DNA of 64,000 bases. Source: Lachnospiraceae oral taxon 107 str. F0167 (GTDB lineage: Bacteria; Bacillota; Clostridia; Lachnospirales; Lachnospiraceae). This document shows positions 1 through 64,000 of this stretch, piece after piece (the first letter of the stretch is position 1; each line of letters opens with the position of its first letter). The DNA lies in assembly GCA_000209465.1 (NCBI GenBank), contig GL890591.1, forward strand, positions 2,177 to 66,176, written 5' to 3'. A model generated the notes under the pieces. The model saw nothing but the letters and a program-made list of their open reading frames with translations, had not been told where the DNA came from and searched no databases. A program made the position numbers and the translations under genes.

Positions 1-2
1 AC

Positions 3-545
3 GACGGATACTGCTGTTCGTATCGGTACAAAGAAAAAGACTGTGGCTGCATGAAAGGAAAGATACAAGCCTTAATACTGGAAGAAATCGTGTCAAAGGA
101 AATTCATCTTTACACCGAGAGCTTTCTTGAGAAAGAGCAGACGAGAATGGTTGAGCAAAGAGTCAGAGAAAGTATTTGTCAGAGCCTGCTTGAGCGAAAG
201 AAAAAGCTGAAAGCGGAACAACAAAAGAATAAAATTTCCAAAATGCAGTGTTATGAAAGGCATAAGCAAGGTATAATAGAGAAAGAAGAATACCTCTCAA
301 AACGGGAATTCCTTACACAAAGAGTAAAGAACATAGAGCAGGAAATATTGATCATAGAGGACAAGATACAAGAAAATACAGCTTTAGGACATCATCTGAA
401 TGTGGATAAACTAAGAGAAGCGGTAGCAAAAGGAGAACTTGTTTTAGACTGGATCAACGAAGTCATAGACAAAATCTATGTTTATGACAAGGATACGGTG
501 GAGATTGTTTGGAAGTTTGAGGAAGGTGATGAAAAAGATGGATAA
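3..545 (+). CDS. Large serine recombinase, C-terminal part (5' end outside window)
   Basis: The frame is open from the left edge to a TAA at 543-545, so only the last ~180 residues are seen. It begins with Cys residues (a CC pair, then CGC 10 residues later) that look like the end of a zinc ribbon. A long charged alpha-helical/coiled-coil stretch follows, with many KK/EE runs, and the end is WINEVIDKIYVYDKDTVEIV. This layout is typical of the C-terminal half of large serine recombinases of the clostridial transposon/integrase type; the catalytic N-terminal domain is not visible. The stop overlaps the start of the next gene, so the two are translationally coupled. Family assignment is firm, the exact subfamily is not. 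Confidence 0.8.
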   Translation, partial: DGYCCSYRYKEKDCGCMKGKIQALILEEIVSKEIHLYTESFLEKEQTRMVEQRVRESICQSLLERKKKLKAEQQKNKISKMQCYERHKQGIIEKEEYLSKREFLTQRVKNIEQEILIIEDKIQENTALGHHLNVDKLREAVAKGELVLDWINEVIDKIYVYDKDTVEIVWKFEEGDEKDG

Positions 546-1581
546 AAAAGACGAGATGATGCTTGTAAATCATGAATCCCTTGTAAAAAAGATTTATATT
601 ATTAGGGGACAGAAAGTTATGCTTGATTTTGAACTGGCAGAGATTTATGGGTATGAAACAAAAGCTTTTAATCAGCAAGTAAAAAGGAATATTGAAAAAT
701 TTGATGAAGATTTTATGTTCCGATTAACTGACGAGGAAGTATCTGAACTTTCAAGGTCACAAAATGTGACCTTGAATAAGAGTGCAGGAAGAGGTAGTAA
801 TATTAAGTACAATCCTCATGCTTTTACCGAGCAGGGAATCTATATGCTGATGACAGTTCTCAAAGGAGAGCTTGCGGTCAAGCAGAGTAAAGCTCTGATT
901 CGTACCTTTAAGAAGATGAAAGACTACATCGTAGAAAATCAAGGGTTGATTGGGAAAAGAGAGTTTTTACAGCTTTCGATGCAGATCACAAGTAATGTTG
1001 TGGAAATGCAGGATTTAAGACGAGATTTAAGAGATGTTGAAGATCAGGTAGCAGAAGTGATGGACACCTTAAATAATGTGGTGCATAAATCCGAACTGTC
1101 TGAACTGATTCTCGACCTTAGCAATCCACAGCTCAAATACGGATTTTTACTTTTGAATGGACAGCCGATCGAAGCAAATCTTGCTTATAAGGACATTTAC
1201 AGCATAGCGAAAAAGAGTATTTATATCGTCGATAACTACATCGGAGTGAAAACTTTGGTCTTGTTAAAAGATGTTCCTTCATCGGTAGAGGTCATTATAT
1301 TCAGTGATAACATCGGCAAAGGACTTCATACCCTTGAATATCAGGATTTTTGTAAGGAGTATCCGTTTAGAAAGATAACATTCCAAAAATCCGGTGGAGA
1401 GTTTCATGACAGATACATTATTATCGACTGGAATACCGAACATCAGCGAATCTATCATTGCGGAGCGTCTTCTAAAGATGCAGGGCAAAGAATTACGAGC
1501 ATAACGGAAGTGGTCGATCAGATGATTTATACAGACCTTATCAATAACCTATTGAAAAATCCGGTGTTGCAGTTAAGATAA
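538..1581 (+). CDS. ORF6N domain / PLD-like protein (copy 1)
   Basis: The N-terminal ~100 residues match the ORF6N DNA-binding domain of phage and mobile-element proteins (KIYIIRGQKVMLDFELAEIY, then the FTEQGIYMLMTVLKG block). A helical linker follows. The C-terminal ~160 residues look like a phospholipase D-type fold: HDRYIIID fits HxK(x4)D with Lys replaced by Arg, followed by GASSKD where PLD proteins have GSxN. The start at 538 (MDKKDEMM) is preferred over the in-frame 478 start because the second copy at 8870 begins there. A slightly earlier ATG at 529 is also possible. The gene overlaps the recombinase by 8 bases and is followed 31 bp later by the element right end. Function is not known; DNA binding plus a PLD-like nuclease-type domain is an inference. 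Confidence 0.75.
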   Translation: MDKKDEMMLVNHESLVKKIYIIRGQKVMLDFELAEIYGYETKAFNQQVKRNIEKFDEDFMFRLTDEEVSELSRSQNVTLNKSAGRGSNIKYNPHAFTEQGIYMLMTVLKGELAVKQSKALIRTFKKMKDYIVENQGLIGKREFLQLSMQITSNVVEMQDLRRDLRDVEDQVAEVMDTLNNVVHKSELSELILDLSNPQLKYGFLLLNGQPIEANLAYKDIYSIAKKSIYIVDNYIGVKTLVLLKDVPSSVEVIIFSDNIGKGLHTLEYQDFCKEYPFRKITFQKSGGEFHDRYIIIDWNTEHQRIYHCGASSKDAGQRITSITEVVDQMIYTDLINNLLKNPVLQLR

Positions 1582-1612
1582 GAAGTGAAGCAGATTGGAA
1601 ATTTTAAAAAAT

Positions 1613-1636
1613 GTATCCAATACTTGACACAAGGGT
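1613..1636 (+). other. Right end (half attachment site) of recombinase element, copy 1
   Basis: A 24-nt sequence (GTATCC, 8 nt, ACACAAG, then GGT) that recurs at 8194-8217 (one difference) and 9929-9952 (few differences). In each case it is the last part of a unit, and in two cases it directly abuts the last 11 nt of a CRISPR repeat. Here it abuts an IS1380 transposase fragment instead. It matches, as an imperfect inverted repeat, the left end at 8742-8765. Confidence 0.65.
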
Positions 1637-1817
1637 GATAACGTAATAATGCAGAATCATTGGTCTTAAATGATTGACTGAAAAGTTTATCAATGCCAAG
1701 TTTACTTACGAATTCCTTTATAAGAAGTAAGCCTGTGTCGGAGGATAAATCGCCTCCATCGAAATTAATTTTAATTTTTCTATTGCTTTCAAGTGATAAG
1801 GTGTTTACTTTATTCAT
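1637..1817 (-). pseudogene. IS1380-family transposase, N-terminal fragment
   Basis: Reading the minus strand from an ATG at 1815-1817, with a good AAAGGAG ribosome binding site upstream, gives about 60 residues typical of IS1380 transposases (KINFDGGDLSSDTGLLLIKE, then KLGIDKLF and SFKTNDSA). The match stops near codon 60, exactly where the right end of the recombinase element begins; downstream residues are read from that end and are not transposase. The most economical reading is that the element integrated into an IS1380 copy whose other part lies left of the window. The IS ends are not defined here. Confidence 0.75.
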
Positions 1818-1973
1818 AAAGGGCTCCTTTGTGTAATTTTTGAGTTTTGGCACCTTAATTTTACCATAAATGTACGCTCTTTTTTTCTTCACTCAATAAG
1901 TGAAAGCAATATTTTGTTAAAATATAGTAATTATATGGCTTTCAGCAACTTCTGCGGCTTTGTAATGAATAAT

Positions 1974-2160
1974 CTAGGTTAAGTTAAAAATAATATTGAA
2001 AAATTTGATTATGATTTTAGATTTCAATTCAAAATTAGAGAGATCATCTTTAATAGATGCAAGCTGAATGATAATAACCTTATCTAAAGTGGTAGACTAA
2101 ATGATTCACACGGATTTAGTTAATAAGCTCATAAAAAATTTTATATCGAAATCGAAATAA
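1974..2160 (+). pseudogene. Decayed ORF6N/PLD-like gene (third copy)
   Basis: Two islands of similarity to the intact copies remain. Around 1980-2025 the DNA reads NNIEKFDYDFRF, matching the ORF6N domain. About 2050-2160 reads SSLIDAS, stop, MIITLSKVVD, stop, MIHTDLVNKLIKN, matching the C-terminal end of the intact proteins (SSKDAGQRITSITEVVDQMIYTDLINKLLKN). More than 800 bp between the islands is missing and several stops are present. The copy is dead. It lies directly upstream of the STAND nuclease gene, which may have been inserted between it and its original right end, now at 8194-8217. Confidence 0.75.
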
Positions 2161-2162
2161 GA

Positions 2163-2181
2163 CTAACTATTCTTTAGTTAG
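2163..2181. promoter_or_regulatory. Small inverted repeat before the STAND gene
   Basis: CTAACTA / TAGTTAG, 7-bp perfect arms around TTCTT, 12 bp upstream of the first possible start codon. It could be an operator, or an RNA hairpin limiting expression of a toxic defence gene. No clear -35/-10 pair is visible next to it. Confidence 0.35.
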
Positions 2182-2192
2182 AAATTAATAAA

Positions 2193-5100
2193 ATGGTGGT
2201 GAATAATGTGAAATACTCAGAGAAAACAAAACCGGGAATGGCAGATCCTTATTGGTATGAATGGTCCGTGGGTCAGAACTATATTGTAGAAATGTTGAAT
2301 CCAGATAGCCATATTCAGTATGTTGAGTTACAGGCAGATGTTCAATTAGGGTTAGATGATGTAGTAATCACATATAATGATGGCAAAACTAAATTTATTC
2401 AAGTAAAGCATACTAGAGCTAATGACACGATAACTTTTGGGGATCTTGTTTCTGTTGATAGATCTAAAAAGGATAGTAAGTTTCAATGTTCACTGTTAGG
2501 AGAGCTTGCAAGATCCTGGAATTTGGAAAAAGACTTGTATACAGATTCGAAAGTATATATTTTTACAAATAGAAAAGCAGGAAATAGGGCGTCATTGGTT
2601 GGAAAAGAAAGAATTAAAAGGCCGCCTTTGAATGTTTTTTTGGAAGAATTGGAAGAAAAGGTAAGTAAAGCAGAGCAGTTTTCAGATGTAGTTTTTTCTG
2701 ATAATAAGGAAGCTTGGGAAGAATGGTGTAGTCAACTTAAAGATATTGAAAAGGATGAGGACAAGCTTACTTTTTTAAAAAATTTACATGTTGAAACAGA
2801 TCAGGAAAGTTTGGAAGAGCTAGGAAATTCTATAAAAAATAAATTGCAGATATATCTTTCGGTTTCTGAAGAATTTTCGGATATTTTGCTTGGAAAACTT
2901 GATCATGCTCTTAGAGATTGGACTACATCCAAGCGAAAAAACTCAAAAATAACTATAGAGAAATTATATTCTGCGCTATCTATAAAAGAAGAAGTTATTA
3001 ATTATAATCATGATTTAATACCGGCTAATCCTTTTTTTGATAGTAGAAAGGAATTTGTAGATAATATTGAAGCGGGTGTTTTAGAGGGGGATGAAAAAGT
3101 TCTTTATTTATCGGGAGTACCAGGAACAGGAAAAACTAATATTATTAGTAAACTTTGTAGTAAAAAGGATAGTATAGTTGACATCCGTTATTATGCATAC
3201 GAGCCGATTGATCCCAATAAAGAATATTTACCATCCGATGTTTCTGAAAGAGTAAAAAAAGAGGTGTTTTGGGATACATTATTAAATCAATTAAGGGAAT
3301 TGCTAATAGGGAATTTATATAAATATAAAGTACCCGTGTTAAATAGTTTTCTAAAATTGGAAGAAAAGAAAAACGAGTTTTTTAGAATTGCTTCTGAATT
3401 TGCCAAGGATAGAAACAGTATATTCGTACTTGCTATAGATGGATTAGACCATGCTGCTAGAGCTGGTGCAGTAGATGAAACATTTTTACCAACACTTCCT
3501 AATCCAGAATATATTCCAGATAACGTAAAGATTATTATTGCAGGTCAACCAAAAGAACATTATAGAAATTATCCAGATTGGTTGTATGCAGATTCTTATA
3601 ATATTAAAGAATATGAAGTTCCAGATATTCAACCAAGCGATATTGAAACTCTTGTGAATGAAAGATGCGATAATTTTAGTGCTTCTAATAAAATAATTGT
3701 ATCTAATATAATTTGTAGGTATGCAGGGGGAAATACACTGTCTGCTATTTTTGCTGTGCATGAGTCTTTGAATTGTTCTGCCCCTGTATCATTTGAGGAA
3801 AGACTTAAGTCTAGAAAATTAAGTGGCAACATTCAAGAGTATTACAGAACAATATGGGATGATACGAAAAAGAAAATGCAGATACCATTTGTTGATTATA
3901 AAATGGCTGGTGTATTTGCTTTTTTTAATGAACCTATTAGTGCAGACAAACTTAACCTGATTTTTAAAGATGAAGGAATTAGTTGTTCTTCATGGAATAA
4001 CATTCTTAAAGCATTAAGTCCACTTTTGATAGAAAAAAATGGTACATATACTATTCTCCACAATGATATTCGTGTTTTTTTGTCAGGAATTATTGGCAGA
4101 GATCAAGATCATGTAAGAGAGGTATATTCTTGTCTTGTAAATTATTATCTTTCTAAAGAAGAAAAAACTATTGGTTTTTACAGAGATGTTATAAGGTTTT
4201 TGATATCAGCAGGCAGGATACATGAATTCTCAATTGTTTATACTACAGAGTACGTACTAAATGCATATGTTAATGGAATTGATTTATTAGAACTGAATCA
4301 CATTACAGATGAATTAATGCTATATGTCATTGATAAAGATTGTCTTGATTGGCACAAGCTTCTGAGCGTTACTCTTGGATATTTAACTATTGAACAGATA
4401 CGAAAAAGTTCGTATGAGATAGAAGAGGCATCTTTCCGTAAAAGTATAAAGGTTATAAGTATTCATCCTTATGAATGCTATATTACGTCAGTAGATAAGT
4501 GGAATTCTAAAATTCTATTTGAGGTACTTCAATTGATCAATGATTTGTTTGATAATGGCGAAGAATATCGTGGAAAAACTCTATTTTTGAATTGGTTTGG
4601 TGATACCAATATTTCAAAAATTCAAGAAATCTTGAGTACTGAAGATGATGATTATCGCTCAGTTGATGACAAAATCATAGCGGAACTTCTAAGTAAAGCT
4701 TGTGTAAATTTAGAATACTTTGGGATTTTTGAAAATATTTCAAAACTTGAGATAGATAGTTTTTTAAATGATGTAGTTGAAAATATAGAAGGAAAAATAA
4801 TTGAAAATCTTCACGCGGATAAACTGGAAAAGGCTTTAGATTCGTTAGAGGTATTGCTAATAGATCCACTAATAAATGGAATTAAGATTTTGCTTGAGCA
4901 AAATCGTTTTAAAGACATGGAAATGGTTAGAAATTCAATTAAGAAAAGAAGAGCAACTAATGCCATGAGTAGATTGATACTAGCGTTTTTAAAAATCATA
5001 ACGGTAGATGCTGATTGGGATGATGATCAATCTAATCTTATATGGAGTGAAATTGAATCAGTAGAGTTGCCTGATAATATGATTGAAAATTTAATGTCTT

Positions 5101-8078
5101 ATTACAGCATTTATACAATTGTAGCATCATACGCACAAAATAAAAGTAGATCAACGGTTGCCCAAGAAGTAACTAACAAATATATTGAAGCGCATACGCA
5201 TCAGAAACCAAAGTATTTTTTGCTGTACTTTAATGCCGTTGCTTATTTAGGTAAATGGCTTAAATCTAAAAATAAGAAAAAACAGTTACTTGAATCAATA
5301 GATGATCTTAAACTTATAATAGCCAATTTATATTGTAAGAACTGGAATCCGAATGACAGAGATTTTGAAACATCATTTATTAGAGCATTCATTCTTAAGG
5401 CCTATATATTACTTTCAGAAGAAGAAAGTGTTCAATTTCAAGATGCACTAAGAGATTCTTTTGAAAGAGTTTTTGAGGATAATCCTGTGAATCAATTACT
5501 GGATGCTGGAATGTTGTATTACAGAAAAAATTCTGAAAGAATGCAACTATGGATTGATGAATGGATAGACGATAATGGAAGAGTATGGTCAGAACCTATT
5601 GGCGAAAGGAACAGTATAATTAGAAAAATCACGGAAGAAAAAGAAAAATATGATAAGAACAATGATCTTAATCTTAGAGGTGCTGTAGAAAGAGTTAGAT
5701 TTTCTGTTATTGGATTTGCTTCACATAAGGAATACTGTGCAGATTATCTATTAAATTGGTATAACAGTCTTGTGGACAGATTTCCTGAGTATATTTCCAA
5801 GTATGGTGAAATTGTTAAAGAGGTTTCTGATGAAATTGAGGTGCTTGGAGATAATAGGATAGAATATATATTAAACAGTAAAATCTATTCTGACTTTGGA
5901 AGCGAAGGGGCTTCTCGTATTCAAAGTATATTGCAAAATAGATCATTATTTGGTCAATGTATTGCCCGACCATCATATATAATAGATATATTGATTGGAT
6001 ACCTCAAAGATCGTAAATTTGATAAGAAACAACTTCTTACAATTTGGGCAATAGGAATAGGTTTACTTGATTGGAGAAATGAAGATGATCATGCTTCTAT
6101 TTCTGCATTACAAAGATCAATTGAAATTTGTGCAACAAAAAATGGAATCCTTGATATAAAAAAAGATTTGTCAAAGCTTGGACCTGCATATATTGATTTG
6201 TTGACGGATCCGGTGAGGTATATTATTCCAGACAGATGGTGTGATAATGAAAATAATGTTAAAGAATTTGATAATGCAGAAGAAATATTGACACTATATA
6301 TTACAAATAGAAATGAAGATTTACCAGAATATTCTGATGTTATTAAGGCACTAAAGACTCTTTATACTGATAATAAGTTAAGTGAAACTCAAGTTAATCA
6401 ATTACTTGATGTTGAGTTAAGCAAAGACAATTATGGCATTAATCAAAATAGTATCTTAAAATTTATATTTGGTATTGCAAAAGATAATGATATAGATAAA
6501 TTCTTAAGACAATACATTAGAAAGGCTATTGATAATAATAGATTCTATCCATATCTAGATCTACCATATATTATTGGTTGGAGACTTAAATATAATGAAG
6601 AAGAATATATTGTTGAATGTCTGGAAAAATTAATTGAAACTTTCAAATGTTGGATTACAGCCTCCAATCATATTAAAGAACCTGAGTTGAAAGAGGAATA
6701 TGATTATTCTAAATATGTTGATTTTGAGTCAGAAGATGTATTTGATAACTTAATTGAAGTTCTGTTGCTAATGATCATATCGGATGATGCTGATGTTGCA
6801 AGAGTAGCTATTGGAGGTATAGCGGCTATATTACGTGTAGATATTAGTTATATTTCTAAAATAGAGGAATATTGGAATAAATTACATTATCGTGCAAAAG
6901 AATGGTTTCTAATGGTGTATGAATTTGTTTTTGAGTTATGTCCTGAACATCGAGCAAAGATTTATGAATATTTAGTTCTTCATTCGAAAGATGATGATTT
7001 TAATGTAGCACTGTACTCAAAACTACTTTGTGAGAATATTAATCCTGAATATTCAGAAGCTTATTGTATAGAAAAAAAAGACTACTTTTCTTCAATTCCC
7101 ACGAATAGTCAAAAACTATTAATAAAAACACCTAGAAATAACCCATGGATTAATGGATATGAGTGTGTGTTGGAGCAGAAATCTCTAATAGAGAAGCGGT
7201 TCTATATTGATTTGATAGATGTCGAAAGACGTACGGCAGATTATTCGGAGAATATATCAGTTCAAAATTTGTTGCCACTTTTTAGAAGAAAAGCTGGAGG
7301 TTGTAGAGTTGTATGTGATACAGTGAATTTGGCTTTTTTTCGTGTATTGTACAATGACTGGTATTACGGAAGATGGAATGGTGTAGAGGCTGAATTGGCT
7401 AGAATCATTCTTTCTGCTTCTGAACCATTTACATTGTTATTATCTCCTTATAGATGGGAGTGGAATAATGGTAGATTATTTGACAAACCAGAGGATATAG
7501 TTTTATTATCTGAAAAAGAAAGAAATTTTAATATAGGTCAAATATTTAATACAGGATTAGATTCTGATTATATTGTGTTAGCGGGTGCCATTGAGGACTA
7601 TACATATAATCAGCGACTTTTTGGTTATATTTTAGGGTATTTAAATGTGCCAGAAATGAATGAACAATATGCGCTTTTAGAAGTTGAAAGAAATGCACGT
7701 TTATTTTTAACAAAGAGAGAAGACTATATTGAATATCAAAGTCCAAATGTAACAATACATCAGAATGGAATTGAGAGTTTTAAGCAAAGTAACATTATGT
7801 GTGGATTTAGAAAATTAATACTTTCAGCATTAGGATGGAAAACAAAATTTGGGTCAGAGGGATTGGAACTTGTAAATTTAAATGATGAAATGGTAGGAAA
7901 ATTAGAGTGTTTTTATGGATATAAAACGGACATAGGGAATAGATATCCTTCAAATCAACCGTATTTACAGAGATGGATTGTAAATAAAAATAAATTATAT
8001 AAAGCACTTGAAGAATCTAAATGTCCATTTCAGGTGAAAACAGTAATAGGATCTATGATAACGGGATCTAAAGAATAA
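2193..8078 (+). CDS. DUF4297-like nuclease - STAND NTPase, giant antiphage-type protein (AVAST-like)
   Basis: A 1961-residue protein. Residues ~10-230 look like a DUF4297/Cap4-type restriction-fold nuclease: YVELQADVQLGLDDVVI and, about 20 residues later, FIQVKHTR, giving the acidic and QxK positions of a PD-(D/E)xK core. Residues ~308-315 are a Walker A (GVPGTGKT), ~408-416 a Walker B-like AIDGLDHA, and ~446 IIIAGQP is a sensor-like strand. The remaining ~1400 residues are helical, repeat-like and without recognised motifs, as in the sensor arm of antiviral STAND proteins. This fits the DUF4297-STAND type of AVAST (Avs). Such proteins oligomerise on phage proteins and cut DNA; that role is inferred here. 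The start may instead be GTG at 2208, preceded by GGTGGTG. The gene stands alone, is visibly more A+T-rich than the housekeeping genes, and lies between remains of recombinase elements, so recent transfer is likely. Confidence 0.75.
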   Translation: MVVNNVKYSEKTKPGMADPYWYEWSVGQNYIVEMLNPDSHIQYVELQADVQLGLDDVVITYNDGKTKFIQVKHTRANDTITFGDLVSVDRSKKDSKFQCSLLGELARSWNLEKDLYTDSKVYIFTNRKAGNRASLVGKERIKRPPLNVFLEELEEKVSKAEQFSDVVFSDNKEAWEEWCSQLKDIEKDEDKLTFLKNLHVETDQESLEELGNSIKNKLQIYLSVSEEFSDILLGKLDHALRDWTTSKRKNSKITIEKLYSALSIKEEVINYNHDLIPANPFFDSRKEFVDNIEAGVLEGDEKVLYLSGVPGTGKTNIISKLCSKKDSIVDIRYYAYEPIDPNKEYLPSDVSERVKKEVFWDTLLNQLRELLIGNLYKYKVPVLNSFLKLEEKKNEFFRIASEFAKDRNSIFVLAIDGLDHAARAGAVDETFLPTLPNPEYIPDNVKIIIAGQPKEHYRNYPDWLYADSYNIKEYEVPDIQPSDIETLVNERCDNFSASNKIIVSNIICRYAGGNTLSAIFAVHESLNCSAPVSFEERLKSRKLSGNIQEYYRTIWDDTKKKMQIPFVDYKMAGVFAFFNEPISADKLNLIFKDEGISCSSWNNILKALSPLLIEKNGTYTILHNDIRVFLSGIIGRDQDHVREVYSCLVNYYLSKEEKTIGFYRDVIRFLISAGRIHEFSIVYTTEYVLNAYVNGIDLLELNHITDELMLYVIDKDCLDWHKLLSVTLGYLTIEQIRKSSYEIEEASFRKSIKVISIHPYECYITSVDKWNSKILFEVLQLINDLFDNGEEYRGKTLFLNWFGDTNISKIQEILSTEDDDYRSVDDKIIAELLSKACVNLEYFGIFENISKLEIDSFLNDVVENIEGKIIENLHADKLEKALDSLEVLLIDPLINGIKILLEQNRFKDMEMVRNSIKKRRATNAMSRLILAFLKIITVDADWDDDQSNLIWSEIESVELPDNMIENLMSYYSIYTIVASYAQNKSRSTVAQEVTNKYIEAHTHQKPKYFLLYFNAVAYLGKWLKSKNKKKQLLESIDDLKLIIANLYCKNWNPNDRDFETSFIRAFILKAYILLSEEESVQFQDALRDSFERVFEDNPVNQLLDAGMLYYRKNSERMQLWIDEWIDDNGRVWSEPIGERNSIIRKITEEKEKYDKNNDLNLRGAVERVRFSVIGFASHKEYCADYLLNWYNSLVDRFPEYISKYGEIVKEVSDEIEVLGDNRIEYILNSKIYSDFGSEGASRIQSILQNRSLFGQCIARPSYIIDILIGYLKDRKFDKKQLLTIWAIGIGLLDWRNEDDHASISALQRSIEICATKNGILDIKKDLSKLGPAYIDLLTDPVRYIIPDRWCDNENNVKEFDNAEEILTLYITNRNEDLPEYSDVIKALKTLYTDNKLSETQVNQLLDVELSKDNYGINQNSILKFIFGIAKDNDIDKFLRQYIRKAIDNNRFYPYLDLPYIIGWRLKYNEEEYIVECLEKLIETFKCWITASNHIKEPELKEEYDYSKYVDFESEDVFDNLIEVLLLMIISDDADVARVAIGGIAAILRVDISYISKIEEYWNKLHYRAKEWFLMVYEFVFELCPEHRAKIYEYLVLHSKDDDFNVALYSKLLCENINPEYSEAYCIEKKDYFSSIPTNSQKLLIKTPRNNPWINGYECVLEQKSLIEKRFYIDLIDVERRTADYSENISVQNLLPLFRRKAGGCRVVCDTVNLAFFRVLYNDWYYGRWNGVEAELARIILSASEPFTLLLSPYRWEWNNGRLFDKPEDIVLLSEKERNFNIGQIFNTGLDSDYIVLAGAIEDYTYNQRLFGYILGYLNVPEMNEQYALLEVERNARLFLTKREDYIEYQSPNVTIHQNGIESFKQSNIMCGFRKLILSALGWKTKFGSEGLELVNLNDEMVGKLECFYGYKTDIGNRYPSNQPYLQRWIVNKNKLYKALEESKCPFQVKTVIGSMITGSKE

Positions 8079-8193
8079 TAAACAGAAAAATTTTTCTGAA
8101 AATCTTTAATCTATCATATGTTAGTACAAATACGAAAGAAAATACTTGAAATATAATTTAAAAAGAAATTGAGTTTAATATTTAGAAAAATAT
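8079..8193. other. Gene-free stretch before the element right end
   Basis: About 115 A+T-rich bases between the STAND gene stop and the right-end sequence. The last ~40 bases weakly resemble the sequence between the ORF6N-PLD stop codons and their right ends (1582-1612 and 9899-9928). This supports the view that this tail originally belonged to an ORF6N-PLD unit. Confidence 0.4.
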
Positions 8194-8217
8194 GTATCCA
8201 ATACTTGACACAAGCGT
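8194..8217 (+). other. Right end (half attachment site) of a recombinase element, copy 3
   Basis: Nearly identical to 1613-1636 (GTATCC, 8 nt, ACACAAG, CGT) and directly followed by GGAATGTAAAG, the last 11 nt of the CRISPR repeat. It therefore marks a second insertion into a CRISPR repeat at exactly the same position as the one at 8742-9952. Confidence 0.65.
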
Positions 8218-8741
8218 GGAATGTAAAGTAAGCCTAAATCACCGTAAAAATTTACTGTCCATATTAGAATATATCCAGAATGGAATGTAAAGCTTAGATA
8301 CTGATTGCTAAAGCTGGATATAGCTAAATCATTAGAATATATCCAGAATGGAATGTAAAGAAGGTATTTGATAAGAAAAGAAGGGCAAGCAGCTAATTAG
8401 AATATGACCAAAATGGAATGTAAAGTCATCAACTTTGCAGCGTTTGCAGGGTCGAAACACATTAGAATATGACCAAAATGGAATGTAAAGTTAAATATCT
8501 CATCCGTTGTAAAGAATGTTCCGGATTAGAATATGACCAGAATGGAATGTAAAGACTGTAGTGTATCCGCCTCGCCAGTAGTTTGTTCCATTAGAATATG
8601 ACCAAAATGGAATGTAAAGTAGCGTGAAGAATCGAGGCGGAGTAATGCCTTAAATCATTAGAATATAACCAGAATGGAATGTAAAGTCGGATTATAAATT
8701 CATCAGGTCGTTCAGAACTGTCATTAGAATATAACCAGAAT
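8218..8741 (+). CRISPR. CRISPR array fragment 1 (7 full repeats, half repeats at both ends)
   Basis: The 30-nt repeat is ATTAGAATAT-NN-CCA-R-AATGGAATGTAAAG. Full repeats start at 8263, 8331, 8396, 8461, 8525, 8590 and 8657. The left end is the last 11 nt of a repeat (8218-8228) and the right end the first 19 nt (8723-8741). The eight spacers are unique and 34-38 nt long. Positions 11-12 vary (AT, GA, AA) and position 16 is A or G. The 3' part, ATGGAATGTAAA, resembles the Clostridioides difficile I-B repeat as I recall it, which suggests transcription on the + strand. No cas gene, leader or adaptation gene is seen nearby, so the array depends on genes elsewhere or is a stranded piece. Confidence 0.92.
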
Positions 8742-8765
8742 ATGCTTGTGTTCTGATAGGGATAC
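8742..8765 (+). other. Left end (half attachment site) of the inserted unit
   Basis: ATGCTTGTGT, 8 nt, GGGATAC. Compared with the reverse complement of the right end at 8194-8217, 16 of 24 positions agree, concentrated in GCTTGTGT and GGATAC. Right end plus left end joined would form a ~48-bp dyad like a large-serine-recombinase attP. Confidence 0.55.
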
Positions 8766-8869
8766 CGGTATAGTTGTAAATTTTTTAAGGTATCGAGATT
8801 GATTTTGTAAAATCATGATACAATAAAGTATATGAAATGTATTGGAAATTTGAATAAGAGGATAATGAA

Positions 8870-9898
8870 ATGGATAAAAAAGATGAAATGATGTTTGTAA
8901 ATCATGAATCCCTTGTAAAAAAGATTTATATTATTAGGGGACAAAAGGTTATGCTTGACTTTGAATTAGCCGAAATCTATGGATATGAAACGAAAAATTT
9001 TAACAGGCAAGTCAAGAATAATATTGAGAAGTTTGAAGGCGAAGATTTTATGTTCAGGCTCACAGAAGAAGAAATGGATGACTTGAGGTGCAAAATTTTC
9101 ACCTCAAGCTGGGGTGGTACAAGATACCTTCCTTATGCCTTTACCGAACAGGGAATTTATATGCTGATGACTGTATTAAAGGGTGACCTTGCTGTAAGGC
9201 AAAGTAGAGCTTTAGTTCGTACTTTCAAGCAAATGAAAGACTACATTGTAGAAAATCAAGGCTTGATTGGGAAAAGAGAGTTTTTGCAGCTTTCGATGCA
9301 AATCACAAGTAATGTCGTGGAAATGCAGGATTTAAGACGAGATTTAAGAGATGTTGAAGATAAGGTAGCAGGATTAGTGGATAATTTAGGGAATGTTGTA
9401 CATAAATCTGAGCTGTCTGATTTGATTCTCGACCTCAGCAATCCACAGCTCAAATACGGATTTTTACTTTTGAATGGACAGCCGATCGAAGCAAATCTCG
9501 CTTATAAGGACATTTATAGCATAGCGAAAAAGAGCATTTATATCGTAGATAACTACATTGGAGTGAAAACGTTGGTCTTGTTAAAAGATGTTCCTTCATC
9601 GGTAGAGGTCATTATATTCAGTGATAACATCGGCAAAGGACTTCATACCCTTGAATATTGGGATTTTTGTGAGGAATATCCGTTTAGAAAGATAACATTC
9701 CAAAAATCCGTCGGAGAGTTTCATGACAGGTATATTATTATCGACTGGAATACCGAGCATCAGAGAATCTATCATTGTGGAGCGTCTTCCAAAGATGCAG
9801 GACAAAGAATTACGAGCATAACGGAAGTAGTTGATCAGATGATTTACACTGACCTTATCAATAAGCTCTTGAAAAATCCGGTGTTGAAGTTAAAATAG
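8870..9898 (+). CDS. ORF6N domain / PLD-like protein (copy 2)
   Basis: 342 residues, closely similar to copy 1 over the whole length; the C-terminal two thirds are nearly identical, while the ORF6N part around residues 55-95 diverges (for example FTSSWGGTRYLPYAFTEQGI). It has the same HDRYIIID (HxR-x4-D) and GASSKD motifs of a PLD-like domain. The start has GAGGATAATGAA upstream. The divergence is confined to the region expected to lie near the DNA-contacting surface, so the copies may bind different targets (inference). It is the only gene of the unit that splits the CRISPR repeat. The biochemical role is unknown. Confidence 0.78.
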   Translation: MDKKDEMMFVNHESLVKKIYIIRGQKVMLDFELAEIYGYETKNFNRQVKNNIEKFEGEDFMFRLTEEEMDDLRCKIFTSSWGGTRYLPYAFTEQGIYMLMTVLKGDLAVRQSRALVRTFKQMKDYIVENQGLIGKREFLQLSMQITSNVVEMQDLRRDLRDVEDKVAGLVDNLGNVVHKSELSDLILDLSNPQLKYGFLLLNGQPIEANLAYKDIYSIAKKSIYIVDNYIGVKTLVLLKDVPSSVEVIIFSDNIGKGLHTLEYWDFCEEYPFRKITFQKSVGEFHDRYIIIDWNTEHQRIYHCGASSKDAGQRITSITEVVDQMIYTDLINKLLKNPVLKLK

Positions 9899-9928
9899 AA
9901 GTAAAACAGATTGGGAATTTTAAAAAAT

Positions 9929-9952
9929 TTATGCAATACTTGACACAAGGGT
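9929..9952 (+). other. Right end (half attachment site) of the inserted unit
   Basis: Same sequence family as 1613-1636 and 8194-8217 (CAATACTTGACACAAGGGT core), lying 30 bp after the ORF6N-PLD stop and directly before the last 11 nt of the interrupted CRISPR repeat. Confidence 0.65.
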
Positions 9953-10095
9953 GGAATGTAAAGCCATTACGCTCAAATGCAACTGCTGAGGTATTGCATT
10001 AGAATATAACCAGAATGGAATGTAAAGTTGTATACAGTTTTTTCTCCGGATATTTCATACATTTCATTAGAATATGACCAAAATGGAATGTAAAT
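9953..10095 (+). CRISPR. CRISPR array fragment 2 (continuation of fragment 1)
   Basis: It begins with the last 11 nt of a repeat (9953-9963), followed by a 34-nt spacer, a full repeat (9998-10027), a 38-nt spacer and a last full repeat (10066-10095). That last repeat ends in GTAAAT instead of GTAAAG, typical of a terminal leader-distal repeat. With the inserted unit removed, fragments 1 and 2 form one array of 10 full repeats plus the half repeat at 8218. The leader is therefore expected to the left, where the array is cut. Confidence 0.88.
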
Positions 10096-10478
10096 CTTAA
10101 AAATCAAATAGAGAGCCTTACAAGTAAACTTCAATGAAAGAAGCAAAAACTTTTTCAAAAACTACTTAGGTGATGAAATAAAGTAAGTTACTTATGCAGG
10201 AGCTTATGGATATTCCCTAACAAGGAAAATTGCATGAAAGAGACCGATACAAAAGTGAGGATTAAGTGATTTTTCGTAAGTGCATATGCACTTACCGTGT
10301 TTATTACGAAAGTGTAGTTAATAATTTAAGTGTTAAGTAAATTTAATTTTATATTATTATAATACAAACAAATATAAAAAAATAAACTGTAGATCACATA
10401 GTATATTGATATCTTAGATAAATGATTAAAATGGTGACAGAACTAAAAGATTGCAAAGTGAATAGTATTTGAATTTGA
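10096..10478. other. Gene-free stretch after the CRISPR array, with a 20-bp palindrome
   Basis: A+T-rich DNA with no plausible reading frame. The only marked structure is a perfect 20-bp palindrome at 10276-10295 (GTAAGTGCAT/ATGCACTTAC). No tRNA, cas gene or insertion sequence could be recognised. Confidence 0.5.
10276..10295. repeat. Perfect 20-bp palindrome
   Basis: GTAAGTGCATATGCACTTAC equals its own reverse complement. It lies between the CRISPR end and the TetR operon. It has no loop, so it looks more like a protein-binding site than an RNA hairpin. The partner is unknown. Confidence 0.6.
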
Positions 10479-10526
10479 AGACTTATAACTTTTACAAAGA
10501 GGGTATAAGTCTTTTTGACTTTTTTC
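10479..10526 (+). terminator. Intrinsic terminator before the TetR operon
   Basis: AGACTTATA (10479-10487) pairs with TATAAGTCT (10504-10512), followed by TTTTTGACTTTTTT. Its T tract runs into the -35 box of the next promoter. Confidence 0.65.
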
Positions 10527-10571
10527 ATTTTATATGATATGCTATGACTATAAATATAAAAATAGTCATAG
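10515..10571 (+). promoter_or_regulatory. TetR-operon promoter with 10-bp dyad operator
   Basis: The -35 box is TTGACT (10515-10520), the spacer is 17 nt, and the -10 box is TATGCT (10538-10543). The perfect inverted repeat CTATGACTAT (10542-10551) / ATAGTCATAG (10562-10571) overlaps the -10 box and the likely start point. A TetR-type repressor encoded directly downstream would block its own promoter here; this regulation is inferred from position. Confidence 0.75.
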
Positions 10572-10589
10572 ATAATTTAGGAGGAAGTT

Positions 10590-11201
10590 ATGGCTACCGC
10601 TTTTACTGATAAAGAAAAAGAAGTAATTAGAAAGAAATTACAAAAAGCTGCAAAGGAATGTCTTCAAAGATATGGGGTTAGGAAAACAACAGTTGACCAA
10701 ATGGTAGAAATGGTTGATATTTCCAAGGGTTCTTTTTATAATTTTTATTCTTCAAAAGAAATGTTGTTTTTTACAGTCTTAGAAGAATATCAAATAGATA
10801 TAATGAATCGTTTGGCAGAGAAATTAGAACAGGAAAATCAAATAAATGCAAATCAGTTTGTACAGTTACTATATGATTTTTATCAGGATTTTCGCTATTC
10901 ATTTGTCTTTAATATATTTAAAAATCACGAAATGGAATTACTCATAAGAAAATTACCGAAAGAAGTAATAACAACTCATCAACTCTTAGATGATAGAATG
11001 GCTGAAAAAATTTTGTCCAGAATCAATATTAGAGAAAGCGTATCGGTAGAAATTGTTTCCGCTTTATTCAGAACGATTGCTATGAGCATATTACACGTCG
11101 AAGAAATCGGCGAAAAACAATTTGATGCGGTATTAAAATTACTAATACAAGGAATTGTTGGACAAATTATTGAGGAGGATAATGGTGAAAGAGGCAATTA
11201 A
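10590..11201 (+). CDS. TetR/AcrR-family transcriptional regulator
   Basis: 203 residues. The N-terminal helix-turn-helix (residues ~15-60) carries the TetR pattern: KECLQRYGVRKTTVDQM followed by DISKGSFYNFYSSKEMLF. The C-terminal helical ligand-binding half is not assignable to a known effector. The start has AGGAGG 5 nt upstream. The 3' end overlaps the ABC ATPase start by 20 bp, so the three genes form one operon. It is probably an autorepressor acting at the dyad at 10542-10571 and relieved by the substrate of the transporter. Confidence 0.9.
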   Translation: MATAFTDKEKEVIRKKLQKAAKECLQRYGVRKTTVDQMVEMVDISKGSFYNFYSSKEMLFFTVLEEYQIDIMNRLAEKLEQENQINANQFVQLLYDFYQDFRYSFVFNIFKNHEMELLIRKLPKEVITTHQLLDDRMAEKILSRINIRESVSVEIVSALFRTIAMSILHVEEIGEKQFDAVLKLLIQGIVGQIIEEDNGERGN

Positions 11202-12123
11202 AACAGTAAATCTTTCTAAAAAATATGGAAAAACTCTTGTTGTTGATGACTTGAATCTATCAATAAGCTCCGGTGAAATAGTAGGTTTTTTAGGGCTGAA
11301 CGGCGCAGGAAAAACAACGACTATGAGAATGCTGTTAGGATTGATAAAACCTACATCAGGAGAATGTTATATCCAAGGAAATAAGATGGACCAATATAAT
11401 GTAGAGGCTCTAAATGAAATAGGTTATATTATTGAAACGCCCTATTCTTATCCTGAATTAACCGTGCAAGAAAATTTAGAAATTGTCAGTACGCTAAGAG
11501 GGATTAGAAATAAAGATGTTATTGATTGGGTAATTGAAAAACTGAAACTGGATCAATATAAAGATAAACAAGTAAAACATCTTTCTTTAGGAAATATTGC
11601 TCGCTTAGGAATTGCAAAAGCAATTATTCATAAACCTGAAATCTTAATCCTTGATGAGCCGACAAATGGACTGGATCCTTTTGGAGTCATTGAAGTGAGA
11701 GAGCTGTTAAAAGAATTAGCAAATAATCTTGGTACAACTGTTCTTATTTCAAGCCATAAGCTGGAAGAGATATCTAAAGTTGCAACAAGAATAGTAATTA
11801 TACATGAGGGTAGACTCATAAGAGAAGTTGAAAGTAAAGAGTTGGATCTGTATTTAGAAAAAAGGTTGTTGGTAAGCGGTCGTAACAACAAGGCTATGAA
11901 AGAAGTATTATCTGCTAAGGGTTATCAAGTGAATTTCAAATCAGATTTAGAAAATAATTCCTGTTACTTAGAACTGATTGATACAAAGTCCGTGGAATCT
12001 TCGGAAGAGATTGCCACATTGCTGGTTAATGCAGGTTATCCACCCAAAATGCTGACTGTTGAAAAAGAAGATTTAGAGAATTATTTTCTTAGAGTACTTA
12101 ATGACTGTAATAGAGGAGCATAG
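11182..12123 (+). CDS. ABC transporter ATP-binding protein (BcrA-like)
   Basis: 313 residues. Walker A is GLNGAGKTTT, the signature region LSLGNIARL (a relaxed form of LSGGQ, common in bacitracin/lantibiotic-type ATPases), Walker B ILILDEPTNGLDP, and the switch His lies in SSHKLEE. The start at 11182 (MVKEAIK) is chosen because GAGGAGG lies 5-6 nt upstream; a longer in-frame start at 11155 has no such site. A ~100-residue C-terminal tail follows the NTPase domain, as in the BcrA/DrrA group. With the next gene it forms an ABC-2 exporter, likely for a peptide antibiotic or other toxic compound (substrate unknown). Confidence 0.9.
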   Translation: MVKEAIKTVNLSKKYGKTLVVDDLNLSISSGEIVGFLGLNGAGKTTTMRMLLGLIKPTSGECYIQGNKMDQYNVEALNEIGYIIETPYSYPELTVQENLEIVSTLRGIRNKDVIDWVIEKLKLDQYKDKQVKHLSLGNIARLGIAKAIIHKPEILILDEPTNGLDPFGVIEVRELLKELANNLGTTVLISSHKLEEISKVATRIVIIHEGRLIREVESKELDLYLEKRLLVSGRNNKAMKEVLSAKGYQVNFKSDLENNSCYLELIDTKSVESSEEIATLLVNAGYPPKMLTVEKEDLENYFLRVLNDCNRGA

Positions 12124-12124
12124 A

Positions 12125-12907
12125 ATGAAAATGAATAAGATCCTTTCTTGTATTTTAATTGAATGGAGAAAGCTGATAAAATCAAAACTTTCGATAATAA
12201 CTGCCTGTACTATCTGTTTCGTTCCTTTTATTGTCGGGATATTTGCAGCTATGATGAAATATCCGGAGTCTTTTAAAAATCTCGGTTTGATTTCTGCAAA
12301 AATGGAGATGATTAGAATAACGGATTGGTCATCATACCTTATGTCCTTATCACAAGTAATTTCTATTGGAGGTTTACTCATTTTTGGATTTACAACATCT
12401 TGGGTTTTTGGTAGAGAATACTCTGATAAAACCATGATAGACTTATTAGTGATTCCGATAAAAAGAGGTACGATTGTATTATCCAAGTTTATAGTTATCG
12501 CTTTATGGAGTTATTTTATATCAATTATTGCGCTTATATTAGGATTGTTAGCCGGCAAATTGATTGGACTTTCAGGTTGGAACTCAATAACCGTTTTCAA
12601 AGGTATATTTACTTTTGCTTATTGTACTACCCTTACTATCTTACTATCTACTCCGGTTGGTTTTTTTGCTTGCTTAGGTCGTGGATATTTATCGCCATTG
12701 GCATTTATCATTTTCACAGTTCTTTTCTCTCAGCTTGGTTCAGCTCTTAATTTGGGTGAATATATTCCATGGTCTATTCCTTCACTCGCAAGTGGTATTA
12801 CGGGAAAAGTGATTTTTAATTTAGGGGGTATAATTAGTTTGTTTGTGGTTAGTATTTCGGGATTTATTTTAACAATAGCTTGGTGGAGATATGCAGACTA
12901 CAATTAG
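12125..12907 (+). CDS. ABC-2 type transporter permease
   Basis: About 260 residues with six hydrophobic segments; the first follows a short basic stretch (EWRKLIKSKLSIITACTICF). It includes the typical ABC-2 segment with WVFGREYSDKTMIDLL after the second helix. AGAGGAGCAT precedes the ATG, one base after the ATPase stop. It is the membrane partner of the upstream ATPase. The gene ends at 12907, followed by transposase debris and a terminator. Confidence 0.85.
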   Translation: MKMNKILSCILIEWRKLIKSKLSIITACTICFVPFIVGIFAAMMKYPESFKNLGLISAKMEMIRITDWSSYLMSLSQVISIGGLLIFGFTTSWVFGREYSDKTMIDLLVIPIKRGTIVLSKFIVIALWSYFISIIALILGLLAGKLIGLSGWNSITVFKGIFTFAYCTTLTILLSTPVGFFACLGRGYLSPLAFIIFTVLFSQLGSALNLGEYIPWSIPSLASGITGKVIFNLGGIISLFVVSISGFILTIAWWRYADYN

Positions 12908-12911
12908 TATG

Positions 12912-13160
12912 GAGGAACTAAAAAAGATTTGGCAGAAATAATAAAAAAGTTGTGTGAGTTGGGACAAGTAAACCTGACAGATGGAAGAGCGTGCATAGAT
13001 TATTCCCATATATATGTAGCAATTCCGCCCAAAAGAGTGTGTCAGACTTTATGTTATATTTAAAAGGCAAAAGTGCATAATGCTGTTTGATATATACTTG
13101 GAGTATAGGAATAAATGGGGAGAAAGTAATTTTTGGCAAGAGGATATTATGTTTAAATAG
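12912..13160 (+). pseudogene. IS200/IS605-type TnpA remnant
   Basis: One frame reads KDLAEIIKKLCELGQ, then ACIDYSHIYVAIPPKRVCQT, then stops, then a degenerate GRK-stop-FLARGYYV. This follows the TnpA core: DHVHMLVSIPPK (here YSHIYVAIPPK, with only one His of the HUH motif) and FWAEGYYV near the end. At least five stops are present and both ends are missing. It is an inactive fossil just after the ABC operon. Confidence 0.75.
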
Positions 13161-13177
13161 TATTTATACTTTGAAGG

Positions 13178-13219
13178 GGCTATAAAAATACAGTAAAGTT
13201 TTTATAGCCTATTTTTATT
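13178..13219 (+). terminator. Intrinsic terminator
   Basis: GGCTATAAAAA (13178-13188) and TTTTTATAGCC (13199-13209) form a perfect 11-bp stem with a 10-nt loop, followed by TATTTTTATT. It would end transcripts of the TetR-ABC operon. Confidence 0.75.
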
Positions 13220-13550
13220 TATATAAGTTGAATAAAAGTTGAAATCTAAAATGTAATAAAAATTTCTATCAATATACTAAAAATTGGGAAAAATAAGATA
13301 TAAAATTTGTGATAGGTTATGCGTTTAACCGTTGTGAAAGCTGAATTCCTATTGTACAATGGATTTGCTGAAAGGGGAATATATCCTTTTAGGCGATGTA
13401 GAAGTGATGCACCGGTGTAATGTATCATTGATATTTAATTAATATCAGAAATGGTAGAGCAAATCTCTTTATTATACAATATATTAGAAAAGTAGTAATA
13501 AGGTTAATATCAAAAATACACCGGATAATAATGGGAAGAGAAGGGATTAT
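13210..13550. other. Gene-free leader region of the LacI gene
   Basis: 340 bp without a convincing gene. Visible items are the 8-bp palindrome CACCGGTG (13411-13418), with ACACCGG repeated near 13517. There is also a near-palindrome GATATTTAATTAATATC (13429-13445), whose half TTAATATCA recurs at 13504-13512, just upstream of the LacI start. These repeated half-sites may be LacI-type operators (inference). No promoter stands out clearly. Confidence 0.4.
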
Positions 13551-14561
13551 ATGGCACAAAGCAGAGTTAGGATTGTTGATGTTGCAGATGCGCTGGGGCT
13601 TAGTACAGCAACGGTTTCAAATGTGATTCATGGTAAAACCCGGAAAATTTCGGATGAAACGGTAAAAAGGGTTCAACAGGAGCTTGAAAAAACCGGATAT
13701 ATTCCTAATATGGCAGGAATCTTGCTTGCAAGAAATAATTCAAGAATTATCGGAGTGGTAGTGAATGATCATCCCAAATATGAGGGCAGAGTTTTAGAGG
13801 ACGGATTTGTAATGTCGTCATTAAACGCACTTTCTCACGAGGTAAATAAAAAAGGATATTTCCTTATGATAAAAACAACGACAGATATCAATGAAGTAAT
13901 AGCGTTTGCTTCAATGTGGAATATGGACGGGCTGATTCTGATGGGATTTTGTGAAGAGAATTATGAAAGACTGCGAAATCAGATGAGGATATCTTTTGTT
14001 GTATATGACGGCTATTTTGATAAATGCTCAAAATTTGTTAATCTTGTGATTGATCATTATGATGGAGGTTATAAGGCAGGGGAATATTTTAAGAAGCTTG
14101 GACATAAAAAAGCATTATGTATCTCAGATAATTATATATGTATGGACAAGGAGCGTATTGATGGATTTTGCAAAGCCTTTGAACCCGGGGAAACTGTAAT
14201 CTGGAAAATACCTAATACAAAGAAAGGAAGAGTACAATTTTACAAGGATAAGTTTTTGGAACTTTCAAAGCTTAATATTACCGGAGTTTTTTCAGTATCC
14301 GATTATTATGCACTGGACTTTATGCAATTTTTACAGGCAGAAGGTATTCGGATTCCGAAAGATTTGCAAATAATTGGGATGGATGACAGTATGGCAAGTA
14401 GGGAAAGCATTCCGGCATTGACTACAATTCATCAGGACGCATATTTAAGGGCAAAGGCTGCAATCAAATGTATTGAAGATATGCGTGACGGGAAGGAATA
14501 TGATACAAGAATAGTTCTTCCGGTAAAACTTATAAAAAGAGAAAGTACAAGGGAATTATAA
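13551..14561 (+). CDS. LacI-family transcriptional regulator
   Basis: 336 residues. The N-terminal LacI helix-turn-helix is clear: VRIVDVADALGLSTATVSNV, then hinge-type NMAGILLARNNSRIIGVVV. A periplasmic-binding-protein-like effector domain follows, ending with the typical DDSMASRESIPALTTIHQD segment. A GAAGAGAAGGGATT site precedes the ATG. The stop overlaps the MATE exporter start (TAATG), so it most likely controls that gene. The effector is not predictable; repeated half-sites upstream suggest autoregulation. Confidence 0.9.
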   Translation: MAQSRVRIVDVADALGLSTATVSNVIHGKTRKISDETVKRVQQELEKTGYIPNMAGILLARNNSRIIGVVVNDHPKYEGRVLEDGFVMSSLNALSHEVNKKGYFLMIKTTTDINEVIAFASMWNMDGLILMGFCEENYERLRNQMRISFVVYDGYFDKCSKFVNLVIDHYDGGYKAGEYFKKLGHKKALCISDNYICMDKERIDGFCKAFEPGETVIWKIPNTKKGRVQFYKDKFLELSKLNITGVFSVSDYYALDFMQFLQAEGIRIPKDLQIIGMDDSMASRESIPALTTIHQDAYLRAKAAIKCIEDMRDGKEYDTRIVLPVKLIKRESTREL

Positions 14562-15892
14562 TGTCAGAGTTTAGTAAATCATTATGTAAAATAGCTGTTC
14601 CTGTTACATTGCAGAGCATGTTGCAGGCATCATTTTCAATTATTGACCAGATAATGATCGGTCAGCTGGGGGAAATAAATATATCGGCAGTTGGACTGTA
14701 TGGTAATTTTTCTTTGATTTTTCATGTGGTAACAGGTACGGTGGGAACTGTTGCAGGAATATTAACAGCACAGTTTATCGGAGCAAAGGATATGAAAGAA
14801 GCATGGAGCAGCTTTGATATAAGCATGGTTTTTGCAGTGATAATATCTGTATTATTTTTGTTTGCATCAGGAGTTTTTCCGACACATATTATTGGACTGT
14901 ATACAAAGGATGCAGGTATTATAAATATGGGTGCCGTGTATTTTCGCATTGTAGCATTTTCATATATTCCGATGGCAATCAGTATCATTTTATCCACATG
15001 GCTGCGCTGCAAGGAGCATGCTGTCATACCGTTTTTAGCAAGCCTGTTAGCTGTAGGTATAAATACAGGACTTAATTATATACTTATATTCGGGAAAGCC
15101 GGATTTTCACCTATGGGAATAAAAGGTGCGGCAATTGCAACCCTTGTTTCTCAGTTATTTAATCTTATATTTATTTTTATCGGATTTATTCTTTGCATCA
15201 AAAAAGATGGGGATAAGCCGATATTGTCATTACATTTTAAAAGGATCAGTATACCGGATTATTTTATAATGGTTATACCTATTCTTGTAAGTGAGTTTCT
15301 CTGGAGTTTGGGGCAGAATGTGGAAACCGGGGTGTATGGGCATCTTGATACGGCAAATCTTGCGGCATATATGCTTACGGCTCCGATTCAGGGATTGGTT
15401 ATGGGTGCTTTAAGCGGTTTGTCAGCTGCAGCAGGCGTTATGGTCGGAAAGAGACTTGGAAAGAAAGAGTATGAGGAGGCATATAGGGAATCAGGGAAAA
15501 TTATGATTGCTGGGTTAATAGGCGCAGTCTTTATATCATCAATTCTTATATTGCTGGCAGGAGTCTATACAGGATTTTATCAGGTGGATTATAATGTAAA
15601 AGAGCTTGGGAAAATCCTTCTTGTAATATTTGCCCTATATGCTCCGGTAAAGGTTGAAAATATGATTCTTGGAGGAGGTATTATAAGAAGTGGAGGAAAT
15701 ACAAAAATTATAATGATTATTGACATTATAGGAACATGGTGTATAGGAATTCCTCTTTGTATGCTTGCAGCATATGTGTTTAAATGGGGAATTGTAGGTG
15801 TATATACATTGCTTACTACAGAAGAGATATTCAGACTTGTTGTATCACTTGTTATTTTTAAGAAACGCACATGGATGATAAGTTTATCATAG
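14561..15892 (+). CDS. MATE-family efflux transporter
   Basis: 443 residues with about 12 hydrophobic helices arranged as two similar halves. The opening AVPVTLQSMLQASFSIIDQIMIGQLGE and the later GAAIATLVSQLFN segment are typical of MATE/DinF multidrug or metabolite exporters. It would couple export to Na+ or H+ flow across the cytoplasmic membrane. It is translationally coupled to the LacI regulator, which points to an inducible exporter; the substrate is unknown. Confidence 0.9.
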   Translation: MSEFSKSLCKIAVPVTLQSMLQASFSIIDQIMIGQLGEINISAVGLYGNFSLIFHVVTGTVGTVAGILTAQFIGAKDMKEAWSSFDISMVFAVIISVLFLFASGVFPTHIIGLYTKDAGIINMGAVYFRIVAFSYIPMAISIILSTWLRCKEHAVIPFLASLLAVGINTGLNYILIFGKAGFSPMGIKGAAIATLVSQLFNLIFIFIGFILCIKKDGDKPILSLHFKRISIPDYFIMVIPILVSEFLWSLGQNVETGVYGHLDTANLAAYMLTAPIQGLVMGALSGLSAAAGVMVGKRLGKKEYEEAYRESGKIMIAGLIGAVFISSILILLAGVYTGFYQVDYNVKELGKILLVIFALYAPVKVENMILGGGIIRSGGNTKIIMIIDIIGTWCIGIPLCMLAAYVFKWGIVGVYTLLTTEEIFRLVVSLVIFKKRTWMISLS

Positions 15893-15999
15893 AGATACCT
15901 ATTCTATACAATTGATGAGTTTAGTAAATATGAACTGTGTTAAGAAGTGATAAAATCCCGGTTAACAGATTTTAATATAACAGGAATGGTATACATAGA

Positions 16000-16030
16000 A
16001 TAAACCACCGGTTTAGCCGGTGGTTTATTA
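16000..16030. terminator. Bidirectional terminator between MATE and ZIP genes
   Basis: ATAAACCACCGG (16000-16011), loop TTTAG, CCGGTGGTTTAT (16017-16028): a perfect 12-bp stem with A/T-rich flanks on both sides. The genes converge here. Confidence 0.85.
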
Positions 16031-16031
16031 T

Positions 16032-16745
16032 TTAACTCAGAGCTACATCCAGTGCCATCATCACTGTAAAGCCGAAGGCAAACAGTATAACTCCTATATT
16101 TGAATGTTCTCCCTCACTCATTTCAGGGATTAGTTCCTCTACTACAACATATATCATAGCACCTGCAGCAAAGCTTAGAAGATAGGGCATAACGGGGATA
16201 AAAATCTTTGATGCACCAAGCATTATAAAGGCTGCGACAGGTTCAACAGCACCGGAGAGTACACCGTAGAATAATGCTTTCATCTTGCTATTCCCCTCAG
16301 CATGAAGCGGCATAGAGATAATTGCCCCCTCCGGCAAGTTTTGAATGGCAATACCAAGAGAGAGAGCAAGAGCTGCTCCTGCGGATATGCCGATATTGCC
16401 GTTTAAGAATCCGGCATATACTATTCCAACTGCCATTCCTTCTGGGATATTATGAAGTGTAACTGCAAGCACCATCATAGTAGTTCTTGCAAGCTTGCTT
16501 TTTCTGCCCTCTGCTTTGCTTGTATACATATGCAAATGAGGAATAATATGGTCAAGGCTGAGTAAAAATAAAGTTCCTAACCAAAAGCCGATAAAAGCGG
16601 GAAGAAAGCTCAGTCTCCCGGCACCGGACTTCTCCATCTGTTCAATAGCCGGTATTATAAGACTCCATACAGATGCTGCCACCATAACACCTGCCGCAAA
16701 GCCGGTTAAAGCTCTTTGTACAGTTCTGCTGAGTCCTTTATTCAT
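16032..16745 (-). CDS. ZIP-family metal transporter
   Basis: 237 residues, about eight hydrophobic helices. The ZIP metal-site helices are present: TLHNIPEGMAVG and, one helix later, AIQNLPEGAIIS (HNxPEG/QNxPEG pair). A short His-containing loop (HIIPHLHMY) lies between helices 3 and 4. It likely takes up Zn or another divalent metal at the cytoplasmic membrane. It is a single gene, read toward the MATE gene. The metal is not predictable. Confidence 0.9.
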   Translation of the reverse strand: MNKGLSRTVQRALTGFAAGVMVAASVWSLIIPAIEQMEKSGAGRLSFLPAFIGFWLGTLFLLSLDHIIPHLHMYTSKAEGRKSKLARTTMMVLAVTLHNIPEGMAVGIVYAGFLNGNIGISAGAALALSLGIAIQNLPEGAIISMPLHAEGNSKMKALFYGVLSGAVEPVAAFIMLGASKIFIPVMPYLLSFAAGAMIYVVVEELIPEMSEGEHSNIGVILFAFGFTVMMALDVALS

Positions 16746-16843
16746 AAAAAATACACATGCCGCACCCTAAATATTTAAATTTAATATTTTTTATAAGCAA
16801 CAGTTTATGTACTGTGTATCTAAAAAAACTACCTGAACTGTAA

Positions 16844-17572
16844 TTATTTATAATAGCTTATCTCATTTACAATTCTAAATCCAAGCTCTGCATAAATCTT
16901 ATATGCGGGGGTATTTTCAAGAAGAAGCTGCAAATGTATCTTTGATTTGCCAAGAGCTTTTAAAAAATCAAGTATTGCCTTCATTGAAAGTTTGCCAAGC
17001 CCTCTGTTTCGATATTCTTCATAGATAATAAAATTATGAAAATAGATATCATCTGCATCACTACTGAATTTATCAAAACAGAATGAGCCTATTTCATCTT
17101 CCTTATAGTATATATAAAAAACATCATCCTCTTTTAAAATTTCGATATAAGGGTGTTTTTCCGATTTATATGTATACAGGTCAAGTACCATCATAGTTTC
17201 TGTACAATCATAGATAAGAGAAAGTTTTTTTGCTGTTTCTACCGCCGGAGGATACTTTCTTTCACAAAGAAATGAGATTTCAATATCGGATGGCAAATCG
17301 TCATCAATATAGCTTAAAAGCGACTTGAAATAACCTTTTTTCCTATAGTCAATATCAGTATAGGCTATTGCCTCATAAATATCCGAATCTATTTCAAACA
17401 ATGCCAAAACCGACATCAGTTTTTCATTGTCATAGCATAAATAATATATGCAACACTCATCTTCAAAATCAAAATAAAGGGGGAGGGCTCTTTCTTTATT
17501 TTGTTTTTCTACTATAAAATTTATTTGATTTATTATATCTTGTGAGGGTATACTAACTTTTATTATATTCAT
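16844..17572 (-). CDS. GNAT-family N-acetyltransferase
   Basis: 242 residues. The C-terminal half has the acetyl-CoA-binding motif A (YRNRGLGKLSMKAILDFLK, R/QxxGxG/A type) and the final ENTPAYKIYAELGFRIVNEI segment of GNAT enzymes. The N-terminal half also resembles a degenerate GNAT fold (IAYTDIDYRKKGYFKSLL), so this may be a two-domain protein. The acceptor substrate is unknown. It is read divergently from pyrF. Confidence 0.85.
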   Translation of the reverse strand: MNIIKVSIPSQDIINQINFIVEKQNKERALPLYFDFEDECCIYYLCYDNEKLMSVLALFEIDSDIYEAIAYTDIDYRKKGYFKSLLSYIDDDLPSDIEISFLCERKYPPAVETAKKLSLIYDCTETMMVLDLYTYKSEKHPYIEILKEDDVFYIYYKEDEIGSFCFDKFSSDADDIYFHNFIIYEEYRNRGLGKLSMKAILDFLKALGKSKIHLQLLLENTPAYKIYAELGFRIVNEISYYK

Positions 17573-17666
17573 TATAATCTCCGATTCTGCATTTATTGAA
17601 ATAATGCGGGTATATGTGTTATACTTTTAAAAACATAATTATGCCCAAATGGCAATAGGAGAAAAT

Positions 17667-18575
17667 ATGATTGCAAAACTTATTGAAAAAATCAAGCAAA
17701 CAAATGCCCCTATATGTGTAGGATTGGATCCGCTTATTTCACATATTCCTGATTATATATTAGAAGAAAAAATAAAGAAATACGGAAAAACAACAAAAGC
17801 CATAGGAGAGGCTTTCTATGATTTTAATAAAGAGATAATTGATAAGACCTATGATTTGATACCGGCCGTAAAGCCTCAGATAGCTATGTATGAGGAGTTT
17901 GGTATAGAGGGAATGATATCTTACCAAAAAACCGTGGAATACGCCAAAGAAAAAGGACTTTTGGTAATAGGTGATGCAAAAAGAGGAGATATAGGCTCCA
18001 CATCCCTTTCCTATGCAAAGGCACATATAGGTGTAAGCGAAATATTGGGAGAAAAGGTTATAGGCTTTGATACGGATTTTGTAACGGTAAACCCATATCT
18101 CGGTACAGATGGTGTAAAACCTTTTATAGATGTATGTAACAGTGAGAACAAGGGCATATTTGTACTTGTAAAAACGTCAAACCCTTCAAGCGGAGAGTTT
18201 CAGGATCAGCTTATAGACGGCACACCTTTATACGAACTTGTAGCTAAAAAGACCTGCGAGTGGGGAGCTATGAGTATGGATGGAAATTATTCAAATGTAG
18301 GTGCTGTAGTAGGTGCGACCTATCCGAAGATGAGTGCCATACTCAGAGAAAAAATGCCGAATACATTCTTTTTGGTACCGGGATACGGTGCTCAGGGAGG
18401 AACAGCCGAGGATTTAAAGCCTTGCTTTAATACAGACGGTCTGGGTGCTATAGTAAACTCTTCCAGAGGAATAATAGCGGCATATAAGCAGGATAAGTAT
18501 GCTTCACTTGAGTTTGGAGAGGCTTCAAGAGCTGCGGTAAAAGATATGATAACAGATATAAACAGGGTTTTATAA
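17667..18575 (+). CDS. pyrF: Orotidine 5'-phosphate decarboxylase
   Basis: 302 residues, the longer PyrF type. It converts OMP to UMP, the last step of UMP synthesis. The substrate-binding opening is PICVGLDPLI. The catalytic Lys/Asp cluster is in GLLVIGDAKRGDIGSTS (KxxD-type DAKRGDI), and the phosphate end is PGYGAQGG. The ATG at 17667 is preferred over 17649 because AATAGGAGAAAAT precedes it. It is the first gene of a pyrF-K-D-E operon; the next start lies 10 bp downstream. Confidence 0.95.
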   Translation: MIAKLIEKIKQTNAPICVGLDPLISHIPDYILEEKIKKYGKTTKAIGEAFYDFNKEIIDKTYDLIPAVKPQIAMYEEFGIEGMISYQKTVEYAKEKGLLVIGDAKRGDIGSTSLSYAKAHIGVSEILGEKVIGFDTDFVTVNPYLGTDGVKPFIDVCNSENKGIFVLVKTSNPSSGEFQDQLIDGTPLYELVAKKTCEWGAMSMDGNYSNVGAVVGATYPKMSAILREKMPNTFFLVPGYGAQGGTAEDLKPCFNTDGLGAIVNSSRGIIAAYKQDKYASLEFGEASRAAVKDMITDINRVL

Positions 18576-18585
18576 AGAGAGAAAA

Positions 18586-19350
18586 ATGACGAAGATAATG
18601 GACAATGGGAAGGTGCTTTCCCAGGACAGGCTAAGCAAAGATATTTATTCAATCTGGATAAAGACAGATATGGCAAAGGATGCAAGGGCGGGACAATTTG
18701 TAAATGTATATACATCAAATCCTTCAAAGCTTTTGCCAAGACCGATAAGTATATGTGAGATAGGCGGGGATTCTATCAGACTTGTATACAGGGTTACGGG
18801 AGAGGACACGGGAACAAAGGAGTTTTCAGGTTTAAAAGCAGGTGATGATATAAAGCTTCTTGGAACTCTGGGAAACGGATTTCCCATTGATTCAAAATCT
18901 ACCATTCTTATAGGTGGAGGTATAGGAATACCGCCTATGCTTGAAACTGCAAAGCAGGTAGAGGGTGGAAGAATAATTGTTCTGGGATTTAGAGACAGTG
19001 ACACCTTTCTTGTGGATGAAATTGAAAGCTATGGAAAGGTTTATATTGCTACAGAGGATGGAAGTATCGGTACAAAGGGCAATGTTTTGGACGCTATAAG
19101 GGAGAACAATATCAGTGCAAAGCGAATACTTGCCTGCGGACCTACACCTATGTTAAGAGCGATAAAAAAATATGCCGTGGAAAATAATATAGAATGTTTC
19201 CTGTCATTGGAAGAAAAGATGGCATGCGGAATAGGTGCATGCCTTGCCTGCACCTGTAAATCAAGTAAGGTGGACAGTCATTCCAAGGTGAAAAATAAAA
19301 GGATTTGCAGTGAAGGACCGGTATTTAATGCCCTAGAGGTGGAACTATGA
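18586..19350 (+). CDS. pyrK: Dihydroorotate dehydrogenase B, electron transfer subunit
   Basis: 254 residues. The N-terminal FAD-binding barrel has the RPISI motif typical of this family (LLPRPISICE). The NAD-binding part has IGGGIGIPPMLETAK. The C-terminal [2Fe-2S] cluster is carried by CGIGACLACTC with a later Cys (RICSEGPVF). It passes electrons from PyrD to NAD+. The stop overlaps the pyrD start by 4 bp. Confidence 0.95.
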   Translation: MTKIMDNGKVLSQDRLSKDIYSIWIKTDMAKDARAGQFVNVYTSNPSKLLPRPISICEIGGDSIRLVYRVTGEDTGTKEFSGLKAGDDIKLLGTLGNGFPIDSKSTILIGGGIGIPPMLETAKQVEGGRIIVLGFRDSDTFLVDEIESYGKVYIATEDGSIGTKGNVLDAIRENNISAKRILACGPTPMLRAIKKYAVENNIECFLSLEEKMACGIGACLACTCKSSKVDSHSKVKNKRICSEGPVFNALEVEL

Positions 19351-20252
19351 TAAATACAAAAGTAAAAATAGCAGGTGTGGAGTTTAAAAACCCCGTTACA
19401 GTTGCCAGCGGAACCTTTGGGCATGGAGAGGAATTTGCGGAACTTGTAGATATAAACAGACTTGGAGCGGTTACTACAAAGGGAGTTGCCAATATTCCAT
19501 GGGAGGGAAATCCTACGCCTAGAATTGCTGAAACTTATGGCGGTATGTTAAATGCTATCGGTCTTCAAAATCCAGGAGTTGATACTTTTATTGAAAGAGA
19601 TTTAAAATTTCTAAAAGAAAAGGATACAAAAATAATAGTAAATGTATGCGGCAGAAGTATCTCAGATTATGTAGAAACAGTTGAAAGACTTTCCGATGAA
19701 GATGTGGATATGTTTGAAATAAATATATCATGTCCGAATGTTTCACATGGAGGTATCGCCTTCGGTACAAATGTTGACAGTGTAAAAGAGATTACAAGTC
19801 AGATAAAGGCTCATTCAAAAAAGCCTATTATTATGAAACTCTCTCCAAATGTTACAGATATTACCGAGATTGCAAAGGGTGCGGAGGCTGCCGGAGCGGA
19901 TGCGCTTTCTCTTATAAATACTATCACAGGCATGAAGATTGATATAAATAAAAGATGCTTTGCAATAGCCAATAAAACAGGTGGAATGTCAGGTCCTGCT
20001 ATAAAGCCCATTGCACTTAGAATGGTATATCAGGTCGCAAATGCCGTGAAGCTTCCGATAATAGGAATGGGAGGCATATCCACACCTGAGGATGCTATAG
20101 AGTTTTTACTTGCCGGTGCAAATATGGTAAGTGTCGGAACAGCTAATTTTATAAATCCCAATGCAAGTATTTTAGTAGCTGAGGGAATTGAGAAGTATCT
20201 TGATAATAACGGTTTTAAAGATGTAAATGAGATTATAGGACTGGTAAAATAG
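19347..20252 (+). CDS. pyrD: Dihydroorotate dehydrogenase B, catalytic subunit
   Basis: 301 residues. It oxidises dihydroorotate to orotate with FMN and hands electrons to PyrK (class 1B enzyme). Typical segments are VTVASGTFGHGEEFAEL, GLQNPGVDTF, NISCPNVSHGG (class 1B Cys at the active-site base) and the FMN phosphate site IIGMGGISTPEDAIEF. The start overlaps pyrK, so the two subunits are translationally coupled. Confidence 0.95.
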   Translation: MINTKVKIAGVEFKNPVTVASGTFGHGEEFAELVDINRLGAVTTKGVANIPWEGNPTPRIAETYGGMLNAIGLQNPGVDTFIERDLKFLKEKDTKIIVNVCGRSISDYVETVERLSDEDVDMFEINISCPNVSHGGIAFGTNVDSVKEITSQIKAHSKKPIIMKLSPNVTDITEIAKGAEAAGADALSLINTITGMKIDINKRCFAIANKTGGMSGPAIKPIALRMVYQVANAVKLPIIGMGGISTPEDAIEFLLAGANMVSVGTANFINPNASILVAEGIEKYLDNNGFKDVNEIIGLVK

Positions 20253-20272
20253 TACGGATGAATGGAGATTGT

Positions 20273-20944
20273 ATGGAGAACTACAAAAAAGAATTTATTG
20301 ATTTTATGATAGAATGTGAAGTACTTAAATTCGGAGATTTTGTAACAAAGAGCGGAAGAAAGACACCGTTTTTTGTAAATACGGGATTTTACAGAAGTGG
20401 CTCTCAGCTTAGTAAGCTTGGAAAATACTATGCCAAGGCTATAAGAGGCGCTTTCGGAGATAAGTTTGATATACTTTTCGGACCGGCATACAAGGGTATT
20501 CCACTCAGTGTGGCAACTTCAATGGCACTTAGTGAGGATGGTGTAGATGTAAAATATTGTTCAAACAGAAAAGAAGTAAAGGACCACGGTGATACAGGAA
20601 TTTTGCTCGGCTCACCTATAAAGGATGGAGATAAGATAGTAATAATAGAGGATGTGACCACAGCAGGAACATCTATAGAGGAGACTTTGCCGATTATAAA
20701 AGCGCAGGGAAATGTAGATGTACTCGGGCTTGTGGTAAGTGTTGACAGATGTGAGAGAGGTCAGGGAGAGAAGTCTGCACTTGTAGAGATAAGTGAGAAA
20801 TATGGAATAAAGACCACCGCAATTGTTACTATGAATGAGGTGGTTGATTATCTGTATAATAAAGAGATAGACGGCAAGATAATAATTGATGATAAATTAA
20901 AGGCTGCTATTGATGATTATTATAAGATTTATGGAGTAAAATAG
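20273..20944 (+). CDS. pyrE: Orotate phosphoribosyltransferase
   Basis: 223 residues from the ATG at 20273 (AATGGAGATTGT upstream); the in-frame ATG at 20258 lacks a site. It transfers orotate to PRPP to give OMP, and with PyrF completes UMP synthesis. The PRPP-binding loop is VIIEDVTTAGTSIEE, and FGPAYKGIPLSVATS is the conserved substrate segment. It is the fourth gene of the pyr operon. No PyrR-type attenuator was recognised upstream of the operon. Confidence 0.95.
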   Translation: MENYKKEFIDFMIECEVLKFGDFVTKSGRKTPFFVNTGFYRSGSQLSKLGKYYAKAIRGAFGDKFDILFGPAYKGIPLSVATSMALSEDGVDVKYCSNRKEVKDHGDTGILLGSPIKDGDKIVIIEDVTTAGTSIEETLPIIKAQGNVDVLGLVVSVDRCERGQGEKSALVEISEKYGIKTTAIVTMNEVVDYLYNKEIDGKIIIDDKLKAAIDDYYKIYGVK

Positions 20945-20965
20945 GCTAAATCAACAGGAGGAAAG

Positions 20966-21115
20966 ATGGAAAAGACATATAAACTGATGAAGACATCAGG
21001 TGGTGCAGGTATTGCAATCGGGATAATAATGATTGTTGTAGGTGTAACTACCGGCATTATTTCCATTATAAATGGTGCAAGATTGCTTATCGGAAAAAAC
21101 AATATAGAGTTTTGA
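20966..21115 (+). CDS. Small membrane protein (49 aa), unknown
   Basis: Starts MEKTYKLMKTSGGAGIAIG after a perfect AGGAGGAAAG site. It has one long hydrophobic stretch (IIMIVVGVTTGIISII) and ends RLLIGKNNIEF. It lies 21 bp after pyrE and one base before the VanZ-like gene, so it is part of the same transcript. It is probably a single- or double-span membrane peptide. No family recognised. Confidence 0.65.
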   Translation: MEKTYKLMKTSGGAGIAIGIIMIVVGVTTGIISIINGARLLIGKNNIEF

Positions 21116-21116
21116 T

Positions 21117-21570
21117 ATGAATAAACTTGGAACTAAGTTTAGATTCATAGGTATAATTTTATTTATAATATATCTTTTGATTTTATGCTATCTGCTGTTT
21201 TTTGCCGAGGCTTTCGGCAGAGGAATGGCGGTGGAAGTACATGGATACAATACTATACCTTTTGTTGAGATTAAAAGATATATCAATAATTTTGATAGAC
21301 TTGGTATGATAACGGTTTTAAATCTGGGTGGCAATATACTTGCTTTTATGCCCTTCGGATTTTTCAGACCGATAATTGGCAGAAGAAAAAATAAGTTTTT
21401 TCAGAACTTTATTTCAGGGCTGTTTGTTTTCATGCATGGTGGAGGTAATACAGCTTTTGACAAATGTAGGAAGTTTTGATGTGGATGATATTATACTAAA
21501 TACATTCGGAGTTTTTCTCGGTTATATTATTTTTATTCTGTGTAAATCTATCATATGGAGACAGGAATGA
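21117..21570 (+). pseudogene. VanZ-like membrane protein, frameshifted
   Basis: The first frame (21117 to about 21435) gives a VanZ-type start: a hydrophobic helix, YNTIPFVEIKRYI, then LNLGGNILAFMPFGFF. The rest of the VanZ pattern (CMVEVIQLLTNVGSFDVDD, then IILNTFGVFLGYIIF) is in another frame, running to the stop at 21570. The shift lies near the run GCTGTTTGTTTTCATG (21419-21434), a likely slippage or sequencing-error spot. Without it, the protein would be a normal ~150-residue VanZ-like protein. The last codons overlap the next start. Confidence 0.75.
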
Positions 21571-21992
21571 TTTTTTTTAAGAAGAAGAGACTAGGAATAC
21601 CATATAGAAGAGAAGAGAATATTTTAGATTCGGATATATTCTTACCGGCAGAGGACAGGGCAAAGTTTGCTACCAGCAGAGAAGATATGGTCGATTATAT
21701 GAGGAGACCTTTTGCAAGGGATGCTAAGTTTGCACTGCTTTTGGATATAATTTCCGTGGTTCTTTTGGTTATTGCAGTAAGAAGAGTAATAGAGAATCAA
21801 GGGGCGCCGAGTACTCAAATATCGGCTTTTGCACTATGCTCATTTCTCTTTGCTGCTACAGGCTTTTGTTATTCAATAAAATCTTTTAAACAGGGAACTG
21901 CCAGAAAATCTCTTTCGGTGGTTACAACAATACTTGGAGGAATTTTGTTTTTACTATGGTTTATGATATTTATTCTTGGAATAAAGAGCTGA
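21567..21992 (+). CDS. Membrane protein, possibly DUF6142-like
   Basis: 141 residues. A charged cytoplasmic N-terminal part (MIFFKKKRLGIPYRREENIL) is followed by three hydrophobic helices from residue ~65 (LLLDIISVVLLVIAV, ALCSFLFAATGFCY, ILGGILFLLWFMIFIL). The start at 21567 follows GGAGACAGGA and overlaps the VanZ-like stop. The layout recalls the DUF6142 family of Lachnospiraceae; this is from memory and uncertain. Function unknown. Confidence 0.6.
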   Translation: MIFFKKKRLGIPYRREENILDSDIFLPAEDRAKFATSREDMVDYMRRPFARDAKFALLLDIISVVLLVIAVRRVIENQGAPSTQISAFALCSFLFAATGFCYSIKSFKQGTARKSLSVVTTILGGILFLLWFMIFILGIKS

Positions 21993-21994
21993 TA

Positions 21995-24013
21995 GTGGAG
22001 AGAATAAATCTGGCAATGGATAGAATATCTCAAATTAAAACGGAAAGAGATATTAGATTTAAGGATTTTTTCTCGGCTCTGTCAGACTTTTTAGAGAAAG
22101 TAAATGATTTCAGATTAAAAAAGGAAAAAGGAGATTTTTATAATCAAAGCTTTGAGGAGCTGGCGGCTTTTCAGGATAAGCTGTACTATGATCTAAAGGA
22201 AGAAAATTATAAAAATTCAGTGTATGATCCTGATTTTTTGGAGAAAATATGTGAAAAGGAATTTATTTCACCTTTTTTAAGCCTTTCATTTGAAATCAGA
22301 GCAGCCCTTATAACAGTAGTTGAGGGTGATTTGGAGGGATTTGTAAATATTCTTGAGCTGTTTTTACAGGTGTATGGAATATGCCTTGAAGGCGGGGATG
22401 CAAAGGAAGTTACGGATGCAATATACTGGTATGCATCAGACTATCTGGATATTACTGCAAGAAAAAAAATTATAGAAAGTTTTACCCCCTCTAACAGATT
22501 TTTTTATAATATAATAATGAATGATGATTTATCTGATCTAAGATATCTTTTTAAATTCGGAGAATATATCGGCTCAAATGAGATAAAAACAGCAGAATAC
22601 TTAAATTCGCTCGATAAGGAAACTGTCAGACTATGTGCCAAGACTTTTGTGGATGGATATAGGGATGGTTTTTTTGCAATGCAAAAGGATATATCAAAAA
22701 GGAGTATTGTATCCTTGATATATCATATAGGTTTTGAGAGAATAGTTAAGGAAGCGATTATTTTATTTGAAGATATGGGCTTTGAGGTTATACTTGACAG
22801 AAAAGCATACAGACTTGCCGATATATCACATGTCAGAAACAGGGGGATTTGCAGTGACGGTGTAAACAGACAGTTTATCTATGATCATAAATATGATATG
22901 AATATCTTTACAAAAAAAGCATATCTGGACAGGAAGTTTGAAATCAGTAAGCAGACTTTTGAAGAAATCAAAGATAATATGGCAAAATATGGCGGTCCGA
23001 CTCTTATGGAATCCTTTGGAGAAACTGAGTTTCTACCTATAAAAAAGCCTTCTGCCAATGCTTTTGCAGAAAAGCAAAACAGTCTGATGAATAATTACAG
23101 AAATGAAATGATGCTTTTACAGGACGAGTATATTGATACTTCAGGTACTGCATTTTGTATAATAGCATGGCCGCTTCCAAGCATTGCAAAGGATGAAAGT
23201 ATTTATCCCGATATTTTTGATGATATAATAAAAATAAATACATTGGATGCTGATAAATACAGGAAAGCACAGCAAAAAATTATAGATGCACTTGATAGGG
23301 CAAGTACAGTAAGAATAATTGGTGGAAAGGGAAATAAAACAGACCTTACCATAAAGCTTCATGAACTTAAGAATCCTGAAAAAGAAACTAATTTTGAAAA
23401 CTGCGTGGCAGATGTAAATATTCCTGTGGGTGAAGTATTTACATCACCGGTACTTAAAGGAACTGAGGGAGAACTCTTTGTAAAGGATGTTTTTTTGGCA
23501 GGCTATAGTTTAAAAAATCTCTCAATCTCAGTAAAGGATGGAATGATAGAGGATTATACTTGCGAGAATTTTGACAATAGGGATGACAATAGAAGACTTG
23601 TAGAGGATTCGATTTTAAAGGGACATAAATCTTTGCCGATGGGAGAATTTGCAATAGGTACTAATGTGATTGCCTACAATGTGGCAAAGAAGTATAATAT
23701 TTTTGAGAAGATGCCTATTTTGATAGCTGAAAAGATGGGACCGCATTTTGCTTTTGGCGATACCTGCTATTCTCATGATGAGGAGAGTGTTACATATAAT
23801 CCTGACGGCAAGGCTATCATTGCAAGAGATAATGAATGTTCTATAAAAAGGAAAACCGATATTAAAAAGGCATATTTTAATTGTCATACAGATATTACAA
23901 TACCATTGGTTGAGCTTGGCGATATTTATACCAATGAGCCTGACGGAACAAATACATATATTATAAAGGATGGAAAATTTGTACTTGAGGGAAGCGAAGT
24001 ACTAAATGAATAA
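21995..24013 (+). CDS. M29-type aminopeptidase with long N-terminal extension
   Basis: About 672 residues. The C-terminal ~300 resemble clostridial M29 (AmpS/leucyl) aminopeptidases: KGNKTDLTIKLHEL, VADVNIPVGEVFTSP with the metal-ligand Glu, LPMGEFAIGTN with a second Glu, and MGPHFAFGDTCYSHDEE with His/Asp ligands. The first ~330 residues are not in the usual ~410-residue M29 proteins and have no recognised motif. A start at GTG 21995 (VERINLAMDRI) fits the family better than the ATG at 21956 inside the previous gene; ATG 22016 is also possible. It would release N-terminal residues from cytoplasmic peptides. Confidence 0.75.
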   Translation: MERINLAMDRISQIKTERDIRFKDFFSALSDFLEKVNDFRLKKEKGDFYNQSFEELAAFQDKLYYDLKEENYKNSVYDPDFLEKICEKEFISPFLSLSFEIRAALITVVEGDLEGFVNILELFLQVYGICLEGGDAKEVTDAIYWYASDYLDITARKKIIESFTPSNRFFYNIIMNDDLSDLRYLFKFGEYIGSNEIKTAEYLNSLDKETVRLCAKTFVDGYRDGFFAMQKDISKRSIVSLIYHIGFERIVKEAIILFEDMGFEVILDRKAYRLADISHVRNRGICSDGVNRQFIYDHKYDMNIFTKKAYLDRKFEISKQTFEEIKDNMAKYGGPTLMESFGETEFLPIKKPSANAFAEKQNSLMNNYRNEMMLLQDEYIDTSGTAFCIIAWPLPSIAKDESIYPDIFDDIIKINTLDADKYRKAQQKIIDALDRASTVRIIGGKGNKTDLTIKLHELKNPEKETNFENCVADVNIPVGEVFTSPVLKGTEGELFVKDVFLAGYSLKNLSISVKDGMIEDYTCENFDNRDDNRRLVEDSILKGHKSLPMGEFAIGTNVIAYNVAKKYNIFEKMPILIAEKMGPHFAFGDTCYSHDEESVTYNPDGKAIIARDNECSIKRKTDIKKAYFNCHTDITIPLVELGDIYTNEPDGTNTYIIKDGKFVLEGSEVLNE

Positions 24014-24108
24014 GTTTGTTTAATAAAGCAACAAATGTTGTAATATTTCCCGGTTGGCTTAAAATAAATATATAAATATTATATTTGTATGAGTATAATT
24101 GGTAATGA

Positions 24109-24137
24109 TTGACAGGGTAGTGTGGATTTGCTAGACT
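24109..24137 (+). promoter_or_regulatory. Probable guaB promoter
   Basis: TTGACA (24109-24114), 17-nt spacer, TAGACT (24132-24137), about 75 bp upstream of the guaB start. The 24014-24108 stretch before it holds no gene. No purine riboswitch pattern is seen here. Confidence 0.6.
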
Positions 24138-24182
24138 AATGAGAAAAAAGTAATAGAAATGGCATTGAAGTGGCAGTTTTAG

Positions 24183-25667
<1,485 letters not shown>

Positions 25668-25697
25668 GACAAATAGAATTTTAGGGGGTTATTTATT

Positions 25698-26615
25698 ATG
25701 GATGCAACATTAGTGGTTATGGCGGCAGGTATAGGTTCAAGATTTGGCGGCGGCATAAAGCAGCTGGCTCCGGTCGGACCAAATGGCGAGATTATTATGG
25801 ATTATTCCATATATGATGCAAAAGAAGCCGGTTTTAATAAAGTGGTTTTTATTATTCGCCATGATCTGGAAAAGGATTTTAAAGAAATTATAGGAGACAG
25901 AGTAAAGAAATATATAGATGTAGAGTACGCATATCAGGAACTTGACAATCTTCCTTCGGGATTTGAATGTCCTAAGGAGAGAAAAAAGCCATGGGGTACC
26001 GGACAGGCATTACTTTCTGTAAAAGGGATTGTAAACGAGCCTTTCGTGGTAATAAATGCAGATGATTACTATGGAAAAGAAGGTTTTAAGATAATATACG
26101 ACTACATGGCAAATAAAATGGATAAGGACAGCAAAAAGCTTGATCTTTGCATGGCAGGATTTGTATTAAAGAACACACTCTCCGATAATGGAGGAGTTAC
26201 AAGAGGTGTATGTAAGGCGGATGCAAATAATAAACTGGCTGATGTAAAAGAGACCTTTGAAATTGAATTAAAGGACGGTGTTTTAAATGCCGTAGATGAA
26301 AACGGAAATAAAAGGGATATAAGTCTTGATGATATCGTATCTATGAATATGTGGGGACTTACACCTGAATTCCTGGATATTTTGGAGGCGAATTTCCCGA
26401 AATTCCTTGAGAATATGTCAAATGAGCTAAAGAGCGAATATTTATTGCCTTCAGTAATAGATGAAGCTATTAAGTCAGGAAAGATAAGTGTTGAAGTATT
26501 AAAGAGCCATGACAAGTGGTTTGGAGTAACATATAAAGAAGACAAGGATATTGTTGTCAATTCAATAAGAGCCTTGGTAGATAATGGAGTTTATCCTGAT
26601 AAAATTTTTAATTAA
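25698..26615 (+). CDS. Sugar nucleotidyltransferase
   Basis: 305 residues. The NTP-transferase fold starts with the nucleotide-binding VVMAAGIGSRFGGGIKQLAPVG, and the metal site VINADDYYG follows at ~residue 120. It has the layout of an unassigned clostridial family related to glucose-1-phosphate nucleotidyltransferases. The sugar is not predictable and it is not a typical GalU or RfbA. GGGGG lies 12 nt before the ATG, and ppaC follows after 9 bp. Confidence 0.8.
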   Translation: MDATLVVMAAGIGSRFGGGIKQLAPVGPNGEIIMDYSIYDAKEAGFNKVVFIIRHDLEKDFKEIIGDRVKKYIDVEYAYQELDNLPSGFECPKERKKPWGTGQALLSVKGIVNEPFVVINADDYYGKEGFKIIYDYMANKMDKDSKKLDLCMAGFVLKNTLSDNGGVTRGVCKADANNKLADVKETFEIELKDGVLNAVDENGNKRDISLDDIVSMNMWGLTPEFLDILEANFPKFLENMSNELKSEYLLPSVIDEAIKSGKISVEVLKSHDKWFGVTYKEDKDIVVNSIRALVDNGVYPDKIFN

Positions 26616-26624
26616 GAGGAGTTT

Positions 26625-28286
26625 ATGACAAAGCTTAGAACATTGATAGTGGGGCATAAGAACCCGGATACAGATTCAATCTGTGCGGCTATAAGTTATG
26701 CCGATCTAAAGTCAAAAACTGAAGAGGGAGAGTTTTCACCGAGGCGTGCCGGAGAGATCAATGAGGAAACCAAATTTGTATTGAACTACTTCAAGGTTAA
26801 ACCGCCTAAGCTTACCGAAAGTGTTAAAACCCAAGTAAAAGACATTGAAATAAAACATACCAAGGGTGTAGATAAAAATATATCCTTTAAAAAGGCGTGG
26901 TCACTTATGCAGGAGCTTGATGTAGTGACCTTGCCGACAGTAAACAGCGAAGGTAACCTGGAAGGAATTATATCCATCAGTGATATTGCAAACTCATATA
27001 TGAATATATATGACAGCAGAATACTTGCAAAAGCCAATACAAGATATTCAAATATTTTGGAAACTCTTGAGGGCTCTTTGGTGGTAGGAAATGATAAAGC
27101 CTATTTTAATGAAGGCAAGGTTGTAGTGGCGGCTGCAAATCCCGATATGATGGAGTTTTATATCGAAAAGGATGATCTTGTAATTCTTGGAAACAGATAT
27201 GAGATGCAGCTTTGTGCTATAGAGATGGGAGCGGCATGTATCATAGTATGCGAGGGTGCGGGTGCGTCTATAACCATTCAAAAACTGGCAAAGGAGCATG
27301 GTACTACCATTATCACAACAGCCTATGATACATTTACCGTTGCAAGACTTATAAATCAGTCCATGCCTATAAATTACTTTATGAAAACTGAGAATCTTAT
27401 AACATTTGAAAATGAGGATTATTTGGATGAAATAAAGGAAGTCATGGCAAATGTCAGACATAGAGATTTTCCGATACTTGATAAAAACGGAAAGTATCTT
27501 GGAATGTTTTCAAGAAGAAATCTTCTCGGTGCAAAGGGCAAGAGAGTTATAATGGTGGATCACAATGAAAAAAGCCAGGCAGTCGATGGAATAGAGCATG
27601 CAAATGTACTGGAAATAATAGACCACCACAGACTTGGAACGGTGGAAACAATAGGGCCGGTTTATTTTAGAAATCAGCCTCTTGGATGTACCTCCACCAT
27701 TATATATCAAATGTATCATGAAAAAGGCGTGGAGATTCCGAAGCATATTGCGGGACTTATGTGTTCAGCCATTATATCCGATACATTACTTTTCAGATCT
27801 CCGACATGTACGGAGGTGGATAAGGCTGCAGGTCTTGATCTTGCAAGGATAGCCGGTATTGATATAGAAAAATATGCAAATCAGATGTTTGCTTCAGCAA
27901 GCAATCTGAACGGAAAAACCGATGAACAGATTTTCCATCAGGATTATAAGAAATTCACACTCGGACAAATCAGTATAGGTATAGGACAGATAAGCTCTTT
28001 AAATGAGGAAGAGCTTGACGGTATTGAAAGCAGATTGCTGCCGTTCCTTACAAAGCTTCATGAAGAGAGTGAAGAAGATATGATGTTCTTTATGCTGACA
28101 AATATATTGGAGCAATCAACAAGACTTATATGTGTAGGTGCAGGAGCTATGGCTCTTGTGGTGAAATCCTTTAGAATAGATGAAGCGGCATATGATATCA
28201 ATGATGTAGGAGTCATTAAATTAGCTTCCGTGGTATCAAGAAAAAAACAGCTTGTACCAAGTCTTATGATAGGAATACAGATGTAG
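26625..28286 (+). CDS. ppaC: Mn-dependent inorganic pyrophosphatase with CBS-DRTGG insert
   Basis: 553 residues, much longer than the ~310 of plain PpaC, because regulatory domains interrupt the DHH domain. The start is VGHKNPDTDSICAAISY (metal His/Asp). CBS1 (~70-130), a DRTGG-like region (~130-245) and CBS2 (~245-305) follow. The DHH domain resumes with MVDHNEKSQAV and EIIDHHRLG, and the C-terminal DHHA2 part has PLGCTSTIIYQMY and ends RKKQLVPSL. CBS domains in this family bind adenine nucleotides, so hydrolysis of PPi is likely tuned by energy state. It lies in a tight operon-like row. Confidence 0.93.
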   Translation: MTKLRTLIVGHKNPDTDSICAAISYADLKSKTEEGEFSPRRAGEINEETKFVLNYFKVKPPKLTESVKTQVKDIEIKHTKGVDKNISFKKAWSLMQELDVVTLPTVNSEGNLEGIISISDIANSYMNIYDSRILAKANTRYSNILETLEGSLVVGNDKAYFNEGKVVVAAANPDMMEFYIEKDDLVILGNRYEMQLCAIEMGAACIIVCEGAGASITIQKLAKEHGTTIITTAYDTFTVARLINQSMPINYFMKTENLITFENEDYLDEIKEVMANVRHRDFPILDKNGKYLGMFSRRNLLGAKGKRVIMVDHNEKSQAVDGIEHANVLEIIDHHRLGTVETIGPVYFRNQPLGCTSTIIYQMYHEKGVEIPKHIAGLMCSAIISDTLLFRSPTCTEVDKAAGLDLARIAGIDIEKYANQMFASASNLNGKTDEQIFHQDYKKFTLGQISIGIGQISSLNEEELDGIESRLLPFLTKLHEESEEDMMFFMLTNILEQSTRLICVGAGAMALVVKSFRIDEAAYDINDVGVIKLASVVSRKKQLVPSLMIGIQM

Positions 28287-28293
28287 GAGAGAT

Positions 28294-28953
28294 ATGGGAA
28301 AGAAGTCTAATATTACATTGATAGGTATGCCTGCATCCGGTAAGTCATCAGTAGGAGTGGTTCTGGCAAAAAGACTTGGAAAGAAATTTGTAGATACAGA
28401 TATAGTTATCCAGGAAAAATATGGAAAGCTTTTAAAAGAGCTTATAGAAGAACATGGAGATGACGGATTTAGAGAGATTGAGGATGAGGTAAATGCCACA
28501 ATTGATGTAAGTAACAGTATAATATCTCCCGGAGGAAGTGTGGTATATGGCGAAAGGGCTATGAAACATCTGAAAGAAATAAGTGTTGTCATATATCTGG
28601 AACTTTCATATACCGCAATCAAATCAAGGCTTGGAGACTTGAGAGAGAGAGGGATTACATTAAAGGACGGACAGACTTTAAAGGATTTGTACTTGGAAAG
28701 AACTCCATTGTATAAAAAATATGCCGATATAACAATCAATGAAATGAAAAAATCCTTGTCAAAGACCATTGATGAAATCTGTGAAAGTCTTGGTGAAAAG
28801 CCGAGGAAAAAAAGAAATTTCAAAAGCAGAAAAATCAAAAAAGAAAAAGACGGCAAGGAAAAGTCTAAAAACAGTCAAAAAAATTATAAAGACAATAAAA
28901 ATAATGTTCAAAGAAAAAGTGTAAAGAAATATTTTAAGAAAAATGAGAATTGA
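28294..28953 (+). CDS. aroK: Shikimate kinase with lysine-rich tail
   Basis: 219 residues; the kinase is ~165 and the rest is a basic tail with many Lys/Asn. Walker A is GMPASGKSS, the shikimate-binding acidic pair is DTDIVI, and RERGI is in the lid. The usual GGG motif reads SPGGSVV, so the third Gly is Ser. It phosphorylates shikimate in the aromatic amino acid pathway. The tail may mediate RNA or protein contacts (unknown). The last 11 bp overlap the next gene. Confidence 0.85.
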   Translation: MGKKSNITLIGMPASGKSSVGVVLAKRLGKKFVDTDIVIQEKYGKLLKELIEEHGDDGFREIEDEVNATIDVSNSIISPGGSVVYGERAMKHLKEISVVIYLELSYTAIKSRLGDLRERGITLKDGQTLKDLYLERTPLYKKYADITINEMKKSLSKTIDEICESLGEKPRKKRNFKSRKIKKEKDGKEKSKNSQKNYKDNKNNVQRKSVKKYFKKNEN

Positions 28954-29512
28954 TTTTAAACCCGGGAATATGCTGTATCCCGTACCTGTGGTAATGGTAA
29001 GCTGTGCAGACAGTGAGGGGAGAAGTGATATAGTAACAGTGGCATGGACAGGTACTATTTGTACAAATCCTCCCATGGTATATATTTCTCTTAGACCAAG
29101 CAGGTATTCATATGATATAATAAAAAAATCAGGTGAGTTTGTTATAAATCTTACCAATGAAAGATTGGCAAAAATAGCAGATGAATGCGGTGTAAAATCA
29201 GGCAGAGATGTTGATAAATGGAAATTATTAAAGATAGAGCAGTTGCCATCAAAGGTGGTAGCTGCTTCATCTATTAAAGAAAGTCCGGTCTGTATAGAAT
29301 GTAAAGTCGAAAATATTCTCGAACTTGGTTCACATCATATGTTTACTGCGAAGGTAGTTGCTGTAAATGTGGACGCAAAATATATGGATGAAAAAAACAA
29401 ATTTGACCTGACGAAAGCCGACATGGTAGTATATAATCATGGAGAGTATATTGGATTGTCAAAAGTGCTGGGTACCTTCGGGTACAGTGTAAAAAAGAAG
29501 AAAAGAAAGTAA
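28943..29512 (+). CDS. Flavin reductase-like (FMN-binding split barrel) protein
   Basis: 189 residues. The flavin reductase fold appears in PVPVVMVSCADSEGR, then IVTVAWTGTICTNPPMVYIS, SGEFVINLTNERLA and SPVCIECKVENI. Family members reduce free or bound FMN with NAD(P)H, or act as flavoredoxins; the partner is unknown here. It starts inside the aroK tail and shares its transcript. Confidence 0.85.
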   Translation: MRIDFKPGNMLYPVPVVMVSCADSEGRSDIVTVAWTGTICTNPPMVYISLRPSRYSYDIIKKSGEFVINLTNERLAKIADECGVKSGRDVDKWKLLKIEQLPSKVVAASSIKESPVCIECKVENILELGSHHMFTAKVVAVNVDAKYMDEKNKFDLTKADMVVYNHGEYIGLSKVLGTFGYSVKKKKRK

Positions 29513-29527
29513 TCTGGGAGGCATCTT

Positions 29528-30904
29528 GTGAAAGAGATGAATTTTAATGAGCTGAAACATATATATTTTTGCGGTATAGGTGGCATCAGCATGAGTGGAC
29601 TTGCAAGAGTACTTTTAGAAAAGGGCTTTAAGATAAGTGGCTCGGATACAAAAGCAAGTAATATAACAAAGGATTTGGAGGAGAGGGGAGTAAATATATT
29701 TAACTCCCAACAGGAGTCCAATATAAAGGATGATATAGATTTATTTGTATATACGGCAGCCGTACATGAGGACAATCCCGAGTTTATAAAGGCAAAGGGA
29801 AAAAATATTCCTATAATGACAAGGGCAGAGCTTCTTGGATATGTGATGTCAAAATTTAAGGAAAGTATTGCTATAAGCGGTACTCACGGAAAGACTACCA
29901 CAACTTCCATGCTGTCATATATTTTATTGGATTCAGGTCAGGACCCTACAATATCTGTAGGCGGAGTATTAAAGAAAATAAAGGGAAATATTCATATAGG
30001 AAGCGGAGATGTTTTTGTTACCGAAGCATGTGAATATACCAATAGTTTTTTATCATTAAACCCGACAATAGGTGTTATATTAAATATTGAAGAGGATCAT
30101 CTGGACTTCTTTAAAGATATTGATGAAATCAGGAACTCTTTTAAGAAATTTGTAACAAATACAAGCGATGAGGGTTGTATAATAATAAATGATAAAATTG
30201 AAAATAATGAGGAAATCACAGAGAATTTCAAAGGCAAAGTAGTAAGATATGGAAGTGAAAATTCTGATTGTTTTGTTAATAATATAAGATATGATGAATT
30301 AGGATATCCTACATTTGATCTTATTTATAAGGGAAGTACATATAAGGATGTTAAGCTTTGTGTAGGTGGAAATCACAATATAGACAATGCTTTGGCATCT
30401 ATTTGTGTTGCTTTTGAGCTTGGTGTGGGTATAGAAGATATAAAGAATGGACTTTTGGAGTTTTCGGGAGCCGACAGAAGATTTGAGATAAAGGGCAAAA
30501 TGGGAAATATCACTATAGTAGATGATTATGCACATCATCCGAGTGAGATTGCCGCCACTTTAAATATTGCAAAGAGATATCCGCATAAGAGGCTTGTAAT
30601 TGCTTTTCAACCACATACTTTTACCAGAACGAAGGCTTTTTTTGAGGAGTTTGCCGATGTTTTAAAAGATGTGGATAATTGTATTATAGCTAAAATCTAT
30701 CCGGCAAGAGAAACGGATGATTTAGGAATGAGTGCCAAACTTTTATCTGAGAGGATAAATTCGCTGGGAGGCAATTCAAGGGATTTTGATACCTTTGATG
30801 AAATTGAAAATTATCTTTTGGAAAACTTATGTGATGGAGATTTGTTTATCACAATGGGTGCAGGTGACATCGTAAGAGTCGGTGAGGTTTTACTTGGAGA
30901 ATAG
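29528..30904 (+). CDS. murC: UDP-N-acetylmuramate-L-alanine ligase
   Basis: 458 residues, GTG start preceded by GGGAGGCAT. It ligates L-Ala to UDP-MurNAc in peptidoglycan synthesis. The N-terminal Rossmann domain has HIYFCGIGGISMSGLA, the ATP site is SGTHGKTTTTSML, the central ligase site is NIEEDHLDFF, and HNIDNALA and the C-terminal YAHHPSEIAATL complete the pattern. It is cytoplasmic. Confidence 0.95.
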   Translation: MKEMNFNELKHIYFCGIGGISMSGLARVLLEKGFKISGSDTKASNITKDLEERGVNIFNSQQESNIKDDIDLFVYTAAVHEDNPEFIKAKGKNIPIMTRAELLGYVMSKFKESIAISGTHGKTTTTSMLSYILLDSGQDPTISVGGVLKKIKGNIHIGSGDVFVTEACEYTNSFLSLNPTIGVILNIEEDHLDFFKDIDEIRNSFKKFVTNTSDEGCIIINDKIENNEEITENFKGKVVRYGSENSDCFVNNIRYDELGYPTFDLIYKGSTYKDVKLCVGGNHNIDNALASICVAFELGVGIEDIKNGLLEFSGADRRFEIKGKMGNITIVDDYAHHPSEIAATLNIAKRYPHKRLVIAFQPHTFTRTKAFFEEFADVLKDVDNCIIAKIYPARETDDLGMSAKLLSERINSLGGNSRDFDTFDEIENYLLENLCDGDLFITMGAGDIVRVGEVLLGE

Positions 30905-30962
30905 AGAATATTCCAAGCTGTATAATAAATATGTATTATAAATTTAATACAAAGGGAGAGCT

Positions 30963-32189
30963 ATGAAGTACGAATTTTTAAAGGCGGATATAACAAGCAT
31001 TGTAAGTTTGCCATCAGAATTTATAGATAAATATATGCTAAAGGCAAATGGTGATTATATAAAGGTATACCTTTTTATGCTAAGAAATGCCGGTAGATTG
31101 ATAAATCCTGAAATCATAGCGGATGCCCTTGAACTTACAATAAAGGATGTAGAGAGAGCCATAACATATTGGTGCAAGAGTGGTATACTTATAGAAAAAG
31201 AGGAAAATATCGCAAAGATTGGAAGCGGAGATGATTTTGAGGAAATACTGCTTACAAAGAATCTGCCTACAAAAGAGGAACTGGAAGAGGCAAGGCGTAT
31301 CTTAAATGCCGCAAATGAACTGTATAAGAGAAAAGAAAATCAGGAAAATATAATGGCTGAGGCAAATACAGCTAAAGAAGATATAAAAGAACAGGCGGAA
31401 ATACCTGATAAAAATTCGGATGAAAATACAAATCAGACAGATGGAGAAACACAGGCTGAACCGAAAGACCAAATGAGGGAAGAGGAAGTAAAGGAAGAAA
31501 AGCCGAAGCTTCCTGACAGAAGTTTGGTGGATTTGCCAAAGCTTAAAGGTGATGAGGATTTCCAGGAACTGGTATTTTGTGTGCAGACATATATTGAAAA
31601 AATATTTACACCTACAGATACGGAAAAGCTTGCATATTTATATGATGTTGTGGGAATGTCAAAGGATTTGCTCGAATATATAGCAGAGTTATCCGTTCAA
31701 AAGGGCAAGAAGAATATAAACTATATCGAAAGAGTTGCTCTGTCATTACATGAAAAGGGTATTACCACAGTGGAGGCTGCCAAAGAGGACAATATAAAAT
31801 TTTATAATGAAAATAAAGCGGTATTAAAGGCTTTTGGAATTTATGACAGGGTATTGGCACCTGTAGAGTCAAGATATGTAAAAAAATGGTTTGATGAATT
31901 CGGATTCAGCACAGAGATAGTTGTGGAGGCTATAAGTAGAACTGTCTTAAACACTTCTTCACAGAGCTTTTCCTATGCCGACGGAATACTTACAAGATGG
32001 CATAATAATAATGTCCGCACTGTTTCAGATATAAAAGCACAGGATGAAAAGCATGATGAGAGAGTAAAGAATGCCCCAAAACCTGCAAATACTTCGTCTA
32101 AATCAAAGTTCAATAATTTTGAACAGAGAAATGACAGTATTGAATCCGATATGCAGAACAAGTTTTTAAATGAGCTGAACAAAATGTAG
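30963..32189 (+). CDS. DnaD-domain replication protein
   Basis: 408 residues. The N-terminal ~100 residues are a winged-helix-like DnaD N-domain (IPSEF-like start, KVYLFMLRNAGRLINPE). A low-complexity acidic linker (~115-190, rich in E, K, D and N) follows. Two C-terminal DnaD domains contain YIERVALSLHEKGITTVEAA-like and WFDEFGFSTEIVVEAISRT segments. It acts with the DnaC-like gene 19 bp downstream in helicase loading (inferred from family and neighbourhood). AAAGGGAGAG precedes the start. Confidence 0.85.
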   Translation: MKYEFLKADITSIVSLPSEFIDKYMLKANGDYIKVYLFMLRNAGRLINPEIIADALELTIKDVERAITYWCKSGILIEKEENIAKIGSGDDFEEILLTKNLPTKEELEEARRILNAANELYKRKENQENIMAEANTAKEDIKEQAEIPDKNSDENTNQTDGETQAEPKDQMREEEVKEEKPKLPDRSLVDLPKLKGDEDFQELVFCVQTYIEKIFTPTDTEKLAYLYDVVGMSKDLLEYIAELSVQKGKKNINYIERVALSLHEKGITTVEAAKEDNIKFYNENKAVLKAFGIYDRVLAPVESRYVKKWFDEFGFSTEIVVEAISRTVLNTSSQSFSYADGILTRWHNNNVRTVSDIKAQDEKHDERVKNAPKPANTSSKSKFNNFEQRNDSIESDMQNKFLNELNKM

Positions 32190-32208
32190 TTTAGCTTAAA
32201 GGAGATAT

Positions 32209-33234
32209 ATGGCTATAAATAATTCCTCATATAATGAAATAATGAGAGAATATGAAAATATAAGAGCAAATAACAGGGCTGCACAGGTAAGAAGAATTGA
32301 AGAGGTATATAAAAAGATACCGCAGATGAAGGATTTGAATAATTCGACCGGCAGTATGGCGGTATCCAGATATAAGGAGAGTTTAAAATCGGGTAAAATA
32401 TCAATGCCTGATTTAAAAAATGATATTGATAAGATAAAAAAAGATAAAGAAAAACTTTTACTGGATGCGGGATTTCCAAAAGACTATATGGAGATAAGCT
32501 ATAATTGTGAGGATTGCAGGGATACAGGATATATCGAGGGGAAGAAATGCCATTGTCTGCAAGCAAGGATAAGAAAGCTCTTATATGCGCAGTCAAATTT
32601 GGAAAATATATTAAATAAAGAAAATTTTGAGAATTTTTCATTTGATTATTATGATAATAAAAATATTCTTGCAGGTCAAAATATGACAAATGCCTCATAT
32701 ATGGAAGGCGTTAAAAAATTCTGCGAGAGATTTGCCGATAAATATTTTAAGCAAAACAGAGCTGAAAATGACATAGCTTTGGACTCGGGTGAGGAAAATG
32801 ACAGAAAAAATATTATATTTAGCGGAAATACAGGAGTTGGAAAGACTTATCTTAGCAATTGTATTGCAAAGGTTGCACTTGACAGATATTACTCCGTAAT
32901 ATATCTCAGTGCGAAGGAACTTTTTGAAGTATTGGTAAAGGTAAAAATGGAAAAGAGCGAAGAGCAAAAATATCTGCTTCTTCTTGACGGTATTTATGAA
33001 AGTGATATGCTTATAATTGATGATTTAGGAACGGAACTTTCCAATCACTTTACAACTACCGAATTTTTCCATATAATAAACCGTAGGATAAATAATGAAA
33101 AATCCACTATAATATCGACCAATCTCAGCCTGGATGAAATGAGGGATATATATAGTGAAAGGGTTACTTCCCGTATAAGAAAGAGCTTTATTTATATAAG
33201 ATTGTTTGGCAATGATATCAGAGCAAGGCTTTAA
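32209..33234 (+). CDS. DnaC/DnaI-like helicase loader, AAA+ ATPase
   Basis: 341 residues. The N-terminal part has a Cys motif (CEDCRDTGYIEGKKCHC) like the zinc ribbon of DnaI-type loaders. The AAA+ domain has Walker A FSGNTGVGKTYLSN, Walker B LLIIDDLGTEL, a sensor STIISTNLSL and an Arg finger near SERVTSRI. It loads the replicative helicase onto DNA. The start has GGAGATAT, and the 3' end overlaps upstream of the prs ribosome binding site. Confidence 0.9.
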   Translation: MAINNSSYNEIMREYENIRANNRAAQVRRIEEVYKKIPQMKDLNNSTGSMAVSRYKESLKSGKISMPDLKNDIDKIKKDKEKLLLDAGFPKDYMEISYNCEDCRDTGYIEGKKCHCLQARIRKLLYAQSNLENILNKENFENFSFDYYDNKNILAGQNMTNASYMEGVKKFCERFADKYFKQNRAENDIALDSGEENDRKNIIFSGNTGVGKTYLSNCIAKVALDRYYSVIYLSAKELFEVLVKVKMEKSEEQKYLLLLDGIYESDMLIIDDLGTELSNHFTTTEFFHIINRRINNEKSTIISTNLSLDEMRDIYSERVTSRIRKSFIYIRLFGNDIRARL

Positions 33235-33244
33235 TGGAGGAAAT

Positions 33245-34420
33245 ATGCTGTACGAAGATAAAAAAATTGATTCTATTCCTGTAGGTCCGCTGGGGCTAAT
33301 ACCTCTTAGAGGAATGGAGGAATTTACAAAGAAGGTAAACGATTACCTTGTAGAGTGGCGTAGAGAAAGAGAAAACGAGCATAAGGATACGCTTTTATTT
33401 TCAGAATACGAAAAAGATGATTATATTGTAAAGGCCAATATTTCAAGATTCGGTTCTGGTGAAGCCAAGGGTACTATAGAAGAGTCTGTAAGAGGTGATG
33501 ATTTATATTTGCTTGTAGATGTTTGTAATTATTCTATGACTTATTCACTGTCAGGTAAGATAAATCATATGTCACCGGATGATCATTTCCAGGATTTAAA
33601 AAGAATCATTGCCGCTATAGCAGGAAAGGCAAGAAGGATAAATGTTATAATGCCTTTCTTATATGAAAGTCGTCAGCATAAAAAGACCGGAAGAGAGTCG
33701 CTTGACTGTGCATTGGCATTACAGGAACTTACAAATATGGGGGTTGACAATATAATTACATTTGACGCCCATGACCCGAGAGTACAAAATGCCATACCGC
33801 TAAAGGGATTTGAAACGGTACAGCCGATTTATCAATACACAAAGGGACTTTTAAAACATTTCCCGGATTTGCAGGTTGACTCGGATCATATGATGATTAT
33901 TTCACCGGATGAAGGCGGCATGAGAAGAGCTATATATTTTGCAAATATGTTAAAGCTTGATGTAGGTATGTTCTACAAAAGAAGAGATTATACCAAAGTG
34001 GTTGACGGAAGAAATCCTATTATAGCACATGAGTTTTTAGGCTCGGATGTGGAAGGAAAGGATTTGGTAATCATTGATGATATGATATCATCAGGAGAGA
34101 GTGTACAGGAAGTTGCCAAGGAATTAAAAAAGAGGAAAGCAAGAAGAGTATTTGTATGTGCAACTTTCGGATTGTTTACAAACGGTTTTGCAAAGTTTGA
34201 TAAATATTATGAGAACGGCATTATAGACGGTATATTTACTACAAATCTTGTATATCAATCACCGAACCTGCTTAGTAAACCTTATTACTATAATGTTGAA
34301 ATGAGTAAATATGTGGCACTTATCATAGATAATTTAAATCATGATTCTACTATAAGCGGTCTTTTGACTCCTACAAACAGAATCAATACTTTGCTCGATA
34401 AGGTAAGAAATAAAAAATAA
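33245..34420 (+). CDS. prs: Ribose-phosphate pyrophosphokinase (long form)
   Basis: 391 residues from the ATG at 33245 (AATGGAGGAAAT upstream). It makes PRPP from ribose 5-phosphate and ATP. Segments are the ATP-binding HHMSPDD-like NHMSPDDHFQDL, the flexible-loop ESRQHKKTGRESLD, FDAHDPRVQNAIP, and the PRPP loop LVIIDDMISSGES. It is longer than classical Prs (~315) and typical of a clostridial subgroup. Its product feeds the pyrE and purine genes elsewhere in the window. Confidence 0.93.
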   Translation: MLYEDKKIDSIPVGPLGLIPLRGMEEFTKKVNDYLVEWRRERENEHKDTLLFSEYEKDDYIVKANISRFGSGEAKGTIEESVRGDDLYLLVDVCNYSMTYSLSGKINHMSPDDHFQDLKRIIAAIAGKARRINVIMPFLYESRQHKKTGRESLDCALALQELTNMGVDNIITFDAHDPRVQNAIPLKGFETVQPIYQYTKGLLKHFPDLQVDSDHMMIISPDEGGMRRAIYFANMLKLDVGMFYKRRDYTKVVDGRNPIIAHEFLGSDVEGKDLVIIDDMISSGESVQEVAKELKKRKARRVFVCATFGLFTNGFAKFDKYYENGIIDGIFTTNLVYQSPNLLSKPYYYNVEMSKYVALIIDNLNHDSTISGLLTPTNRINTLLDKVRNKK

Positions 34421-34437
34421 ATATAAGGTTTTGGATT

Positions 34438-35151
34438 ATGAGAATAGTGATATGTGATGATAATCCAATAGAACGAAACAGTTTATTAGAGGTCACTACG
34501 GATATATCAAATTCCGAGGGATATGATACGGAATTTGAGGTGTTTGAAAATGCCAAGCAGATGTTATTTGAAGTGGAAGATAAATTAGAACTTATTGATG
34601 TGATGCTTTTGGATATAAATATGCCGGAAATGGACGGAATGGAGGCAGCATCAAAACTTCGTTCAAATGGATATATTGGTGAGATAGTATTTACTACAGT
34701 ATCTAAAAACCATATGCTTGGGGCATTTGATGTCAGGGCTTTCAATTACATTGTAAAGGGCGAGACCGATGGTGCCAAGACTGTGAAGATAATAAAGGAT
34801 GTATTGGAAATTGCATCTGAAAAGTCTAAGGAGTATATGCTGTTTACCGGTATTGGAGAATATAGAAATATCGCAATCAATGACATAAAATATTTTGAAG
34901 TTAGAGGTAAAATAATAACCGTATACTATGGCAGTAAAAGCTTTGAGTTTATTTCAACAATTGGAAAACTTGAAAACTTGCTGTTTACAAAAGGTTTTTT
35001 AAGAGTGCATAGGTCATTTTTGGTTTCATTGCAGTATATAAAAACATTTACTTATGAGGAAATAACTTTAATTGATCATACAGTTATTTCAGTAGGTAGA
35101 AAATACTATAGCGGATTAAAGGATGCAATGAAAGAGAATGCAATAGGGTGA
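34438..35151 (+). CDS. LytTR-family response regulator (orphan)
   Basis: 237 residues. The receiver domain has the acidic pair CDD at the start, the phospho-acceptor Asp in MLLDINMPEMDGMEAA and a Thr/Lys pair further on. The C-terminal LytTR DNA-binding domain has IAINDIKYFEVRGKIITVY and FLRVHRSFLVSLQYIKTF. No histidine kinase lies next to it. The surface-protein gene 5 bp downstream is a likely target or partner (inference). Confidence 0.9.
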   Translation: MRIVICDDNPIERNSLLEVTTDISNSEGYDTEFEVFENAKQMLFEVEDKLELIDVMLLDINMPEMDGMEAASKLRSNGYIGEIVFTTVSKNHMLGAFDVRAFNYIVKGETDGAKTVKIIKDVLEIASEKSKEYMLFTGIGEYRNIAINDIKYFEVRGKIITVYYGSKSFEFISTIGKLENLLFTKGFLRVHRSFLVSLQYIKTFTYEEITLIDHTVISVGRKYYSGLKDAMKENAIG

Positions 35152-35155
35152 TAAA

Positions 35156-36391
35156 ATGAAAAAAAAGTATAGAGCAGTCGGTGCTATGTCTTTAGTATTG
35201 GTAACGGCTTTTATATCGGTATATGGTGTAGGTATTATAAACAGTAAGGCTACAACTTTGGGATATCCTGCGGGAGTCAATACATTAAATACATACGATA
35301 CCACACCAAGTATATATGAAACCACACCAAGTGTGGACGGCACTACACAGTCAACAAGTACTACACAGTCAACAAGTACTACACAGTATGAAAACGGAAA
35401 TACGGTAGAACCCGGAAATCCGAACAATCCCGGCAGAGGTACTTACGGAGAATGGGTTGTTATAAAAGAGCCTACATATGAAGAAGAGGGACTAAGGAGA
35501 AGGGAATTTAAGTCTTACGAAGGTTCATATTCTATGGAATATGAGAGTATACCAAGACTTAAAAGACCTGATATACCCACAGAAACAATGGAGAGCACTA
35601 CCGAAACGTCTTCAGAGATATTGCCGTCAAATGAATTGCCTACTGAAACGTCTTCAGAGATATTGCCGTCAAATGAATTGCCTACTGAAACATCTTCAGA
35701 GATATTGCCGTCAAATGAATTGCCTACTGAAACTGAAACTTCAAAGGAGATACCTTCAAAGGAAATGCCTTCAGAGGCGCCTTCGACTGCTGATGAAACT
35801 CCGGCTACAAGATCAAATTCCGATGATTACCATATTCACAGGGGATCGGGAAGAGTCAATAGTGTCAGAAAACTTGGAAATGTAAAAAAAGAAGATACAA
35901 TTCCACAAAGCAGTACAGAAGTTTTAAGCAGTGAGGATATCGAAGAGAGCAGTATGGCTGATGATATCAGAGCAGAGAATGTTAAACCTGTAAAAAGTAA
36001 TGTCGGTAAATCTGAAAAGAAAAATAAAAAAAGCAGGAATGTAAACAGTACCGTTCCTGAAACTGTAGTGCATAGTATTGAGGATACTGAGGAAACTAAG
36101 GAGTCTGAATATATAAAAGCTTCCACAGGGAATAAGCAAACACCTGTAAAAATAACGGAAGCTGCTACAGGGAGCAAAGAAGTTATAGTTACGAAAGTAG
36201 ATAACGACATACCTGAAAGTAAATCTTATGATAACAGTTTTAACAGATATGACGGAGCTACACTTTTGGCGGCGGGAGTTTATGCATGGTGGGCTGTAAT
36301 TATTTTACTGCCGATGGTAAATGCATCAAAATGGATAAATAAGAAGAGAAAAGAAAAATTGAGGGGCAATGTTAATAAGAAATATAATTGA
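35156..36391 (+). CDS. Secreted repeat-rich surface protein with C-terminal membrane helix
   Basis: 411 residues. A signal peptide (MKKKYRAVGAMSLVLVTAFI) is followed by Thr/Ser/Gln-rich stretches, and then three tandem 14-residue units of the form PTETSSEILPSNEL coded by 42-bp repeats. A long Ser/Glu/Lys-rich part continues to ~residue 365. It ends with a hydrophobic helix (LLAAGVYAWWAVIILLPMV) and basic tail, so it is likely membrane-anchored and extracytoplasmic rather than sortase-linked. There is no enzymatic motif. Repeat number may vary between strains. Confidence 0.75.
   Translation: MKKKYRAVGAMSLVLVTAFISVYGVGIINSKATTLGYPAGVNTLNTYDTTPSIYETTPSVDGTTQSTSTTQSTSTTQYENGNTVEPGNPNNPGRGTYGEWVVIKEPTYEEEGLRRREFKSYEGSYSMEYESIPRLKRPDIPTETMESTTETSSEILPSNELPTETSSEILPSNELPTETSSEILPSNELPTETETSKEIPSKEMPSEAPSTADETPATRSNSDDYHIHRGSGRVNSVRKLGNVKKEDTIPQSSTEVLSSEDIEESSMADDIRAENVKPVKSNVGKSEKKNKKSRNVNSTVPETVVHSIEDTEETKESEYIKASTGNKQTPVKITEAATGSKEVIVTKVDNDIPESKSYDNSFNRYDGATLLAAGVYAWWAVIILLPMVNASKWINKKRKEKLRGNVNKKYN
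35603..35728 (+). repeat. 42-bp tandem repeat, three copies
   Basis: Units start at 35603, 35645 and 35687 and are nearly identical; the third has one visible change (ACG to ACA). They lie in frame in the surface-protein gene and encode the 14-residue unit. Such repeats change number by slippage without breaking the frame. Confidence 0.9.
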
Positions 36392-36524
36392 GATTGCATT
36401 GATTATTATATTATTCATTGTAGGCATCGTACTTTATTTTTATTTAAAAAGAAGGATTGATGATGCCGAATCCGATCTTGTAATCAGAAAGAAAAAAGAA
36501 ATAAAAGAAGATATAGAGGATTAA
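36369..36524 (+). CDS. Small membrane protein (51 aa)
   Basis: Reads [20 protein letters not shown] then [12 protein letters not shown] and a charged tail to [11 protein letters not shown]. One hydrophobic helix is followed by a mixed basic/acidic cytoplasmic end. GAGGGG lies 3-4 nt before the ATG. It overlaps the surface-protein 3' end by 23 bp and stops 5 bp before proS. Unknown function. Confidence 0.55.
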
Positions 36525-36529
36525 ATAAA

Positions 36530-37969
36530 ATGGCTAAGGAAAAAAAGCTTGTAGAAGAAATTACTTCCATGGAGACTGATTTTGCACAATGGTATACTGA
36601 TATTGTGCTTAAGGCTGAGCTTGTTGATTATACCAGTGTAAAGGGCTGTCTGGTAATAAGACCTGCAGGCTATGCTATCTGGGAGAATATGAAAAATGAA
36701 ATAGACAGAAGATTTAAGGAAACAGGTATTGAAAACTGCTACCTTCCTATGTTTATACCTGAGAGCTTATTGCAAAAGGAGGCGGATCATGTAGAGGGAT
36801 TTGCACCTGAGGTTGCATGGGTGACTCATGGCGGACTTGAGGAGTTGGAGGAGAGACTTTGTGTAAGACCCACCTCGGAAACCTTATTCTGCGATTATTA
36901 CTCCAAGGTGGTAAAAAGCTACAGGGATCTTCCACAGCTTTTGAATCAGTGGTGTTCTGTAGTAAGATGGGAGAAAACCACAAGACCTTTCCTGCGTTCG
37001 AGAGAGTTTTTATGGCAGGAAGGACATACAATACATGCTACAGCAAAGGAAGCACATGACAGAACGGTACAGATGCTTGAAGTATATGCGGATTTTTTTG
37101 AGAAGGATCTGGCAATACCTGTTGTAAGAGGTATGAAGACAGATAAGGAGAAGTTTGCAGGAGCGGAAGCAACATATACCATAGAGGCTCTTATGCATGA
37201 CGGTAAGGCATTGCAATCAGGTACCAGCCATTATTTCGGTGACGGGTTTGCAAAGGCATTTGATGTGACATTTACAGATAAGGATAATCAGATAAAGACT
37301 GTATTTGAGACTTCCTTCGGTGTAACAACAAGAATAATAGGTGCTGTGATAATGGTGCATGGTGATGATTCAGGTCTTAAATTACCTCCTCATATAGCAC
37401 CGGTTCAGGTAAATATAATACCTGTGGCGGCACATAAAGAGGGTGTACTTGAGGCGGCAAACGATTTAAAGAACAGATTGATTGCTGCAGGAGTCAGAGT
37501 AAAGCTGGATGACAGCGAAAAGAGCCCGGGATTTAAGTTTGCAGAGTCGGAGATGAGAGGTATTCCTTTAAGAATAGAGATAGGACCTAAGGATATTGAA
37601 AATAATCAATGCGTATTTGTCAGAAGAGATACCGGAGAAAAGACATTTGTTTCACTTGAAAATGTGGAAAATGATGCTAAGGAATGTCTTGAGAATATTC
37701 AGACAAATATGTTTGAAACCGCACTTGCTCACAGAGATGCTCATACCTATGTGGCAAGAAATATGGAAGAGTTCAAGGATATAGCAGATAATAAGCCCGG
37801 ATTTATAAAAGCTATGTGGTGTGGTGACAGAGCCTGTGAGGATAAGATTAAGGAAGAGGCGGGAGCTACATCAAGATGTATGCCAAAAGAACAGGAGCAG
37901 CTTAGTGATGTATGTGTTTGCTGTGGTAAGAAGGCTACAAAGATGGTTTATTGGGGAAAAGCATATTAA
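36530..37969 (+). CDS. proS: Prolyl-tRNA synthetase, type 3 (archaeal/eukaryotic-like)
   Basis: 479 residues, the length of the shorter archaeal-type ProS rather than the ~570-residue bacterial type. Class II motifs are [14 protein letters not shown] (motif 2, R-x-E) and [14 protein letters not shown] (motif 3 region, ending with R). The C-terminal zinc-binding Cys-rich domain ([10 protein letters not shown], then [18 protein letters not shown]) is typical of this type. It charges tRNA-Pro. Sequence before the start has little room for a T-box. Confidence 0.93.
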
Positions 37970-37976
37970 ATTAAAG

Positions 37977-38010
37977 AACCGCAGTCAAATGGCTGCGGTT
38001 TTAATATTTT
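37977..38010 (+). terminator. Terminator after proS
   Basis: AACCGCAG (37977-37984) and CTGCGGTT (37993-38000) form an 8-bp stem with loop TCAAATGG, followed by TTAATATTTT. Confidence 0.8.
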
Positions 38011-38021
38011 GGAGAATATAA

Positions 38022-39242
38022 ATGACGATAAATTTACCGAAGAATGTTGAAAAAATCATAGAGATGTTGGAAGAGAGCGGATTTGAGGGTTTTGCGGTAG
38101 GAGGCTGTGTAAGAGATTCATTATTGCAAAAGACGCCGACAGACTGGGATATTACTACAAATGCGCTCCCAAGTGAAATGAAAAAAATATTTAAAAAAAC
38201 ATTTGATACAGGTATTGCACATGGTACAATCACCGTACTTATGGACAGTGTCGGTTATGAGCTGACCACATATAGGATAGACGGGAACTATTCAGACGGA
38301 AGGCATCCTGATAATGTTTTTTTTAGTAAAAATTTATCAGAGGATTTGTGTAGGAGAGATTTTACTATTAATGCAATGGCATATTCACATAAAAGAGGAA
38401 TAGTGGATTTGTATAGCGGCAGAGAAGATTTGGAAAAAGGTATTATAAGGGCTGTAGGAGATGCAAAAAAGAGATTTGATGAGGATGCACTGAGGATGCT
38501 CAGGGCAGTCAGATTCTCTGCACAGCTTGGATTCGAAATAGAAAAAGACACATTTGTTGCAATAACTGAAAAGGCATCTCTTTTATCAAAGGTAAGTAAG
38601 GAAAGAATCTTTGTCGAGCTTAATAAGACATTGAGTGGAGATTTTGCACAAAATATAAAATTTATATACAGCAGCGGTCTTTATAAATATATAGGAAAAG
38701 AGTTTGCAGGGATAAAAGAGGAATTCTATAATTTTTATCCACGAAAACTTGGCAATAAAAAGCATATGTACTGGACTGTATTTTTAAAAAATATAGAGGA
38801 TATAAATTCTGTAAAGAAAATACTTTCAGAACTTAAGTCGGATAATGCAACAAAAATAAATACAGATTTGCTTATAAAAGAGCTTAGACTTCCTCTGCCA
38901 AAAAATGATGAGGATATCAGATGGTCTTTACATAGGCTGGGATGTGAGCTTTTTGAAGACTATTTGAAAATATGTAAAACGGATAAAGATAATGAAAATA
39001 ACCTTAAAGATATATATGAAATAGAGGACGGATATAAAAAAATAAGAGAAAAAAATCATGCTTTTGAAATCAGTATGCTTGACATCACAGGCAGGGATTT
39101 GATGGATATGGGAATACAAAAAGGTCCTGAGATAGGTGAGATATTGGAATATCTGTTAAAGAAAGTTATAAAAAGCCCTGAATTAAATAATAAAAACTCT
39201 CTTATGGCGCTTGTAAAAGAGAAATTTTTACGAAAGGGTTAA
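38022..39242 (+). CDS. cca: tRNA CCA nucleotidyltransferase
   Basis: 406 residues. The class II head domain has FAVGGCVRDSLL and DWDITTNALP (metal Asp pair). The neck part has FDEDALRMLRAVRFSAQLGF. It adds or repairs the 3' CCA of tRNAs. The length suggests no complete HD domain. GGAGAATATAA precedes the ATG. Confidence 0.92.
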   Translation: MTINLPKNVEKIIEMLEESGFEGFAVGGCVRDSLLQKTPTDWDITTNALPSEMKKIFKKTFDTGIAHGTITVLMDSVGYELTTYRIDGNYSDGRHPDNVFFSKNLSEDLCRRDFTINAMAYSHKRGIVDLYSGREDLEKGIIRAVGDAKKRFDEDALRMLRAVRFSAQLGFEIEKDTFVAITEKASLLSKVSKERIFVELNKTLSGDFAQNIKFIYSSGLYKYIGKEFAGIKEEFYNFYPRKLGNKKHMYWTVFLKNIEDINSVKKILSELKSDNATKINTDLLIKELRLPLPKNDEDIRWSLHRLGCELFEDYLKICKTDKDNENNLKDIYEIEDGYKKIREKNHAFEISMLDITGRDLMDMGIQKGPEIGEILEYLLKKVIKSPELNNKNSLMALVKEKFLRKG

Positions 39243-39329
39243 ACGCTACAAGGATTGTAAAATTAAAATTCTCAAGATATATAGTACCTGAACTGCAAAT
39301 TATAGATATAAAAATATGATTTAATAGAG

Positions 39330-39376
39330 AATACCGTCCGATAAGGCGAATCAGACATAACGGGCGGTATTATAAT
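39330..39376. terminator. Convergent terminator between cca and CmpB-like gene
   Basis: AATACCGTCCG (39330-39340) and CGGGCGGTATT (39361-39371) form an 11-bp stem with one G-U pair; A/T-rich on both sides. The loop is 20 nt and could fold further. Confidence 0.65.
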
Positions 39377-40327
39377 TTATTTATTATTCCTTTTTCTTAT
39401 CTCGCTAAGTTCCTTTAATTGGCTCAGATATTTTTTGTTTAATCCGGGATTGCCCTTTATCATATTTTTAATAAAAAATGACATAATTTTGCCCATTTTC
39501 GGGAAGGTAAGAGTGTACTTTTCTCCGGCAACCTCATATTTTCTTTTCAGTTCAAGATAGGCGGGACTTTTTGAGGCTACAGTATTTGATAGTGAGGAAA
39601 GTACATTTTCTATTTCGGATTTCAATGCGGAAAGACTTTCTTTTCCTGTTGAAATATATCCGTTTGCCTGACTCATACGCTCCGCCACACTGTCCTTTAT
39701 ACCTATAATCTTGCTCTGAGTTTCATTTAAAAGTTCATCCGCTATGACAGAAAGCTTATCCTTAACCTCTAAAAACTCAAGCTTTGCTCTCTCAAGTGCG
39801 GCATAAGCTTTGGCAATACTGAAAGCCGCCTTGATGGACAGTATTAGGTCAAGAAAAAATACAGTACTTGTAATGGCAATAGATATTTTTAAATCATGTT
39901 CTGTTAACATAGAGACAAATCTATATACATTCACTTGTAAGACTTCGGTAAGCAGTACGGATAAAAAGCCCCATGCTATGGATGTAGACAGGGATATATA
40001 TCCGTTAAGATTAAATTTATGATCGCTATAGTCCCAGTATTTTACTTTAAAAAGTTTCTCCATTACATATCCGGTGATATATTCCAAAACGGTGGCTGCA
40101 ATCAAGCCTGAAAAATATACGGATAAAATACTGCCTTGAAAATTATCAGTGATAATAAGAACAAAAATAGCGCCAAAGGCATATATTGGGATATAAGGAC
40201 CTCTAAGAAATCCCCTGTTTGTAAGTTTTCTTTGCTTTATTGTGGCGTATCCCGATTCAAAACACCATCCCAAAAAACAATATATATAAAAAAATGCAAT
40301 CCATTGCACTAGAGTATATCCGGTCAT
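39377..40327 (-). CDS. CmpB-like putative ABC-transporter type IV membrane protein
   Basis: About 316 residues from the ATG at 40325-40327 (GGAGGTGATT upstream); a longer frame to 40357 lacks a site. The first ~170 residues have about five hydrophobic helices and the family segments YIYCFLGWCFESGYATIKQRKLTNRGFLRGPYIP-like order, of which LTNRGFLRGP is the clearest, and GYVMEKLFKVKYWDYSD. The rest is soluble and coiled-coil-like. Despite the family name no ABC ATPase is nearby. Function unknown. Confidence 0.8.
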   Translation of the reverse strand: MTGYTLVQWIAFFYIYCFLGWCFESGYATIKQRKLTNRGFLRGPYIPIYAFGAIFVLIITDNFQGSILSVYFSGLIAATVLEYITGYVMEKLFKVKYWDYSDHKFNLNGYISLSTSIAWGFLSVLLTEVLQVNVYRFVSMLTEHDLKISIAITSTVFFLDLILSIKAAFSIAKAYAALERAKLEFLEVKDKLSVIADELLNETQSKIIGIKDSVAERMSQANGYISTGKESLSALKSEIENVLSSLSNTVASKSPAYLELKRKYEVAGEKYTLTFPKMGKIMSFFIKNMIKGNPGLNKKYLSQLKELSEIRKRNNK

Positions 40328-40503
40328 AATCACCTCCAATGCAGATAATAATACCACAGTAGATGAGTATCTACAAGTTTTGAAAATCAGTAAAAGGAAT
40401 AAAAACTAACTATAAAGCTGTTTTTATGTTATAGTATTGTATTGGGATAGAGTAATCTTTATAAAAGTTTAGCTTGGTGAATATATAAAAAGAAAGTAAA
40501 AAT

Positions 40504-41466
40504 ATGAAAGTAAGTATATGTTGTATTACCTATAATCATGGTAAATATATAAAAAAGGCAATAGATTCCTTCTTGGCACAGAAAAGAAATTTTGATATAG
40601 AGATTTTGATAAATGATGATGCATCCACAGATGATACTGCGGATATTATAAGAGAATATGAAAAAAAATATCCTGATATTATAAAACCGCTTTTCCATGA
40701 GGAAAATATGTACTCTAAAGGAGTGACAAATCCAAGCGGTGTCTATAATTTTCCAAGGGCAAGCGGCAAGTATATAGCCATGTGTGAGGGAGATGACTAC
40801 TGGTGTGATGAGAACAAGCTTCAGATGCAGGTGGATTATATGGAAAAAAATGACAATATAAGTTTTTGCTTCCATGCCGCCAAAATAGAAAATCTTGATG
40901 CTACATTTTCACCCAATCTTATAAAACCCTATGAAAACAGCGGAATAATAAATGCGGCTGAGGTGATAAATAAGAAGGTACATTATCCTACGGCATCTCT
41001 TCTTCTTAGAACAAAGTATATGAAGGAGCTGCCGAAATATTATTTTGAATGTAAGGTGGGAGATATACCTATGCAGATAATATCCGCAAAATACGGTGAC
41101 GCATACTATATAAACAAAGTGATGAGCGTATACAGAATGGGTGTACCGACTTCCTGGACAGCATCACAATTCAGTGGAGATTATAAAAGAAAGCAGGAAG
41201 AATATTATCTGAATATGGAAAAGATGTATCAGGATTATGATGTCGATTCGGATTATAAATTCCACAATGAGGTTGAGAGCGCAAAAAGGCGACTTAGATT
41301 TCTTACCTATGTAAATATAAGAGATTTTAAAAACATACTTTCAAATGAATTTCAAAAAGAATATAAGGAACTGGATTTTAGAGAGAGATTTTTTATAAAA
41401 TTTGAATATTTTCTTCCTACGGTATATAGACTGGTAAGAAAAACAGCCTTATATTTTAAAAAATAA
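40504..41466 (+). CDS. Glycosyltransferase family 2
   Basis: 320 residues. The GT-A fold starts SICCITYNHGKYIKKAIDSF with NDDASTDDTADI (first nucleotide-binding Asp) and CEGDDYW (DxD-like metal site, EGDD). This is a typical cytoplasmic GT2 for cell-surface polysaccharide. Donor and acceptor are unknown. It has no helix at the end. The next gene starts 9 bp after its stop. Confidence 0.88.
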   Translation: MKVSICCITYNHGKYIKKAIDSFLAQKRNFDIEILINDDASTDDTADIIREYEKKYPDIIKPLFHEENMYSKGVTNPSGVYNFPRASGKYIAMCEGDDYWCDENKLQMQVDYMEKNDNISFCFHAAKIENLDATFSPNLIKPYENSGIINAAEVINKKVHYPTASLLLRTKYMKELPKYYFECKVGDIPMQIISAKYGDAYYINKVMSVYRMGVPTSWTASQFSGDYKRKQEEYYLNMEKMYQDYDVDSDYKFHNEVESAKRRLRFLTYVNIRDFKNILSNEFQKEYKELDFRERFFIKFEYFLPTVYRLVRKTALYFKK

Positions 41467-41475
41467 TGGAGGGCT

Positions 41476-42474
41476 ATGACATATTTAAAAAATATAAATC
41501 CTATAAAAGTATTTAAAATAGCTGTTGGAACAGGGCTGGCGATATTTATAGCCAATATAAGCGGTTTAAATTATGTATCCTCAGCAGGTATTATAACCTT
41601 GCTAAGCATACAGGATACAAAAAAATCAACTATAAAAATTGCAGTAAAAAGGCTTGTTGCCTTTGTACTTGCCATGCTGATTTCATTTATGGTTTTTAAA
41701 ACATTCGGATTCGGTATAATTGCATTGATATCCTATCTATCGGTATTTGTAAGTATATGTATGGCTTTCGGTCTGAATGAGGGACTTTCTCCATGTACGG
41801 TATTGGTTACACATATTATGTCTGAGAAAAATATCAATTTTGATATTGTAAAAAATGAAGCATTACTTATGTTAATAGGTACATCCGTGGGTATAATTTT
41901 AAATATGTATATGCCGAGGAATTTAAAACATATAAGAGAATATCAGGCTAAAATAGAGAATGAAATAAAAAATATACTTAATATACTGGTCAGATTTTTA
42001 AATGATGAAAGCGGCAGAACAAGTCTGGAATATGATTTTTTAAGTCTTGAAAAAATCATAGACAGTGCCATATCAAAATCATATATTGATAAAGATAATA
42101 TATTAAGCTATGATTTGAAATATTTTATTGATTATATGGAAATGAGAAAGTCTCAGATTATGGTACTCAGATATATTTTTGAACAGGGAAAGGCTATAAA
42201 GACAAGACCTGAACAGGCAAGGGATATCGCAGACCTTATTTATAATCTCATCCCCAAATTACATGAGTCAAATAATGCAATAAATGCTTTGATGGATTTA
42301 TACCTTGTAAAGGAAAAGATGAAAAACTCTGATTTGCCGAAAACAAGAGTGGAATTTGAGGACAGGGCGATACTTTATTCAATGGTGGTAAACTTTGAGC
42401 AATTCTTAGAAATAAAAAGAGAATTTGCAAGTAACTTAACAGAAAATGAAAAAAATATATTTTGGAACAGGTAG
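41476..42474 (+). CDS. Aromatic acid exporter-like protein (DUF939/FUSC type)
   Basis: 332 residues. Hydrophobic helices lie in the first ~150 residues, with IFIANISGLNYVSSAGIITLLSIQ-type segments and LIGTSVGIILNMYMPR. A soluble helical C-terminal half follows (KHIREYQAKIENEIKNIL). This matches the ArAE_1 pattern of Gram-positive bacteria. Likely an exporter at the membrane; substrate not predictable. It is followed by the RNase H gene 3 bp on. Confidence 0.8.
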   Translation: MTYLKNINPIKVFKIAVGTGLAIFIANISGLNYVSSAGIITLLSIQDTKKSTIKIAVKRLVAFVLAMLISFMVFKTFGFGIIALISYLSVFVSICMAFGLNEGLSPCTVLVTHIMSEKNINFDIVKNEALLMLIGTSVGIILNMYMPRNLKHIREYQAKIENEIKNILNILVRFLNDESGRTSLEYDFLSLEKIIDSAISKSYIDKDNILSYDLKYFIDYMEMRKSQIMVLRYIFEQGKAIKTRPEQARDIADLIYNLIPKLHESNNAINALMDLYLVKEKMKNSDLPKTRVEFEDRAILYSMVVNFEQFLEIKREFASNLTENEKNIFWNR

Positions 42475-42477
42475 TAT

Positions 42478-43080
42478 ATGGCAAAAAAATATTATGCGGT
42501 AAGAAAAGGAAGAAAAACAGGTGTGTTTGATACCTGGGATGAGTGTAAGGCGGCGGTAAGCGGCTTTTCGGGAGCGGCTTATAAAAGTTTTACAAGCAAA
42601 GAAGAGGCGATGGACTTTGTAACAGCCGATTCTAAAGCGGATGAGGATAGGGATGAAAAGCAGTCGGAGGCTTTTGCCTATGTGGACGGCAGCTATGATG
42701 ATACAACCAAATCATATTCCTATGGAATGGTTATGATGGTTAAGGATGATGAATTACATTTTAATAAAAAATTTGAAAAAGATGATATGTCCGATATGAG
42801 AAATGTTGCCGGAGAGATACAGGGATCTATGGCAGCCATGCAATATTGTCTGGACAATAAAATAAAGAGTATCAGTATTTTCTATGATTATGAGGGAATA
42901 GAAAAATGGTGTAACGGTGATTGGAAGGCGAAAAAAGAAGGAACACAAAAATATGTGGAATTTTATAAAAATGCCTCCAAATATGTGGATGTTGATTTTA
43001 TAAAGGTAAAGGGACATTCAGGGGATAAATATAATGATATGGCGGATGAACTGGCAAAAAAAGCACTGGGGCTTGCATAA
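42478..43080 (+). CDS. rnhA: Ribonuclease H1 with viroplasmin-like N-terminal domain
   Basis: 200 residues. The N-terminal ~50 residues (KYYAVRKGRKTGVFDTWDEC) form the RNA/DNA-hybrid-binding domain also called viroplasmin/caulimovirus domain. The RNase H fold has all acidic positions: Asp in YVDGSY, Glu in VAGEIQGSMAAM, Asp in YDYEGIEKW, and KGHSGDKYNDMADELAK with the catalytic His and last Asp. It removes RNA from hybrids. Confidence 0.93.
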   Translation: MAKKYYAVRKGRKTGVFDTWDECKAAVSGFSGAAYKSFTSKEEAMDFVTADSKADEDRDEKQSEAFAYVDGSYDDTTKSYSYGMVMMVKDDELHFNKKFEKDDMSDMRNVAGEIQGSMAAMQYCLDNKIKSISIFYDYEGIEKWCNGDWKAKKEGTQKYVEFYKNASKYVDVDFIKVKGHSGDKYNDMADELAKKALGLA

Positions 43081-43153
43081 AAAAACTGTCACTTAAGATA
43101 AATACTTTTATAGCAGCTTTTATGGGCTGCTATAGCTATCTTAAAGTGACAGT
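43079..43153 (-). terminator. Long two-part hairpin, terminator of yerC-like gene
   Basis: The outer stem is ACTGTCACTTAAGATA (43085-43100) with TATCTTAAAGTGACAGT (43137-43153, one bulge). The inner stem is TATAGCAGC (43109-43117) / GCTGCTATA (43126-43134). On the minus strand it is followed by a run of seven T, so it ends the minus-strand gene; on the plus strand no T tract follows. Confidence 0.75.
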
Positions 43154-43176
43154 GAATTCTGCTTAAAATAAAAAAA

Positions 43177-43476
43177 TTATTTTTTTTCAAAAAGTCCCAA
43201 TCTGTTAAAGACCAAATCATAACCGTCGTTTCCATAATTAAGGGAACGATTTACTCTGGAAATAGTGGCTGTGGATGCACCTGTCTCCTCTGCAATCTCT
43301 AAATATGTTTTCTTTTCACGCAACATCTTAGCTACTTCATATCTTTGAGAGAGAGACAATAATTCATTCACAGTACATACATCCTCAAAGAAAATATAAA
43401 ATTCCTCTTTATTTTTTAATGTAAGGATGGCGTCAAATAGATGGTCTACCGCGTCTGTCCTAATCTTATTATTCAT
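43177..43476 (-). CDS. YerC/YecD-type TrpR-superfamily regulator
   Basis: About 99 residues from the ATG at 43474-43476 (GGAGCATTAGTT upstream), 13 codons shorter than the longest frame. It carries the TrpR-like helix-turn-helix of YerC (LSLSQRYEVAKMLREKKTYL, then AEETGASTATISRVNRSLNYG). Family members are small DNA-binding proteins of unclear regulon. It is read away from the potABCD operon. Confidence 0.88.
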   Translation of the reverse strand: MNNKIRTDAVDHLFDAILTLKNKEEFYIFFEDVCTVNELLSLSQRYEVAKMLREKKTYLEIAEETGASTATISRVNRSLNYGNDGYDLVFNRLGLFEKK

Positions 43477-43624
43477 AACTAATGCTCCAATCAAATAATA
43501 TATACATTTTAGCATTTTAACTTGTAAAAGTAAAGCTGAGATAAATATTATTAATGAATTAAAATCAAAAAGATGGTATTATATTTTATTGTATAAAGCT
43601 AAAACCCGAGGAGGGAAAAAGAAA

Positions 43625-44593
43625 ATGGCAGACACTATATTAAGCCTGAAAAATATTAAAAAAAGTTTTGACGGCGAAAATGTTTTAAATAATATTTCAC
43701 TGGATATAGATAGAGGAGAGTTTATCACACTTCTTGGTTCAAGCGGTTGTGGAAAGACAACTACTATAAGGATAATAGCAGGTCTGGAAACTCCGGACAG
43801 CGGAAAGGTGATATTAAACGGCAATGATATAACGGGGCTTGCCCCTGAAAAAAGGGATGTAAATACCGTATTTCAAAACTACGCACTCTTTCCTCATATG
43901 AATGTGGAGAAAAATATCGGATATGGACTCAGATTAAAGAAAATGCCGAATAATGAAATAAAAAAAGAAGTAAATAAGGCGCTTTCGCTGGTACAGCTTG
44001 AGGGATTTGAAAAAAGAAATACCACACAGCTTTCAGGAGGGCAGAGGCAGAGAGTTGCAATAGCCAGAGCAATTGTAAACAAACCCAGTGTATTGCTGCT
44101 TGATGAGCCGCTGGGGGCACTGGATTTATTACTTCGAAGGCAGATGCAGGCTGAACTTAAAAAGCTTCAAAAAACACTTGGCATTACTTTTATATATATT
44201 ACTCATGATCAGGAGGAGGCTTTAAATATGTCTTCAAGGATAGTGGTGATGAGAGACGGTAAAATAGAGCAAATCGGTACACCAAGTGAGATATATGATA
44301 AACCGATCAGTGCTTTTGTGGCGGAATTTGTAGGTGGCGCAAATCTGTATAAGGATGAAGGAAAGACCTTTGCAATAAGATCCGAACATATAAGACTAGG
44401 TGTAGGCGAGTATGAGGGGGTTGTGATTGAAAACAGCTTTATGGCGGGGCTCTCAAAGGTAAGGGTGAGATTAAAAGACGGACAGGAAATTATTTCATCA
44501 CATATGGGTATGAATATTGCTATAAATCCGGGTGAGGAGATAAATATCGGATGGGATAAAAACGATATGGTGGAGGTTCAAGGTGAGAAATAA
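43625..44593 (+). CDS. potA: Spermidine/putrescine ABC transporter ATPase
   Basis: 322 residues from the ATG at 43625 (GAGGAGGGAAAAAG upstream). Walker A is LGSSGCGKTTTIR, the signature TTQLSGGQRQRVAIA, Walker B VLLLDEPLGALD, and the H-loop ITHDQEEAL. A short TOBE-type tail follows. With PotB, PotC and PotD it makes a polyamine importer. The stop overlaps potB. Confidence 0.93.
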   Translation: MADTILSLKNIKKSFDGENVLNNISLDIDRGEFITLLGSSGCGKTTTIRIIAGLETPDSGKVILNGNDITGLAPEKRDVNTVFQNYALFPHMNVEKNIGYGLRLKKMPNNEIKKEVNKALSLVQLEGFEKRNTTQLSGGQRQRVAIARAIVNKPSVLLLDEPLGALDLLLRRQMQAELKKLQKTLGITFIYITHDQEEALNMSSRIVVMRDGKIEQIGTPSEIYDKPISAFVAEFVGGANLYKDEGKTFAIRSEHIRLGVGEYEGVVIENSFMAGLSKVRVRLKDGQEIISSHMGMNIAINPGEEINIGWDKNDMVEVQGEK

Positions 44594-45437
44594 AAAGCTT
44601 AATGAATATCTGCTAAGAATACCGATATATATCTTCACCGTAGTTTTTGTTTTGTTACCACTTGCATATATGCTTCTTATAAGCATTCTTACAAAGGCAA
44701 AGACATGGGGATTTGATTTTACATTTACTTTGGAAAATTATAAAAAGGTATTTGAGCCTTTCTATTTAAATATATTTTTGGAATCGATAAAACTTGCTGT
44801 TACATCAACCATACTGGTTACATTGATAGGATATCCCTTCGGATATTTTATGGGTAGATTAAGTGAGAGATGGAAGCGAAGAATGATGGTACTGCTTATG
44901 ATTCCATTTTGGACAAGCGGACTTATAAGGCTGAACGGATGGATAATAATATTCAGGAGCAATGGTGTATTGGATAGAGTATTGATGTTTTTGGGCATTA
45001 CCAAATCTCCTTTAAAATTATTATATACCTATCCGGCTGTTTTGGTAGGTATGGTGTATTTTTTATTACCTTTTATGATACTCGCGGTATATTCCAGTGT
45101 GGAGAAAATGGATTGGAGCCTTATTGAGGCTTCAAGAGATCTTGGAGCGGGAAAACTTGAGTCTTTTCTTACAATAACGCTAAGACTTACAATGCCCGGA
45201 CTTCTCAGCGGAATAGTGCTTACCTTTGTACCGAGTATGGGACTTTTTTATATCTCGGATATACTGGGAGGAAATAAGATAGTATTGATAGGAAGTGTGA
45301 TAGTGGAGCAACTTACAAAGCTTAGAAATATACCTTTTGCGGCGGCACTCAGCGTGATACTGATGTTACTTACAATATTATTTTTAAGACTGTATAGGAG
45401 ATTTTCAGGTACGGGAGAATTGGAGGGATTATTTTGA
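44583..45437 (+). CDS. potB: Spermidine/putrescine ABC transporter permease
   Basis: 284 residues, GTG start inside the end of potA. Six helices are present. The EAA loop, which contacts PotA, is EASRDLGAGKLESFLTITLRL. MIPFWTSGLIRLNGWIIIF is typical of PotB. The next gene overlaps its stop (TTGA). Confidence 0.92.
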   Translation: MRNKKLNEYLLRIPIYIFTVVFVLLPLAYMLLISILTKAKTWGFDFTFTLENYKKVFEPFYLNIFLESIKLAVTSTILVTLIGYPFGYFMGRLSERWKRRMMVLLMIPFWTSGLIRLNGWIIIFRSNGVLDRVLMFLGITKSPLKLLYTYPAVLVGMVYFLLPFMILAVYSSVEKMDWSLIEASRDLGAGKLESFLTITLRLTMPGLLSGIVLTFVPSMGLFYISDILGGNKIVLIGSVIVEQLTKLRNIPFAAALSVILMLLTILFLRLYRRFSGTGELEGLF

Positions 45438-46201
45438 AAAAGGTATCAAAGTTTGCCATTGTATTTTTGGGACTGGTAACTGTTTTAAACTATCTGCCTA
45501 TTGTACTGACTGTAATATATTCTTTTAATAAATCCAAGCTGACAAGTGTATGGGAAGGCTTTTCACTTTACTGGTATAAGATGCTTGTTAATGATGCGGA
45601 TATAAAGAAGGCACTTTTAAACAGTATCGTATTGGCATTTTTCACCTGTGTACTTTCTCTTTTGGTAGCTGTCAGTGCGGCTCTTGCAATGAGAGGGAAA
45701 AAGTTTTTTGTTGATGATTTTATCAGTAATTTTGCGACCTTGCCCATAATGATACCTGAGATTATTCTGGGTATGGTCTTTATGGCTATATTCTCATATA
45801 TGAGATTACCATTTGGTTTTGTAACTATGACAATAGCACATAGTTCATTTTGTATACCATATATATTTTTGATTGTAAGGGCAAGGCTTCTGGGAATGGA
45901 TTTATCTTTGGAGGAGGCGGCAAGAGATTTGGGAGCAAATGAAACGGAAACTTTCAGAGATGTGACTTTGCCGTATATACTGCCGGGAATCGTATCCGGA
46001 CTATTATTATCATTTGCAATGTCATTTGATGATGTGGTAATATCTATATTTACGACCGGTCCGTCTGTAAATACTCTTGCAATAAAGATATATACAAAGA
46101 TGAAGACCGGAATTACACCTGAAATAAATGCATTGGCTACAGTTATGTTGCTTATTACTGTGATAATTATATTTATTTCGGAAAAAACAAGGAAGAATTA
46201 A
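45434..46201 (+). CDS. potC: Spermidine/putrescine ABC transporter permease
   Basis: 255 residues, likely TTG start overlapping the potB stop, preceded by GGAGGG. Six helices are present, and the EAA loop is EEAARDLGANETETFRDVTL. The segment MSFDDVVISIFTTGPSVNTL is a hallmark of PotC/YdcV-like permeases. Confidence 0.92.
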   Translation: MKKVSKFAIVFLGLVTVLNYLPIVLTVIYSFNKSKLTSVWEGFSLYWYKMLVNDADIKKALLNSIVLAFFTCVLSLLVAVSAALAMRGKKFFVDDFISNFATLPIMIPEIILGMVFMAIFSYMRLPFGFVTMTIAHSSFCIPYIFLIVRARLLGMDLSLEEAARDLGANETETFRDVTLPYILPGIVSGLLLSFAMSFDDVVISIFTTGPSVNTLAIKIYTKMKTGITPEINALATVMLLITVIIIFISEKTRKN

Positions 46202-46227
46202 TTTAATATGTATTGGAGGCAAATTTA

Positions 46228-47334
46228 ATGAAACTTAAAATATTTACCGTTATCGGCTTAGTATCAACCATTGCGCTTATGGGCTGTGCAGGCGGCAAAG
46301 GAGGAAGTGATGTTTTGCCAAATCAGAGTACTGACGGGAAAGACAGCACTCTTGAAGGCACTACATTAAACCTTTATACTTGGGACGGAATGTTTCCGCA
46401 GGAGGTACTGGAAGGGTTTACGAAGAAAACCGGTGTAAAGGTGAATTATTCAAATTTTGATCTGGATGAAACAATGCTTGCCAAGCTTGAGGAGACCAAG
46501 GGCGGTGATTATGATGTAGTTATTGCGGATGATTATATTTTAGAACTTGCTATAAAGGAGGGGCTGGTAGCAGAGCTTGACAAATCAAAGATATCCACTT
46601 ATGAAAATATAAATCCACTGTTTCAAGGTAAGTTCTATGATCCGGAAAACAAATATACAATTCCTTATGGTGCAGGTATTCCTTTAATAGTATATAATCC
46701 TGATACTGTAAAGACTGAGATTACAGGCTATGAGGATCTTTGGAAACCTGAACTTGAGGGAAATGTAGGTATTGTGGGCAATTACCGTGTAATAGACGGT
46801 ATCACATTAAAGACTTTGGGCTATTCGTTTAATACGGATGATTTAAATCAGATTCAGCAGGCCGGAGATAAATTAAAAACTCTTGCAAAGAATATCCGTC
46901 TTATAAGTGACAGCAATCTACAGGATTATTTACTTAGCGGAGAGGTTGGAGCCGCATTTATGTATACATCACAGGTAAATCAGGCTCTTAAAGCAAATCC
47001 TGATTTAAAGGTGGTATATCCGAAAGAGGGGCTCGGTTTTGGCATAATGGCAGGATTTATACCTTCAAAGGCACCAAACAGTGAGGCTGCCCATGCTTTC
47101 CTTGAGTATATAAATGAGCCTGAGGTGGCGGCAAAATGCTCGGAATATATCGGATATTTTGTTACAAATAAGGCTGCAGAAAGCCATATTTCAGATGAGT
47201 GGAAGGATCTGATAGTATTTCCTGAGGATAAGCTCTCACTTATGGAAAAGGGTGAGATTGTAGAAAATATCAGTGATGAGGCAAATGAGTTGCATAATAA
47301 GCTCTGGGAGGAGTTCAGACAGGAAACAAATTAA
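46228..47334 (+). CDS. potD: Spermidine/putrescine-binding lipoprotein
   Basis: 368 residues from the ATG at 46228 (GGAGGCAAATTTA upstream). It is a lipoprotein with signal MKLKIFTVIGLVSTIAL and lipobox LMGC. The mature protein is a solute-binding protein: LNLYTWDGMFPQEVLEGF, DVVIADDYIL, TIPYGAGIPLIVYNP. It binds polyamine outside the membrane. It is the last gene of potABCD; a terminator follows. Confidence 0.93.
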   Translation: MKLKIFTVIGLVSTIALMGCAGGKGGSDVLPNQSTDGKDSTLEGTTLNLYTWDGMFPQEVLEGFTKKTGVKVNYSNFDLDETMLAKLEETKGGDYDVVIADDYILELAIKEGLVAELDKSKISTYENINPLFQGKFYDPENKYTIPYGAGIPLIVYNPDTVKTEITGYEDLWKPELEGNVGIVGNYRVIDGITLKTLGYSFNTDDLNQIQQAGDKLKTLAKNIRLISDSNLQDYLLSGEVGAAFMYTSQVNQALKANPDLKVVYPKEGLGFGIMAGFIPSKAPNSEAAHAFLEYINEPEVAAKCSEYIGYFVTNKAAESHISDEWKDLIVFPEDKLSLMEKGEIVENISDEANELHNKLWEEFRQETN

Positions 47335-47346
47335 AGAAAAGTATCG

Positions 47347-47378
47347 GGCATGGTCTTTAGAAAGGCTATGCCTTTTTT
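47347..47378 (+). terminator. Terminator after potD
   Basis: An 11-bp imperfect stem (GGCATGGTCTT at 47347-47357 with AAGGCTATGCC at 47362-47372, two G-U pairs) is followed by TTTTTT. Confidence 0.8.
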
Positions 47379-47392
47379 ATTTGGGAAAAAAA

Positions 47393-47421
47393 TTGACACC
47401 CTATAATATAGGGTATATAAT
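47393..47421 (+). promoter_or_regulatory. Toxin-antitoxin promoter with palindromic operator in the spacer
   Basis: TTGACA (47393-47398), 17-nt spacer, TATAAT (47416-47421): a consensus sigma-A promoter. The spacer holds CCCTAT-AAT-ATAGGG (47399-47413), an inverted repeat. The position suggests repression by the antitoxin encoded downstream (inference). Confidence 0.8.
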
Positions 47422-47452
47422 AAAGATATTAAATTTGAAGGGCAATAATTGT

Positions 47453-47806
47453 ATGATAAGAACATTTATTGAGGTTCCTATATTTACTAAAAGATGGAAA
47501 GAAATGGGGTTAGGCGATGATGAACTTAAAGCATTGCAAATAATGCTGTTAAAAGATCCCGAAGTTGGAGTAGTTATGGAGGGAACCGGAGGAATAAGGA
47601 AAGTAAGATTTGCTGTTGCTAATAAAGGTAAAAGTGGGGGAGTAAGGGTATGTTACACAGATTTTGAAGAGTATGAGGTGACATATTTGATAACTGCTTT
47701 TGAGAAGAAGGAGCAGGAAAATCTTACTATGGAAGAAAAGAATATACTTAAAAGATTAGTGAAATCTTTGAAGGATGAGATTGTAAAAAACAGGAGTAAG
47801 TTATGA
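47453..47806 (+). CDS. RelE/HigB-type toxin
   Basis: 117 residues. The start is MIRTFIEVPIFTKRWKEM; the RelE-like strands GGIRKVRFAVANKGKSGGVR and VCYTDFEEYEVTYLITAF hold the basic residues expected of an mRNA interferase, and the end is helical and Lys-rich. The toxin precedes the antitoxin, as in higBA-type pairs. GAAGGGCAATAATTGT precedes the ATG. The antitoxin gene overlaps by 4 bp (ATGA). Confidence 0.85.
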   Translation: MIRTFIEVPIFTKRWKEMGLGDDELKALQIMLLKDPEVGVVMEGTGGIRKVRFAVANKGKSGGVRVCYTDFEEYEVTYLITAFEKKEQENLTMEEKNILKRLVKSLKDEIVKNRSKL

Positions 47807-48114
47807 GTTCATTATTTGATGATTTAAAAGAGGGATTGGAAGAGGCTATTGATTACGAAAAGGGAAAAAGTGAAGCTAAAGCAAGAACATATATGATTAT
47901 GCCAATCAGAGAGTATTCAAAAAGAGAAATTAGAGAAATTCGAAAAAAGGCAGGTATGACACAAAATGTGTTTGCATCATATATGGGGGTATCAAAAAAA
48001 ACAGTTGAAGCTTGGGAAGGGGGTAGGACACATCCGACAGGTCCGGCATTTCGATTGATGAATATTTTGGATAAGGAGAGTTTTACAGAAACTGACTTTG
48101 TAGTTATAAAATAA
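47803..48114 (+). CDS. HigA/XRE-type antitoxin
   Basis: 103 residues. The N-terminal helix (SSLFDDLKEGLEEAIDYEKG) is likely the toxin-neutralising part. The C-terminal XRE helix-turn-helix is KAGMTQNVFASYMGVSKKTV. It is translationally coupled to the toxin. It probably represses the promoter at 47393-47421 through the palindrome. Confidence 0.88.
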   Translation: MSSLFDDLKEGLEEAIDYEKGKSEAKARTYMIMPIREYSKREIREIRKKAGMTQNVFASYMGVSKKTVEAWEGGRTHPTGPAFRLMNILDKESFTETDFVVIK

Positions 48115-48198
48115 TAAAATGCTATAAAAAATAATTGTGCGCTTATGTAGATATATCAAGAATAGATCAATTTTTATATGATAATAAAAGTATGAAAT

Positions 48199-48232
48199 AA
48201 AAACGGGGTGTTGCCACCTCCGTTTTTATTTA
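48199..48232. terminator. Convergent terminator after the toxin-antitoxin pair
   Basis: AAAACGGGGTG (48199-48209) with CACCTCCGTTTT (48215-48226) forms a G+C-rich hairpin with A tract on one side and T tract on the other, so it works in both directions. Confidence 0.8.
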
Positions 48233-48254
48233 AGTTTTAAATTATATTGTGATA

Positions 48255-49712
48255 TCAATCATCATCTTCTTGGGTAAGCTCTGTTCCCGGATGCTTTGGC
48301 GGGAAAGCCAAAGAGAAGATCATAAATCCTATAAAGGCGAAGAATAATCCAGGGATGATTGCCTGACTGAAGTGTATTCCAAAGAGGTATCCCTTGGAGA
48401 ACTGCTCAAGATAAACTACAACAATGGTTCCAAAAATCAGAGAGGCAATAGTGCCTGCCTTTGATGCTTTAGGCCAGTAATGTCCCAGTACATATGGGAA
48501 GAAAGAACCGGCGGCACGCAGAGTGAAGCAGAACATCAATATGGATACAATACTCTTTGTATTAAACAGTGCAATCAGAAGTGATAAAAAGCCTACTACA
48601 ATCATAGTAATCTTTGTTACATTCATAACTTCCTTGCTGTCTGCATTAGGTTTAATATAAATTTTATAGATATCATTTGCAAATATGGAGCCTGCTCCAA
48701 GGAGATCAGAATCCGAGCTGGACATTGTAGCGGAAATTACACCGGAGAAGAGGAGACCGCAGATAATTGCCGGCATGGTACGTATTGCAAGTATAGGCAG
48801 AGCATATCTTGCACCGACAGATGCAAAGTCCTGATCTGAGAATTTGCCCATATTTATAAGAGCAAGAACAATTATTCCTAAAACAGTAGGAATAAAAGCA
48901 TAAATAAAATTGAGTAATGCAGCAAGCCATGCTCCCTGTTTTGCTGCTGTTTCATTTTTAGCCGCATAGAAACGGGAAACAGCTTCCTGTCCTACAGAGA
49001 AGGTTCCTACATACATTATAACTAAGGATATAATACCGAATAAATCATAGCCGGCAAAAAGATCCATGGTTTCGGCAGGAACATTTGTCATAACGGCATT
49101 CCATCCTCCGGCATAGTTTAGAGCAAAAGGAACTGCGGCAAGCATACCGAGAATAATCAAAAATACTTGAACGAAATCTGTCAAGGTTACGCTCCAGAGT
49201 CCGCCCATAATGGAATAAATGGTTACTACAACAGCTACTATAATGACGGAAAGCTTATAGCTGATGCCAAGCATTGTAGAGAGAATTACGGAAGAAGCGA
49301 TAAACTGCCCGGCTGTAAGCCCTATAAGAGGAAGCAGCATAATGATTGCAGTAACAAATCCCGACTCTTTACCATAACGCCTACGAAAATACTCCGGAAC
49401 TGTTTTAACTGTAGCCGCACGAAACTTCGGAGCAACAAAAGAGAGAATAACAAAGGCAAGTCCCATAGTGATGATATACCAGGCGGCACTTAAACCATAA
49501 CCGGACATACCGTTTTGCACGACTCCAAGGGAACTTCCACCTCCTATTTCAGTCGCAGCCAGAGTTCCTGCCATAAGCAGCGGACCAAGTCGCCTTCCGG
49601 CAACCATAAAATCAGTGTTACTGTTGATCTTGGTGGATGAATACCAACCGATAAAAAGCATGGCAATCAAATAAACTATTACAACAGCAGTTACAATCCA
49701 ATTTGCACCCAT
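48255..49712 (-). CDS. Sodium:solute symporter (SSS family)
   Basis: 485 residues from the ATG at 49710-49712 (AAAGGAGTCATT upstream); the longer frame to 49871 has no site. About 13 hydrophobic helices. Family segments are DFMVAGRRLGPLLMAGTLAATEIGGGSSLG (residues ~32-60), YSIMGGLWSVTLTDFVQVFL and the second Na+ site region SATMSSSDSDLLG. It imports an organic solute with Na+; the substrate is not predictable. Confidence 0.9.
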   Translation of the reverse strand: MGANWIVTAVVIVYLIAMLFIGWYSSTKINSNTDFMVAGRRLGPLLMAGTLAATEIGGGSSLGVVQNGMSGYGLSAAWYIITMGLAFVILSFVAPKFRAATVKTVPEYFRRRYGKESGFVTAIIMLLPLIGLTAGQFIASSVILSTMLGISYKLSVIIVAVVVTIYSIMGGLWSVTLTDFVQVFLIILGMLAAVPFALNYAGGWNAVMTNVPAETMDLFAGYDLFGIISLVIMYVGTFSVGQEAVSRFYAAKNETAAKQGAWLAALLNFIYAFIPTVLGIIVLALINMGKFSDQDFASVGARYALPILAIRTMPAIICGLLFSGVISATMSSSDSDLLGAGSIFANDIYKIYIKPNADSKEVMNVTKITMIVVGFLSLLIALFNTKSIVSILMFCFTLRAAGSFFPYVLGHYWPKASKAGTIASLIFGTIVVVYLEQFSKGYLFGIHFSQAIIPGLFFAFIGFMIFSLAFPPKHPGTELTQEDDD

Positions 49713-50030
49713 AATGACTCCTTTCCATACATTGACATGTAGATGCACCGGGGAATGAAATTCGACAAAATATTCACGAACTTTTATTATATTCTGCAAA
49801 AAATTCATCCCTGGAAAAAGCAAGTAACTTTCTTTAATTAATATTTTAATAAAAAAAACGAAAGAAAACAAGGTGAAAAATATTAATTTGTTCTGTTTTC
49901 CAAAGCAGAATGTTACAGTTCAGGCTGCCTCTTTAGAGCTTTTGTTTTACAATCCTAATCGCAACTCTTTCTTAAAACTACGCAGTATGCGTAACTCGTT
50001 TATTCGCTTGGGGAGCAGCGAACTGCATTC
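49713..50030. other. Upstream region of the symporter
   Basis: About 318 bp between the symporter start and the terminator of the L,D-transpeptidase. It holds the symporter leader on the minus strand. A 65-codon open frame (49873-50070, +) has no clear ribosome binding site or family and runs through the terminator, so it is not called. No other feature is seen. Confidence 0.45.
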
Positions 50031-50066
50031 AAAAAAGCTATGTGAAAACATCTTTCCACATAGCTT
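50031..50066 (-). terminator. Terminator of the L,D-transpeptidase gene
   Basis: On the minus strand AAGCTATGTG (50066-50057) pairs with CACATAGCTT (50044-50035), followed by a T run (50036-50031). Confidence 0.8.
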
Positions 50067-50083
50067 ATGATTTAACTATTAAA

Positions 50084-51547
50084 TTATCTGCCCTGCATTA
50101 AAGGATCTGTAGGGTCATATGTTTGATTTGCCGGAATAGGCTGTTCGATAGCGTCTTTTTCTACCGGTCCCTTATCTGTCGGATCATCATATACGATTAC
50201 AGGTGTGTTTATCTTTGTATTATAATAAACCCAAGCCGCATCGCCGGCACGAAGTCTTAAACATCCGTCAGATCTGGCATCATCTATATAATTATATGTT
50301 GATGCATCAAGTCTGTTAGGCTCACCCTTATCAAGGTAGATAAGAGAGTGGATAATATATCCGTCTTTAAATCTTGATAAGAACTGACAATAAATATTGT
50401 CATGCATGATCTTCCATCTGTATTTTACATAAGTTTTGAATGTTCCTACAGGTGTAGCCGGACCGTCTGTCGACATAAATGTCTTATACGGAATCACATA
50501 CCCGTTAGCACCGTCCTTTGCCATAATATACATGGTCATTGTTGCCTTATTATATCTTATCTCATAAGAATCCTGTAATCCCATAACAGGTTCAAGGTCT
50601 CTTACAACAGCACCTGTATTCTCATCAAGATAATACTTATAGCCGTCAATATACTGCCATCCCTTTTGCTTTGCACCCTCCAGAAAATAGTACTGGTCAT
50701 TATTATAAAATGCCCATCCTGTATAAGCATTCGCTGAAGAATACTGTACCTGACCTTCCGCATCCACATAAGTACCTTCATATACGGGAGCTTCCATAAG
50801 AACCTTTGTAGGCTGTGTAAACTCTGTCTGCTTATCCCATAATGTAAGCTTAAGAGCTACAATATATCTGTCGGTACCTATAGTACCCAGAGTTTGACCG
50901 TTCTTTGCCCAATCAAGTATGGTACCGTCATTTAAAACAGCCTTGTAATAAAGGTCGCTTCTTACTCCGGTATAACCTTTTACTCTTATCTGAACCGCCT
51001 GAACTTTATTAGCCGGATCGGTAATCGGTGCAGTCTCTTTGGAGTTCATCCATGTAGACCAACCTGAGTTTATATTATATGTCCTATAGTAATATCTTCC
51101 GATTCCGGAATGGTTCAAATATAGCTTATTAAAGCCTTCCTTAGCATAAGCGTAAGCACTGTTATTTGTTTCGGCACCTGAGATTTCCTGATCGGCTGTA
51201 TTCCAAAGACCGAAATGTACCATTTGTGTCTCACCGAGTACAGGTTCAGGATTTGTGTTTCCGTCGCCTACATTGCTAAGTCCCGCATTGGCTACTACGC
51301 TGTCAAGATCAAGATTCTCGGGCATAGGCACATTATTTACGGTAGAGGGGATATACTCATTAGCAGTTGCCACATCACCTGTAGCGGTTGCAGGGGCCGG
51401 ATCTGTATTCTCAGCCGGTGCAGAAGTCTCCTCAGCTACTGAAGCTGTGACATTTCTTCTTACTGTTGCAGCAGATGCAGCAGATGTAAATGATGCAGAA
51501 AACATCAAAGCTGACGCAAATGCAAGTGAAATTCTTTTTAAATGCAT
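50084..51547 (-). CDS. Secreted L,D-transpeptidase (YkuD) with wall-binding repeats
   Basis: 487 residues from the ATG at 51545-51547 (TTAGGAGGAAAT upstream). Signal peptide MHLKRISLAFASALMFSASF with AASAA cleavage region. The middle has aromatic Gly/Trp segments (GRYYYRTYNINSGWSTWM; YTGWAFYNNDQYYFLEGA; KGWQYIDGYKYYLDE), the last two resembling choline-binding-type wall repeats. The C-terminal YkuD domain (~320-460) carries the catalytic pattern with His in GYIIHSLIY and SDGCLRL (SxGCxR). It cross-links peptidoglycan or attaches proteins outside the membrane. Confidence 0.9.
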   Translation of the reverse strand: MHLKRISLAFASALMFSASFTSAASAATVRRNVTASVAEETSAPAENTDPAPATATGDVATANEYIPSTVNNVPMPENLDLDSVVANAGLSNVGDGNTNPEPVLGETQMVHFGLWNTADQEISGAETNNSAYAYAKEGFNKLYLNHSGIGRYYYRTYNINSGWSTWMNSKETAPITDPANKVQAVQIRVKGYTGVRSDLYYKAVLNDGTILDWAKNGQTLGTIGTDRYIVALKLTLWDKQTEFTQPTKVLMEAPVYEGTYVDAEGQVQYSSANAYTGWAFYNNDQYYFLEGAKQKGWQYIDGYKYYLDENTGAVVRDLEPVMGLQDSYEIRYNKATMTMYIMAKDGANGYVIPYKTFMSTDGPATPVGTFKTYVKYRWKIMHDNIYCQFLSRFKDGYIIHSLIYLDKGEPNRLDASTYNYIDDARSDGCLRLRAGDAAWVYYNTKINTPVIVYDDPTDKGPVEKDAIEQPIPANQTYDPTDPLMQGR

Positions 51548-51724
51548 ATTTCCTCCTAAAAAAGAATACAATAGTAAAACTAAAAGTTTACTACATAAGG
51601 GGAGTATAACATAGAAATAAAAACTGTTCAATTAAATAAAAAACTATATATGCATTTTAACTATAAATAGAGTCTATTTTTTGAAAAAATGAATAAGAAA
51701 TAAGTCCTTGTTTGGACCATTTGA

Positions 51725-51754
51725 TTGCAGAAATCATGCCAAAAGGTTTATAAT
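51725..51754 (+). promoter_or_regulatory. Probable selD-operon promoter
   Basis: TTGCAG (51725-51730), 18-nt spacer, TATAAT (51749-51754), about 53 bp before the selD start. The same -35 hexamer with TATAAT is seen upstream of xdhA (60312-60340). Confidence 0.55.
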
Positions 51755-51807
51755 GTAAATTAGTTTATATATTAGCTGAGAAATACTATATGATTTTAGG
51801 AGGAAAT

Positions 51808-52833
51808 ATGGAAAAACTTTATTGTAAGGGCGGAGGCTGTACCGCAAAACTGGGTGCGGGAATACTCAGCCATATACTGGAGAGATTGCCAAAGCAAAAT
51901 TTTGACGAAAATCTTATTATAGGTTTTGATGCAAAGGATGATGCGGCGGTGTATAAGCTCACGGAGGATGTGGCATTTGTTCAAACTCTGGATTTTTTTC
52001 CGCCAATGGTTGAGGACCCTTACACATTCGGACAGATAGCGGCTGCAAATGCACTAAGCGATATATATGCTATGGGAGGTGAGGTAAAGACGGCACTGAA
52101 TATAGTATGTTTCCCGCAAAACAGTGATTTGAATCAGCTCGGTGAAATAATGAGAGGCGGCTTGGAAAAAGTAAAAGAGGCAGGGGGAGTACTGGCAGGT
52201 GGACATTCTATAGATGATGTAGATGTAAAGTACGGTTTAAGTGTTACCGGAGTGGTAAACCCTAAAAAGATTTATTCAAATAATACCGGAAAACCGGGAG
52301 ATAAGCTTATCCTTACAAAAAAGCTTGGAGTAGGTATTATCTGCACTGCCGCAAGAATAGGTGAGACTGATGAAGAAACCTTGAATGAGGCAATAGATTC
52401 AATGAAGACTCTAAATAAATATGCCTGCGAAATATCAAAAAAATACAATATACATGCCTGCACCGATATCACAGGATTCGGTTTTTTGGGACATTTATTG
52501 GAAATGATGGATAATGACAAGTCCTGCGAGATTTTTGCTTCTCAAATACCTGTGTTTGAAAAGGCAAAAGCATTGGCGGATGAATTTTTAATAACGGCAG
52601 GCGGTCAAAGAAACAGAAATCATGTAGGGGATAATGTGGAATTTGACAATATTGCTTTTGCAATGGAAGAGATTTTATTTGATCCTCAGACTTCCGGCGG
52701 ACTTTTGCTTGCAGTAGATAAAGATGAGGCAAATTTACTTGTGGAAGAATTAAGGAAAGCGAATATGCCGGCTGCAATAGTCGGAGAAATAAAGGAAAAA
52801 GAAAATACAACTATAAAAGTAGTTAATAAATAG
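51808..52833 (+). CDS. selD: Selenide, water dikinase (selenophosphate synthase)
   Basis: 341 residues from the ATG at 51808 (TTAGGAGGAAAT upstream). It makes selenophosphate from selenide and ATP. The active-site loop is [12 protein letters not shown], with Cys at the catalytic Cys/Sec position and the essential Lys three residues later. Further segments are [17 protein letters not shown] and [13 protein letters not shown]. It is a Cys form, so no UGA recoding is needed. No selA or selB is in the window, and its neighbours point to the selenium-dependent molybdenum hydroxylase trait. Confidence 0.93.
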
Positions 52834-52847
52834 AAAAGAGGTAAAAT

Positions 52848-53468
52848 ATGATTAAAGTTAATGCAATTGGAGATGCATGTCCTATACCTGTAGTTAAAAC
52901 AAAGAATGCAATAAAAGAGATTGGTGGAAGCGGTGTAGTAGAGGTAAGCGTGGACAATGAGATAGCCGTACAAAACCTGTTAAAAATGGCAAAACAAAAG
53001 GATTATGAGGCAAGTTCGGAAAAAAAATCGGATAAAGAATATGTCGTTACAATAAATGTAGCAGGTGAAGCCACAGCTGATAAAGCACCGCAGGTAAAGG
53101 CAGCACAGGTAAAATCCGATGAAATAAAATTAAAAGAAACAATTGTTGTAATTGATTCGGATAAGATGGGAGAGGGAGATGAGGAGTTTAGTAAAACTCT
53201 TTTAAAGGGCTTTATATATGCATTAAGTTCTCAAGATATTCCTCCTGCTAAAATAATTTTTTATAATTCAGGTGTAAGAATGACTACAGAGGGTTCTGCA
53301 AGTATAGAGGATTTGAAAGTTTTGGAAAATGCAGGTGCAAAGATATATTCATGCGGTGCATGCTTAAATAACTACGGTTTGACAGAAAAGTTGTTGGTAG
53401 GTGAGGCTACAAATATGTACAATATTGTGGAATATCTGCTGGCTGCCGACCTTGTGGTAAGACCATAA
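52848..53468 (+). CDS. yedF: Selenium metabolism protein YedF (TusA-like + DsrE-like)
   Basis: 206 residues. The N-terminal ~75 residues are TusA/SirA-like with the active Cys in GDACPIPVVKTK. A Lys/Ala linker follows. The C-terminal DsrE-like domain has VVIDSDKMGEGDEEFSKTLL and CGACLNNYGL. It probably relays selenium or sulfur as persulfide/selenopersulfide. It is 14 bp after selD, and its stop overlaps the next start (TAATG). Confidence 0.9.
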   Translation: MIKVNAIGDACPIPVVKTKNAIKEIGGSGVVEVSVDNEIAVQNLLKMAKQKDYEASSEKKSDKEYVVTINVAGEATADKAPQVKAAQVKSDEIKLKETIVVIDSDKMGEGDEEFSKTLLKGFIYALSSQDIPPAKIIFYNSGVRMTTEGSASIEDLKVLENAGAKIYSCGACLNNYGLTEKLLVGEATNMYNIVEYLLAADLVVRP

Positions 53469-54625
53469 TGATTTATTTGGACAATGCGGCTACCACATTC
53501 AAAAAGCCGGTAAATGTAATAGAAGCGATAAATCATGCGCTTACTTCTTATGGAAACAGCGGGAGGGGGGCACATAAGGCTTCACTGGATTCGGGAAGAA
53601 TGATTTATGAAACCAGAGAAAAAATCTCAAGTTTTTTTGGAAGCAGCGATCCTTCAAAAGTTATTTTTACCTCCAATGCAACTGAAGGGTTAAATATTGT
53701 ACTTTTCGGTTTGTTTAAAAGCGGGGACCATGTGATAAGTACAGTGACTGAACATAACAGTGTATTAAGACCGCTGTATAAAATGGAAAAAGAAAGAGGT
53801 CTTAGCTTAGACTTTGTCGGCATAGATGAATGTGGAAGATTAAAATATAATGAATTTGAAGAATATATAAGACCGAATACAAGAGCAATAGTGGTAAATC
53901 ATATATCCAATGTATCGGGAGAAATAGCCGATATTGAATATATAAGTAAAATTGCCGGGGCAAATAATCTGTATTTAATAGTGGATGCTTCACAAAGTGC
54001 AGGCAGTATAGATATAGATATGGAAAAAATGGGCATAGATATACTTTGCTTTACAGGTCATAAGGCTTTATTCGGTCCCGGAGGCACGGGAGGTATAGTA
54101 TTAAATAAAGATATAATTATTGATACTTTCAAGGTTGGAGGAAGCGGGGTGCAATCTTTTAATAAGGAGCAGCCGGGTGAATATCCTACAAGGCTTGAAG
54201 CAGGCACATTAAATATAATGGGTATAGCAGGTCTTGGCGCCGGTATAGATTTTATAAATGAAGTCGGGATAAAGAATATACATAAAAAGGAAATGTATCT
54301 TTTAAAAAGATTGTATGAGGGAACGGTGGACATTGAAGGCATCAGATATTATATGGACTGCGATGAACTTAAAAAACCGTCTGAAAATATATGGCATGGG
54401 AGTATTCTTTCCATGAATATTGAGGGAATACATTCGGGAGATTTTGCGGATTGTTTGGGGCAGGATTATGATATAGCCACAAGAGCAGGAGCGCATTGTG
54501 CACCTTTAATACATGAAGCTTTCAAAACAAAGGAAACGGGAATGGTAAGATTTTCTTTCTCATATTTTAACACAGAGGAAGAAATTGATACTGCAATTAA
54601 AGCAATAAAAGAAATAGTAAAATGA
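53468..54625 (+). CDS. Cysteine desulfurase / selenocysteine lyase-like protein
   Basis: 385 residues, class V PLP aminotransferase fold. The start is YLDNAATTFKKPVNVIEAI; TEHNSVLRPL holds the cofactor-stacking His, DASQSAGS the PLP Asp, TGHKALFGPGG the PLP Lys, and RAGAHCAPL the active Cys near the end. In this neighbourhood it likely supplies selenium from selenocysteine, or sulfur from cysteine, to YedF/SelD and molybdenum hydroxylase maturation. Confidence 0.88.
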   Translation: MIYLDNAATTFKKPVNVIEAINHALTSYGNSGRGAHKASLDSGRMIYETREKISSFFGSSDPSKVIFTSNATEGLNIVLFGLFKSGDHVISTVTEHNSVLRPLYKMEKERGLSLDFVGIDECGRLKYNEFEEYIRPNTRAIVVNHISNVSGEIADIEYISKIAGANNLYLIVDASQSAGSIDIDMEKMGIDILCFTGHKALFGPGGTGGIVLNKDIIIDTFKVGGSGVQSFNKEQPGEYPTRLEAGTLNIMGIAGLGAGIDFINEVGIKNIHKKEMYLLKRLYEGTVDIEGIRYYMDCDELKKPSENIWHGSILSMNIEGIHSGDFADCLGQDYDIATRAGAHCAPLIHEAFKTKETGMVRFSFSYFNTEEEIDTAIKAIKEIVK

Positions 54626-54858
54626 GAGAAAAAAGTTGGAAATACATAGTTACCTTTCATACTACCACAGCGGCAATGGCATTTGAGAAATTATGTGAGG
54701 CAAAGGCTGTACCGGGAAGACTTATACCGGTGCCTAAAGAAATTTCATCAGGATGCGGACTGGCATGGTGTGTGGATTTTGAGTCTGCAAATCTTATAGA
54801 TGATTTAATAAGAGAGGAAAATCCCTCATATAACAGTGCGGACAAGGTGTGGCATTAG
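54622..54858 (+). CDS. DUF3343-type putative Se/S carrier protein
   Basis: 78 residues. The pattern is VTFHTTTAAMAFEKLC, LIPVPKEISSGCGLAWC. The conserved SSGCGLA with its Cys suggests a sulfur or selenium carrier, as seen next to selD in other orphan-SelD clusters. Its start overlaps the desulfurase stop (ATGA). Confidence 0.85.
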   Translation: MREKSWKYIVTFHTTTAAMAFEKLCEAKAVPGRLIPVPKEISSGCGLAWCVDFESANLIDDLIREENPSYNSADKVWH

Positions 54859-55003
54859 TGTCAGAATTTACAAATAATAAAAAAATTAAATTGATTTTAA
54901 TGATAAAAAATGATATCATACAATAAAGAAAAAATAAACAATCTTTTTTTATTTAAAATCATACAAAAAAGGTTTATTATTAAATGACCATTTCAGATAG
55001 GGT

Positions 55004-55048
55004 AAAACTCATCAGATAGTCTGTATCCGGTGAGTTTTAAATATTTTG
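55004..55048 (+). terminator. Long hairpin between DUF3343 and permease genes
   Basis: AAAACTCATCAGATA (55004-55018), loop GTCTG, TGTATCCGGTGAGTTTT region ending 55038 gives a ~15-bp stem with one mismatch and one G-T pair, then TAAATATTTTG. It is either the terminator of the selD operon or a leader attenuator of the permease gene. Confidence 0.65.
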
Positions 55049-55147
55049 AGCGAATGTCTTTAGGGGGGAATATCAGTATAAATCCTTAGTATATTACATC
55101 TCTTAGTAGATGCAAAATAAATAAATATATTTTTAGGAGGAGTATTA

Positions 55148-56527
55148 ATGGGTGTAAAATCAGGTGGTTCAGATGTAAGTATTGACAATATTTATAAACT
55201 GGACGGAAGGGTTCCGGTGGCAAAGGCAATACCTTTCGGATTGCAGCATGTTATGGCGATGTTTGTGTCAAATTTGGCACCTATAGCTATGGTATGTGGT
55301 GTAGCAAAATTGTTGGGAAGTGATCAGACCGGAATTAGTGGAGTGGAACTTGCAAGGCTTTTGCAAAGTGCTATGTTTATAGCAGGTCTTGGAACTTTGA
55401 TACAGTTATATCCTGTATGGAGAATCGGTGCAAGATTGCCGGTTGTAATGGGTGTCAGCTTCACCTTTGTTGCAACATTGACCTACATTGCATCTAATTT
55501 TAATTATCAAACGATGATTGGTGCAGTAATAGTCGGTGGATGTGTGGAAGGTTGTCTTGGTTTAACCTATAAGTATTGGAAAAGTATTATTTCGCCTATA
55601 GTTTCGGCAAGTGTTGTTACCACAATAGGATTTTCTTTATTATCTGTAGGTGCAAAAAGTTTTGGTGGTGGGTATGTAGATGATTTCGGTGCTCCGAAAT
55701 ATATGATTGTAGGACTTATTACACTTGTTGCATGTATAACATTCAGTGCATTGGCAAAGGGCTTTTGGAAGCAACTTAATGTAATGTTCGGTCTTATAGT
55801 GGGATATATAGCAGCTTTTATATTTGGTATTGTGGATTTCTCACATTTTGCAAGCACAATAAATGAAGTAGGATTTATAGCATTGCCAAGAGTACTGCCA
55901 TATAAGCCGTTATTTAATGTAAGTGCAATTTTATCGTTGGTAGTGGTATTCCTTGTATCTGCAGCGGAGACTATAGGTGATACAACTGCCGTAGTGGCAG
56001 GTGGACTTGACAGAGATATTACAGAAAAGGAAGTGTCCGGATCACTGGCATGTGACGGCTTTTTAAGTGCGGTATCGGGATTATTCGGCTGTACTCCTAT
56101 TACATCATTTTCACAAAATGTAGGTCTTATTGCAATGACAAAGGTAGTAAACAGATTTACTATAATGTTTGGTGCATTGACACTTATCTTGGCAGGATTA
56201 TTCCCACCTATAGGTGCATTTTTCTCAACATTACCACAGCCTGTACTTGGTGGATGTACAATAATGATGTTCGGTACTATAGTGGTAAGCGGAATGAATA
56301 TGATTGGAAAATGTGGCTTTAATCAGAGAAATACTGTAATTGTGGCATTATCTATAAGCATCGGTATAGGTTTCACCCAGACACCTGATATATTCAGATA
56401 TTTCCCAAGCGTAATAGGGGATATTTTTGCAGGTAATTCAGTGGCAGGTGTGTTTGTACTTTCAATGCTTTTAAACTTTATATTGCCAAAGGATATGGAT
56501 GTAAAGAAACTGGTTGGAATGCGATGA
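55148..56527 (+). CDS. NCS2-family purine (xanthine/uric acid) permease
   Basis: 459 residues, ~12-14 helices of the nucleobase-ascorbate transporter fold. Signature QNVGLIAMTKV fits the NCS2 pattern, with SAAETIGDTTAVVAGG before it. It is most like the PucK/uric acid-xanthine type. A GTTTTAGGAGGAGTATT-type site precedes the ATG. It overlaps yqeC by 4 bp, so transport and enzyme maturation are linked. It would supply xanthine or urate. Confidence 0.9.
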   Translation: MGVKSGGSDVSIDNIYKLDGRVPVAKAIPFGLQHVMAMFVSNLAPIAMVCGVAKLLGSDQTGISGVELARLLQSAMFIAGLGTLIQLYPVWRIGARLPVVMGVSFTFVATLTYIASNFNYQTMIGAVIVGGCVEGCLGLTYKYWKSIISPIVSASVVTTIGFSLLSVGAKSFGGGYVDDFGAPKYMIVGLITLVACITFSALAKGFWKQLNVMFGLIVGYIAAFIFGIVDFSHFASTINEVGFIALPRVLPYKPLFNVSAILSLVVVFLVSAAETIGDTTAVVAGGLDRDITEKEVSGSLACDGFLSAVSGLFGCTPITSFSQNVGLIAMTKVVNRFTIMFGALTLILAGLFPPIGAFFSTLPQPVLGGCTIMMFGTIVVSGMNMIGKCGFNQRNTVIVALSISIGIGFTQTPDIFRYFPSVIGDIFAGNSVAGVFVLSMLLNFILPKDMDVKKLVGMR

Positions 56528-57240
56528 AAAAAACCATGATATCATTAGTTGGTGGTGGTGGAAAAACCACCACCATGTTTTATATAGGAAAATATTTTGC
56601 AAATAGCGGGGAAAGGGTTATTATTACCACAAGTACCCATATAATAAAGCCGGATAATTATTTGGAGATAAATGCGGCTAAAGAACTTAGAGAATTTGAA
56701 TTTGGTACTGAACCTTTAGTAATAGGTGTAGATGAGGGAAAGAAACTTTCATCAATTGATTTAAAGGAGCTGAATCGTTTAAGATTATATTCCGATATAG
56801 TGCTGGTGGAGGCTGACGGTGCAAAGGGATTTCCTATAAAGCTGCCAAGAGAAGGTGAGCCTGTAATACCAAGAAATACTAATATATGTATAATTTGTAT
56901 GGGTATTGATGCCGTTGGAAAGAGTCTTAAAGAATGTTGTTTTAGATATGAGAGAGCAGAAGAGTTATTTGGTTGGGATGAAGAACATATACTTACCTGC
57001 AGGGATGCCGCTTTTATTTTGACGGATTCAAGAGTAGGGAGAAAAGGGCTGCTACATGATGTTAAAATATTGTTTGTTATAAATAAAGTAGATACAAAAG
57101 AAGATATGAAAAAAGCCTTGGAGGTTGAAAAATTTATTAAAATCTTATGTAAGGCAAAGAGTGTTTCGGATTATAAGGTTTCAATTACTTCATATAAAAA
57201 CAACAGGGAGTTTTGTGATTTTGATTTTTTAGTTGAGTAA
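56524..57240 (+). CDS. yqeC: YqeC, selenium-dependent Mo hydroxylase accessory GTP/ATP-binding protein
   Basis: 238 residues. The P-loop is SLVGGGGKTTTMFYIG, followed by TTSTHI and VLVEADGAKGFPIK, all hallmarks of YqeC. The family co-occurs with SelD and YqeB and is assigned to making the selenium-bearing molybdenum cofactor; the reaction is not known. It overlaps the permease by 4 bp, and yqeB starts 9 bp downstream. Confidence 0.9.
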   Translation: MKKTMISLVGGGGKTTTMFYIGKYFANSGERVIITTSTHIIKPDNYLEINAAKELREFEFGTEPLVIGVDEGKKLSSIDLKELNRLRLYSDIVLVEADGAKGFPIKLPREGEPVIPRNTNICIICMGIDAVGKSLKECCFRYERAEELFGWDEEHILTCRDAAFILTDSRVGRKGLLHDVKILFVINKVDTKEDMKKALEVEKFIKILCKAKSVSDYKVSITSYKNNREFCDFDFLVE

Positions 57241-57249
57241 GAGGTTTTG

Positions 57250-58050
57250 ATGGATAAAAAGATTTGGATAAGAGGTGCCGGAGACTTGGCGACCGGAATT
57301 GCTTTGAGGCTTTTTAGGTCAGGTTTTGATGTAATAATGTCTGATATTGATACACCTACAACAGTCAGAAGAACAGTGGCATTTTCCCCTGCAATATATA
57401 ATAAAGAGGCAGTGGTAGAGGGGATTTGCGGAAAGCTTTGTGAAAATATCGCTATGATAGATGAGATAATAAAAGCAGGCTGCATACCGGTAATAGTTGA
57501 TCAGGGCGGCGATATTATGAGAGAATATAAGCCCGATGTGATAGTGGATGCTATAATTGCCAAAACCAATATAGGAACCAAAATTGATGATGCAAAGATG
57601 GTAATAGGAGTCGGACCGGGATTTGAGGCAGGTGTAGACTGTCATGCCGTAGTAGAGACTAAAAGAGGACATAATCTTGGAAGAGTGTTGTGGAAGGGAT
57701 GTGCATTCCCCAATACCGGTGTGCCCGGAAATATAGGCGGATATACGGTGGAAAGAATCATCAGAGCCGTTGCCGACGGAAGTTTTAGGGCAAATGTAAG
57801 TATCGGTGATAATGTTAAAGCGGGAGATTTAGTTGCTTTTTGCGGTGAGGTTCCGGTATATGCGGGTATTGACGGAATAGTCAGAGGACTTTTACAGGAT
57901 GGAGTACAAGTTAAAAAGGGTATGAAATCAGGTGATATAGATCCAAGAGCAAAAAAAGAGTATTGCTTTAGCGTATCGGATAAGGCAAGTGCCATAGGAG
58001 GCGGAGTGTTGGAAGCTGTACTTGGCATGATGAACCGCAGGAAAGTCTGA
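57250..58050 (+). CDS. yqeB: YqeB, selenium-dependent molybdenum hydroxylase system protein (EF2563 family)
   Basis: 266 residues from the ATG at 57250. The Rossmann part starts WIRGAGDLATGIALRLFRSG with the GAGDLA motif of this family, and the middle has IVDQGGDIM and VIGVGPGFEAGVDCHAVVET. The protein is XdhC-related and thought to act in selenium insertion into the Mo cofactor. Its stop overlaps the mocA-like start (TGATG). Confidence 0.92.
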   Translation: MDKKIWIRGAGDLATGIALRLFRSGFDVIMSDIDTPTTVRRTVAFSPAIYNKEAVVEGICGKLCENIAMIDEIIKAGCIPVIVDQGGDIMREYKPDVIVDAIIAKTNIGTKIDDAKMVIGVGPGFEAGVDCHAVVETKRGHNLGRVLWKGCAFPNTGVPGNIGGYTVERIIRAVADGSFRANVSIGDNVKAGDLVAFCGEVPVYAGIDGIVRGLLQDGVQVKKGMKSGDIDPRAKKEYCFSVSDKASAIGGGVLEAVLGMMNRRKV

Positions 58051-58637
58051 TGGATTTGGTGATTTTGGCGGCGGGAGAGGGCAAAAGGTTCGGAGGAGAC
58101 AAGCTTCTGGCAGATATCAAGGGAATCAAGCTTTATCAATATATGGAAAAAATATATAATCAGGCATATGACTTTGATAATAAGATAATAGTGAGTAAAG
58201 ACGGTGAGATACTTAAATATTACAAGGGCAGGGGATTTACTTCCATATATAATGACAAACCGGAACTTGGAAAGTCAAGATCCATAAAACTGGCTGTAGA
58301 AGAGCTGAAAAAAATTGAGAATTCGGGCAGTGTCCTCTTTGGAGTATGTGACCAGCCGCTTTTAAGATCTGATACCATATCAAAGATAATAGATGAATTT
58401 CAAAAATCGAATAAAACTATAAGTAGTGTAAGATGTGGAAACAGGCTTGGTAACCCATGCATATTTTCAAATAAATACTTTGACGAGTTGCTTAGGCTGG
58501 GAGAAGATGAAGGTGGTAAAAAGCTTATAAAGGCGCATATTTGTGAGGTTTTATTTGTTGATATTGAAAATGAGGATGAGCTTATGGATATTGATACAAA
58601 AGATGCTTATAATTATGTACTTAAGAAAATACATTGA
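58050..58637 (+). CDS. mocA: Molybdenum cofactor cytidylyltransferase-like (MocA/NTP transferase)
   Basis: 195 residues. The nucleotide-binding start is LVILAAGEGKRFGGDKLLADI, the metal Asp lies in FGVCDQPLL, and VRCGNRLGNPCIFS is the family strand. It likely makes the MCD form of molybdenum cofactor from MPT and CTP, used by xanthine dehydrogenase-type enzymes. It is the last gene of the permease-yqeC-yqeB-mocA row. Confidence 0.88.
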   Translation: MDLVILAAGEGKRFGGDKLLADIKGIKLYQYMEKIYNQAYDFDNKIIVSKDGEILKYYKGRGFTSIYNDKPELGKSRSIKLAVEELKKIENSGSVLFGVCDQPLLRSDTISKIIDEFQKSNKTISSVRCGNRLGNPCIFSNKYFDELLRLGEDEGGKKLIKAHICEVLFVDIENEDELMDIDTKDAYNYVLKKIH

Positions 58638-58696
58638 AAAAAACATAATAGTATAATTGCTTTATATATATTGATAATTTAAATAGATATAGGACA

Positions 58697-58765
58697 TTAT
58701 TCATATAAAAAAATCAAAAAAAAATTGACTAAAAATTAATTAGATGTTATTCTTTATATGAATAA
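58697..58765 (+). promoter_or_regulatory. guaD promoter inside a 13-bp inverted repeat
   Basis: TTGACT (58725-58730), 17-nt spacer, TATTCT (58748-58753). The promoter is bracketed by perfect inverted arms TTATTCATATAAA (58697-58709) and TTTATATGAATAA (58753-58765). The right arm covers the last base of the -10 box and the start region. The arms could be paired half-sites of a repressor, or fold as a long hairpin. Confidence 0.6.
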
Positions 58766-58831
58766 ATACTTGAGTTATATATATTGGATGTTTTCTTTTA
58801 GAAGAAATGCATAAGAATATTGAATAAGAGG

Positions 58832-58893
58832 CCTAATATAAGCTCATAATCGGTTGAGCGTCTCTACCAATTACCGTAATAATTGACTATAGG
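58832..58893 (+). ncRNA. Purine (guanine-type) riboswitch aptamer
   Basis: The three-way junction is clear. P1 is CCTAATA with TATAGG, P2 GCTCA with TGAGC, J2/3 GTCTCTACC, P3 AATTA with TAATT around ACCGTAA, and J3/1 TGACTATAGG. L2 holds GG and L3 holds CC for the kissing contact. The specificity base in GACTAT is C, as in guanine rather than adenine switches. Guanine deaminase lies downstream, which fits guanine sensing. Confidence 0.88.
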
Positions 58894-58910
58894 CCCACAG
58901 AAATTGTGGG
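58894..58910 (+). promoter_or_regulatory. Short hairpin between aptamer and terminator
   Basis: CCCACA (58894-58899) and TGTGGG (58905-58910) with loop GAAAT, directly after P1 of the riboswitch. It may take part in the antiterminator exchange. Confidence 0.6.
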
Positions 58911-58916
58911 TGGAGT

Positions 58917-58959
58917 GGGGTGTTTCCATGCACAATGGAATACACCTCATATTTTTATT
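58917..58959 (+). terminator. Riboswitch-controlled terminator
   Basis: The left arm GGGGTGTTTCCAT (58917-58929) pairs with ATGGAATACACCTC (58935-58948) with one bulge; ATATTTTTATT follows. It ends 10 bases before the guaD start, so premature termination with guanine bound would lower guaD (inference; an ON switch is also possible for a degradation gene). Confidence 0.82.
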
Positions 58960-58969
58960 AGGGGAGAAT

Positions 58970-60232
58970 ATGATAGTTAAGGGGAATTTGGTGGATTGTA
59001 CCGAAAAAGGTACAATCAGAATAAGGAAAAAAAACTGTATAGTGATTGAAGAAGGTATTATTTCAAAAATATGTTCGGAAAATGAATTGCCTGATTCTTT
59101 AAAGAATGAAGAGATTGAAGACTATGGTGATTCCTTAATAATACCGGGACTTATAGATATGCATTTACATGCTCCTCAATTTGCTTTCAGAGGGCTTGGA
59201 ATGGATATGGAACTTTTAGACTGGCTGAATACATATACATTTCCTGAGGAAGCAAAATATAAGGATATTGAATATGCAAAAAAAGCCTATAAAAAGTTTG
59301 TGGATGCTCTGACTAAGAGTTATTCCACAAGGGCAATTGTATTTGCTACTTTACATACACAGGCAACAATATTATTGATGGATATGCTGGAAGAGAGCGG
59401 GCTGAAATGCTTTGTAGGTAAAGTAAATATGGACAGAAATTCTACGGATGAACTTATTGAAACTACAGAGTCATCCATAGATTCTACAAATAAATGGTTG
59501 GAGGTCTGCGAAAGCAGATATCAAAATACCAAACCTGTAATTACACCAAGATTTATACCAAGCTGCAGTGATAAGCTGATGAAGGAACTTGGAAAGATCA
59601 GAGGTGAAAATTACGGTTTACAGTCACATTTATCCGAAAATCCCAAGGAAATAGAATGGGTGAAGGAACTTTGTCCGGATGCAACAGGATATCTGGATGC
59701 CTATGATAAAAGGAGTAGCTTAAATAAAAGCAAAGTGCCTACCGTGATGGCACATTGCGTATACTCCGATGAAAAGGAAATGGAGCTTTTAAAGGAGAGG
59801 GATGTATATGTGGCACATTGTCCGCAGTCAAATATCTGCCTTTCATCAGGTATAGCTCCGATAAGGAAGTTCCTTAACAGTGGTATAAAGGTCGGTCTTG
59901 GAAGTGATATAGCAGCCGGCTATTCACTGAATATATTAAATCAGGCGGTAGAGGCGATAGGGCTTTCAAAGCTTTATTGGAGATATATAGATAAAAATTC
60001 AAAACCTTTGGAGCTTGCCGAGGCGTTTTCCATGGCAACCAGAATTCCGGGAAGCTATTTTGGGAAGGTTGGAGCATTTGAGGAGGGCTTTGAAGCGGAT
60101 ATGCTTATCATAGATGATGGAGTATTAAATAAAGATATTGACGATTTAAGAAAAAGATTTGAAAGATTTTTATATTTATCGGATGAATGTTCTATGAAAG
60201 CAAAATATGTATCAGGAAAAAAAATCTTATAA
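58970..60232 (+). CDS. guaD: Guanine deaminase
   Basis: 420 residues from the ATG at 58970 (AGGGGAGAAT upstream); the longer frame to 58883 runs through the riboswitch and is not used. It converts guanine to xanthine. Zinc ligands are in PGLIDMHLHAPQ; SHLSEN, AHCVYSDEKE and GLGSDIAAGYSLN follow. It is cytoplasmic. It directly feeds the xanthine dehydrogenase-type enzyme downstream. Confidence 0.93.
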   Translation: MIVKGNLVDCTEKGTIRIRKKNCIVIEEGIISKICSENELPDSLKNEEIEDYGDSLIIPGLIDMHLHAPQFAFRGLGMDMELLDWLNTYTFPEEAKYKDIEYAKKAYKKFVDALTKSYSTRAIVFATLHTQATILLMDMLEESGLKCFVGKVNMDRNSTDELIETTESSIDSTNKWLEVCESRYQNTKPVITPRFIPSCSDKLMKELGKIRGENYGLQSHLSENPKEIEWVKELCPDATGYLDAYDKRSSLNKSKVPTVMAHCVYSDEKEMELLKERDVYVAHCPQSNICLSSGIAPIRKFLNSGIKVGLGSDIAAGYSLNILNQAVEAIGLSKLYWRYIDKNSKPLELAEAFSMATRIPGSYFGKVGAFEEGFEADMLIIDDGVLNKDIDDLRKRFERFLYLSDECSMKAKYVSGKKIL

Positions 60233-60263
60233 GTTAATTATTATAGGCTTTATTTTATATCTT

Positions 60264-60340
60264 AAACATATATGTTTCTAATGTTGTAAAGTAATTGAAA
60301 ACAATCGATTCTTGCAGTAGATATAGGATAAAACTATAAT
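60264..60340 (+). promoter_or_regulatory. Probable xdh promoter and palindrome
   Basis: TTGCAG (60312-60317), 17-nt spacer, TATAAT (60335-60340), 40 bp before xdhA. Upstream lies the perfect 14-bp palindrome AAACATATATGTTT (60264-60277), a candidate binding site. Confidence 0.6.
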
Positions 60341-60379
60341 TTGATTAATATAAAATATTACAATTAGAGAGGAAAGAAT

Positions 60380-62671
60380 ATGGAGGTTGGAAAAAGTATT
60401 GTCAGAGTAGATGCATTTGACAAGGTCACAGGCAGAACAAAGTATACCGATGATTTATGTGATGCGAGTGCCTATGTGGCAAAGATTTTGCATTCTACAA
60501 TAGCTCATGGTAAGGTGCTTTCAGTTGATACTAGTGAAGCGGAGAAGATTGAAGGAGTTGTAAAGGTTGTTACATGCTTTGATCTGGGACCGTATAGAAA
60601 TTACTTTCCTACGGCAGGACATCCATGGTCTACTGATGTAAGCCATCAGGACGTTGCAGACAGATTATTGCTTACCGATGAAGTTAAATTCTATGGTGAT
60701 GATGTTGCTGCGGTTATAGCTGAAAATGAGGTGGCTGCAAGTCAGGCTCTCAGAGCTATAAAGGTGGAATATGAGGAGTATCCTGTAGTTACAGATGTTT
60801 TGGAAGCTATGAAGGACGGTGCACCACAGATTCATAAGGATTACCCTAACAATATTTTAAAGCATACAAGTATCAGCAGAGGTAATTATGCTGAGGCAAT
60901 CAAAGAAGAGGGCCTTACTGTAGTTGACAGATGGTATAATACTGAACCTGTACAGCATTGCCATATAGAGAACTTTATCTGCTACGCATATGCAGAAGGC
61001 AAAAGAATTACGATAGTAGCTTCTACACAGATTCCTCATATTGCAAGAAGAGTTGTAGGTCAGGCTCTCGGTATTCCTTGGGGAGATGTAAGAGTTATTA
61101 AGCCTTATATCGGTGGTGGCTTCGGAAATAAGCAGGATATACTATATGAGCCGCTTTGTGCATTCCTTTCATTACAGGTGGGAGGACATCTTGTAAAGCT
61201 TGATTGCAGCAGAGAGGAAACTTTCTTTGCAAACAGAACAAGACATGGCATAAGGTTCCATATAATTTCACATGTAAGAAAAGACGGTACGTATGCCGCA
61301 AGAAAGATAGAAGCATTCTCAAACCAGGGTGCATATGCTTCGCACGGACATTCTATTGCAGCAAAGGGACTGGGAGCTTTCCCACAGCTTTATCCATGTG
61401 ATAATGTTGAGGGTGATGCATATACTGTATTTACAAACAGACCTGTAGCCGGAGCTATGAGAGGATACGGTATACCTCAGGCTATGTTTGCGGTAGAGTC
61501 TCATACAGAGGATGTTGCAAAGATAATGGGCATTGCACCTATTGACTTCAGACTTAAGAACCTTATGCCGCAGGGATATAAGGACGCTTTTTCAAAGAAT
61601 GAAAACTACTATGATACATTCAGACAATGTATCGAAAAAGGTAAAGCTTATATGGACTATGATAACAGAGTCAAAGAGCTTTCAAAACAGACAGGCAGAG
61701 TAAGAACAGGTATAGGAATGGCTGCATTCTGGTATAATACTGCGGTTTGGCCTATATCACTTGAGTCATCATCATCAAGACTTGTACTTAATCAGGACGG
61801 TTCTGTAACATTACAGCTTGGTGAGACCGAAATCGGTCAGGGTGCGGATACGGCATTCTCACAGATGGCGGCTGAGATTCTTGGAATCAGTACAGATGAA
61901 GTACATATCGTTTCAAACCAGGATACAGATATTACTCCTTTCGGTACAGGCGCATATGCATCGAGACAGACCTATATAGGCGGTTTCTCTATTGCCAAGA
62001 CAGCAGGACTTTTGAAGGAGAAGATACTTGATTATGCATATATTTTGACAAATATGCCACCTGCAATCACAGATATCAAGAATTCTATGATAATAAGAAC
62101 TACTGATAACAGAGAACTTATTTCATTAAAGGATTTGGCAACGGAAGCACTTTATTCTCTAAGTGACAGCAGACATATTACAGCGGAGTCTACAGCACAA
62201 ATAAAATCAAATGCATATTCATTCGGATGCTGTTTTGCAGAGGTTGAAGTTGATATTGATATGTGTAAAGCAAAGCTCACAAAGATAATAAATGTACATG
62301 ACTGCGGTAAGCTTATCAACCCTGCGCTTGCTAAGGCACAGGTTGAGGGCGGTATGAGTATGGGTATAGGATATGCACTCTCGGAGGTACAGCTTGTAGA
62401 TAAGAAGACAGGAAAAGTTTTAAATGATAACCTGCTTGATTATAAGCTTTCTACATGTATGGATCATCCACATCTTGAGACGGCGTTCGTTGAAAATCCT
62501 GAGCCTACATCACCATTCGGTACAAAATCATTGGGTGAGCCACCGGTTTGTCCTGTGGCACCGGCTATAAGAAACGCTATTATGAATGCTACAGGTGTAG
62601 GTGTTAATGAATTACCTTTACGTCCGGAAAAACTGTATGAATATTTTGACAAAGCAGGTTTACTTAAGTAG
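60380..62671 (+). CDS. xdhA: Xanthine dehydrogenase-type molybdenum hydroxylase, large subunit
   Basis: 763 residues. Start VGKSIVRVDAFDKVTGRTKY. Mo-cofactor segments are PYIGGGFGNKQD (Gln-loop type GGGFG), GAMRGYGIPQAMFA, and the catalytic Glu in SLGEPPVCPVAPAI. Substrate-pocket residues are as in XDH (FFANRTRHG region), but xanthine specificity is not proven. With selD/yqeB/yqeC in the neighbourhood it is probably a selenium-dependent enzyme (inference). AGAGAGGAAAGAAT precedes the ATG, and xdhB follows after 9 bp. Confidence 0.9.
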   Translation: MEVGKSIVRVDAFDKVTGRTKYTDDLCDASAYVAKILHSTIAHGKVLSVDTSEAEKIEGVVKVVTCFDLGPYRNYFPTAGHPWSTDVSHQDVADRLLLTDEVKFYGDDVAAVIAENEVAASQALRAIKVEYEEYPVVTDVLEAMKDGAPQIHKDYPNNILKHTSISRGNYAEAIKEEGLTVVDRWYNTEPVQHCHIENFICYAYAEGKRITIVASTQIPHIARRVVGQALGIPWGDVRVIKPYIGGGFGNKQDILYEPLCAFLSLQVGGHLVKLDCSREETFFANRTRHGIRFHIISHVRKDGTYAARKIEAFSNQGAYASHGHSIAAKGLGAFPQLYPCDNVEGDAYTVFTNRPVAGAMRGYGIPQAMFAVESHTEDVAKIMGIAPIDFRLKNLMPQGYKDAFSKNENYYDTFRQCIEKGKAYMDYDNRVKELSKQTGRVRTGIGMAAFWYNTAVWPISLESSSSRLVLNQDGSVTLQLGETEIGQGADTAFSQMAAEILGISTDEVHIVSNQDTDITPFGTGAYASRQTYIGGFSIAKTAGLLKEKILDYAYILTNMPPAITDIKNSMIIRTTDNRELISLKDLATEALYSLSDSRHITAESTAQIKSNAYSFGCCFAEVEVDIDMCKAKLTKIINVHDCGKLINPALAKAQVEGGMSMGIGYALSEVQLVDKKTGKVLNDNLLDYKLSTCMDHPHLETAFVENPEPTSPFGTKSLGEPPVCPVAPAIRNAIMNATGVGVNELPLRPEKLYEYFDKAGLLK

Positions 62672-62680
62672 GAGGAAGAA

Positions 62681-63580
62681 ATGTACGATATAAAAGCTTT
62701 ATATGAGGCGACAAGCGTAGATGATGCTTGCAGACTTTTAAAAGAACATCCGGACTCACAGGTTATTGCCGGCGGAAGTGATGTTTTGGTACAGATAAGA
62801 GAAGGAAAGAGAGCGGGTAAGGAGCTTGTAAGTATCTATATGCTTGATGAGCTTAGAGGTATCTGCCTTGATGCCGATGAAAATATAAGAATAGGATCTT
62901 TAACAAGCTTCTCACATATTACAAAGAATCCTATTATACAAAAATACATAAATGTACTTGGTGAAGCTGTGGATCAGATAGGTGGACCGCAGATCAGAAA
63001 TATAGGAACTATCGGTGGAAATACATGTAACGGTGTTACATCAGCAGACTCCGCTTCCACACTTTTTGCATGGGATGCACAGGTTGAGATAGCCGGAGAG
63101 GGCTACAGAAGATTAGTACCTATAAATGAATTTTATATAAAGGCCGGAACAGTGGATTTAAAAGAGGGTGAAATACAGACAGCTATCATCATTCCGAAGA
63201 AAGCTTATGAGGGTTATAAGGGACATTATATAAAATATGCCATGAGAGAGGCTATGGATATCGCTACTACAGGATGTTCGGTAAATGTAAAACTCTCAGA
63301 GGATAAAAAGACATTCGAAGATGTAAGAATAGCTTATGGTGTAGCAGGTCCTATCCCTATGAGAGTACATACAGCGGAAAACTTTATCAGAGGTAAAGAA
63401 GTTAATGAGGAGAATATAGAGGCTTTTGCTCAGAAAGTTTTGGAAGATATAAATCCTCGTGATTCATGGAGAGCAAGTAAAGCTTTCAGATGTCATATAG
63501 GCGTGGTTATGGCAAGAAAAGCCTGTGAAAAGGCTGTAAAACAGGCAGGAGGTAAGGTCGATGACAGGGCAGAGTTATAA
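62681..63580 (+). CDS. xdhB: Xanthine dehydrogenase-type FAD-binding subunit
   Basis: 299 residues. FAD-binding segments are IAGGSDVLVQIREGK and the IGGPQIRNIGTIGGNTCNG block typical of XDH medium subunits, followed by SADSASTLFAWDAQVEI. It carries electrons from the Fe-S subunit to NAD+. AGGAGGAAG precedes the ATG. Its end overlaps xdhC by 20 bp. Confidence 0.93.
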   Translation: MYDIKALYEATSVDDACRLLKEHPDSQVIAGGSDVLVQIREGKRAGKELVSIYMLDELRGICLDADENIRIGSLTSFSHITKNPIIQKYINVLGEAVDQIGGPQIRNIGTIGGNTCNGVTSADSASTLFAWDAQVEIAGEGYRRLVPINEFYIKAGTVDLKEGEIQTAIIIPKKAYEGYKGHYIKYAMREAMDIATTGCSVNVKLSEDKKTFEDVRIAYGVAGPIPMRVHTAENFIRGKEVNEENIEAFAQKVLEDINPRDSWRASKAFRCHIGVVMARKACEKAVKQAGGKVDDRAEL

Positions 63581-64000
63581 ATTAGTCAGTTGTACCATCA
63601 ATGGTAAGAAATGTGAGAAAATGGTAGATGTAAGAAGCTCACTTACAGATATGCTTAGAAATGACTACAGACTTACTTCTGTAAAGAAAGGCTGTGAGGT
63701 AGGAGAGTGTGGAGCATGTAATGTCCTTATAGACGGTGAAGCATTCAACTCATGTATCTACCTGGCAGTTTGGGCTGAGGGCAAGGATATCCTCACATTG
63801 GAAGGTCTTATGGGACCAAATGGAGAAATTTCAGATTTACAGCAGGCATTTATAGATGAAGCGGCGGTACAATGCGGATTCTGTACACCGGGATTTGTAA
63901 TGTCGGCTACCGAAATTCTAAACAGCGGAAAACTGTATTCAAAAGAAGAACTTAGAAAACTCCTTTCAGGACATCTTTGCAGATGTACAGGTTATGAAAA
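63561..64000 (+). CDS. xdhC: Xanthine dehydrogenase-type [2Fe-2S] subunit (3' end outside window)
   Basis: 146 residues visible. It starts at the ATG at 63561 with AGGAGG 8 nt upstream, inside the xdhB end. The plant-type [2Fe-2S] site is GCEVGECGACNVLIDG plus Cys in SCIYL, and the second cluster is QCGFCTPGF with HLCRCTGYE near the window end. It passes electrons from the Mo site to FAD. Confidence 0.93.
   Translation, partial: MTGQSYKLVSCTINGKKCEKMVDVRSSLTDMLRNDYRLTSVKKGCEVGECGACNVLIDGEAFNSCIYLAVWAEGKDILTLEGLMGPNGEISDLQQAFIDEAAVQCGFCTPGFVMSATEILNSGKLYSKEELRKLLSGHLCRCTGYE

Follow-up and report, generated by a model that had tools for sequence, protein, structure and literature searches.

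We asked how a gene-carrying unit of 1211 bp came to lie inside a CRISPR repeat of the window, the whole 64,000-nt stretch of DNA analyzed here. The features at the site are the following.

8263–8686, plus strand: seven full CRISPR repeats with spacers, upstream of the 1211-bp unit
8723–8741, plus strand: left 19 nt of the interrupted CRISPR repeat, ATTAGAATATAACCAGAAT, the same as the first 19 nt of the repeats at 8657 and 9998
8742–9952, plus strand: inserted unit of 1211 bp, probably a nonautonomous cassette of the large serine recombinase (LSR) type
8742–8765, plus strand: left element end ATGCTTGTGTTCTGATAGGGATAC, with TA at 8741–8742 as its core instead of TG
8870–9898, plus strand: gene for a 342-aa ORF6N and PLD-like protein, phage-defense candidate PDC-S05
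9930–9951, plus strand: right element end TATGCAATACTTGACACAAGGG
9952–9953, plus strand: core dinucleotide TG of the right junction
9953–9963, plus strand: right 11 nt of the interrupted CRISPR repeat, GGAATGTAAAG
9998–10095, plus strand: two full CRISPR repeats downstream of the unit, the last of which ends TAAAT

A CRISPR repeat split by a 1211-bp unit

Excision of 8742–9952 leaves a 30-nt repeat, ATTAGAATATAACCAGAATGGAATGTAAAG, that is identical at 30/30 nt to the repeats at 8657 and 9998, with the variable positions also matching both neighbors. The first-pass annotation had read 8723–8741 and 9953–9963 as one split repeat, the two arrays as once having been one, and the insertion as exact, and each of these claims was borne out. 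Full repeats begin at 8263, 8331, 8396, 8461, 8525, 8590, 8657, 9998, and 10066, and the spacers flanking the interrupted repeat (36 and 34 nt) are of normal length. To judge from the sequences, the split is not chance, because other genomes and other sites have the same ends and because a unit of Catonella morbi, in another genus and at another site, aligns to bases 4 to 1211 at 83.7%. Within 8080–10300, there were 4 promoter-like sites, compared with 10.3 in shuffled sequences, and 0 terminators, compared with 1.0.

Recurring element ends and their integration sites

The right end of the unit belongs to an LSR element family whose right-end motif is TATNCAATACTTGACACAAGGG, followed by TG. 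Two further copies in the window are additions to the first-pass annotation, which had overlooked that the start of the array (8199–8228) is itself a junction between element and repeat.

1614–1635, plus strand: third right element end, with a target side that begins TGATAACG...
8195–8216, plus strand: second copy of the right element end, TATCCAATACTTGACACAAGCG; the 12 nt that follow (TGGAATGTAAAG, 8217–8228) are the tail of the first CRISPR repeat

The right end occurs at 5 places in the window's own genome, and 3 of the 5 are fused to the tail of a CRISPR repeat. Left ends similar to that of the window unit were found on contigs C29 and C5, on contig C22 of genome G005, in Catonella, and in G057.

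In a genome sample centered on the window's genus, counting right ends at 2 or fewer mismatches gave 19 distinct junctions, a number that includes the chance-like locus L201. Seven of them, in five genomes, adjoin the final 12 nt of a CRISPR repeat; four lie at sites resembling IS200 tnpA, and eight lie elsewhere. The left ends that we compared (n = 8, with one search using a CRISPR-specific pattern) lay in CRISPR repeats in three cases, in tnpA in three, and at other sites in two. CRISPR repeats thus held up as landing sites, as the first-pass annotation had proposed, but IS200 tnpA and unrelated sites are used too. That annotation had also named homologous units at random sites with different junctions as evidence against its proposal. 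Sites of other kinds are indeed occupied, but the element ends do not vary, nor does the cut point in CRISPR repeats across 10 junctions.

TG begins 17 of the 19 right junctions and is the core at 7 of the 8 left ends, the exception being the window unit, which has TA. What had been described as one shared T is therefore better read as a 2-nt core, TG, even though the window's own left end departs from it. The three CRISPR left ends share the same cut point in the repeat, and one of them belongs to a probably conjugative element. All 10 CRISPR junctions seen have the same dinucleotide and the same orientation, and one orientation is what is expected of an asymmetric LSR core. At all seven CRISPR right junctions the target half TGGAATGTAAA[GT] lies in register. 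On contig C29, the last repeat of an array is cut between CCAGAATG and GGCTTGAG. In genome G366, cas genes and an array lead up to a half repeat, and the other half follows after about 14.7 kb; the rejoined repeat is identical to the neighboring one. A matching left half was found for two of the seven CRISPR right junctions and not for the other five, so those five could be rearranged.

For contig C5 there is an empty site in the same genome: the joined flanks are colinear with an IS200 tnpA copy about 5 kb away that is uninterrupted at that point, and the Y1_Tnp sequence, being the target, lies beyond the right end. Rejoining the target in G094 gave no long tnpA frame, which indicates that this target was a tnpA fragment; at the G057 right junction only about 20 nt are tnpA-like. 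We looked for the left boundaries of the G002 element and of the element on contig C28 of G005 and did not find them. With a weight matrix built from the non-CRISPR sites, 19 CRISPR sites ranked 9 to 285 among 12,250 TG sites and were thus enriched without being at the top. The right half alone placed the CRISPR sites at ranks 19 to 969, and the right half without the tnpA sites placed them at 263 to 1834.

An 18-nt right-end pattern with 2 mismatches matched 91 of 392 genomes of the order, and a backward control also matched many; the exact matches were in G366, G002, G094, G057, and G000, and the weaker matches L105, L106, L108, and L109 look unrelated. A longer pattern matched 5 of 391 genomes of the class, of which two, G640 and the window's own, are credible; L200, L201, and L204 resemble chance matches. 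In viral contigs, the left-end pattern matched 7 stretches. One of these, L211, is identical to the C29 left end at all 21 nt, and we took it for chance because its surroundings hold no LSR of the family. The CRISPR-junction pattern had no match in viral contigs.

Large serine recombinases and the probable route of insertion

The window unit contains no integrase gene; an LSR is absent, and the ORF6N-PLD gene is the only ORF of at least 80 aa. LSR genes are present in longer relatives. A complete relative in E. infirmum (L248) has three tandem LSR genes, then ORF6N-PLD, and then the same right end. Each of the three LSRs has Resolvase, Recombinase, and Zn-ribbon domains, and the internal one also has DUF4368. 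The triplet of Streptobacillus (L148) is partly broken. The window's own genome yielded just two members of the triplet, the middle and the external one, both adjoining ORF6N-PLD copy 1 and damaged or unreadable: the middle LSR is without a start and is split between two frames, and the external LSR contains a stretch reading N. Part of the latter gene lies in the window.

1–545, plus strand: C-terminal part of an LSR gene, the external triplet member; the rest, which adjoins the stretch reading N, lies to the left of the window

The external LSR matches LSRe of E. infirmum at 90.6% over residues 1 to 138 and at 75% over residues 335 to 514. At E = 1e-120, one match to the LSR was obtained among 391 genomes of the class. 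The plasmid collection held no match to the 1211-bp unit and none to LSR2 at E = 1e-100. On contig C29, the cut repeat is followed by genes for ParA, ParB, Bro-N, RepA_N, VirD4, TrbL, and VirB4. Its element shows VirD4, TrbL_2, VirB4/TraG P-loop, NlpC/P60, and RepA_N, and a relaxase in 0 of 10 scanned proteins on a contig that ends inside the element.

The 1211-bp unit is very probably a nonautonomous cassette of this LSR family that was integrated by an LSR from a related element, with the CRISPR repeat as attB. The two ends of the unit would be the two halves of the family's attP, reconstructed as CTTGACACAAGGG-TG-TGCTTGTGTTC. The LSR would come from a conjugative relative that has tandem LSR genes, and the circular cassette would recombine with one CRISPR repeat acting as attB. 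Exchange would take place at the TG dinucleotide (...CCAGAA-TG-GAATGTAAAG), so that splitting the repeat removes none of it and leaves only the 2-nt core in common. We infer that an LSR catalyzed the insertion and that the cassette was moved in trans. Several observations weigh against this explanation: the unit has no LSR, the nearby LSR genes are damaged or unreadable, the core of the window's attL is TA, five of the seven CRISPR right junctions came without a matching left half, and CRISPR sites do not top the weight-matrix ranking. The first-pass annotation had called the unit mobile. Its ends do recur and it has a relative in C. morbi, but the mobile entity would be the LSR family, with the window unit as a short derivative.

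Our first idea came from a 42-nt similarity (90%) between 8187–8228 and 9922–9963, each of which precedes an array segment: through homologous recombination or array duplication, two arrays with similar leaders would have come together, and the 42-nt stretch would be a duplicated CRISPR leader. We dropped it when this sequence also proved to terminate elements outside CRISPR, at IS200 tnpA and elsewhere. Thus, the similarity is that of a shared element end and not of a shared leader. In addition, the cas2-to-array sequence on contig C7 differs from this stretch and the left flank of the unit is an exact half repeat, and we now hold duplication to be very unlikely. The cas genes of contig C7, a type I-B set that includes cas1 and cas2, would favor capture of the 1.2-kb unit as a giant spacer by Cas1-Cas2 or a casposase. 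However, integration of the Cas1-Cas2 or casposon type occurs at repeat borders with the repeat duplicated, whereas the present repeat is interrupted after base 19 and has not been duplicated, and these ends also occur outside CRISPR; the chance of such a capture appears negligible. If the unit were a MITE-like derivative mobilized by a DDE or Y1 transposase, the short inverted motif at its ends (CTTGTGT / ACACAAG) and the association with IS200 tnpA would be accounted for. Such an origin is nevertheless improbable, since the target duplication is at most 2 nt, there is one orientation, LSR genes lie within the longer relatives that have the same right end, and IS200 tnpA is the interrupted target and not the source.

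On the best reading of the sequences, CRISPR repeats resemble the LSR target motif and are a frequent site, not the only one. Integration by an LSR is compatible with CRISPR being incidental: for a multi-targeting LSR with a loose motif, arrays would offer many tolerable copies, with no adaptation to CRISPR. We give this an even chance. It agrees with the eight right junctions that are neither CRISPR nor tnpA-like, with the failure of a motif built from other sites to rank CRISPR sites best, and with the DUF4368 of the E. infirmum internal LSR, a domain linked to multi-targeting LSRs in the available part of one account (PMC10083194). It agrees less well with the seven CRISPR right junctions, a large share given that arrays are a small part of the genome, or with their common register. 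Opposed to it is the stronger reading that arrays are a true docking station for conjugative elements and satellite defense cassettes, which we offer tentatively, at somewhat below an even chance. The recombinase would recognize TGGAATGTAAAG, the 3' half of type I-B repeats, which is conserved, and cargo would enter in one orientation, here that of array transcription. The slot beside the right end would be an exchangeable site for defense genes, and acquired spacers and mobile defense genes could come to lie in one locus, and possibly in one transcript, as composite immune islands.

Defense-like cargo, precedents, and meaning

Other cargo in the window lies to the left of the array.

538–1581, plus strand: second ORF6N-PLD gene, protein 89% identical
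2011–2154, plus strand: remnant, the C terminus of an ORF6N-PLD gene, with 46% identity and stops inside
2193–8078, plus strand: 1961-aa Avs1b/Lamassu-like protein (weak matches), cargo directly left of the second right end

The first-pass annotation had named the gene in the unit ORF6N-PLD. The ORF6N domain is present (E = 1.2e-34), and a PLD-type fold of the C-terminal half is supported by a structural model with weak matches, but the gene is, from its sequence, best described as the phage-defense candidate PDC-S05: the PADLOC model matches residues 2 to 335 of 342 at E = 8.2e-109. We infer that this cargo defends against phage. A role for ORF6N-PLD as a recombination factor is unlikely, as an LSR like these lies in only 5 of 80 related loci (fetched flanks). 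For the 1961-aa protein, the Avs1b match (E = 2.1e-11) reached 41.7 bits against a cutoff of 1500, LmuA gave E = 3.9e-9, and AAA_22 was below the cutoff. Defense-like cargos near the ends of the family include type I restriction genes, Lamassu-like genes and weakly Avs-like ones, a DNA methyltransferase accompanied by an ATPase, and a SocA/Panacea antitoxin. Phages gave 3 partial matches to ORF6N-PLD.

CRISPR-associated transposons (CASTs) carry Tn7-like genes and cas genes in the element, unlike the window unit with its single ORF6N-PLD gene. In contrast to IS200/IS605, no Y1 transposase lies inside the ends of the unit. The staphylococcal cassette chromosome (SCC) comprises LSR-mobilized cassettes, integrase-less derivatives, and tandem composites with restriction-modification cargo; its recombinases are ccr genes, and its insertion site is the end of rlmH. 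The family described here differs in that its identified sites are CRISPR repeats and IS200 tnpA; all 11 identified right-junction sites (of 19) are CRISPR or tnpA-like, and the end of rlmH is not among them.

Closer in gene content are the streptococcal ICEs with serine integrase triplets on modules of the Tn1549, Tn5252, or TnGBS2 type (PMC4701971). As in the present family, three tandem LSR genes lie at one end; genes sometimes lie between triplet and target, and direct repeats are 2 to 8 bp (PMC4701971). The present family likewise has a very short junction core, and genes of conjugation type lie with RepA_N on contig C29. The targets reported are mutT, traG, and hsdM, "CRISPR" and "IS200" occur 0 times in the available part of the text, and short integrase-less cassettes are not the subject of that part (PMC4701971). 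Without an integrase, the window unit was filed as a nonautonomous derivative and not as an ICE. For multi-targeting LSRs, which have several attB sites per enzyme and resemble the present family in the DUF4368 of one triplet member, "CRISPR array" occurs 0 times in the accessible text (PMC10083194). In Parvimonas micra, a "prophage" of about 42 kb lies in a CRISPR array, and an insertion like it occupies a different CRISPR system in another strain; these prophages are described with recombinase, relaxase, T4SS, and NlpC/P60 genes (PMC11076991). The available portion of that report does not place the junction inside a repeat, names no recombination site, and describes no defense cassettes (PMC11076991). 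In Campylobacter coli, erm(N) lies among the repeats of a CRISPR-Cas9 locus; it is reported to be nontransferable by natural conjugation, and the portion available describes no recombinase or att site (PMC11823653). Among the matches listed in open-licence PubMed Central, we recognized no description of LSR insertion within CRISPR repeats. LSR-triplet conjugative elements are already known; docking at an att site in CRISPR repeats with defense cargo looks new, with these looser precedents.

CRISPR arrays are usually viewed as spacer stores and not as integrase targets. Our results suggest that mobile immune genes can use immune arrays as landing sites. If an integrase family repeatedly uses the repeat as an attachment site, immune memory would double as a set of dispensable, multicopy landing pads. 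An insertion costs one repeat and may cut off distal spacers, and it brings further defense genes. If true, this would be a physical link between adaptive and innate bacterial immunity and a testable mechanism for the growth of defense islands around CRISPR loci, and it would provide an LSR whose target motif is short. An array that appears split in an assembly may carry an insertion and need not be two arrays.

We compared 83 array spacers with all fetched loci, including those that bear arrays, and found no full-length match to an element. The sole full-length match outside arrays was that of a G001 spacer to the cas7 gene of the window's own genome. Partial matches outside arrays (10 rows, 20 to 25 nt) were all in loci of other bacteria, which had been fetched as ORF6N-PLD relatives or as weak pattern matches.

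Split repeats and the ends of the inserts

The first-pass annotation had proposed that a gene-carrying unit sits inside a single CRISPR repeat of the window. We confirmed this: when rejoined, the two parts of the repeat are identical to both neighboring repeats. The region, on contig C9, is arranged as follows.

8195-8228: right end at the very start of the array, then a CRISPR repeat tail
8723-8741: first part of the split repeat (19 nt)
8742-9952: the 1211-bp unit
8870-9898: the unit's single gene of at least 80 aa (ORF6N-PLD), with an ORF6N domain in its product
9953-9963: second part of the split repeat (11 nt)

The right end of the unit is TATGCAATACTTGACACAAGGG, then TG, which occurs five times in the genome of strain F0167 and, on the sequence, is the mark of an element family. 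Three of the five copies run into a CRISPR repeat tail (at the unit, at the array start, and on contig C14), one lies within an IS200 transposase gene (contig C5; Y1_Tnp), and one stands behind the second ORF6N-PLD gene (538-1581). Since right ends are found both at the unit and at the start of the same array, this array was struck at least twice. In genomes G001 (locus L046), G002 (L102), G005 (L104), and G366 (L101), a right end stands directly against TGGAATGTAAAG, after which come a spacer and more repeats; at the G366 junction just one degenerate repeat follows. Altogether there were 19 distinct right-end junctions with at most two mismatches, of which seven were in CRISPR repeats, four in IS200 tnpA-like sequences, and eight elsewhere. 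One of these eight (L201) is probably due to chance and another, common to G002 and G003, was counted once; because the sample is centered on the genus of the window, the CRISPR share is not a population estimate. TG started the target at 17 of the 19 junctions. We also observed TTGACA, the consensus -35 hexamer, directed outward toward the target in 16 of the 19 right ends (e.g., 9940-9945 in the window).

We compared eight left ends, and the TG core was present in seven. The core is followed by two variable bases and then by CTTG in seven of the eight (ATTG on C5), mirroring the CACAAG of the right end. CRISPR repeats are cut by three left ends, at the window unit, on contig C29, and in G366; of all eight, the G366 end diverges most. 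The array on C29 breaks off in its final repeat, at CCAGAATG, and genes for ParA, ParB, Bro-N, RepA_N, an IstB-like ATPase, VirD4, TrbL, VirB4, and NlpC/P60 follow; by their annotation, these form the left portion of a conjugative element. The C29 array may continue that of contig C7, an array beginning beside a type I-B cas set (cas6, csx8, cas7, cas5, cas3, cas4, cas1, and cas2); we infer this join because both contigs end in repeats of the same type. In G366, a 2.24-Mb contig shows an element from both sides: the cas genes and the array lead into half a repeat, then come about 14.7 kb, and then the remaining half. Rejoined, the halves are identical to the neighboring repeat. This element encodes AbiEii and also has IS110, TnpB-type, and ABC transporter genes, besides the tail end of one ORF6N-PLD gene; neither tblastn nor Pfam, the latter on the proteins scanned, found a large serine recombinase (LSR) in it.

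The unit's gene and the array have the same reading direction, the leader side being taken from the cas-linked array on C7, and site prediction found no terminator-like site in 8080-10300. It is therefore conceivable that transcription runs from the array into the gene. The two repeats distal to the unit may have lost their promoter. Read by eye, the stretch directly beyond the array (10590-12907) seems to encode a TetR-like regulator, together with the ATPase of an ABC transporter and a permease.

Two observations concern other arrays. On the minus strand of L102 (G002, contig C8), the right end is followed by a long array of more than 40 near-identical repeats, and upstream, five more repeats of this type stand dispersed between other genes, which looks as though later insertions had split up an older array. 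G001 (L046) and G005 (L104) hold different elements in what by eye appears to be the same CRISPR locus, since what follows the array is similar in both.

CRISPR repeats as target sites

Wherever a CRISPR junction was seen, the element's right end looks toward the 3' portion of the repeat, with the exchange at one and the same TG. In CRISPR repeats, the target's right half reads GAATGTAAA[GT]; in tnpA-like sequences, it reads GAATTGTAAG or GGAATG[TC]AAA. We built a weight matrix from the non-CRISPR sites alone and scored 12,250 TG sites in five sequences. The 19 CRISPR sites ranked 9 to 285 with the full matrix, 19 to 969 with the right half alone, and 263 to 1834 with the right half without tnpA sites. 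By these ranks, CRISPR repeats resemble the site that the enzyme prefers, and their number of copies helps. There may also be an adaptation specific to CRISPR.

The element class itself, integrative conjugative elements with LSR triplets, is already known. PMC4701971 describes serine integrase triplets in streptococcal elements, with mutT, traG, and hsdM as targets and repeats of 2 to 8 bp. Two further papers note an element within a CRISPR array of Parvimonas micra (PMC11076991) and the erm(N) gene within one of Campylobacter coli (PMC11823653). In the open-licence literature searched, we found no description of CRISPR repeats as serine-recombinase attachment sites, nor of a defense-cassette family that uses them.

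Recombinase genes and recombinase-less cassettes

In Eubacterium infirmum (L113, G640), three LSR genes are followed by an ORF6N-PLD gene and the right end, behind which stands an IS200 tnpA that is interrupted. All three LSRs have Resolvase, Recombinase, and zinc-ribbon domains, and the first bears DUF4368, a domain linked to multi-targeting LSRs by Durrant et al. (PMC10083194). The second ORF6N-PLD gene of F0167 is preceded by two serine recombinase genes that correspond to the middle and external members of this triplet. G057 has two such LSR genes, one without the start of the resolvase domain, with ORF6N-PLD, and the set of Streptobacillus notomytis is partly broken. In the class sample, this LSR type is rare, occurring in 1 of 391 genomes (E 1e-120). 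Directly left of the window, a run of N (L007 1912-2176) lies inside a serine recombinase gene, whose intactness is not readable. Similar stretches seen by eye (window 1639-1950 and L007 1-290) flank the recombinase and the ORF6N-PLD gene at 538-1581 (copy 1); they look like remnants of one insertion sequence, which suggests an IS-related rearrangement.

Relatives of ORF6N-PLD (E 1e-60 or better) were found in 10 of the 61 genomes searched, including F0167 and all five others of its genus. A unit at an unrelated site in Catonella morbi aligns with bases 4-1211 of the window unit at 83.7%. The copy on contig C22 of G005 aligns over bases 2-1184 at 86.6%, without the right end, and that of G001 over bases 18-1211 at 85.0%, with a changed left end. 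Two cassettes lie in IS200 tnpA: one of 3.5 kb on C5, with a cytosine methyltransferase and an AAA ATPase, and one of about 1.6 kb in G094, with a SocA/Panacea-type antitoxin. An empty site for the C5 cassette exists in the same genome: once joined, its flanks run colinear with another tnpA, which lies about 5 kb off and has no interruption there. That tnpA is not perfect either, and some of its later sequence reads N.

Cargo and a matching spacer

The 342-aa protein of the window unit matches PDC-S05, a phage-defense candidate family, over residues 2-335 (E 8.2e-109). Its structural model, from 47 sequences, has a mean pLDDT of 67.3, with block means of 82-92 at residues 211-300 and 321-342 and about 60 at 301-320. 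The best structural match, TrmBL2, superposes poorly (rmsd 19), and Zucchini, phospholipase D, NucT, and BfiI match with E-values of 0.002 to 0.05; a PLD-type fold is thus likely in the model, not certain. Other cargo near right ends includes a 1961-aa Avs/Lamassu-like protein in the window (weak matches), a type I restriction-modification set on contig C28 of G005, and the contents of the two tnpA cassettes described above. The Lamassu-like pair PDC-M68A/B (L252 6655-9645) is framed by the right end on one side and, on the other, by an LSR gene whose product is 83% identical; the IMG/VR contig that carries it probably represents an integrative element rather than a virus. However, at the G002 right end, the closest upstream gene to be identified encodes a DDE transposase, an ABC/FtsX pair lies further off, and a defense-model scan gave no match for the permease; in G366, ABC transporters are nearest. 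Within this chosen set of cargos, a defense bias is therefore visible but not universal.

A 36-nt spacer of G001 (L046 1485-1520), near the array end, is identical at 36 of 36 positions to L196 5565-5600, within the following gene.

L196 4902-5822 (contig C7): type I-B cas7 of F0167

By its sequence, the spacer would be either aimed at the CRISPR system of a relative or self-targeting.
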